From Nodosilinea sp. LEGE 07298 (GTDB lineage: Bacteria > Cyanobacteriota > Cyanobacteriia > Phormidesmidales > Phormidesmidaceae): a DNA stretch of 32,386 nt. Numbering within the stretch: the first letter of the stretch is position 1; each line of letters starts with the position of its first letter. The stretch is from contig NZ_JADEXE010000043.1 of assembly GCF_015207265.1 (NCBI RefSeq), forward strand, positions 1 through 32,386, read 5' to 3'. Below are positions 1-32,386 of this stretch, piece after piece. A program made the position numbers and the translations under genes. The notes under the pieces are model-generated. The model ran no database searches. It worked only from the letters and a program-made list of their open reading frames with translations, and was not told the origin of the DNA.

Positions 1-147
1 TCAACAAATTGCTCGAATAGCGCGTTTATCATGGGACGCTAACTCATTGACTCTAAGCGGCCAGGGGTAACGTCTTTAGCTTATCCAATTGACCGCACTA
101 GTACGAATGATCACCTTAACAGGGGTAGGTTTAAGGTCTGTGCCTCG

Positions 148-189
148 CCTTGAACCTTAAACCTTGCACCCTGTACCTTCTACCTAAAC
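148..189. repeat. Heptameric short tandem repeat (STRR-like)
   Basis: Six consecutive 7-nt units follow the pattern CCTTNNA: CCTTGAA, CCTTAAA, CCTTGCA, CCCTGTA, CCTTCTA, CCTAAAC. Degenerate heptamer tracts of this kind are a known intergenic repeat class in cyanobacteria. It lies just downstream of the 3' end of the minus-strand gene at 195-650. The rest of positions 1-194 shows nothing I can name. Confidence 0.7.
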
Positions 190-194
190 CCCAT

Positions 195-650
195 CTACAG
201 CACTTCGTGGGTGTACTTGTGCTGCTTGACGTTGTCGTTTTTAGAAATTTTGCGCTGGTTGTTGAGCACCCGTTTTTTCTCGGTGGTGTAGTTGAGCTCG
301 CGGTGGATGGTGCCTACGGGTACCAGATTCACCGCCTCGGGCCGAGATTGGTAGGTGCGGGCGGCGGCTAAAATACGCTCTTCGTAGTCGGCGCAGGGCT
401 GGGCCGGAGCAGCGGAAATGTCGCCTAGATCCATCGCTAGGGCCTGGGCCATGGTGGTGCCGCAGATGGCGCTGTAGGAGGTGGGCACGCCCTGTAGCAC
501 CGATTGCAGGTAGGACGATGGAATTGGCTCTAGAATTTGCAGCTCGACCACGTCTCCCTCCTGGCGCAGGTAGCAGGTGGCACGTCCGATCACCACGTAG
601 CTATCGGCGGGCAGAGTGTCGGCGGGGGTTTGAGGTGCGGTTTGAACCAT
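195..650 (-). CDS. Conserved cyanobacterial hypothetical protein
   Basis: This 151-residue soluble protein has no signal peptide or membrane segment and matches no enzyme motif I recognise. The N-terminal half has an alternating pattern (residues 17-45) that could form a small beta-rich fold. The C-terminal third is very basic and polar, with a KKRVLNNQRK stretch and a tail ending KQHKYTHEVL, which could bind nucleic acid, although that is inference. Codon use and GC match the neighbours. It is probably monocistronic: the photolyase gene upstream on the same strand ends 165 nt away. I read it as a real gene because the frame is long and its composition is gene-like, but its function is unknown. 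Confidence 0.75.
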   Translation of the reverse strand: MVQTAPQTPADTLPADSYVVIGRATCYLRQEGDVVELQILEPIPSSYLQSVLQGVPTSYSAICGTTMAQALAMDLGDISAAPAQPCADYEERILAAARTYQSRPEAVNLVPVGTIHRELNYTTEKKRVLNNQRKISKNDNVKQHKYTHEVL

Positions 651-815
651 GAAGTTTTACCAAAAGTTTCGACAGAGAAGACGATGGTCAGAGATTGGTC
701 CTTGCAGGGCCATCCGAACAGCGGAAAACCTATCCACTGCACGGATCTGCATTCTAGCCCTGGAGGAAAAGGGGACGCGATCGCGCCCTTGAACTGTCAC
801 AAAACACAACTTCTG

Positions 816-2315
816 CTACTGGTGTGCCTGGTGCCACTCCTGGGCCTGCTGCTGAATGGCGTCTAGTTCTTCTGGCTTCATCCGGTCTAGGTTCTTGAGA
901 ATAAAGCTCATGCGGCCCTGGGTTTGTAGTTTGTCGCGGTGGCGGTGCAAAAAGTCCCAGTAGAAAAAGTTAAACGGGCAGGCGTCTTCCCCCGTGCGCG
1001 CTTTAGGGTTGTAGCGGCAGCCTTTGCAGTAGTCGCTCATCTTGTTCACGTAGTTGGCCGACGAGGCGTAGGGCTTAGAGGCCAGCAGCCCGCCATCGGC
1101 AAACAGGCCCATGCCAATCACGTTGGTCTGCATTACCCAGTCGTAGGCGTCGATAAATGCGGCGTGAAACCAGTCTTTTACCTGCTGGGGTTTGAACCCG
1201 GCAATTAGCGAAAAGTTGCTGAGAATCATCAGCCGCTGAATGTGGTGGGCGTAGCCGGTGCGCTTGGTTTGGTCGATCGCCTGGTGCAGGCAGTTCATCT
1301 CCACCTCGCCAGTCCAGAAAAACTCGGGCAGCGGCTGCTGGTGGTCAAACCAGTTGCGATCGCTGTAGTCGGCCTCAAAGTGGCTGTAGAGGCCGCGCAT
1401 GTACTCGCGCCAGCCCATCACTTGGCGAATGAAGCCTTCCACGCTGTTGAGGGGCAGGTCGTGTTCTGCAAACGCTTCCTCCACCCGCTCGATCACCTCC
1501 AGTGGGTGCAACAGGCCTAGGTTCAGGTAGGGCGACAGCAGCGCGTGCCACATGGTTTCTTCACCGGTGACCATAGCGTCTTGGTAGGGGCCAAAGGTCT
1601 CTAGCCGCTCTGCAATGAACACCTCCAGCACCTCCAGCGCCTGGTCGCGGGTGACGGCCCAGTTGAAGGGAGTCGTGTTGCCAAAGGTCGGAATTTTCAA
1701 CCCCTCAACCTTGTCGATCACAGATTGTGTGGTGGCGTCGGGCTCAAACCAGTGGGGAGCCGGGGTGCTGAGCTTGCCTTTGGGCGGCTTGCGGTTGTCT
1801 TTGTCAAAGTTCCACTGACCGCCGACGGGCTGGTCGGCCTCCATCAGCACGTCGAAGCGCTTGCGGCCCTCTCGGTAAAAGCTCTCCATGAGCAGGCTCT
1901 TGCGCTGGTTGGCCCAAGTGTTGAAGTCGTCGGTTTTCCAGAGAAAGAGGTTGTTGTCGAGCCGGGTGAGCTGGCAGGGTAAATCTAAATCGTCTAGCCA
2001 GGCGGTAAACGGATGATCGACCGGGTCCATGAGCCGTAGTTCGGTAATGCCCTCGGCCTTGATCCAGTTGCGCAGGGCGGTTTCGGTGTCAGCGGCGATC
2101 GCATAGGTGACGGGCCATCCGGCCTCTTCAAGCCCATCTGCAAAGTGGCGCATGGCCGACCACACCAGCACCAGCTTTTGCCGGTGGTAGTGGCGCTCCT
2201 GGGCGAAGGTTAGCGACTCTACCAAAAGAACCGGGACATCTTTGCTTTCGCAGCTGGCCAGGGCCGCCTGGTTTTGCCACAGCTGGTTGCCGAGTACCCA
2301 AACCCCAATGGTCAT
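816..2315 (-). CDS. FeS-containing photolyase/cryptochrome (FeS-BCP, PhrB/CryB-like)
   Basis: This is a 499-residue flavoprotein of the prokaryotic FeS-BCP branch, whose characterised members repair (6-4) photoproducts in DNA using light. The N-terminal part is the antenna-binding Rossmann-like domain and the C-terminal two thirds is the helical FAD domain. Four cysteines at 342, 430, 433 and 446 have the same spacing (88, 3, 13) as the [4Fe-4S] ligands of Agrobacterium PhrB. The adjacent histidines 357 and 358 in GYAHHIQRLM match the His-His pair of (6-4) enzymes. Length is normal for the family (about 500). The start at 2315 is the first Met of the conserved beginning MTIGVWVLGNQL. The 200-nt gap to the plus-strand gene at 2516 should hold its promoter. 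The exact substrate (6-4 repair or signalling) is not settled by sequence. Confidence 0.93.
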   Translation of the reverse strand: MTIGVWVLGNQLWQNQAALASCESKDVPVLLVESLTFAQERHYHRQKLVLVWSAMRHFADGLEEAGWPVTYAIAADTETALRNWIKAEGITELRLMDPVDHPFTAWLDDLDLPCQLTRLDNNLFLWKTDDFNTWANQRKSLLMESFYREGRKRFDVLMEADQPVGGQWNFDKDNRKPPKGKLSTPAPHWFEPDATTQSVIDKVEGLKIPTFGNTTPFNWAVTRDQALEVLEVFIAERLETFGPYQDAMVTGEETMWHALLSPYLNLGLLHPLEVIERVEEAFAEHDLPLNSVEGFIRQVMGWREYMRGLYSHFEADYSDRNWFDHQQPLPEFFWTGEVEMNCLHQAIDQTKRTGYAHHIQRLMILSNFSLIAGFKPQQVKDWFHAAFIDAYDWVMQTNVIGMGLFADGGLLASKPYASSANYVNKMSDYCKGCRYNPKARTGEDACPFNFFYWDFLHRHRDKLQTQGRMSFILKNLDRMKPEELDAIQQQAQEWHQAHQ

Positions 2316-2515
2316 TGCCCTTTCCCCTAAGCTGTCTGCTTGTCTACGGTCTGTTTTATTGTCGCGTAGGTGAGCGCCGAGGGAATGGGCAGATCGGTTA
2401 CAAAGACCGCTAAGGCGCTGATGACAGTCCTGGGCTAGGGCAGTAGAGCGCGCAACTGGGGTAGATACTGTGGGAAAATTTTACTTACTGCCACGGCTAA
2501 CTCAGCCTTTGACCC

Positions 2516-3163
2516 ATGACTCGCGATTTGCGCAGCAATCGGGAACCGATTTGGAACGGGTATTCGCCCCAAAATAGCGTCCCTGCTTACCCGCAGCCCC
2601 ATGCCTATTGGCAGCAGGCTCCGGCCTCAGAGGTTGATCCAGTGCTGCGGGCGACGCAGTATTTAAGCCTGCTGCGAGATTTGGCCGTACAGCCTAGCTG
2701 GGTTAGCCTTGACCATATTGCCGATCCGCCGGGGGCCGCTCTGATCTGGATTGGGCTCCACATTCACGAGGTCAATCAGCCGCTCAACGCTATTTTGAGC
2801 GATCTTTTGGCCTGTTTTGAGGTGAGCCAACGGCCTAGAGTTCAGCTTTTTGCGGCTCCTATTGCCACTCGGGCGGGGGTCGATGGGTTTTGCAGCGATC
2901 GCAGCGTTCCGACCACCCTGATGGTCGACCCTAGCCGCATTGTGCCCGCCGACTGGCCAGGGCTGGTGGCCCACGAGCTGGCTCATAGCGTAGCGGGGGC
3001 TAGCGGGCACGGGGTTGAGTTTGAGCGCGCGATCGCTCACCTGTGCCTGGCTCAAGACCTGCCAGTGCCCGCGCCTACTATAGATGCCAATGCCCTGAGC
3101 CACTGGCCCCCCTGCCGCCGCCACCCTCAGCCAGAGACGTTTTGGCTAGGGCAAACAGTCTAG
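2516..3163 (+). CDS. Putative SprT-like zinc metallopeptidase
   Basis: This 215-residue protein has a clear zinc-peptidase motif, HELAHSVAGASGHGVEFE, with H153, E154, H157 and a probable third ligand H165. The HExxH plus downstream HGxxF layout resembles SprT-like and other minimal zincin domains. Zinc binding is therefore likely, while proteolysis is inferred from the fold class. Residues 1-40 are proline- and glutamine-rich and probably disordered. Residues 41-100 look helical, and there is no signal peptide or membrane span, so it is expected to be cytoplasmic. It starts at ATG 2516, divergent from the photolyase gene. The C-terminus is short after the motif, so the domain is near-minimal. 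I do not recognise a named orthologue. Confidence 0.7.
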   Translation: MTRDLRSNREPIWNGYSPQNSVPAYPQPHAYWQQAPASEVDPVLRATQYLSLLRDLAVQPSWVSLDHIADPPGAALIWIGLHIHEVNQPLNAILSDLLACFEVSQRPRVQLFAAPIATRAGVDGFCSDRSVPTTLMVDPSRIVPADWPGLVAHELAHSVAGASGHGVEFERAIAHLCLAQDLPVPAPTIDANALSHWPPCRRHPQPETFWLGQTV

Positions 3164-3196
3164 TACTCTGCGGGGCAAGTTTAGATACTATTCGCC

Positions 3197-3229
3197 GGGA
3201 GCTAGGGAGCAGGGGGGCTAGGGAGCCAA
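3197..3229. repeat. G-rich heptamer-like tract
   Basis: A degenerate repeat built from GCTAGGG/GGGAGC words lies 34 nt after the stop of the metallopeptidase gene. A similar tract follows dnaE at 31943-31971. These resemble the short tandem repeats scattered through cyanobacterial intergenic DNA. Confidence 0.5.
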
Positions 3230-3312
3230 GTAATTTGGAATGGTGGGCATATTTAAGCCGTCGAGTACTAGCCATTGCGATCGGGATACTCATCATTGAG
3301 TCGGTATCGAGA

Positions 3313-3416
3313 TATAGCCATAGTCACGTTGGTTAGGACATCCAGAAACCCTATGAACGTTCAAACGTTTGAACGTTCATAGGAGACCTGTCTTAACCAG
3401 ACTGGCCACAGCTATA
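3313..3416 (+). mobile_element. MITE-like element, copy 1 (104 bp)
   Basis: The element begins TATAGCCATAGTCACG and ends GGCCACAGCTATA, and the two ends form an imperfect terminal inverted repeat of about 29 nt. Its centre (3350-3383) is a perfect 34-nt palindrome containing three AACGTT words at 8-nt spacing. Two further copies lie at 8063-8165 and 12172-12275 in the same orientation. There is no coding capacity. TA at both borders suggests a TA-targeting transposase, as in the IS630/Tc1-mariner group, but that is inference. It occupies part of the 363-nt gap between the metallopeptidase and pentapeptide genes; apart from the G-rich tract I see nothing else there. Confidence 0.8.
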
Positions 3417-3526
3417 GATGCCCGACCACTGCGCAAATCGAAGCCATAACCGACCCGGTTTGGCTGCTCGGCTTCCCCATTGAGTGGGAGAATAGCCAAG
3501 ACCCGCTTACAGGATTTTTGCAGACT

Positions 3527-4081
3527 ATGAAACGCCTACTGGCCATGCTGGCACTCGCCCTGATGTTTTGGGGTTTCGGCTTTGCCGCTGCCGAAGCCGC
3601 CATTCCCGACGATGTGCAAAAGCTGCTCGACACCAAAAAGTGCCAGGTGTGCATTCTCAACGACGCTGACCTTAGCAACACCGACCTAAACGGAGCCAAC
3701 CTCAAGATTGCTGTGCTCACCGGGGCCAACCTGGTGGGTGCCGACCTGGGCAACGCCAACCTCATGCTCACCGAGATGGAAGGGGTTAACCTGAGTGGAG
3801 CTAGCCTGGCTGGCGCTCAGATGAATGGAGCTAACCTACCCGGTGCCAACCTCTCTGGGGCTGACCTAACCAATGTCGAGATGACCCAGGCCAACCTATC
3901 TGACGCCAATCTTTCTGATGCCGACCTTAGCGGTGCGGTAATGCTGAGCGTTACCCTGGGCACCGCCAATCTAAAAGGAGCCAACCTGAAAGGCGCTAAC
4001 CTACGCGGCGTTAACCGCAGCATGGTGCTGTTTTGTAACACTACTATGCCCGACGGCAGCATCGAGAATCGCGATTGCTAA
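3527..4081 (+). CDS. Secreted pentapeptide-repeat protein
   Basis: From ATG 3527 the protein has 184 residues. It begins with a signal peptide (MKRLLAMLALALMFWGFGF, cleavage probably after the AEA of AAAEAA), so it is exported to the thylakoid lumen or periplasm. From about residue 45 it consists of A(D/N)LxxA pentapeptide repeats, expected to form a right-handed quadrilateral beta-helix. A Cys-x-x-Cys precedes the repeats, and two cysteines near the C-terminus (FCNTTMPDGSIENRDC) cap the helix. This layout is typical of cyanobacterial lumenal pentapeptide proteins whose role is not established. An in-frame TTG at 3518 is possible, but ATG gives a cleaner signal peptide. Its stop overlaps the convergent cobH stop by 4 nt. 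Confidence 0.88.
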   Translation: MKRLLAMLALALMFWGFGFAAAEAAIPDDVQKLLDTKKCQVCILNDADLSNTDLNGANLKIAVLTGANLVGADLGNANLMLTEMEGVNLSGASLAGAQMNGANLPGANLSGADLTNVEMTQANLSDANLSDADLSGAVMLSVTLGTANLKGANLKGANLRGVNRSMVLFCNTTMPDGSIENRDC

Positions 4082-4698
4082 GCATTCTCTTTGCCGTAGG
4101 CCTGCCAAGCCAGATCTACTAGCCCGTTGACAATGGCGGCAGCCACCACGGCGCTGCCTTTGCGGCCGTTGATCCGCACGTGGGGCACCATGGTGTCTTG
4201 CAGACGGTCTTTGACGACGGCGGTATCGATAAACCCGGCGGGGGTGGCCACCACCAGGGCAGGGCGCACCTTTTCTGAATCGATTAGATCGACCAGGGCC
4301 GCCAGCGCAGCCTCAGAGGCACCGACCACAAAAATGCCCTCGGGGTAGCGCTGGGCCAGGGTTTCTATACCCCAAGATGCCTGGCTTTTGCCCTTTTGGG
4401 GGCGAGTCAGGGCATCCATGCTGCAGTACACCGGGTTGGCAAACGTATTTTGAATGCTAGGGGTAATGCCCACCTGCACCATCGGTACATCCACAATGAT
4501 AGTGGTACGGGCCGCTAGGGCTGCTGCCCCCGACTGCAACGCCTGTTCAGAAAAGTGAATGTGGTCTTTGAAGTCAAAGTCTGCGGTGGCGTAAATCACC
4601 CGCCGCACGATTTCGTACTCCGAGGGCGAGAAGCTGTGGTCGCCAATTTCGGAGTCGATGACTCGCAGGCTGTGGGCATCGGTCACATGCCATTCCAT
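4078..4698 (-). CDS. cobH: Precorrin-8X methylmutase (CobH/CbiC)
   Basis: This 206-residue enzyme of corrin biosynthesis moves the C-11 methyl group of (cobalt-)precorrin-8 to C-12, giving hydrogenobyrinate or cobyrinate. Family hallmarks are the early SFSPSEYEIVRRVIYATADF segment, the VDVPMVQVGI strand, VVGASEAALAAL, and the glycine-rich C-terminal NGRKGSAVVAAAIVNGL. Length is normal (about 205-215). At the position where CobH enzymes usually carry the catalytic histidine (RxIHA), this sequence has Tyr36 (VIYATAD). It is not next to other cobalamin genes. It converges on the pentapeptide gene with a 4-nt overlap at the stops. The family call is firm. The stage (aerobic or anaerobic route) is not decided by this sequence. 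Confidence 0.92.
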   Translation of the reverse strand: MEWHVTDAHSLRVIDSEIGDHSFSPSEYEIVRRVIYATADFDFKDHIHFSEQALQSGAAALAARTTIIVDVPMVQVGITPSIQNTFANPVYCSMDALTRPQKGKSQASWGIETLAQRYPEGIFVVGASEAALAALVDLIDSEKVRPALVVATPAGFIDTAVVKDRLQDTMVPHVRINGRKGSAVVAAAIVNGLVDLAWQAYGKENA

Positions 4699-4800
4699 AA
4701 AAGCTGGGGAAGTGGGGTCAGATTGCTGGGCTAAGTGTAGCCAGGTCTGGGTGGCAACGCAATGGGTAGAGGCAGGAAGCCGCTTCGTGTCTCTATCCCC

Positions 4801-5859
4801 TCATCCCCTTGTGAGAATAGTTCGGATCGCTTCGACTAACTGCTCTACCTGGGGGCGCTGAATCCAGTAGTGGGTGACGGCACGTAGGGTGCGATCGCCG
4901 TAACCGCCCGTATACAAACCATAGTCGGCGCGCAGGGTTTTGATCAGGTGCTCAGGGGAGATGTCTATGTCCTGGGCCAAATTGAAAAACACCATGTTGG
5001 TCTCAACCACGGCTGGGTCGATCTCTAGGCCGGGAATGTTGGCCAACCCCTGGGCTAGGGCCTGGGCGTTGTCGTGGTCAGTCTGAAGGCGCTGGGTCAT
5101 GGTTTTGAGGGCCAAAATGCCTGCCGCCGCCAGCACGCCCGCCTGGCGCATGCCGCCGCCGAGCAGCTTGCGGTGGCGGCGAGCCTGGTGAATAAAGGCC
5201 TCGCTGCCCACCAGCACCGACCCCACCGGGGCGCACAGCCCTTTGCTGAGGCACACGCTCACCGAGTCAACATGGCTGGTAATGGCGGTGGGGTCTACCC
5301 CGAGGGCGGTGGTGGCGTTGAACAGTCGCGCCCCATCGAGATGCACACTGAGGTTGTGCGACTGGGCCAGGGTGCTGATAGATTCGAAATACTCGGGTGC
5401 GATCGCCGCGCCGTTGTTGCCTCCCGAGCTGTTCTCTAGCAAAATTAGGCGGCTGTGGGGCAGGTGGGGGTTGTCAACCCGAATAGCGGCTGCGATCGCC
5501 TCTAGCGCCATGCGGCCTCGGCTGTCGGTGGGCAGCGGACGAGTCGTGATGCCGCCCAGCACGGCGATACCCCCGGCTTCCCAGCAGAAGGTGTGGGCAT
5601 CTTCGCCCAAAATGGCTTCGTCGCCGCGCTGGGCGTGGGTGAGGGCGGCGATCAGGTTGCCCTGGGTACCGCTGGTGACAAATAGCCCCGCCTCTTTACC
5701 CAATAGGTTAGCAGCCAGGGTTTCTAGCTCGTTGACGGTGGGGTCTTCGCCGTAGACATCATCGCCCAGTTCGGCGGCAGCCATGGCCTCGTGCATAGCG
5801 GGGGTGGGCCAGGTGACAGTGTCGGAGCGAAAGTCAGCGGAGGGATGAATAGTCGCCAT
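4801..5859 (-). CDS. ltaE: Low-specificity L-threonine aldolase
   Basis: This 352-residue PLP enzyme of fold type I cleaves L-threonine and L-allo-threonine to glycine and acetaldehyde. It opens with the family signature FRSDTVTWPTPAM...GDDVYGEDPTVNELE. It then shows the SGTQGN phosphate-binding segment (63-68), H89 stacked on the cofactor (GEDAHTFCWEAGG), HLDGAR with the PLP-N1 aspartate (173-178), and the Schiff-base lysine K206 in VCLSKGL. The usual LENTHN segment reads LENSSGGNNG here, so the second active-site histidine of E. coli LtaE is missing. The start at 5859 gives the standard N-terminus. It lies 157 nt downstream of the tetR gene on the same strand and could be read from the same transcript, though no link in function is evident. 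Confidence 0.92.
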   Translation of the reverse strand: MATIHPSADFRSDTVTWPTPAMHEAMAAAELGDDVYGEDPTVNELETLAANLLGKEAGLFVTSGTQGNLIAALTHAQRGDEAILGEDAHTFCWEAGGIAVLGGITTRPLPTDSRGRMALEAIAAAIRVDNPHLPHSRLILLENSSGGNNGAAIAPEYFESISTLAQSHNLSVHLDGARLFNATTALGVDPTAITSHVDSVSVCLSKGLCAPVGSVLVGSEAFIHQARRHRKLLGGGMRQAGVLAAAGILALKTMTQRLQTDHDNAQALAQGLANIPGLEIDPAVVETNMVFFNLAQDIDISPEHLIKTLRADYGLYTGGYGDRTLRAVTHYWIQRPQVEQLVEAIRTILTRG

Positions 5860-6016
5860 AGGGAGGGAAGAGCTTGAGGGTGGAGTGGGGCTGGGCTGGA
5901 GGATGCAACTCGATAACCGGATAGCAAGCGTTTAGAACAATTCTGGCAGCAAAAATACCGAATGATGCTGTACCCCCTCAGGAGCGGCGGCCCTGCGCCC
6001 ATCCATAGGGGATTGT

Positions 6017-6697
6017 TTACTCGTCAGAAACATCCTTGGCCGCCATCATCATTTGGATTAAACCATCAATCATGCGCTCTTGTTCTAGGGGAAGAATATC
6101 GCTGCCGTGTAAGACATTTTGAATGATCAGATAGTGCACTAAGGAACCGGCAAAAATCCGGGCAGAGACTACAGGATCAGGCAAATTGAGCTGAGGTTGA
6201 GACGTAAAGTAGAGGGCGAGCTTTTCAAGCAACGGCTTTTGAACGGTGCGGATAAAGGTTTTAGCCAATTCTGGAAATTGCTCAGACTCGCCAATCATTA
6301 ATCGCATCAAAGTTAAGAGCGATTGGTTGTTAGAAAACTCCGTTAGCACTGAAGTAGCCATGTGACGCAGGACCTGATCGGGTGGCGTTTGCAGGTCAAA
6401 ATCAGCATGCAAATTGAAAATGATCTGATTGGTGTTTTGCGTGAGCCACTGGATCAACGCGACAAACAGCCCTTCTTTGTCGTGAAAGTAGGTGTAGAGA
6501 GTCGACTTAGAAACCCCGGCTACGGCAGCAATCCGGTCCATGCTAGCGGCGGTATAGCCATAGGTTGTAAATACCTCCAGGGCACCCGTCAAGATTGCCC
6601 CGGCCTTATTGGTTGGATCGCCAATGAACGGGCTGAAGAGCCTGGGCTGATCTGAAGCATTCACGCTGGGGAACTCCGCAAAGTTTGTCTGCAGCAT
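6017..6697 (-). CDS. TetR/AcrR-family transcriptional repressor
   Basis: This 226-residue protein has a TetR-type DNA-binding domain near residues 29-76: GALEVFTTYGYTAASMDRIA, then the recognition helix region VSKSTLYTYFHDKEGLF. A C-terminal helical ligand and dimer domain follows. It is divergent from the devB-devC-devA exporter genes. Two 15-nt odd palindromes, ACTAAACCGTTTAGT and ACTGAACGGTTTAGT, lie in the 116-nt intergenic region. By the usual TetR logic it represses the exporter and probably itself, and releases on binding a small molecule, perhaps a transported compound. That regulatory model is inference from arrangement. The ligand is unknown. Confidence 0.93.
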   Translation of the reverse strand: MLQTNFAEFPSVNASDQPRLFSPFIGDPTNKAGAILTGALEVFTTYGYTAASMDRIAAVAGVSKSTLYTYFHDKEGLFVALIQWLTQNTNQIIFNLHADFDLQTPPDQVLRHMATSVLTEFSNNQSLLTLMRLMIGESEQFPELAKTFIRTVQKPLLEKLALYFTSQPQLNLPDPVVSARIFAGSLVHYLIIQNVLHGSDILPLEQERMIDGLIQMMMAAKDVSDE

Positions 6698-6734
6698 AAC
6701 AAGGCTACCAAGCTCTGGCGTATCGCTAGGCTTT

Positions 6735-6771
6735 ACTAAACCGTTTAGTTGACAATACTGAACGGTTTAGT
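6735..6771. promoter_or_regulatory. Two tandem TetR-type operators
   Basis: Position 6735-6749 is a perfect odd palindrome, ACTAAACCGTTTAGT. Position 6757-6771, ACTGAACGGTTTAGT, is the same site with one mismatch. Centres are 22 nt apart, about two helical turns, which would place two dimers on the same face. The second site fills the spacer between the devB -35 and -10 boxes, so occupancy would block RNA polymerase. They lie between the divergent tetR and devB genes. Confidence 0.85.
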
Positions 6772-6776
6772 ATGAT
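6749..6776 (+). promoter_or_regulatory. Sigma-70-type promoter of devB
   Basis: TTGACA (6749-6754) and TATGAT (6771-6776) are separated by 16 nt, a near-consensus vegetative promoter. Transcription would start near 6783. An upstream in-frame ATG at 6772 lies inside the -10 box and so cannot be used from this promoter; the next ATG at 6814 has a strong ribosome site. Confidence 0.8.
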
Positions 6777-6813
6777 TGCTGATAGAGCTTTTCGTTTTGT
6801 TGGGAGGGAGCTA

Positions 6814-8004
6814 ATGAATTTAGGTGCTCTAAGCCACAGGGCTGCATCGGCTAATTTGTCTCGTCGGTGGCTGGCTTTGGTGGGGACGGCCATTCTGGGC
6901 GTGGCGGGGTTTGGGATCTGGAGAGGTTGGCAGGGACGGGTTGCCCAGCAGGCTGAGGTCGAGGTTGTGGCCCCAGCGATCGCAACGGTGACCGCCCTGG
7001 GACGGTTAGAGCCCGAGGGCGAGGCGATTAATCTGATTGCGCCCACAGCCACCCAGGAAAGCCGAATTGAGCGGCTGCTGGTGGCAGAGGGCGATCGCGT
7101 CGCAGCCGGTCAGGCGATCGCCATTTTGGACAACCGCGATCGCCTCCAGGCCGCCCTGCAACAGGCCCAAGAGCAGGTGCAGGTAGCCCGCGCCCAGCTG
7201 GCCCAAGTCGAAGCCGGAGCCAAGTCGGGGGAAATTGCCGCCCAGCAGGCCGAGATCGCTCGATTGGAGGCCGCTCAGGCAGGCGACTTCAGCGGTCAAC
7301 AGGCCGTGGTCGCGCGTTTAGAGGCCGAAGTCGAAAATGCTCGCGTGGAGTACGAGCGCTACGAATCGCTGTACCAGCAGGGCGGCATTTCGGCCTCCGA
7401 TCGCGATGCCAGACAGCTCACCTACACCACGGCCCAGCGGCAGCTTCAGGAAGCCCAAGCCTCTCTGGAGCGAATTCGGACCACCAGCCGCAAGCAGATC
7501 GATCAAGCCCGCGCTACCCTCGACCAAATTGCCGAGGTGCGGCCCGTGGATGTGGCGGCGGCAGAGGCAGAAGTCGAGGCCGCGATCGCCGCCGTAGCTG
7601 AAGCCGAGGCCAATCTGGCCCAGGCGACGGTGCGATCGCCCCAGGCCGGGCAGATTCTCAAAATTCACGCTCGCCCCGGCGAAAAAATTGCCGAGGAAGG
7701 CATTGCCACCCTGGGCCAAACCCAGCAGATGCAGGTGGTTGCCGAAGTCTACCAGAGCGACATCAACCAGCTCAAAGTGGGTCAGCCCGCTGAGATTACC
7801 TCCACGGTGTTTCCCGAAACGCTGCAGGGCACCGTCGATCGCATTGGCCTACAAGTGCAGCCGCAGCAGGTGGTCAACGAAGACCCTGCCGCCAACATCG
7901 ACGCCAGGGTGATTGAAGTGTTCATCGACCTGGATGAGGCCGCCAGTCAAACCGTGGCGGGGCTCACGAACCTGCAGGTAACGGCGATGATTGAAACCGA
8001 ATAG
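6814..8004 (+). CDS. devB: DevB-type ABC exporter membrane fusion protein
   Basis: This is the periplasmic adaptor of a DevBCA exporter, which links the inner-membrane transporter to a TolC-like outer-membrane channel. With the start at 6814 it has 396 residues. A membrane anchor sits near 19-40 (WLALVGTAILGVAGFGIW), followed by a lipoyl-like half (TALGRLEPEG... RVAAGQAIAILDNRD). An Ala/Gln/Glu-rich alpha-hairpin coiled coil spans about 105-275, then the second lipoyl half and a beta-barrel domain follow. Start choice: a GGGAGGGAG ribosome site (6802-6810) precedes ATG 6814, whereas ATG 6772 is inside the promoter. In heterocyst formers the orthologous system exports envelope glycolipids. In other cyanobacteria the cargo is uncertain. 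It is likely repressed by the divergent TetR protein. Confidence 0.93.
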   Translation: MNLGALSHRAASANLSRRWLALVGTAILGVAGFGIWRGWQGRVAQQAEVEVVAPAIATVTALGRLEPEGEAINLIAPTATQESRIERLLVAEGDRVAAGQAIAILDNRDRLQAALQQAQEQVQVARAQLAQVEAGAKSGEIAAQQAEIARLEAAQAGDFSGQQAVVARLEAEVENARVEYERYESLYQQGGISASDRDARQLTYTTAQRQLQEAQASLERIRTTSRKQIDQARATLDQIAEVRPVDVAAAEAEVEAAIAAVAEAEANLAQATVRSPQAGQILKIHARPGEKIAEEGIATLGQTQQMQVVAEVYQSDINQLKVGQPAEITSTVFPETLQGTVDRIGLQVQPQQVVNEDPAANIDARVIEVFIDLDEAASQTVAGLTNLQVTAMIETE

Positions 8005-8062
8005 CCGATCCGGCTATATCGCCAGTTCAACAATTAACACTAACAACGCCCAATCCAAAATC

Positions 8063-8165
8063 TATAGCTACAGTCGCCTGGGTTAGGACATCAGAAAACG
8101 TTCAAACGTTTGAACGTTCAAATATTTAGAAGAGAAATGTCTTAACCAGACTGGCTACAGCTATA
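8063..8165 (+). mobile_element. MITE-like element, copy 2 (103 bp), within the devBCA operon
   Basis: The element has the same ends as copies 1 and 3 (TATAGCTACAGTCGCC... GGCTACAGCTATA); about 20 of 29 end positions match between its two termini. The central palindrome is reduced to a perfect 22-nt core (8097-8118) with three AACGTT words, and the outer arms no longer pair. It takes up about half of the 198-nt gap between devB and devC. It has no T-run after the hairpin, so it is not an obvious terminator. Confidence 0.8.
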
Positions 8166-8202
8166 AAACCCTCAAGCCAAAATCGACCCAGGAGCCACCC
8201 CT

Positions 8203-9387
8203 ATGCTTGGCCTGATCAAAACCCTCAAAACGCTGGGCGATCGCACCCCCCTCGGGCTAAAGCAGCTCAAGCACGATCGCCTGCGGCTGCTGACTGCGAT
8301 CGCAGGCATTACCTTCGCCGATATTTTGATCTTCATGCAGCTGGGGTTTGCCGATGCTCTCTACAAAAGCAACACCCAGTATCCCCGCGCCCTACAGGCC
8401 GACCTGGTGATCATCAGCACCCAGGCGAAAAACTTTGGCCAGTTGCGCACGTTTACTCGGCGGCGGCTCTGGCAGGCTCAAGATGTACCCGGTGTCGTCT
8501 CTGCCGAACCGTTGTATCTGGGTTCGGTGCAGTGGCGCAACCCTCAAAACCGCCAGCAGACCTCCATGCTGCTGATTGGCCAAAACCCCAGTCAGCCTGC
8601 CTTTGACCTGCCCGACGTGAATGCGAAGCTCGATACCATTCGCCTGCCCGACCATGTCTTATTTGACCAGGCCTCGCGCGGCAGCTACGACGAGATGATT
8701 GAGCAAGTCAATCGGGGCGAGCGGGTGACGACAGAAATTGGCCTGCGCACCGTGGAGGTGGCCGGGCTGTTTGAAGTGGGCGCATCGTTTTCCGATGATG
8801 GCGCGTTGATTACCAGCGACCAGAATTTCTTGCGGCTGTTTCCTAAACGAGAGGCCGGGGCCGTGAGCCTGGGATTGATCAACCTGGAACCAGAGGCCGA
8901 CCTTGAGCAGGTGAGAGCCGAGCTAGCCGCTCGCTTGCCCGATGATGTGCAGGTGTTAACCCAGGCGGGTTACGTCGATTTTGAGCTTAACGATATCCAG
9001 TCTGCGTCGCCGATTGGCTTTGTGTTTGGCCTGGGGTCGGCGATGGGGTTCATCGTTGGCGTGGTGATCGTCTATCAAGTGCTTTCAACCGATGTGAACA
9101 GCCACCTGGGCGAGTATGCCACCTTTCGCGCTATGGGCTACCGCAACTCCTACCTGTTGGGCATTGTGGTTGAAGAGGCGATCATTCTGTCGGTGCTGGG
9201 CTTTGTGCCCGGCCTGGTGATTGCCCTGGGGGCCTATCAGCTGACGGCTGCGGCCACGGCGTTGCCCCTGGCCATGCCCACCAGCCGGGCCATTACGGTG
9301 CTGACGCTCACCTTTGTGATGTGTGGGGCTTCGGGGGCGATCGCCACTCGCCGCCTGCAGGCCGCCGACCCGGCAGATATCTTCTAA
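8203..9387 (+). CDS. devC: DevC-type ABC exporter permease
   Basis: This 394-residue permease of the MacB/FtsX-like superfamily forms the membrane part of the DevBCA exporter. It has one N-terminal membrane helix (about 28-48), then a large periplasmic domain (about 55-260). Three C-terminal membrane helices (roughly 268-292, 318-342, 355-378) follow, with the cytoplasmic coupling segment SHLGEYATFRAMGYRN between the first two. It ends with the typical RRLQAADPADIF tail. Length is normal for DevC. ATG 8203 is preceded by CAGGAGCC, a suitable ribosome site. It lies between devB and devA, and the gap to devB is enlarged by a MITE-like element. Confidence 0.94.
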   Translation: MLGLIKTLKTLGDRTPLGLKQLKHDRLRLLTAIAGITFADILIFMQLGFADALYKSNTQYPRALQADLVIISTQAKNFGQLRTFTRRRLWQAQDVPGVVSAEPLYLGSVQWRNPQNRQQTSMLLIGQNPSQPAFDLPDVNAKLDTIRLPDHVLFDQASRGSYDEMIEQVNRGERVTTEIGLRTVEVAGLFEVGASFSDDGALITSDQNFLRLFPKREAGAVSLGLINLEPEADLEQVRAELAARLPDDVQVLTQAGYVDFELNDIQSASPIGFVFGLGSAMGFIVGVVIVYQVLSTDVNSHLGEYATFRAMGYRNSYLLGIVVEEAIILSVLGFVPGLVIALGAYQLTAAATALPLAMPTSRAITVLTLTFVMCGASGAIATRRLQAADPADIF

Positions 9388-9461
9388 TTTTTGGATTTTA
9401 GACTGGCGATTTTGGATTGCCGCAGGCCGCAGAGCCTATGTAAACCAATAAATTCAATGCT

Positions 9462-9478
9462 GGTGGGCAGCACCCACC
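9462..9478. repeat. GGTGGG hairpin (variant copy)
   Basis: GGTGGG-CAGCA-CCCACC forms a 6-bp stem in the 125-nt gap between devC and devA. It is a diverged version of the GGTGGGCA/TGCCCACC hairpins at 12974-12990 and 17033-17049. No T-run follows it. Confidence 0.5.
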
Positions 9479-9512
9479 CCACGATTCAAAACTCAAAACT
9501 CCTCTAGTTCCT

Positions 9513-10220
9513 ATGTCCACCAATCATTCCATCGTTGTTCATCAGCTCAATCACTCTTTTGGTGCGGGCAACCTGCAAAAACAGGTGCTGTTCGACATTA
9601 ACCTGGCGATCTCGGCGGGGGAGATTGTGATTATGACTGGGCCATCAGGCTCTGGCAAAACGACACTGCTCACCCTGATTGGCGGTCTGCGATCGGCGCA
9701 GACGGGCAGCCTCAAGGTGGTTGGCCATGAAATTACCGGGGCCAGCGAAAATGACCTGGTCAAGGCCCGCCGCAACAATGGCTATATTTTTCAGGCCCAC
9801 AATTTACACGGCAGCCTGACAGCGATTGAGAATGTGCAGATGGGGCTAGAAGTCCACGGTAATTTAGCCAAGCCCGAACGCCATCGTCAGGCCGCCGCCA
9901 TGCTAGAAAAGGTCGGCCTGGGCGATCGCATTCACTACTACCCAGCAGATTTATCGGGGGGCCAAAAGCAGCGGGTGGCGATCGCCCGCGCTCTAGTCAG
10001 CCGCCCCAAAATTGTGCTGGCCGACGAACCCACCGCCGCCCTCGATAAAAAATCGGGCCGCGACGTGGTTGATATCATGCACGATTTGGCCAAGCAGCAG
10101 GGCTGCACAATTCTGCTGGTCACTCACGACAATCGCATTCTCGACATCGCCGATCGCATTGTGTATATGGAAGATGGACGCCTCTCGAAGCAGCCAGAGC
10201 TGGCGGAGAGCGCACAATAG
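9513..10220 (+). CDS. devA: DevA-type ABC exporter ATPase
   Basis: This 235-residue ATPase of the LolD/MacB class powers the DevBCA exporter. The nucleotide-binding motifs are complete: Walker A GPSGSGKT (43-50), Q-loop Q94, signature LSGGQ (147-151), Walker B IVLADE (167-172) and switch histidine H205. The early VVHQLNHSFGAGNLQKQVLFDI and the NNGYIFQAHNLHGSLTA stretch are characteristic of DevA. It is the third gene of the devB-devC-devA set, in the usual order. The start ATG 9513 follows a short pyrimidine-rich leader without a strong ribosome site. Confidence 0.95.
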   Translation: MSTNHSIVVHQLNHSFGAGNLQKQVLFDINLAISAGEIVIMTGPSGSGKTTLLTLIGGLRSAQTGSLKVVGHEITGASENDLVKARRNNGYIFQAHNLHGSLTAIENVQMGLEVHGNLAKPERHRQAAAMLEKVGLGDRIHYYPADLSGGQKQRVAIARALVSRPKIVLADEPTAALDKKSGRDVVDIMHDLAKQQGCTILLVTHDNRILDIADRIVYMEDGRLSKQPELAESAQ

Positions 10221-10291
10221 TCGTAGGCCTGCCCACGGCTCGCTTGTTCCTGATTAGCTCCCTTCTGTTTAAGTCAGCCCCAGGTTCTTCT

Positions 10292-11896
10292 ATGACCATT
10301 CGAGTTTGGACCAGGCAGCGATTGAAATTCGTGGCCATTCTCTTAGCGACGGTTCTACTGCAATCGCTGTGGTTTGCGCTGCCGGGCCACAGCGCCGAGC
10401 GCGTCTTTATCAACTTTGGACCGCTAGAGCGCTCGATCGCCGTCGCCGACCTAGAGACCTACGCCCGCACGGGCAAGCTCAACAACGAGTTGGAAAGTTT
10501 GAGCCGCTACTTCAGCCCCGAACAGCTCGAACAATTTCGCAACGCGCTCACCCTCAGCGCCGATATTGATGTGGTGACAGTTGCTCAGTTTCTCTACACG
10601 CCGCAGGGAGAGGCCATCTTGGATGCCCTGGGAGAAGTGGTGCAAACGGCGAGGCAGCTGAATGGAGCGCGGGCGATTCGGGGGGCGCTGATCTTAGCGG
10701 CAGCCGACCCCGATGCCGACTTTAATGTGCTCAGCTTCCTCAAGCATTTCCCCACGGAAGGGGCGCGGGTTGATTTGCAGCAGGTCTCATCGGTAGCTCG
10801 GGAAGTGTTGACCACCATCAACCAAACCCAGCAGACGGTGGCTCAAATTGGTCAGCAGGCCACGGCTGCCGCTGGCGAAGCAGGCGACATTGCCTCTGCT
10901 CCGGGTAACCCAACCAAGCTAGGGCCATACCGCTGGCAAAAGCAGTCGCTCGATCAGCTGACTCTGCCAACCGACCTCTATCTACCCGACGAGCAGAACG
11001 TTCCGCTGGTAATCATTTCCCACGGGTTAGGGGGCGATCGCTCGTCCTTTGCCTACGTGGCTGAGCATTTAGCCTCTCACGGGTTCGCCGTGGCGGTGGT
11101 AGAGCACCCCGGCAGTAGCTCAGACCAGATAGAGGCGCTGCTCACAGGCCAAACCAATGAAGCCGTTGATCCCGAAGAGATGGTGCGGCGGGCCACGTCA
11201 ATTCAAATGCTGCTAGATGAGTTGGCAGCTGCTGCTCAAGGTTCAGCCCTGGGCAATCGAATCGATTTTGAGCGGATTGGTGGTTTGGGACAGTCTTTTG
11301 GAGCGTATACGATGCTGGCCCTAGCGGGTGCCACCGTCAACCCGGCATCGTTGGAGCAGAGCTGCCCGCCAGAGCTGTCTAGCCAGCTGAATCTGTCGCT
11401 GCTGCTGCAGTGCTCGGTACTCAGGCTGCCCCAGCCGCTGCCTACCCTAGAAGACCGTCGCATCAAAGCAGCGATCGCGATCAATCCCCTCGATAGCGTC
11501 GTGTTTGGCGAAGCAGGCATGGCGAATATCGATGTACCGATTCTGATCGTCTCCGGCAGTGCAGATACAGTGACGCCCGCTCTGGCCGAACAAATTCGCC
11601 CGTTTACCTGGTTAGAGGTCGCTGAGCGCTACCTGTTGCTGATCAAAAACGGCACTCATTTTTCCACTATTTTTGAGCAACCCGATACAGATACCTTGCC
11701 GGTGCCCGCACAGGCGATCGGTCCTAGTCCGATGACCGCGCAGGGCTATATCGAAGCCATGAGTGTGGCCTTCTTTAAAGCCCATCTGGCCGGAGAAAAT
11801 GACTATCGCCAGTATCTCGACCAGACCTATGTGCAAACGCTTAGCCAGCCCGAGCTACCCCTCTACCTGGTGCGTGATGTTGCGCTGGAGGAATAG
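10292..11896 (+). CDS. Secreted alpha/beta hydrolase with DUF1400 N-terminus
   Basis: From ATG 10292 this is a 534-residue protein. An N-terminal signal or anchor sequence (about residues 9-34, LKFVAILLATVLLQSLWFAL) is followed by a DUF1400 domain (about 38-125). A dienelactone-hydrolase-like alpha/beta-hydrolase domain covers about 235-530. The oxyanion region is SHGLGGDRSSF, the nucleophile is S335 in GLGQSFGAY, the acid is probably in VSGSADTVTP, and the histidine in KNGTHFS. The protein is probably periplasmic or membrane-anchored. Its substrate is unknown; esters or lipids would fit the fold. It follows devA by 71 nt on the same strand and may be co-transcribed, hinting at a link with lipid export (inference). 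An in-frame TTG at 10244 would give an unlikely 16-residue extension. Confidence 0.88.
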   Translation: MTIRVWTRQRLKFVAILLATVLLQSLWFALPGHSAERVFINFGPLERSIAVADLETYARTGKLNNELESLSRYFSPEQLEQFRNALTLSADIDVVTVAQFLYTPQGEAILDALGEVVQTARQLNGARAIRGALILAAADPDADFNVLSFLKHFPTEGARVDLQQVSSVAREVLTTINQTQQTVAQIGQQATAAAGEAGDIASAPGNPTKLGPYRWQKQSLDQLTLPTDLYLPDEQNVPLVIISHGLGGDRSSFAYVAEHLASHGFAVAVVEHPGSSSDQIEALLTGQTNEAVDPEEMVRRATSIQMLLDELAAAAQGSALGNRIDFERIGGLGQSFGAYTMLALAGATVNPASLEQSCPPELSSQLNLSLLLQCSVLRLPQPLPTLEDRRIKAAIAINPLDSVVFGEAGMANIDVPILIVSGSADTVTPALAEQIRPFTWLEVAERYLLLIKNGTHFSTIFEQPDTDTLPVPAQAIGPSPMTAQGYIEAMSVAFFKAHLAGENDYRQYLDQTYVQTLSQPELPLYLVRDVALEE

Positions 11897-11942
11897 CATT
11901 GTAGGGTTTTGCTGGTGCAGGCCAAGTCACGCTGCGACAATG

Positions 11943-12173
11943 GCATTGCGGGGCGATCGCATCCTACAACCAAGCCCTGTTTTGCTATAGCCAGGGGATG
12001 ATATAGCGTTGCGGGGCGATCGCATCCTATAACCAAGCCTTGTATTGCCATAACCAGGGGTTGATATCGCATTGCAGGGCGATCGCATCGTAAAACCAGG
12101 CCGTGACATCGCATTGCAGGGCGATCGCATCGTAAAACCAGGCGGTGATACGCGATGTCCAGGCGGTGATATA
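11943..12173. repeat. 21-nt tandem repeat array with embedded HIP1 sites
   Basis: Eleven contiguous 21-nt units fill exactly 231 nt. A type-a unit such as GCATTGCAGGGCGATCGCAT (plus C) carries HIP1. Types b and c look like GTAAAACCAGGCCGTGACAT. The order is abc abc ab abc, giving two 63-nt and one 42-nt higher-order repeats before the last abc set. The array fills most of the 404-nt gap between the hydrolase and the DUF3124 lipoprotein genes. Because 21 is a multiple of three, stop-free frames appear across it by chance. Its end abuts MITE copy 3. Confidence 0.85.
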
Positions 12174-12275
12174 TAGCCAGAGTCACCTGGGTTAGGACAT
12201 CCATAAAGCCTGAGAACGTTCAAACGTTTGAACGTTCTCAGGGAAACAGTCCTTACCAGACTGGCTACAGCTATA
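12172..12275 (+). mobile_element. MITE-like element, copy 3 (104 bp)
   Basis: The ends TATAGCCAGAGTCACCTGG and CTGGCTACAGCTATA match copies 1 and 2. The centre (12209-12242) is a perfect 34-nt palindrome. Its outer arms read CCTGAG/CTCAGG, where copy 1 has CCTATG/CATAGG: both arms changed together, so pairing is kept. It overlaps the last two bases of the 21-nt array and lies 25 nt from the end of the DUF3124 gene. Confidence 0.82.
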
Positions 12276-12300
12276 GCCTTGCAGGTCGGGGCGATCGCTA

Positions 12301-12864
12301 TTATTCGGGCGGCAGTGTTTCGATCACGCGGGCGGGGCTAACGAACGACATGCCCTGCTGGGAGGCGGAGCTGATCATCACGGCTTCGACGACGGGATCG
12401 CTGACGGGGGCGGTGGCCTGCCATTGCACAATGAAATTGGCCCCAATGCCGCCGGTAACATCGCTGCGGTCGATGACGACTTCTGTGGAGGCCAGCGGGC
12501 CTAGCTGAATCGGCGCATCGAGGTAAGCCATCACGCGATCGCCCGCCGAGTTGTAGTAATCGAGAGTGGAAATCACAATCGGCTGGTTGCGATCGGTGTT
12601 GCGCAGGCTGAGCGTAGCCGTGAGCTGAAAGGTGCGGTTTTGGTCAGAGTCAAAAATTTCGGCGTAGACCGGCACGTAGAGCGTTTGCCCCTGTACGGGC
12701 GCGGCGATCGCGTCAGCAGCGGCCAGTACTGTAACGCCGGGGCGATCTGCAAACCGCTGCTGCGTCGAGAGGCTGGGCGTGGGGCTGTTGGCCGCAGTCT
12801 GGGTCGCGCAGGCCGATAGCATTGCCAGCACCACCCCTAGCAGCGCTCCCTTCAGATTCGCCAT
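12301..12864 (-). CDS. DUF3124 lipoprotein
   Basis: With the start at 12864 this is a 187-residue protein that opens MANLKGALLGVVLAMLSAC. The lipobox LSAC predicts lipid attachment at Cys19 and a mature protein tethered on the periplasmic side of a membrane. After a Ser/Thr/Pro-rich linker the body has the beta-rich features of DUF3124 (LYVPVYAEIF..., LTATLSLRNTD, LDYYNSAGDRV, NFIVQWQA). The function of the family is unknown. The upstream Met at 12906 would put 14 residues before the signal sequence; ATG 12864 with a GGTGG just upstream is preferred. It is downstream of ureF on the same strand with a 167-nt gap, so it probably has its own promoter. Confidence 0.87.
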   Translation of the reverse strand: MANLKGALLGVVLAMLSACATQTAANSPTPSLSTQQRFADRPGVTVLAAADAIAAPVQGQTLYVPVYAEIFDSDQNRTFQLTATLSLRNTDRNQPIVISTLDYYNSAGDRVMAYLDAPIQLGPLASTEVVIDRSDVTGGIGANFIVQWQATAPVSDPVVEAVMISSASQQGMSFVSPARVIETLPPE

Positions 12865-12973
12865 CAGACCACCTTTTAAAGTAATGGGCTCAGCATCATG
12901 GACCAAGCTAACTGTAGCGGAATGGCGCTGAAATAAGCTCTCGCAGATCGCCGAAAGCCTTGATCTGCCGTAG

Positions 12974-12990
12974 GGTGGGCACTGCCCACC
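12974..12990. repeat. GGTGGGCA hairpin repeat
   Basis: GGTGGGCA-C-TGCCCACC is a perfect 17-nt odd palindrome in the gap between ureF and the DUF3124 gene. The same sequence with T at the centre occurs at 17033-17049, and a variant at 9462-9478. Related GGTGGGCA/TGCCCACC palindromes recur in many cyanobacterial genomes. Confidence 0.75.
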
Positions 12991-13031
12991 AGCCTTGATT
13001 CAGTGCCACTCAACTGTAGCGTTGTCTTGGC

Positions 13032-13745
13032 TTAACTGCGAAAGAGTCGGGTGTAGAGGGCCTCGTGCTGCATGGTGGCAAGCGATGTACCCCAGCTGCT
13101 GAGGTAGAGATCGTCTAGCGATTGAGCGGCAAGGGCGCGATCGCAGCTTTCCTCCAGCACTGGGTACAGCTCTAGCAGCATCTGCTGGCCCACCGTCTGC
13201 CCCAGCGGAATCAGCTTGACGGCGCTGGTAATTAAGTTGGCCGCCCAGCTGTGTAGATAGCCCAGCACGGTCTGTCGCCCGTCGATCTCCCAGTGGGCGG
13301 CGAGCAGGGCAAACGCGACGGCAAAGTTGCAGGGGCTGCCCACTGCGCTAAACCAGGGCTTGAGGTCAGGGTGCAGGTGGGTGGCCATGCGCACCAGGGC
13401 GCGGCCCATCGCCCAGCTCTGCTGGCGGCTTTCTTCGCTGTCGCGCAGGGCAGAGAGCTGATGATTGAGGGGGGCAAAGAAATCTGGCGCAGGCACTCCC
13501 TTGCGATCGCCCCAGCCTGCCTGAGTGGCGGCGTGGTGAACCAGCCCCAGGGCGGCTCCGTCGATCGCCACCAGGCCATGGGCTAGCTCTTGCTCTAGCC
13601 AGTGGGTCAGGGCGGCTGGAGTCGTCACAATGCCCTGCTCGACTAGGGTTTCCAGCCCTTCAGAATAGCTGTAGGCCCCGACTGGCAAAGCGGGGCTGGT
13701 CAATTGCAGCAGCCGCAGCAGGGCCTGAGCACTAGTTATGGTCAT
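13032..13745 (-). CDS. ureF: Urease accessory protein UreF
   Basis: This 237-residue all-helical accessory protein joins UreD/UreH and UreG in the complex that carbamylates the active-site lysine of urease and inserts nickel. The family hallmark SPALPVGAYSYSEGLE is at residues 17-32. The GRALVRMATHLHPDL region, a conserved AVAFALLAAHWEI helix and the C-terminal ending (MQHEALYTRLFRS) are also present. Length is normal. The start ATG overlaps the end of ureE by 14 nt, so the two are translationally coupled. No ureG follows; the next gene is an unrelated lipoprotein, so the remaining urease genes must lie elsewhere. Confidence 0.95.
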   Translation of the reverse strand: MTITSAQALLRLLQLTSPALPVGAYSYSEGLETLVEQGIVTTPAALTHWLEQELAHGLVAIDGAALGLVHHAATQAGWGDRKGVPAPDFFAPLNHQLSALRDSEESRQQSWAMGRALVRMATHLHPDLKPWFSAVGSPCNFAVAFALLAAHWEIDGRQTVLGYLHSWAANLITSAVKLIPLGQTVGQQMLLELYPVLEESCDRALAAQSLDDLYLSSWGTSLATMQHEALYTRLFRS

Positions 13746-14238
13746 GGCCGTGGTCGTGAATGGGGTTGTGAATTCCCGAACGATAGGCTCCGGCTTCGGG
13801 TTCGAAGGGCAGAGTAGCTGGAGTGAGCACTAGCCCGCCGAGCTGAGCCAGCATGGCTTCTAGCACGGGGTCGGGTTCTAATTTGAGGCTGTCTGCCGCC
13901 AGTTCTAGAGACACATGGCGGTTGCCCAGGTGGTAAGCGGCTCGCATCAAATCAAACCCTGCATCGGCGGTGACGAGGACCACGGGCTCAGGCTTAGCTA
14001 TCACCCGAATGAGCCCATCGGTGCCGCGATCGCTTCCCCCATCGCCCCCCAGCAAATCGCCCCCCAGCAAATCGCCGCCGCGCAGCACCGTACCCCGCGC
14101 CAGATTGAGGTAGAGCGGCGTGCCATCGTCGGCGGTAAAGCGATGCCGAGACTTGGCGCGATCGCTGGCCGTTAGCGACAGCGTGGCCATCACAGCAGCG
14201 GCATCATCGGGGGGCAGCACACGGGTAACGGTCAGCAC
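13732..14238 (-). CDS. ureE: Urease accessory protein UreE (nickel chaperone)
   Basis: This 168-residue metallochaperone delivers Ni(II) to the urease maturation complex. The N-terminal domain runs from about 1 to 85. The C-terminal ferredoxin-like metal domain contains AAYHLGNRHVSLEL, with the conserved histidine pair of the dimer-interface nickel site. It ends in a short His-rich tail, HDHGHDHN, that would hold extra metal. The loop after GTVLRGGD is enlarged by a three-fold L(L/R)GGD repeat and an acidic glycine-rich stretch (52-75), where homologues normally have a short turn. The gene overlaps ureF by 14 nt and lies 200 nt from the divergent CNNM-type gene. Confidence 0.94.
   Translation of the reverse strand: MLTVTRVLPPDDAAAVMATLSLTASDRAKSRHRFTADDGTPLYLNLARGTVLRGGDLLGGDLLGGDGGSDRGTDGLIRVIAKPEPVVLVTADAGFDLMRAAYHLGNRHVSLELAADSLKLEPDPVLEAMLAQLGGLVLTPATLPFEPEAGAYRSGIHNPIHDHGHDHN
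14041..14085. repeat. 15-nt coding tandem repeat inside ureE
   Basis: ATCGCCCCCCAGCAA occurs twice in direct tandem (14041-14055, 14056-14070), followed by a degenerate third unit, ATCGCCGCCGCGCAG. On the coding strand this gives L(R/L)GGD-LLGGD-LLGGD in a surface loop of UreE. The unit is a multiple of three, so the frame is kept. Confidence 0.85.
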
Positions 14239-14438
14239 AGCAGCTTAAAACCAACGTTGAGAGCCAGGCAGCCTATCCGTTTTACCATAGCTGGCAGATA
14301 TGCCGTTCAATACATACAGATAAACTCGCTATAGCGCTCTGCGGTCGGCCCCAGACCAGGTTCCTTTTTCTGGATTCCTAGGGCAAAGGCCTACCGACGG
14401 TCGCTGTGTGACGCTGCTTTACCACCGTGCCCCCACCT

Positions 14439-15773
14439 ATGTCTGACATTGCCATTGAAAGTGTGTTTATTTTGCTATTGATTATGGCCAATGGGGTGTT
14501 TTCGGGGTCAGAAATTGCCGTGGTGTCGGCCCGTAAGGCGCGCCTAGAGCACCAGGCGCGGCGCGGCAATGCCAAGGCGCGGTTGGCGCTCAAACTGGCC
14601 AACAACCCCAACGACTTTTTATCGACGGTGCAAATTGGCATTACCCTGATCGGCATTCTCAGTGGTGCGCTGGGCGGGGCAACTGTCGCTAACTCTCTGC
14701 GCCAGGGGCTAGACCAGGTGCCTACTCTCGCCCCCTACAGCGATATCATTAGCCTGGCGGTAGTGGTCGGGCTGATTACATATTTATCGCTGGTGGTGGG
14801 TGAGCTAGTGCCCAAGCGCATTGCCCTCAGCTACCCAGAAGCGATCGCTCGCCAGGTGGCGCGGCCCATGCAGCGGCTGTCCTGGCTGGCGACCCCGCTG
14901 GTGATACTGCTAGGCGCTTCGACCAGTTTTTTGGTCAACCTGCTAGGGCTCAAAGAACGACCCGAAGCGGCGATTACCGAAGAAGAACTGCGCCTGTTGA
15001 TTGACCAGGGCACCGAGGCCGGCAACTTTGAGGTGGCCGAGCAAGAGATGATGGGGCGGGTGCTGCAGCTGGGCGATCGCCCGATTCGCTCGATCATGAC
15101 CCCCCGCACCGATATTGAATGGCTGAATGTCGACGCCTCCTTTGCCGAACACAGCGAACTGGTGATGCAGAGCGCCCACTCCCACTTCCCGGTCTGCAAC
15201 AACAGCATCGACGACTGCGTGGGCGTCGTGTCGCTCAAGGCGCTGCTGCCCAACTATCTCAGCCAAAATACCGAGCCGGTAACGCTGCTTAGCCTGCTGC
15301 AGCCACCCTTATTTGTGGCCGAAAGCACCTACGTGCTCAAGGTGCTAGAGCTATTTAAGTCGTCGGGCACTCACTTTGCCATGGTGCTCGACGAGTACGG
15401 CGGGGTTGAAGGTTTAGTCACCCTCAACGACGTTGTCGAAGCCATTGTCGGCGACCTGCCCTCCTTAGAAGATGCCGAAGACCCCATGGTTATGCAGCGC
15501 GAGGACGGCTCCTGGCTGCTCGATGGCCTGCTGCCGGTAGATGACCTAAAAGAACTGCTGCACCGCGAACAGCTCACCACAGACGAAGACAACTACCAAA
15601 CCCTGGCAGGCTTTATCATCCGGCACATGGGTCGCATTCCCAGCACCGGCGACTTCTTTGAATGGGAAGGACTGCGCTTTGAGGTCGTGGATATGGATGG
15701 TCGTCGGGTAGATAAAGTGCTGCTAGAGAATCTACCGTTGTCTCCAACCTCGCCCAACCAGGTGCCAGAATAA
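14439..15773 (+). CDS. CNNM/CorC-type membrane protein with DUF21 and CBS domains
   Basis: From ATG 14439 this is a 444-residue protein. An N-terminal DUF21/CNNM membrane domain (about 1-190) includes MANGVFSGSEIAVVSARKAR and hydrophobic helices near 5-25, 65-90, 100-125 and 140-165. It is followed by a CBS-domain pair (about 200-325; MTPRTDIEWLNVD, FAMVLDEYGGVEGLVTLNDV) and a C-terminal CorC/HlyC domain (about 345-425). Proteins with this layout are linked to Mg2+ or Co2+ efflux and are often annotated as hemolysins, a historical name. An in-frame GTG at 14427 would add only four residues. It is divergent from ureE and converges on the DUF1622 gene with a 16-nt gap. Confidence 0.93.
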   Translation: MSDIAIESVFILLLIMANGVFSGSEIAVVSARKARLEHQARRGNAKARLALKLANNPNDFLSTVQIGITLIGILSGALGGATVANSLRQGLDQVPTLAPYSDIISLAVVVGLITYLSLVVGELVPKRIALSYPEAIARQVARPMQRLSWLATPLVILLGASTSFLVNLLGLKERPEAAITEEELRLLIDQGTEAGNFEVAEQEMMGRVLQLGDRPIRSIMTPRTDIEWLNVDASFAEHSELVMQSAHSHFPVCNNSIDDCVGVVSLKALLPNYLSQNTEPVTLLSLLQPPLFVAESTYVLKVLELFKSSGTHFAMVLDEYGGVEGLVTLNDVVEAIVGDLPSLEDAEDPMVMQREDGSWLLDGLLPVDDLKELLHREQLTTDEDNYQTLAGFIIRHMGRIPSTGDFFEWEGLRFEVVDMDGRRVDKVLLENLPLSPTSPNQVPE

Positions 15774-15789
15774 CCGAGCCGGGTTGAGA

Positions 15790-16182
15790 TCAGCGGCGAT
15801 CGTCTGGGTCGTACTGGTGTTGCTCTCGCCCTAGTCTTTGTTCGGCCTCTATTTCTTTGTCTAAAAAATAATTGAGGAAGGTGCGAATAACGGCAATCAG
15901 CGCCAGCCTAATTAGGTCCTGAGTCGTGGGGGCTATGGTGGTCGATAAAATATCAGCCCCAAGCTGAAACTCAAGGGCCAGGGTCAGCCAGGTGCCAAAT
16001 TTGAGTCGAACCTGGTTAAAGGGAAGTGGCTGCCCTGGCCGTTGCTGCCAGAGACGTAGGGTTAGGCGAGCGGTTTTGAGCAGCCCCACCAACACGCACA
16101 GCACCGAAATAGCCTCCAGGCAAAACATAACGCCCAGGGCAAGGTTTTCAACTAGGGCTTCTAAGGGCTCAAGCCATGCCAT
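15790..16182 (-). CDS. DUF1622 membrane protein
   Basis: This 130-residue protein has a hydrophobic N-terminal helix (about 12-38) and two further helices (about 65-85 and 90-110). The conserved core LKFGTWLTLALEFQLGADIL and the segment LIRLALIAVIRTFLNYFLDKEIE are typical of DUF1622. The C-terminus is short, charged and cytoplasmic in character. No catalytic residues are evident and the function of the family is unknown. Length is normal. Only 17 nt separate it from the upstream peroxiredoxin-like gene on the same strand, so the two are probably co-transcribed. Confidence 0.88.
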   Translation of the reverse strand: MAWLEPLEALVENLALGVMFCLEAISVLCVLVGLLKTARLTLRLWQQRPGQPLPFNQVRLKFGTWLTLALEFQLGADILSTTIAPTTQDLIRLALIAVIRTFLNYFLDKEIEAEQRLGREQHQYDPDDRR

Positions 16183-16199
16183 AACTGACCCAAGCTGTA

Positions 16200-16991
16200 C
16201 TAGAGAACATTCATGGCGGGAGCATGATCGGCTAAAAAGACTAGCGGGTTGGCCATGGTGGCGGCAAAGCCCAGAATGCCGCGATCGCGGTGCTCGTACA
16301 GCAGCTTGCCATCGCCATCAAACAAAAACGTACCGCCGCGCTGGGTTAGGTAGGCGGCATTGGGCACGTAGGTGCTCCAGTGGCTCAGCACTTCGGTCAT
16401 GTTACGCAGGCGCAGGGTGGCCAGTTCGATCGGCCGCTGAAACCCGCTGCCACCGACAATGTTGAAGGCTTTGCCGGTCAGGGGCGGCAGCGGCCCGGCC
16501 TTCACCACCTCGTCGTCGCCAATCAGCTGGGGCGCACGGCGATCGCCCGTATAGCCCCGCAGCACCTCGCGCAGCGTGCCAGGGCTAGCGATCCCCGCAC
16601 ACATCAGCATCAAGTTCAGCCAGGCCGCCTGCCCCGGTTTGAGCCCCGGTGGGTTCAGGGTTAGCCCTTCGTATAGACTCAGTTCGCGGTGCAGGGCCGC
16701 AGTTTCGTCGACAAACAGGTGTTCGGCGGGAAAGCCAGTGTAGGTGCAGAACTGCTGGCCGGAAGCGCGATCGCCAATCCCCACCGCCCGTACCGCAATC
16801 TGCCGCTGGCGCAGGGTTTCGGCCTCCCGCTGTAGCCACCAGGCGTATTCCAAACTGTCAAAGTCGCCCAGCTGCGGCCACACCAGCACGAGAATCTGGT
16901 CGGATCCCTCACCGCCCGACAGAAGGGAGACCTTCTCCCCATCGCTCACCCGCGATCGCTGAGTGTGAGACAAAATCTCGTAGGTGTTCAT
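16200..16991 (-). CDS. Peroxiredoxin-like protein lacking the catalytic cysteine
   Basis: This 263-residue protein resembles the AhpC-TSA_2/PRXL2 group of thioredoxin-fold proteins. ILVLVWPQLGDFDSLEYAWWL (residues 33-53) occupies the position of the first strand and peroxidatic helix. IAVRAVGIGDRASGQQFCTYTGFP and LFVDETAALHRELSLYEGL follow, and the C-terminal part has GGTFLFDGDGKLLYEHRDRG, the usual late strand of the fold. No cysteine lies in the active-site loop (38-50); the only two are Cys82 and Cys131. Classical peroxidase activity is therefore doubtful and a non-catalytic or altered redox role is possible. It precedes the DUF1622 gene by 17 nt. Confidence 0.8.
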   Translation of the reverse strand: MNTYEILSHTQRSRVSDGEKVSLLSGGEGSDQILVLVWPQLGDFDSLEYAWWLQREAETLRQRQIAVRAVGIGDRASGQQFCTYTGFPAEHLFVDETAALHRELSLYEGLTLNPPGLKPGQAAWLNLMLMCAGIASPGTLREVLRGYTGDRRAPQLIGDDEVVKAGPLPPLTGKAFNIVGGSGFQRPIELATLRLRNMTEVLSHWSTYVPNAAYLTQRGGTFLFDGDGKLLYEHRDRGILGFAATMANPLVFLADHAPAMNVL

Positions 16992-17032
16992 TAAAGGATT
17001 CCAAAGCGGATTGCTTGAAGCTTATAGCGAAT

Positions 17033-17049
17033 GGTGGGCATTGCCCACC
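17033..17049. repeat. GGTGGGCA hairpin repeat
   Basis: GGTGGGCA-T-TGCCCACC is a perfect 17-nt odd palindrome in the 90-nt gap between the M23 peptidase (ending 17082) and the peroxiredoxin-like gene (starting 16991). It is identical to 12974-12990 except for the centre base. It lies just downstream of the M23 stop on the minus strand and could protect that 3' end, but has no T-run. Confidence 0.75.
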
Positions 17050-17081
17050 CTACAGAGCTACTACGCCCCCACGCTCCCACT

Positions 17082-17969
17082 CTACTCAAACCCTCTGGCC
17101 ATCCACGGGCCAGGGTCTACGGAGATGCCATTGACGTATAGCCCCCAGTGCAGGTGCGGCCCCGTCGATGCGCCTGTACTGCCGATCGCCCCAATCACCT
17201 GGCCTGGCTGCACCACATCGCCTTCGTTGACGTCAATGCGGCTGAGGTGAATCATAATGCTGAGCACCCCCTGGCCGTGGTCGATGCCGACAGTGTTGCC
17301 GTGCAGCTCAAACCCGTCGGAGACGCGCCCGACCAAAACAATCCGTCCCGCCGCTGGGGCCGCCACCGGGGAGCCTGTAGCAGCGGCATAGTCTAGGCCC
17401 CGGTGGTAGTAGTCTTGAGCAAAGACGCCGTTGTAGTAGCGACGCACCCCGTACTGAGTCGAGGTTCGCCCAGAGGTGGGGCGCTGCATGGCCCCGTTCC
17501 AGTAGCGCTCAGGGGAGACAAGGTTTTTGAAGGCCGCTACCCGGTCAAACTCGTGCTGGGTGCCGAGGTTGCTCTGACTGGGCGACAGGGTAATGCGCTG
17601 GGTGGGAAAGTTGCGGTTTTTAAGACCCAGGGCCAGGTTGCGGGTTTCGCCAGTGCCAATCACCCGAATCACCATGCGCCCCGGTGGGTCGAGCGGGCTG
17701 GTGGGAACCAGGGCGCGGAACCGATTACCGCTGATGGGAAAGGTTGGATACTCGGTGCTGTCGTTAACGGTAACCTTAGGCTGAGTTGAGGCCGACGTGC
17801 GCGGAATGGCAATCACTGAAATGGTATCGCCCAGTTCAGGAGCATCGGGGTTGAGCACGACATCGTAGGCTTGGGCCGGGCGACCCAGCAGCACTACCGT
17901 AGACCCGGCGATCGCTGCTACTAGCAGCGATCGCCGGGTTAGCCCAGGGGTATCTCGGTTCGGCTCCAT
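17082..17969 (-). CDS. Tat-exported M23-family metallopeptidase
   Basis: This 295-residue protein starts with a twin-arginine signal (TRRSLLVAAIAGSTVVLL, residues 11-28; likely cut after AQA at 32-34), so it is exported folded. Residues 35-125 form a beta-rich N-terminal domain. The C-terminal LytM/M23 domain has zinc ligands H189 and D193 (HRGLD) and H274 in PHLHW, plus a second histidine H241 in MIHLSR. Members hydrolyse peptidoglycan cross-links or act as regulators; with all ligands present, activity is likely. The Tat motif is encoded inside a perfect 37-nt palindrome (17903-17939). The gene follows a small membrane protein gene and def on the same strand. Confidence 0.92.
   Translation of the reverse strand: MEPNRDTPGLTRRSLLVAAIAGSTVVLLGRPAQAYDVVLNPDAPELGDTISVIAIPRTSASTQPKVTVNDSTEYPTFPISGNRFRALVPTSPLDPPGRMVIRVIGTGETRNLALGLKNRNFPTQRITLSPSQSNLGTQHEFDRVAAFKNLVSPERYWNGAMQRPTSGRTSTQYGVRRYYNGVFAQDYYHRGLDYAAATGSPVAAPAAGRIVLVGRVSDGFELHGNTVGIDHGQGVLSIMIHLSRIDVNEGDVVQPGQVIGAIGSTGASTGPHLHWGLYVNGISVDPGPWMARGFE
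17903..17939. repeat. Perfect 37-nt palindrome over the Tat motif
   Basis: The left arm 17903-17920 (ACCCGGCGATCGCTGCTA) is the exact reverse complement of 17922-17939, with one centre base at 17921. Each arm holds a HIP1 octamer or its flank. On the coding strand it encodes residues 11-22 of the M23 peptidase, including the twin arginines, 30 nt after the start codon. In the mRNA it would form a very stable hairpin. Confidence 0.9.
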
Positions 17970-18060
17970 AGCTCCGTCCTCAAGTAGTGAAATGAGTGGT
18001 TTCTATAGTAGACGCTGCGATTGGCCTGAGGATTCCGACGGCCAGAATAATTTAGCCCGT

Positions 18061-18258
18061 TTACTCCTGATTGGCCTTGGCGTCTTTGACGGCTGCGTAG
18101 AACAAAACCCCAACCAGCGGCACGCAGAGACCCAGCACCACCGTGGTGGGCACCGTGCCCCAGTCGGGGCTGCCGGAGGACAGCTCAAAGATAGAGCCTA
18201 CCGCTGCGATCGCAGCAATGCAGGAACCAGCCAAAAACAGGCCACTTTTGGGGGTCAC
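18061..18258 (-). CDS. Small two-helix membrane protein
   Basis: A 65-residue protein starts at GTG 18258, which is preceded by AGGAGA with an 8-nt spacer. A longer frame from 18318 lacks such a site and would add cysteine-rich, unlikely sequence. It has two hydrophobic helices, SGLFLAGSCIAAIAAVGSIF (about 5-24) and TTVVLGLCVPLVGVLFYAAV (about 37-56). A short loop holds SSGSPDWG and the tail is charged (KDAKANQE). It is probably an inner or thylakoid membrane protein. It looks like a cyanobacterial lineage-specific small protein and I do not recognise a function. It lies 76 nt downstream of def and 91 nt upstream of the M23 gene. Confidence 0.7.
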   Translation of the reverse strand: MTPKSGLFLAGSCIAAIAAVGSIFELSSGSPDWGTVPTTVVLGLCVPLVGVLFYAAVKDAKANQE

Positions 18259-18277
18259 AGGAACGTCTCCTAAACAT

Positions 18278-18310
18278 CTGCCGAGGCCAAGTTTTGGCCT
18301 ACCGAGGCAG
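18278..18310 (-). other. Hairpin in the def / small-protein gap
   Basis: GGCCAA (18285-18290) and TTGGCC (18294-18299) pair around a 3-nt loop. An outer CTGCC/GGCAG stem is separated by a bulge. The hairpin ends just upstream of the AGGAGA ribosome site of the small membrane protein. It has no T-run, so it is not a clear terminator; an RNA-processing or translational role is possible. Confidence 0.4.
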
Positions 18311-18334
18311 CATACCACGGGCCTTACACCATGA

Positions 18335-18901
18335 TTAGGCGGTTAGCGGCTGTACGTCTTTTGCGTAGAAGCCGTTCTTTTGCAGCTCTTGATTGAGGGC
18401 CAGAGCGTTCTCTACCCGGTCGACAAACAGCACCCCGGTGAGGTGGTCCATTTCGTGGAGAATGCAGCGGGCCAGCAGGTCATTGGCCTGCATCTTTTTG
18501 GGGCGGCCATTCTCGTCTTTGTAGGACACCTCTAGGGCGGCGGGGCGCACCACATCTAGGTAAACGCCGGGAATGCTGAGGCAGCCCTCTTGCCCAGTGG
18601 CAATTTCCTTGGAGACTTTGATGATTTGAGGGTTAATCAGCACCATCGGCGGAGTGGCAGTATTTTCGGGATCGACATCGACCACTAGCAGCTGCTTATT
18701 AACGGCTACCTGAGGGGCCGCTAGGCCAATGCCGTCGGCGCTGTACATGGTTTGCAGCATCTCCCGCACCAGCGCCCGAATGTCATCGTCAACCTTAGCG
18801 ACTCGCTTGGCGGGCTGACGCAGCACGCGATCGCCCAGGGTGTGAATTTCCAGCGGCGGCTGCTTGAGTTTGGTTTTCTCGACTTGAATGGCGGCGGGCA
18901 T
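18335..18901 (-). CDS. def: Peptide deformylase
   Basis: This 188-residue metalloenzyme removes the formyl group from the N-terminal methionine of new proteins in the cytoplasm. All three family motifs are intact: GIGLAAPQ (57-64), EGCLS (105-109) and HEMDH (149-153). Metal ligands are C107, H149 and H153, with catalytic E150. The N-terminal extension of about 15 residues before PLEIHTLGD is common in cyanobacterial and plastid-type enzymes. The start ATG at 18901 fits. Downstream on the same strand lie a small membrane protein gene and the M23 peptidase gene. No methionyl-tRNA formyltransferase gene is adjacent. Confidence 0.96.
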   Translation of the reverse strand: MPAAIQVEKTKLKQPPLEIHTLGDRVLRQPAKRVAKVDDDIRALVREMLQTMYSADGIGLAAPQVAVNKQLLVVDVDPENTATPPMVLINPQIIKVSKEIATGQEGCLSIPGVYLDVVRPAALEVSYKDENGRPKKMQANDLLARCILHEMDHLTGVLFVDRVENALALNQELQKNGFYAKDVQPLTA

Positions 18902-19009
18902 AGCGATGCGTTCCAGGGTGATATTTTGCGTTCAGTTCGTGTTGCTATCTATCCTAACAACACAGACTCACTTCGACATAGCGGTTGACCGTACCCCCAA
19001 AAAAGGCGA

Positions 19010-19405
19010 TCAATCGCCTTCGGGCAAGACGGGTTTGCTATCTACGGTTATATCCACAGCGTTAACGTCAATGGTACCGGCCTCGGTCACCCGCGAGAAC
19101 CCATCGATCTCAGTATGTAGGGGAGTGCCGCAGTTGAGGCAGCGAGTATCGGCTCCCTTAATGCCGGTCATCGTCGTTGAGCAGACCGGGCAAGGCCCCT
19201 GCACCAGGTTGCGCCGCAGCCAAAATCGCAGGCCAATGAACCCCAGCACTGGAGCCGCCAGCAGCAGCACCACCAGCACTGCCAAAGATTTAACCAGCCA
19301 GCCCAGGCCCACAGCACCCAGGAGCCAAACGACGCCGATCAGGGTGAGCCAGCAGCCCAGCCCCGAGAAATTCACCCGAACTTGGTTGAAGTTATTTTGG
19401 TTCAC
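19010..19405 (-). CDS. Membrane protein with C-terminal zinc ribbon
   Basis: This 131-residue protein has two closely spaced membrane helices (about 15-36 and 38-60). A basic stretch (FWLRRN) follows, then a four-cysteine zinc ribbon, C72-x2-C75 and C89-x2-C92 (GPCPVCSTTM... RCLNCGTPL). A short acidic C-terminal tail completes it. The topology puts the ribbon on the positively flanked, cytoplasmic or stromal side. Such an arrangement suggests a small membrane adaptor or assembly factor, but no function can be assigned. It lies 86 nt downstream of the GT4 gene stop on the same strand and may be part of that transcript. Confidence 0.78.
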   Translation of the reverse strand: MNQNNFNQVRVNFSGLGCWLTLIGVVWLLGAVGLGWLVKSLAVLVVLLLAAPVLGFIGLRFWLRRNLVQGPCPVCSTTMTGIKGADTRCLNCGTPLHTEIDGFSRVTEAGTIDVNAVDITVDSKPVLPEGD

Positions 19406-19491
19406 AGGGGCGTTCTCCGTGGAGCAGCCAGAGCAGACGGCGACAATGCCCTGCTCTGTGGACTTTATTGTAGCGCTGGGATTGGGTCTAA

Positions 19492-20694
19492 TTAAGTAAC
19501 TCGGCTGGCCCGCAGGGCTTGATGCAGGCGCTGGGCTAGGGCAGCGGGGCTAAAGACGGCCAGGGTCTCTTGCCGCAGCCACGGCCCCTGGCAGCGAGGG
19601 TCGTGGCCGGTCAGCATCTCAATGCAGGCAGCGGCCACCGCTTTGGGATCTCGGTGGGGAACTCGCCAGCCCAGACGACCATCTTGCAGGGGGTCGGCAG
19701 ACCCATCCTGGTCGCCAGAGAGCACCGGTACGCCGCAGGCTAGCGCCTCTAGATAGACAATGCCAAAGCCCTCTTGGGAAGGCATGACGTAGGCGCTGGC
19801 CAATTGGTAATGGGCGACTAGGGCCTCGGTGGGCACAAACCCGGCAAATACCACGCGATCGCTCACTCCTAGCTCCTCAGCCAGTGCCGCCAGCCGGGGC
19901 TGGTCATCGCCCCGGCCAATCACCAAATATTTCACGGTCGGGATGGCTGCCGCGATGGTGGGCAGCGCCCGAATGGTGACATCTACTCCTTTGTAAATAT
20001 CCCCTGACCACAGCCGGGCTACAGTCATTAGCACCTGGCACCCGGCCAGTCCGTAGGTTTCGACCAGGGCTGAATTGGCTGATCCTGGCTGGAAGACAGC
20101 ACCATCTACGGCGCAGGGAACTAGGTAAACCTTCGCGGGGTCAAGAAGATTAGCGGTGCAGGCGCGATCGCGGCTATAGCGGCTAATGGTCCAAATTTGA
20201 TCGGCCTGGCGCAGGGCCTTTTGTGGCCTGGGCGGCAGGGGCTCCCACACCTCTTTGCCATAAGTGACGACGGTATAGGGCACGTTGAACCAGCGGCAGA
20301 GCGGGGCGACCAGAGGCAGCAACAGCACGTGGCCGCACACCACCCGGCTCGGTCGCTGCGTAATCAAATATCTCAGCAGGGCCGCCCCCAACCTAACTCT
20401 GCTCACCGCAGCACTGGCTGAACCTAGATAATGAAACCGCAGGGGTGACCGGTTGTACGGGTTACCGACCTCAGCCTCATCCCACAGCAGAAATACGTCT
20501 GCGGGTGTGGGATGGGGCTGCTCTAGGTAAGCCTTGAAAAGGTCTTTGACATAGGACTGAATGCCGCCCTCGCAGGAAAAGATTTTGAGGAAGACAAACG
20601 CGATCGGCCCAGTGGGCGGGTCTGACTCTTCTAACGCCGCTACGGGTAAAGCTGGTGGATGTGCAGAGGGCAAATTGGTGGTCGAAAAACCCAT
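19492..20694 (-). CDS. GT4-family glycosyltransferase
   Basis: This GT-B-fold glycosyltransferase of family 4 has 400 residues from ATG 20694, or 414 from GTG 20736. The N-terminal acceptor domain contains SCEGGIQSYVKDLFKAYL, the glycine-rich loop typical of GT4. The donor domain contains VARLWSGDIYKGVDVTIRAL, YLVIGRGDDQPRL, VFAGFVPTEAL and the retaining E-x7-E motif in EGFGIVYLEALACGVPV. It probably transfers a hexose from a nucleotide sugar during surface polysaccharide or glycolipid synthesis, in the cytoplasm at the membrane. Donor and acceptor are not predictable. It follows the RsbW-like gene closely on the same strand. No other polysaccharide genes are nearby. Confidence 0.9.
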   Translation of the reverse strand: MGFSTTNLPSAHPPALPVAALEESDPPTGPIAFVFLKIFSCEGGIQSYVKDLFKAYLEQPHPTPADVFLLWDEAEVGNPYNRSPLRFHYLGSASAAVSRVRLGAALLRYLITQRPSRVVCGHVLLLPLVAPLCRWFNVPYTVVTYGKEVWEPLPPRPQKALRQADQIWTISRYSRDRACTANLLDPAKVYLVPCAVDGAVFQPGSANSALVETYGLAGCQVLMTVARLWSGDIYKGVDVTIRALPTIAAAIPTVKYLVIGRGDDQPRLAALAEELGVSDRVVFAGFVPTEALVAHYQLASAYVMPSQEGFGIVYLEALACGVPVLSGDQDGSADPLQDGRLGWRVPHRDPKAVAAACIEMLTGHDPRCQGPWLRQETLAVFSPAALAQRLHQALRASRVT

Positions 20695-20769
20695 CGTAGA
20701 CGGTGATAAATAGCTGTTTGCCCCTAGGCTACCCACTCGGCCTGTAGCAGGTTCAGGCTAGGACTGCTT

Positions 20770-21225
20770 TCAGGTGGGACAGGTGCCATATTTCACAATC
20801 GACAGGCAGTTGCGCCCATCCTTAGCGCGGTAGTAGGTCACCTTATCGGCCAGGCGACGCAGCAAAAACCAGCCGTAGCCGCTCTCTAGCAGTTCGCCCG
20901 GCTGAGGTTCGGGCAGCAGTTCGGGGTTAAAGGGATCACCGTAGTCCCAGATACGAATCTCGACCTGGTCGGTATCGAGGGCTAGGTCAATGTCAATGCC
21001 GGTTTCGGGGGGCAGGTGGGCGTGGGCGTGGCGCACCGCGTTGGTAAAGCCTTCGGTTAGGGCCAGGGCCAGGCGATCGCAGTGGTTGCCAACCCAGGCC
21101 GACTCGCCCTCTAGAGAACGGCAGGTTTCGTGAAACCATCGCTGCACCTGGGCGACCACATCGAGCTGGCTGGCCACCTGCAAATGCGCTTGTGTGGGTG
21201 CCTGTCTGGGAACTACCCTTGCCAT
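20770..21225 (-). CDS. RsbW/SpoIIAB-like anti-sigma regulatory kinase
   Basis: This 151-residue protein has a GHKL-type ATPase domain. The N box is ALTEGFTNAVRHAH (about residues 51-64), the G1 box IWDYGDPF (about 92-99) and the G2 region GYGWFLLRRLAD (about 117-128). Proteins of this type bind and phosphorylate an anti-sigma-factor antagonist (STAS protein) in partner-switching control. Cyanobacteria have several of unknown partner. No STAS, PP2C or sigma-factor gene lies next to it. ATG 21225 is preceded by CAGGAG. It probably shares a transcript with the GT4 gene that follows. Confidence 0.88.
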   Translation of the reverse strand: MARVVPRQAPTQAHLQVASQLDVVAQVQRWFHETCRSLEGESAWVGNHCDRLALALTEGFTNAVRHAHAHLPPETGIDIDLALDTDQVEIRIWDYGDPFNPELLPEPQPGELLESGYGWFLLRRLADKVTYYRAKDGRNCLSIVKYGTCPT

Positions 21226-21292
21226 CGCCTACTCCTGTATCAACGCTTACCAGCGGCCTTAATTTAGCTTAGCCAAAGAGTACACCCTCAGC

Positions 21293-21330
21293 AAAAAAAC
21301 CTGCGTAAAACGATACAGTTCTACGCAGGT
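21293..21330 (-). terminator. Rho-independent terminator of petBD
   Basis: Read on the minus strand, ACCTGCGTA pairs with TACGCAGGT (9-bp stem, 14-nt loop) and is followed by seven T residues. It begins 27 nt after the petD stop codon. Confidence 0.9.
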
Positions 21331-21356
21331 CTTGCATAACGGATAACATTGACGAT

Positions 21357-21839
21357 CTAGAACAAGCCTAGGGTCAACGATTCTTGAATGGGGAAGGTGG
21401 CACCAATACCCAACCATAGCGTTACGGCCGTGCCCAGCATAAACAGGGTGGTAGCCAACGGACGACGGAAGGGATTTTGGAACTTGTTGACGTTCTCAAT
21501 AAAGGGAATCAGCATTAGCCCCAGGGGAATGGCGGTCATTGCGCCAATACCCAGCAGCTTGCTCGGCACAATCCGCAGAATTTGGAAGGTGGGGTACAAA
21601 TACCACTCAGGCAAAATTTCGAGCGGGGTGGCAAAGGGATCAGCGGGCTCGCCTACCAGGGCAGGATCTAGCACAGCTAGCGCCACACAGCAGGCAATGG
21701 TACCCAGAATAACCACGGGGAAGATATAGAGCAGGTCGTTGGGCCAGGCGGGCTCGCCGTAGTAGTTGTGGCCCATGCCCTGCTTGAGCATTTCTCTTAA
21801 CTTAGGATCGCTTAGATCCGGTTTTTTAATGGTCGCCAT
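21357..21839 (-). CDS. petD: Cytochrome b6f complex subunit IV
   Basis: This 160-residue thylakoid membrane subunit corresponds to the C-terminal half of cytochrome b. It has three membrane helices (about 36-58, 95-115, 127-148). The lumenal PEWY motif (77-80, in [14 protein letters not shown]) shapes the plastoquinol oxidation site. Length equals the usual 160. ATG 21839 has a strong upstream AGGAGAAG. It follows petB by 150 nt on the same strand and ends at a clear terminator, so petB-petD form an operon as in other cyanobacteria. Confidence 0.98.
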
Positions 21840-21989
21840 CGAAAAACTTCTCCTGTTACAGCCAGTTGGGCCAGGCCCAAAGTTTAAATCATTCAGTTAG
21901 GGCAATCTGTACAGCTGAAACCAAACGTCATGCCCACAAGAGCTTTACAACACCGAAAGCTCAGAACCCTCAAATCACTCTCAAACCGC

Positions 21990-22658
21990 TTAGAGAGGGC
22001 CAGAGATACCCTGCTTACGAATCATCAGGAAGTGCAGCAGCATGAACACCGCGATCGCCCAAGGCAAAACAAAGGTGTGCAGGCTGTAGAAGCGGGTTAG
22101 GGTAGATTGCCCAACGGCCTCGCCGCCGCGCATCAGTTCGACGACGGTAGAGCCCACCACAGGAATAGCACCGGGTACCCCAGACACAATTTTCACGGCC
22201 CAGTAGCCCACCTGATCCCAGGGGAGGGAGTAGCCGGTAACGCCGAAGGTAACGGTAATTACGGCCAGCACGACGCCAGTAATCCAGGTCAGCTCGCGGG
22301 GCTTTTTGAAGCCGCCGGTGAGATAAACCCGAAACACGTGGAGAATCATCATCAGCACCATCATGCTGGCCGACCAGCGGTGGATAGACCGAATCAGCCA
22401 GCCGAAGTTGACGTCGGTCATCAGGTACTGCACAGAACTGAATGCTTCAGTGACCGTAGGCTTGTAGTAAAAGGTCATCGCAAACCCAGTGGCGAACTGG
22501 ATCAGGAAGCAGGTCAGGGTAATGCCACCCAGGCAATAGAAAATATTGACGTGGGGCGGCACGTACTTGCTAGAGATGTCGTCAGCCAAAGCCTGAATCT
22601 CTAGCCGCTCGTTAAACCACTGGAAGGTCTTAGAGTCAGTAACTTGCTTGGTAAACAT
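21990..22658 (-). CDS. petB: Cytochrome b6
   Basis: This 222-residue core subunit of the cytochrome b6f complex carries out quinol oxidation and electron transfer across the thylakoid membrane. The four bis-histidine heme ligands are present: H93 and H107 ([16 protein letters not shown]), and H194 and H209 ([17 protein letters not shown]). Cys42 in NIFYCLGG is the covalent attachment site of heme c(n), the equivalent of plant Cys35 shifted by a 7-residue N-terminal extension common in cyanobacteria. There are four membrane helices. Its promoter should be in the AT-rich DNA just upstream (22680-22760). It is divergent from ctpA. Confidence 0.98.
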
Positions 22659-23307
22659 GAAGCGGGTAACTCTCGAGTAACTCTATATATCAATAAATGC
22701 CGTCAATGAAAAATGTAACATAGCTGTAATGGCTACGCTAAATCCTCTGATATAAATTCTAAGCCCTGGGAGGCGTTCTGCTATCTTCGCCAACCGCAGG
22801 GCAGGAGGAAATCGGGGCTTTAGGGCAGAAATTCGGCCTCAGTCCTCTCAATGAACGAATGAGGGGCGAATGAGAAAACCTGTCCAGCTCGAAATATTTC
22901 GTTACAATTCACGCCTGGGGCGTCGGTAGCCACAAATACTGTCGCTGGTGAGTCATTCTCCTGGCCGAAGCGTTGAGGTGCTGGGCGGGGACTGGTTTGC
23001 TGGGCAGATGGCATGGCCGACAAGGGCAGAGTTGGTTGACCTCAGCCCCACACTGAAGAGGGTTAGGCGCAATTCGCCAAAAATAGTCACAATAAACTAA
23101 TGTGAAGCCGATGCCGAATGGCTATGGATATCGCCCATTCTTAAAGCCAAGCGATTTGGGTCAAGTCGATTCGGGCGAGGCTCCTTTGGGGCGTTTAGCT
23201 CTTCCAAGGGTAATAATTGAAGATTATTGCCCTAGATCGTCTGCCCCTGGCGCGATCGCATCCTCCGCTCCGCCCATTCCACCACCGCCTGCTTTTGCTC
23301 TGTATCT
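22659..23307. other. 649-nt intergenic region between petB and ctpA
   Basis: No coding frame here is convincing: a 67-codon minus frame (22820-23023) and a 69-codon plus frame (23102-23311) have no recognisable features. The petB-proximal part (about 22680-22760) is AT-rich with TATATAT and probably carries the petB promoter. A 12-nt palindrome CGAAATATTTCG lies at 22890-22901, and a 10-bp hairpin at 23208-23232. Otherwise I see nothing that I can support. Confidence 0.5.
23208..23232. other. Hairpin in the ctpA leader
   Basis: GGGTAATAAT pairs with ATTATTGCCC (one wobble, 5-nt loop) 76 nt before the ctpA start codon. There is no T-run after it. It could be part of the ctpA 5' untranslated region. 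Confidence 0.45.
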
Positions 23308-24552
23308 ATGATCAGACTCCTGTTGCGTCTCAGTATTCTCTGCCTGTGTCTGGTTGGACTAGCCGTTGGTGGAGTGTCAGCGGGGCCGGCGATGGCCCTC
23401 ACCAACGAGCAAAACCTGGTGGCGGAGGTGTGGCGCATCGTCAACCGTGCCTACGTCGACGAGACCTTCAATCACCAAAACTGGTGGTTTACCCGCCAGC
23501 GGGCGCTAGAGCGATCGCTGGCTAACCGGGCCGATACCTACCAGGCGATTCAAGACATGCTGGCTGGGCTAGAAGACCCTTACACCCGGCTATTGCCTCC
23601 CGCTCAGTACCGCAGCCTGCAAACCAGCACCGCTGGCGAACTGACCGGGGTAGGGCTACAAATTTCTAAAGATGAGCACCCCGGCTGGCTGCGGGTAATT
23701 GCCCCGATTGAAGGGTCGCCCGCCGAGCAGGCGGGTATTCAGCCCCAGGATATGGTGCTTGAAATTGACGGTACAGCCACCACTGACTTAACCCTAGACG
23801 AGGCCGCCGCTCGGATGCGAGGTCGTCAGGGTACGACGGTTACCCTCCAGCTGCGCCGCCCCGATGAAGCCACCGCTCGTCAGGTATCGCTGACCCGCGA
23901 CGTGATTACGCTCAACCCTGTGGTGGCAGCGCTCAAAACCACGCCAGCAGGCCAGCGAGTAGGTTACCTGCGGCTAAGCCAGTTCAACGGCAATGCGGTG
24001 GAGAAGCTAGCGGGGGCTATTCGCGAGTTGGCCGATCAGGGGGCAGAGGGGTACCTGCTAGATCTGCGCAATAATCCCGGCGGCTTGCTGCAGGCCGGAA
24101 TCGAGATTGCTCGGCTGTGGCTACCCCAGGGCACGATTGTTTACACCGTCAACCGCCAGGGCATTTTAGACAGCTTTGAGGCCTTTGGTCAGGCGATTAC
24201 CGACGCGCCCCTGGTAGTGCTAGTCAACGAGGGCACCGCCAGTGCCAGCGAAATTTTGGCCGGGGCACTGCAAGACAATGGCCGGGCTAACCTGGTGGGC
24301 AGCATCACCTTTGGTAAAGGGCTGATTCAGTCGCTGTTTGACCTGTCGGATGGGGCGGGGCTGGCGGTAACGGTGGCCAAATATGAAACGCCGTCCCACC
24401 ACGATATTAATAAACTGGGCATTACCCCCGATCGCATTGTGGCAACGGTGCCCCTCAACCGCGACACTGTTGCCACCGAGGCCGACCCCCAGTACCAGGC
24501 GGCCCTGGAGATGCTGAGCCAAGCCGCTACGGTGGTCGCCAGTGCTCCCTAA
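23308..24552 (+). CDS. ctpA: C-terminal processing peptidase CtpA
   Basis: This 414-residue serine protease acts on the lumenal side of the thylakoid. By homology it trims the C-terminal extension of the photosystem II D1 precursor so the manganese cluster can assemble. A signal peptide covers about residues 1-30. A PDZ domain (about 105-190) lies within a tail-specific protease domain. The catalytic dyad is S312 (NEGTASASEI) and K337 (TFGKGLIQS), spaced 25 residues as in algal D1 protease. YLLDLRNNPGGLL is also conserved. Cyanobacteria have several Ctp paralogues, so D1 processing is likely but not proven. It is divergent from petBD and overlaps the next gene by 11 nt. Confidence 0.93.
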   Translation: MIRLLLRLSILCLCLVGLAVGGVSAGPAMALTNEQNLVAEVWRIVNRAYVDETFNHQNWWFTRQRALERSLANRADTYQAIQDMLAGLEDPYTRLLPPAQYRSLQTSTAGELTGVGLQISKDEHPGWLRVIAPIEGSPAEQAGIQPQDMVLEIDGTATTDLTLDEAAARMRGRQGTTVTLQLRRPDEATARQVSLTRDVITLNPVVAALKTTPAGQRVGYLRLSQFNGNAVEKLAGAIRELADQGAEGYLLDLRNNPGGLLQAGIEIARLWLPQGTIVYTVNRQGILDSFEAFGQAITDAPLVVLVNEGTASASEILAGALQDNGRANLVGSITFGKGLIQSLFDLSDGAGLAVTVAKYETPSHHDINKLGITPDRIVATVPLNRDTVATEADPQYQAALEMLSQAATVVASAP

Positions 24553-25858
24553 CCCGACCTCTCCTAGCGCTGTAGAACCCAAGGCCAGTCGCTCGTACCA
24601 CGACCCTCTCCACGGCGCGATTACCCTGCACGCCAGTGACCCCGACGAGGCGCTGCTGACTCAGCTGATCGATACGCCATCCTTTCAGCGGCTGCGGCGA
24701 ATTCGCCAGCTTGGCCCGGCCAGCCTCACCTTTCACGGGGCCGAAAGCTCGCGCTTTACCCACTCGCTGGGGGTGATGGCGATCGCCCGTCGTGCCTTTG
24801 ACCAAATTCAGCGCCGCTACCCCGAGCTGGCCCCCTACCGGGCCACGGTGCTGGTGGCGGCCCTGCTCCACGACATTGGCCATGGCCCCTTTAGCCACAC
24901 TGCCGAAGAGGTGTTTGGCCTTCAGCACGAGCACTGGACCCGCCGCATTATCCGCGAGCTGCCGGAGATTTACGACGCCTTGGAGGCGCATTCTGAAGGA
25001 CTAGCTGAGGCGGTCGATCAGGTTTACACCCACGAGCATCCCGTTGCGCTGGTGTGGCAGCTGGTGTCGAGTCAGCTCGACTGCGATCGCCTCGACTACC
25101 TGCTGCGCGACAGCTACTTTACCGGGGCCAGCTATGGTCAGCTCGATTTAGACCGCATTCTAATGGCGCTGCGGTTTGAGCCCCAGAGCGGTCGGCTGGT
25201 GGTAGCCCATAAAGGATTGTCTGCGATCGAGCACTACCTGGTGGTGCGCCACTTTATGTACGTGCAGGTGTACAACCACCCCAAAAATATTGCCGTCACC
25301 TGGCTGCTAGAGCGGGCCTTCGAACGCGCTCGCTCCGACCTCCTGGTCGGTAAGCTGGAGGCCGACCCCACCGTCACCGCCTGGCTACTGGCCCCCGATC
25401 GCCCCCTGGCGCTGGATACTTACCTATCCGGTGACGACATTGTGTTTACCTATCATCTGCAGCGGTGGCGGCACAGCCCCGACCTGCTGCTGGCCGACCT
25501 GTGCCGCCGTTTCCTCGATCGCGACCTGCTCAAAACCCTGGAGGTCACCCGGCTGTCGGTAGAGCAGCAGAATGATCTTCTCGATACTGTGCGCACCCAT
25601 TTGGAGCAGCAGGGCTACAGCGGCGAGCACTACAGCGGTCTGCGCCGCAGCTGGAGCCGAGGCTACACCACCTATAACGAAGGCATTTGCCTGCACAGCG
25701 ACAACGCCTTTATTGACATTAAAGACCGCTCGCCGCTGGTGCAAACCCTTAGCCAGCCCATTGAGCGCATCTGGCTACTCTACCCGCGAGACATTCACCC
25801 CTGGTTACGGCAAACCTGGGCCGCCTACAATCTAAGTAGTGAATCTGAAATCAAGTAG
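24542..25858 (+). CDS. HD-domain phosphohydrolase (SAMHD1/dGTPase-like)
   Basis: This 438-residue protein has a complete HD metal site: H74 (RFTHSLGV), H110-D111 (ALLHDIGHGPFSHT) and D180 (SSQLDCDRLDYL). The opening DPLHGAI and RLRRIRQLG are typical of the YdhJ-like HD group related to SAMHD1 and bacterial dGTPases. A nucleotide triphosphohydrolase role is likely, with the substrate unknown. The C-terminal third is helical and less conserved. It starts at GTG 24542 inside the end of ctpA (11-nt overlap), and no ATG lies before the conserved part, so translation is probably coupled to ctpA. It converges on the membrane protein gene at 25883. Confidence 0.9.
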   Translation: MLPNPTSPSAVEPKASRSYHDPLHGAITLHASDPDEALLTQLIDTPSFQRLRRIRQLGPASLTFHGAESSRFTHSLGVMAIARRAFDQIQRRYPELAPYRATVLVAALLHDIGHGPFSHTAEEVFGLQHEHWTRRIIRELPEIYDALEAHSEGLAEAVDQVYTHEHPVALVWQLVSSQLDCDRLDYLLRDSYFTGASYGQLDLDRILMALRFEPQSGRLVVAHKGLSAIEHYLVVRHFMYVQVYNHPKNIAVTWLLERAFERARSDLLVGKLEADPTVTAWLLAPDRPLALDTYLSGDDIVFTYHLQRWRHSPDLLLADLCRRFLDRDLLKTLEVTRLSVEQQNDLLDTVRTHLEQQGYSGEHYSGLRRSWSRGYTTYNEGICLHSDNAFIDIKDRSPLVQTLSQPIERIWLLYPRDIHPWLRQTWAAYNLSSESEIK

Positions 25859-25882
25859 GGGCGGCAGAAAAGACATCGCCAA

Positions 25883-27073
25883 CTACGAGGACCTCTGTGG
25901 CACCAGCGGGGGCACCAGCTCAACTAACGCCAGCATTGTTAGGCTCAGAGGCCACACAAAATACTGCAAAAACAGTACCGAATTGAAGTAGAGAAATACC
26001 ATCATCACCAGGGCAGCAGAGGCCAAAATACTGATTGTTTCTCGCCAAAAGCTCAGGTAAATTAGCCCCACCAGCGACAACATCAGTAGCTTGGCTTTTA
26101 GACCGACCAGCCAGGGTAGATCTTGGGAAAGAATGACGTCTAGGGAAGGCGCACCGTCAATGTGCGAACTTCCTAGCCGGGTGGCCGAAAACATAATTGA
26201 TTTTAGAAATCCTTCGGCATTCCAAATTAAGAACGGCAATGACGTCAAAACCGGAACGCTCAGAATAATTAAAAGACCCCAGGCCACATCTTTGATGCGT
26301 TCATCTTTATCCCCGTTTATCCAGAGGTAGATCAGGTAAAGGGGCAGCAAAAAGATGGCAATTTGTTTGATTCCTAAAGAAACGCTAAACGCCAGCAGGG
26401 ATAGTCTTGGCCTTGCCTGCAGGAGGAACTGTCCCCTGAGAGGAGTCGTTGGCGGTTGCGGAGCGAGTGCTGGGCACTCAGCCACCCCAGAGGGGCTAAG
26501 GGACATCTCTGGTAGGCTTTGGCTTCGACTCTGCTCAGCCAGCGTAACGGCAGGGACGCTTGCCTGCAGGAGAATTAACGAGAGTAACAAAAAAAAGATG
26601 GCTGCAAATTCAAGATGGTGCACTCGCGTGATGTAAATACTCCAGCGACCCAGCAGGAGAATGGCGGCGGCGACAAAGCCAAACAGCCACAACCCCCGCC
26701 GGTAAAAAAAACTCAGCGTCAGCGCCACTATGCCTATGTGAAAAGAGAATGAAAGAGGCCGCCATAGATAAAGCCAGTCTAAAAAGTCTGGTAAGCCCAG
26801 TTTTTGAACTAGCGCCGAGAAGAGATAGGCTAGAGGAAAGTAGGTGGCGTACTTGTCGTTAGCCCGCATGTCGCTAGCTAAAACTCTGGCATAGGGATTT
26901 TCTCCGGCAATAATTCGCTTCCCTTCCAGCCAGATGTAGTAAATATCTTGACCCATCAAATCGCTTGCGGGTGTAAACCAGAAGCTAATGTGCATCAGCA
27001 GACCGGCAGCCGCCAAAAGCAGCAGTACTAGCCAATACCGTCTATTTAATCTGTGTTGTAGCACAGTAAACAT
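25883..27073 (-). CDS. Polytopic membrane protein, GT87/GT-C-like mannosyltransferase family
   Basis: This 396-residue protein has about nine hydrophobic helices (for example 13-30, 110-125, 128-145, 155-170, 224-250). An early loop after the first helix carries an aspartate-containing segment (GQDIYYIWLEGKRIIAGENPY). That pattern resembles DUF2029/GT87 polyprenyl-phosphate-dependent glycosyltransferases of the GT-C fold, so it may transfer a sugar on the outer face of the membrane; the call is tentative. Residues 172-220 are a Ser/Pro-rich block not expected in a tight membrane protein. They match a 147-nt insertion flanked by a 14-nt direct repeat (LLQA at 168-171 and 217-220). Without it the helices join smoothly. 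It may share a transcript with the upstream DUF1206 gene (25-nt gap). Confidence 0.7.
   Translation of the reverse strand: MFTVLQHRLNRRYWLVLLLLAAAGLLMHISFWFTPASDLMGQDIYYIWLEGKRIIAGENPYARVLASDMRANDKYATYFPLAYLFSALVQKLGLPDFLDWLYLWRPLSFSFHIGIVALTLSFFYRRGLWLFGFVAAAILLLGRWSIYITRVHHLEFAAIFFLLLSLILLQASVPAVTLAEQSRSQSLPEMSLSPSGVAECPALAPQPPTTPLRGQFLLQARPRLSLLAFSVSLGIKQIAIFLLPLYLIYLWINGDKDERIKDVAWGLLIILSVPVLTSLPFLIWNAEGFLKSIMFSATRLGSSHIDGAPSLDVILSQDLPWLVGLKAKLLMLSLVGLIYLSFWRETISILASAALVMMVFLYFNSVLFLQYFVWPLSLTMLALVELVPPLVPQRSS
26412..26572. repeat. 147-nt in-frame structured insertion with 14-nt direct repeats
   Basis: CTTGCCTGCAGGAG occurs at 26412-26425 and 26559-26572, exactly 147 nt (49 codons) apart. 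The DNA between them has an imperfect inverted repeat near its ends (CTGAGAGGAGTCGTTGGC and the reverse complement of GGCTTCGACTCTGCTCAG). It also holds internal hairpins, GAGTGC-TGG-GCACTC and CCCC-AGA-GGGG. CTGAGNGGAGTCG words belong to a palindromic repeat widespread in cyanobacteria. It adds 49 residues to the membrane protein without breaking the frame. Confidence 0.82.
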
Positions 27074-27098
27074 TTCCCTTATCTACAATCTGTAGAGT

Positions 27099-27992
27099 TT
27101 AGCTATGCTTAGCTCTAGTGGGAAGATTAACTGTTGGAAACTGGCGATAGCAGGCTGCAATAATCATATAGACGGCGTAGGCCAAAAAGCCTAATGCGAT
27201 CGCACCCAGCCAGTATTCGCCCAGAAATTCTTCATCTAGCTCGTCGAACACATTGCCCAGCCCACCAGCAGATTCATCATCAACTAGATAGGCGGCTTTG
27301 ACCAGGTAGGCCCCGATTAAAACGAAGCCGACCCCGCGAGCCGTAATGCCAACTTTGCCAATTACTATTGCCCATCGCCTGACGGGGCGATAGAGGTCAC
27401 GATTAAAGTCATTGATGTAGCCACCGGAGGCTGCCCCATAGATATAGAGACAACCCACGGCGACAACGCCCACACCCACGCCTACCAGCATCCATGGCCC
27501 CACTTCTTGCTCGAAGAGAACAGAGGCCAGATCTTCTATGGTGTCGTCAAAATCGACGGCTAAATTTAGGGCCAGTTTAGCCGCGCTTTGAGCAATGCCG
27601 AGATAGGTTATACCACTGACAACATAGCCGCAGCGCTGTAGCACCTGACGAATGCTCAAGTCCTCTGTATGCCCCGGGCCGATGATTGCCTGCATCAAAC
27701 GCCACACCACATAGCCCAGCAGTCCAAACGCCAGCAGCCCTAGCTCTGCGCTTCCTAGAGGCCAGCTGTCTAGATTGGCGAGCACCGCCTCGCTACCCGC
27801 AACGATGGGCTGGTCGCGAATGATATCGTTGATAGCCAATAAACCGATCAGGCCATAGAATATGCCCTTGGCTGCGTGGCCCAAACGCATGTACCACCGT
27901 ACCCAAGACCATTTGAAAATTTTAAGGAGCTGCCGCTGTGCTAAACGAACTAAGCCCTGTAAAAGCTTCAGTATCAGCTTGACCTTACCCAT
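27099..27992 (-). CDS. DUF1206 membrane protein
   Basis: From ATG 27992 this is a 297-residue protein with six hydrophobic helices arranged as three tandem two-helix DUF1206 units. Each unit carries an RxGxxxxGxxYxxxG-like opening: MRLGHAAKGIFYGLIG, QRCGYVVSGITYLGIA and GKVGITARGVGFVLIGAYL. Charged acidic loops separate the helices. The function is unknown; it is an integral membrane protein. The frame stays open upstream to 28205, adding 71 basic, non-hydrophobic residues with no similarity to the family. I prefer 27992, though neither start has a clear ribosome site. It lies 25 nt before the GT-C-like gene on the same strand and is divergent from dnaE. Confidence 0.85.
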   Translation of the reverse strand: MGKVKLILKLLQGLVRLAQRQLLKIFKWSWVRWYMRLGHAAKGIFYGLIGLLAINDIIRDQPIVAGSEAVLANLDSWPLGSAELGLLAFGLLGYVVWRLMQAIIGPGHTEDLSIRQVLQRCGYVVSGITYLGIAQSAAKLALNLAVDFDDTIEDLASVLFEQEVGPWMLVGVGVGVVAVGCLYIYGAASGGYINDFNRDLYRPVRRWAIVIGKVGITARGVGFVLIGAYLVKAAYLVDDESAGGLGNVFDELDEEFLGEYWLGAIALGFLAYAVYMIIAACYRQFPTVNLPTRAKHS

Positions 27993-28391
27993 TGAAGCGC
28001 TATGCCAGCCAAACCATACTAGTCCTATGGCCTGCCGATGGAATCGTTTGCTAGTCTTCCTATTCAAATAGACTCTCGGGGTAAATTTATCTACCCAGCT
28101 GTAGACTTGGGCTTCGCGCAGGAAGCTTTTATTGTAGGTGTGTCGCTGTCCAGCGTGACGTACTGAAACCAAACCCCATGTGACCAGGTGGTTTGGTTGG
28201 TGCATTGGCCAGTCGCCTTATGGGCAAGCACTCTACATGTGGCGGTTTAGATTTATATATTTCCTCAAATTCGCTAGATGTAGTTCTATAAATCAGCTAA
28301 CCTTAGGAGCAGCCTGGCTGCCTTTTGGTTGAAGCCGTCTGACCCGCAGGTTGCTGATCACAGTAAAATTGTACTATTGTATCGCGGCGCT

Positions 28392-31300
28392 ATGTCCTTT
28401 GTTGGTCTCCACATCCACAGTGCCTATAGCCTGCTCGATGGGGCTAGTCAGCTGCCCCAGCTGGTGGAGCGGGCCAAGGAGCTGGGTATGCCCGCGATCG
28501 CGCTCACTGACCATGGGGTGATGTATGGCGCGATCGAGCTGATCAAGGTCTGCAAAGGGGCCGGGATTAAGCCGATCATCGGCAACGAAATGTACCTGAT
28601 CAACGGCGATATTTCGCAGCAGCAGCGTCGCCCCCGCTACCACCAGGTGGTGCTGGCCAAAAATACCCAGGGCTACAAAAACCTGGTCAAGCTCACCACC
28701 GTCTCCCACCTGCAGGGGGTCCAGGGCAAGGGCATTTTTTCACGCCCCTGCATCAACAAAGACCTGTTGGAGCAGTACCACGAGGGGCTAATCGTTACCA
28801 GCGCCTGCCTCGGCGGCGAAGTGCCCCAGGCGATTTTGCAGAAGCGGCCCGATGTGGCCCGCAAGGTGGCCCAGTGGTACAAAGACCTGTTTGGCGACGA
28901 CTACTACCTCGAAATTCAGGATCACGGCTCCCCTGAAGACCGGGTAGTGAACGTGGAAATTCTCAAGATCGCCCAAGAACTCGATATCAAGGTGATCTGC
29001 ACCAACGACTCCCACTATATTTCCTGCAACGATGTGGAGGCCCACGACGCGCTGCTCTGCATTCAGACCGGCAAGCTGCTGACCGAAGACAAGCGGCTGC
29101 GCTACAGCGGCACCGAGTACGTCAAGTCTGCCGACGAGATGCGGCAGCTGTTTCGCGATCATATTTCTGAAGCGGTGATCGAAGAAGCGATCGCCAACAC
29201 CCTGGAAGTCGCCGACAAAATCGAAGAGTACACCGGCATCCTCGGTCAGTCGCGCATTCCCGACTTCCCCATCCCCGCTGAGTTCAACGAAGATGCTGGG
29301 GCCTACATGGGGCACGTAGCCCGCGAAGGGCTGGTGAAACGGATGAAGTCAGCCAGCTATGACGAGATTAGCCAGGAGTACCGCGATCGCCTCGAATACG
29401 AAATCGAGATGATGATTCAGATGGGCTTCCCCACCTACTTTTTGGTGGTGTGGGACTACATTCGTTTCGCCCGCGACAACAACATTCCGGTCGGTCCCGG
29501 TCGCGGCTCGGCAGCAGGTTCCCTGGTAGCCTACGCCATGGAAATCACCAATATCGACCCCATTCACCACGGGTTGCTGTTCGAGCGGTTCCTCAACCCC
29601 GAGCGTAAGTCAATGCCCGATATTGACACCGACTTCTGCATCGATCGCCGCGACGAGGTGATCAAATACGTCACCCGCCGCTACGGCGAAGAGCGCGTCG
29701 CTCAGATCATCACCTTTAACCGCATGACCTCTAAGGCGGTGCTCAAAGACGTAGCGCGGGTGCTCGATATCCCCTATGCCGAGTCGGATCGGATGGCGAA
29801 GCTGATTCCGGTGGCGCGGGGCAAACCCACCAAGCTCAAGGTGATGATCTCCGATGACACCCCTGCCCCCGAGTTCAAAGAAAAGTACGAGAACGATCCT
29901 CAAACCCGCCGCTGGCTCGACATGGCCCTGCGGATTGAGGGCACCAACAAAACCTTCGGCATGCACGCCGCCGGAGTGGTGATTTCCAAAGACCCCCTCG
30001 ACGAAATTGTGCCCTTGCAGCGCAACAACGACGGCCAGGTAATCACCCAGTACTACATGGAAGATGTGGAAGCCCTGGGCCTGCTAAAAATGGACTTTTT
30101 GGGCCTGCGCAACCTAACTATGATCCAAAAAACGCTGGATCTGGTCGAAGCTACCCACGGCATCAAAATTGATCCCGACGACCTGCCTATGGATGACCCC
30201 GCCACCTTTAAGCTGCTGGAGCGCGGCGACCTGGGCGGCGTCTTTCAGCTTGAGTCTTCCGGTATGCGCCAGATCGTGAAAGACCTCAAGCCCTCTGGTT
30301 TAGAGGATATTTCGTCAGTTCTGGCCCTCTACCGACCGGGACCGCTAGATGCCGGACTAATTCCCAAATTCATTAACCGCAAACACGGGCGCGAAAAAAT
30401 CGACTTCGCCCACGAAATTCTGGAGCCGATTCTGAGCGAAACCTACGGCATCATGGTCTATCAGGAGCAGATTATGAAAATCGCTCAGGATATGGCGGGC
30501 TACTCCCTGGGGCAGGCCGACCTACTGCGGCGGGCCATGGGTAAAAAGAAAGTCTCGGAAATGCTAAAGCACCAGGGTAACTTTGTCAGCGGCGCGGTAG
30601 AGCGGGGCCTGGCGAAGAAGGTGGCCGAAGAACTCTGGGAGCAGATGGTGAAGTTCGCCGAATACTGCTTCAACAAGTCGCACTCTACCGCCTACGGGTT
30701 TGTCACCTTTCAGACCGCGTACCTGAAGGCCAACTACCCGGTGGAGTACATGGCGGCGCTGCTGACCTCCAACAGCGGCGACCAGGACAAGGTACAGATG
30801 CACATCGGCAACTGCATTGCCATGGGCATTGAGGTGCTGCCGCCCGATGTCAACCGATCGCTGGTCGATTTTACCCCCGAGGGCAAGAGCATTTTGTTTG
30901 GCCTCTCAGCGGTGCGCAACGTGGGCCTGGGGGCGATCGAGTGCATTCTCAAGAACCGGGAGGAGGAGGGGCCATTTAAGTCGCTACCAGAACTGTGCGA
31001 TCGAGTCGATCTGCACTCGGTTAACCGCCGCGCCCTAGAATCGCTGATTCTGGCCGGTGCTTTGGATAAACTTGACCCCAACCGCAACCAGCTCATGCAG
31101 GATCTGGAGCTGGTGATCGACTGGGCGCAAGGCCGCGCTAAGGATCGCGAGATCGGCCAGGGCAATCTATTCGACATGATGCTGGGCGGCGACGATACCC
31201 AGGCCGCATCCCCAGCTAGCGGCTACGAAACTGCTCCTAAAGCGCCCCTAGTTGCCGACTTTGAGGCCCAGGATAAACTGCGGCAGGAGAAAGAACTGCT

Positions 31301-31910
31301 GGGTTTCTACATCTCTGACCATCCGCTCAAGTCGGTGCAGCGATCGGCGCGAGTGCTGGCCCCGATCAACCTGGCTGAGCTGCACGAGCAGCACGATAAT
31401 GTAACGCTGAGCGCGATCGTGATTCTCGCCAGCGTCAAGCCTGTAATTACCAAAAAGGGCGATCGCATGGCGATCGTCCAGCTTGAAGACCTTACTGGGC
31501 AGGCGGAAGCTGTTGTATTTCCTAAATCGTTCGAGCGGATTGGTCAGCACATCGTCGCCGACAAACGACTGATGATCTGGGGTAAGGTCGATCGCCGCGA
31601 CGATCGCGTCCAGTTCATCATTGACGATGCCGAGTCGATTGAAGACGTGCGCATGGTCATGGTGGAGCTAGACCCACGCCTGGCGGGCGACATCGAGCAG
31701 CAGCACCGCCTGCGCAACGTGATTCGCAACAACCAGGGCGACGACCCCAAGTATGCCCGAGTACCAGTGATCGCGGTGATTGGGGCCAACCAGCAGCGCC
31801 AGTTTGTGCGGCTGGGAGCACAGTTTCGCGTCAAAGACCCCGAGGCAGCGGTGACGGCCCTGGTTAATGCAAACTTTCAGGCCAAAGCAACGCCGTTGAT
31901 TAGTGCTTAG
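28392..31910 (+). CDS. dnaE: DNA polymerase III alpha subunit, contiguous (intein-free)
   Basis: This 1172-residue catalytic subunit of the replicative polymerase starts at ATG 28392 ([13 protein letters not shown]); a frame from 28329 adds 21 unrelated residues. Domains in order are: PHP (about 3-270, HIHSAYS and ALTDHG motifs); palm with catalytic D410 and D412 in [16 protein letters not shown]; fingers ([20 protein letters not shown]); a helix-hairpin-helix region; a C-terminal OB fold (about 1000-1085, [15 protein letters not shown]); and a short tail. The position where many cyanobacteria carry the split DnaE intein, [16 protein letters not shown], is unbroken here (Tyr758/Cys759). All residues needed for polymerisation appear intact. 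A weak TTGCTG-N18-TATTGT promoter candidate is at 28351-28380. Confidence 0.97.
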
Positions 31911-31942
31911 GAGACTGTGGCGCAGGTTTAAATGCTATCTCT

Positions 31943-31971
31943 GGAGCTAGGGGCTAGGGGGCTAGGAAGCC
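31943..31971. repeat. G-rich GCTAGGG tract
   Basis: A run of GGAGCTA-GGGGCTA-GGGGGCTA words lies 33 nt after the dnaE stop and is similar to the tract at 3197-3229. The remaining DNA to 32156 holds no gene. GCCGTT (32039-32044) and AACGGC (32066-32071) can pair and might mark a terminator or the left end of the insertion sequence that follows. Confidence 0.5.
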
Positions 31972-32156
31972 AGGCGAGCCGTAAGGGGGTGGGCGCATGT
32001 CTGCCATGCAAGATGAGAAGACTGTGATTGTCTCGGGTGCCGTTGGCTTAAAAGCAGCTAAAAAAAACGGCTCAATAGGTGTTTCAGGGAGGTGACCTGC
32101 AAGCAGATGATGTATTCGCTAGGCTGAACACTAAAGTGCACCTGCTCTGCGATCTC

Positions 32157-32386
32157 ATGCTAACCCTGACACACCTTTTGGAAGAGGCCAAGTGCTACGA
32201 CAGCGTTCGGACGTTGCGCTGGCCCGACGGCGTTATCCGGTGTCCGAAGTGCGGCTCTAAGGAGGTTGTCAAGCGGGGTAAAGATGATGCTCATCCTCAT
32301 CGCCAGCGCTACCGCTGCAAGGGTTGCCATCGACAGTTTGATGATCTGACGGATACCGTATTTGCCGGGCGACACCAGCCGTTGCG
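32157..32386 (+). CDS. IS1595-family transposase, N-terminal part (cut by window edge)
   Basis: The frame begins at ATG 32157 and runs off the right edge, giving 76 complete codons. It has LLEEAKCYDSVRTLRWPDG followed by a four-cysteine zinc ribbon (C29, C32, C54, C57: RCPKCGS... RYRCKGCHRQF). It then has DDLTDTVFAGRHQPL, the conserved junction leading to the DDE domain of IS1595-type transposases. The catalytic domain lies outside the window, so intactness cannot be judged. In-frame GTG codons upstream (32079, 32136) are possible starts; the ATG matches the usual family beginning. The terminal inverted repeat of the element should lie between 31911 and 32157 but is not identifiable from one end. 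Confidence 0.85.
   Translation, partial: MLTLTHLLEEAKCYDSVRTLRWPDGVIRCPKCGSKEVVKRGKDDAHPHRQRYRCKGCHRQFDDLTDTVFAGRHQPL

Follow-up and report, generated by a model that had tools for sequence, protein, structure and literature searches.

How does a perfect palindrome come to lie inside a protein-coding sequence, and does it betray a regulatory function or the way in which the sequence mutated? The question is raised by a cyanobacterial locus in the window, i.e. the whole stretch of 32,386 nucleotides analysed here. Positions 17903-17939 on the minus strand form an exact palindrome of 37 nt, whose two 18-nt arms (17903-17920 and 17922-17939) are 100% complementary and enclose a 1-nt spacer, a G on the minus strand. 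The palindrome spans nt 31-67 of a 295-codon ORF on the minus strand (17082-17969), overlies a Tat-like motif and codes for TRRSLLVAAIAG plus one base. Read in the sense of the gene, the upstream (5') arm at 17922-17939 encodes TRRSLL, and the downstream (3') arm at 17903-17920 lies within VAAIAG. Each arm contains one HIP1 octamer, GCGATCGC, located at 17927-17934 in the upstream arm and at 17908-17915 in the downstream one. This octamer is over-represented in the window (55 copies versus a shuffle mean of 0.81), an excess that concerns the octamers of the two arms and not the 37-nt palindrome.

The palindrome and its gene

According to the ORF, the Pfam assignment and the relatives, the 295-aa product is an M23 peptidase (Pfam: PF01551, E 5.6e-30, 103.8 bits against a gathering cut-off of 28.7). 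Its N-terminus consists of TRRSLL followed by a hydrophobic stretch ending in AQA. We take this to be a Tat-like signal sequence, assigned by eye against the consensus, and the protein to be a putative Tat substrate; the Pfam and NCBIfam searches of the protein list no Tat-signal model. The letters, the match of the arms and the Pfam result agree with the original prediction in the palindrome itself, its coordinates, the encoded peptide and the M23 assignment. A 121-nt query spanning the locus matches, in its own genome, only the palindrome site and the reverse strand of that site; hence, the palindrome is single copy.

Given this peptide and the codon usage of this genome, the probability of a perfect 18-bp palindrome is 1.4e-8 for one spot that was picked after being seen. 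Among 400,000 simulated encodings of the peptide, the maximum is 16 of 18 pairs and the commonest value is 8. As a genome-wide yardstick, we counted perfect hairpins with arms of at least 12 nt and a loop of at most 8 nt. A sample of 0.90 Mb from the same genome (the window plus stretches) contains 44 of them, 28 with arms of at least 15 nt, versus two (both with arms of 12) in one third-order Markov simulation; the corresponding numbers for 0.40 Mb of another genome of the genus, G009, are six and one (arm 13). Most of the 44 (39) lie outside ORFs of at least 100 aa, and three of the five inside such ORFs belong to dispersed families. Inside ORFs of that length were also one of the six hairpins in G009 and two of the 29 in a further genome, G012. 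Finally, 1.70 Mb of sequence includes 95 pairs of HIP1 sites within 40 nt, 79 of which are testable (at least 4 inner pairs), and a fully symmetric interior is found in a single one of these 79, namely the palindrome studied here. Because of the simulated encodings, the Markov hairpin counts and the HIP1 pairs, the palindrome is to be regarded as exceptional and chance alone as a poor account of it, just as had been anticipated from the letters.

Occurrence among relatives

The gene itself is widespread. A protein search yields a match in 56 of 57 genomes, which include the present one and 25 others of the genus, the weaker matches including other M23 proteins; at the DNA level, the gene is matched in all 26 genus genomes, again with the present one included. 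Close relatives carry the names Nodosilinea, Leptolyngbya, Phormidium and those of other cyanobacteria. In viral_contigs, neither a relative of the protein nor a copy of the palindrome core was found, and a viral origin was rejected on these grounds.

The palindrome does not share this distribution: its core pattern occurs in one of the 26 genus genomes, the present one. The first 100 nt of the gene were read in 29 relatives (in a few of the most remote ones, the position of the start was derived by extrapolating the alignment and does not hold a start codon), and none has the palindrome. Sixteen of them have one HIP1 octamer in this stretch, 13 have none and no gene has two; the longest perfect stem with a loop of at most 10 nt measures 9 bp and lies on a different axis. 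In a second set of relatives, 12 of 45 loci were read, several with start sequences identical to those of the first set, and the palindrome is present in none of the 12.

In 16 of the 29 genes TRRSLL is encoded without the palindrome. The original prediction had named relatives with the same peptide and no palindrome as the observation that would speak against a functional hairpin. For the twin-arginine motif such relatives are thus at hand; to the letter they are not, as the exact 12 residues of the palindrome peptide are encoded in none of the 29, because the downstream part differs.

The two arms differ in age

For a comparison column by column, we used an alignment of 20 genes: the present gene, 17 of the 29 genes of the first set, from which the 12 most distant were left out, and L039 and L043 of the second set. 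The upstream arm has 14-17 of its 18 bases in common with each of the 19 relatives, which among themselves have an average pairwise identity of 0.91 in this stretch. The downstream arm shares 6-11 of 18 bases with the orthologous stretch of the relatives; when it is compared with their upstream arm as reverse complement instead, 14-17 of 18 agree, and this holds in 19 of 19 relatives. Since the present palindrome is perfect, the latter figure is the same as that for how well the upstream arm is conserved; the telling point is that for the downstream arm the reverse-complement match lies far above the orthologous match. When the downstream arm is shifted by one base, beyond the edge of the palindrome, the two nearest relatives both reach a template match of 18 of 18, versus 10 and 11 of 18 for the orthologous match. 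As a control, 16,578 segments of 18 nt from the 20 genes were scored, and six reach at least +4 against all three nearest relatives: three of these represent the downstream arm (template matches of 15-18), and three coincide with a single site of the gene that diverges most among the 20 (8-10).

Compared with the three nearest relatives, the present gene is changed in 7 of 18 columns of the downstream arm, in 1 of 18 of the upstream arm and in 55 of 894 overall. Its identity to these three is 0.56 in the downstream stretch (0.81 among the three themselves) and 0.88 in the rest of the gene (0.89 among the three). The codon alignment of the 20 genes contains no gap or length change at the palindrome. 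At the protein level, the core of the signal sequence reads LLVAAIAG, versus LLAAAAAG or LLGAAAVG in the nearest relatives; the I is absent from all 19 aligned relatives, but several of them have the V. On the same axis, 18 of the 19 relatives form 7-11 of 18 pairs and one forms 3. Directly at the axis, a perfect core of 7 bp is present in L008, of 4 bp in L010 and of 3 bp in L043, and of 0-1 bp in the other 16, including two of the three nearest relatives. Judged by these alignments, the upstream arm and its HIP1 are old and the downstream arm is new.

Other palindromes

Several further palindromes were observed. The window itself contains two near-identical perfect palindromes of 34 nt (3350-3383 and 12209-12242) of a dispersed family with the core GAACGTTCAAACGTTTGAACGTTC. 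This core is found in 29 copies in the present genome, 21 in G009, 17 in G013 and one each in G007 and G021, while the other 21 of the 26 genus genomes have none; the family is a patchy and perhaps mobile repeat. What seems to be a second family comprises REP-like hairpins of 33-35 nt (L097:230-264, L087:731-763 and 1712-1744, L095:9052-9084, L110:774-806 and L083:15613-15646), built from AGA, a C/T-rich part and GTTCTT, or similar, plus the complement. Their arms vary between copies and pair within each; two copies (L095 and L110) lie inside ORFs of at least 100 aa.

Some of the palindromes involve HIP1. A perfect one of 56 nt with 28-nt arms (L130:1974-2029) is centred on the octamer and adjoins a stretch of 89 nt found again in many genomes of the genus. 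Positions 278-404 of the 631-nt query from this region are absent from G010, where the site seems to be empty. As it belongs to a repeat-rich stretch, part of which (278-404) is missing from G010, this palindrome was set aside as support for centring on HIP1. In G009, a HIP1-centred perfect palindrome with 25-nt arms (L164:11880-11929) is contained in a short ORF of just 100 aa; in G012, one with 12-nt arms (L207:14164-14187) lies within an ORF of 918 aa. Together with the 56-nt palindrome, these two had initially seemed to favour HIP1 as a palindrome centre. G012 also contains a perfect palindrome of 52 nt outside ORFs of at least 100 aa (L214:15288-15339), with a HIP1 in each arm and with runs of A and T near its ends; it may be a bidirectional terminator built around HIP1.

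Origin of the palindrome

The palindrome is best read, with a probability of roughly 0.7, as the product of a lineage-specific template-switch mutation (quasipalindrome correction). In this model, the Leu and Ala codons following the HIP1-bearing RRS codons would already have made up an inverted repeat of poor quality. In the course of replication, a change of template close to the axis (17921), made by the nascent strand or by the polymerase moving onto the other strand, would have led to backward copying of about 10-18 nt of the upstream arm, followed by a return in register. A single step would thereby have put the upstream sequence, reverse-complemented, in the place of the downstream arm, with the reading frame kept. 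HIP1 would have been doubled because the copied arm held this self-complementary octamer; an A would have been changed to I, and a plausible signal-peptide core, LLVAAIAG, would have been left. The mark of such an event, a derived arm that is the reverse complement of the other, little-changed arm, is what the alignment contains (14-17 versus 6-11 of 18, in all 19 relatives). We infer that it was one event, that copying ran from the upstream to the downstream arm, and that the outcome was probably neutral.

Against a single event stands the rapid evolution of the downstream stretch: among the 19 relatives its mean identity is 0.65, versus 0.80 elsewhere in the gene. The second HIP1 could have been gained by ordinary point changes in this fast-evolving, Ala-rich stretch (GCG ATC GCC encodes AIA), with the flanks pairing through codon constraints. 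The octamer is dense in the genome (1.17 per kb in 0.90 Mb), and its spread by nucleotide substitution is reportedly named in the title of a study by Robinson et al. from 1997, which we counted in favour of stepwise change. Furthermore, several inner and outer pairs of the palindrome are already present in single relatives. Only three columns of the downstream stretch are private with respect to all 19 relatives, the base of every other column being present in at least one of them, so that most of the single changes occur elsewhere too. In a leave-one-out profile of this stretch, the present gene has the lowest score of the 20 (-9.51), with L020 (-9.11) and L007 (-8.84) close to it. The changes of the downstream arm are clustered, but the nearest relatives are only 87-88% identical and the branching around the present gene is weakly supported (49 and 56). 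In addition, the A-T pair adjoining the axis requires at least one separate change. The 7-11 pairs of the relatives resemble random synonymous encodings, and hence give no sign of a special hotspot. Set against stepwise change is the finding that even the most similar relative, with the best orthologous match of 11 of 18, differs at seven or more of the 18 positions, and that each of these changes produced the base complementary to the opposite arm. Also counted against it are the low probability of such a palindrome under this peptide and codon usage (1.4e-8, for a spot chosen post hoc) and the uniqueness of its symmetric interior among the 79 HIP1 pairs. We consider an origin by stepwise substitution rather unlikely; it is not rated lower because of the fast stretch, the few private columns, the random-like repeats of the relatives, their distance of 87-88% identity, the weak branching and the separate change at the axis.

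The remaining explanations fare worse. A functional hairpin confined to this lineage, in mRNA or DNA, could slow early translation for folding of the Tat substrate or control expression in another way. The folding energy, whose computation the original prediction had proposed, does indicate a very stable structure: the 37-nt RNA folds with -35.3 kcal/mol (z -8.9), the 131 nt around the start reach a z of -4.0, and the hairpin at nt 31-67 of the gene covers the Tat-like motif. On the other side, the start codon is outside the palindrome stem in the 131-nt fold, the stretch upstream folds ordinarily (z -0.8), and a search for intrinsic terminators does not call the palindrome, so that this role was discarded. 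For the three nearest relatives, folding is comparable to that of shuffled sequences (z -0.16 to -0.48), and the palindrome is not seen in the relatives compared (none of 29 genes; core in one of 26 genus genomes). Conserved pairing, for which a comparison of the gene starts of relatives had been proposed, is not found in them, and a conserved translational hairpin was rejected, TRRSLL being encoded without the palindrome in 16 of the 29. The regulatory role proposed from the letters finds no support in the same counts. As the palindrome occurs in one genome, no covariation can be shown. A lineage-specific effect of the hairpin is possible in view of its predicted stability, which is the support for it; overall, we rate a functional origin as improbable. 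Still less probable is HIP1-specific recombination or inversion, or the insertion of a mobile palindromic element, even though HIP1 is present in both arms, dispersed palindrome families occur in the genome, and site-specific and illegitimate recombination at HIP1 has been reported (PMC4390886). The single copy and the absence of a gap in the codon alignment of the 20 genes led us to reject a mobile or dispersed element. An inversion of the 11 nt between the two HIP1 sites would not yield symmetric arms, and HIP1 is not enriched as a palindrome centre in 1.70 Mb: 4 of 2060 HIP1 sites are extended by at least 8 pairs versus 22 of 4545 other palindromic octamers, the latter including dispersed repeat families. 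A preference for HIP1 as palindrome centre was accordingly discarded. Of the earlier idea of a HIP1-related recombination or inversion product, the part that stands is that the downstream arm resembles the upstream arm copied as its reverse complement; recombination specific to HIP1 finds no support in these counts. An artefact of assembly or library preparation (snap-back reads) might be feared in a draft assembly of 617 contigs, but the palindrome is located mid-contig, its frame is intact, both flanks align with the genes of relatives and the signal peptide is sensible, which makes this explanation exceedingly improbable.

With the template switch as the preferred reading, the locus is a good natural candidate, from a bacterium, for the rewriting of coding DNA in one such event, with the protein change and the new HIP1 site as by-products. 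It also advises caution: a striking and very improbable palindrome within a gene need not be regulatory, and it is the comparison of relatives that separates mutation mechanism from function. A more far-reaching conjecture, to which we give little credence, is that template switching contributes to the spread of HIP1, in that the octamer, being self-complementary, would seed short fold-back copying. Fresh HIP1 sites, together with long perfect palindromes, would then arise in one step next to existing ones, and the present palindrome would be a captured example; if many HIP1 gains prove to be of this kind, this would bear on how HIP1 spreads. In the open-licence literature searched, HIP1, cyanobacteria and template switching were not found together in any paper.

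Comparison with known systems

HIP1, the Highly Iterated Palindrome GCGATCGC of cyanobacteria, is described as a sequence of little-known significance in PMC4390886. The present locus resembles that description in having the octamer in both arms and a genome rich in it. However, HIP1 comprises 8 nt and cannot alone give arms of 18 nt, and the second copy seems to be a by-product here.

The palindrome is best read as a further example of an already known mutation type, the template switch. Quasipalindrome template switching has been studied in Escherichia coli with lacZ reporters carrying an 18-bp quasipalindrome (PMC7202029). As proposed here, an imperfect inverted repeat is made perfect by copying one arm from the other; those reporters score the loss of a 4-bp frameshift, whereas the present case is natural, involves no length change and is deduced from diverged relatives. 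In Saccharomyces cerevisiae, coding genes have been altered by such events, and one arm, in REG2, was extended from 5 to 16 bp with seven point mutations (PMC8604942). Common to both are a clustered multinucleotide change in a coding sequence, perfect arms and replaced amino acids; here, in contrast, the host is a cyanobacterium, the arms measure 18 bp, the copied arm carries HIP1 and the event is deduced from extant relatives. Template switching has also been proposed as a source of stems in RNA genes (PMC8794818). A long perfect stem would likewise have arisen from one event in the peptidase gene, but unlike in those RNA genes no selection for the stem is seen.
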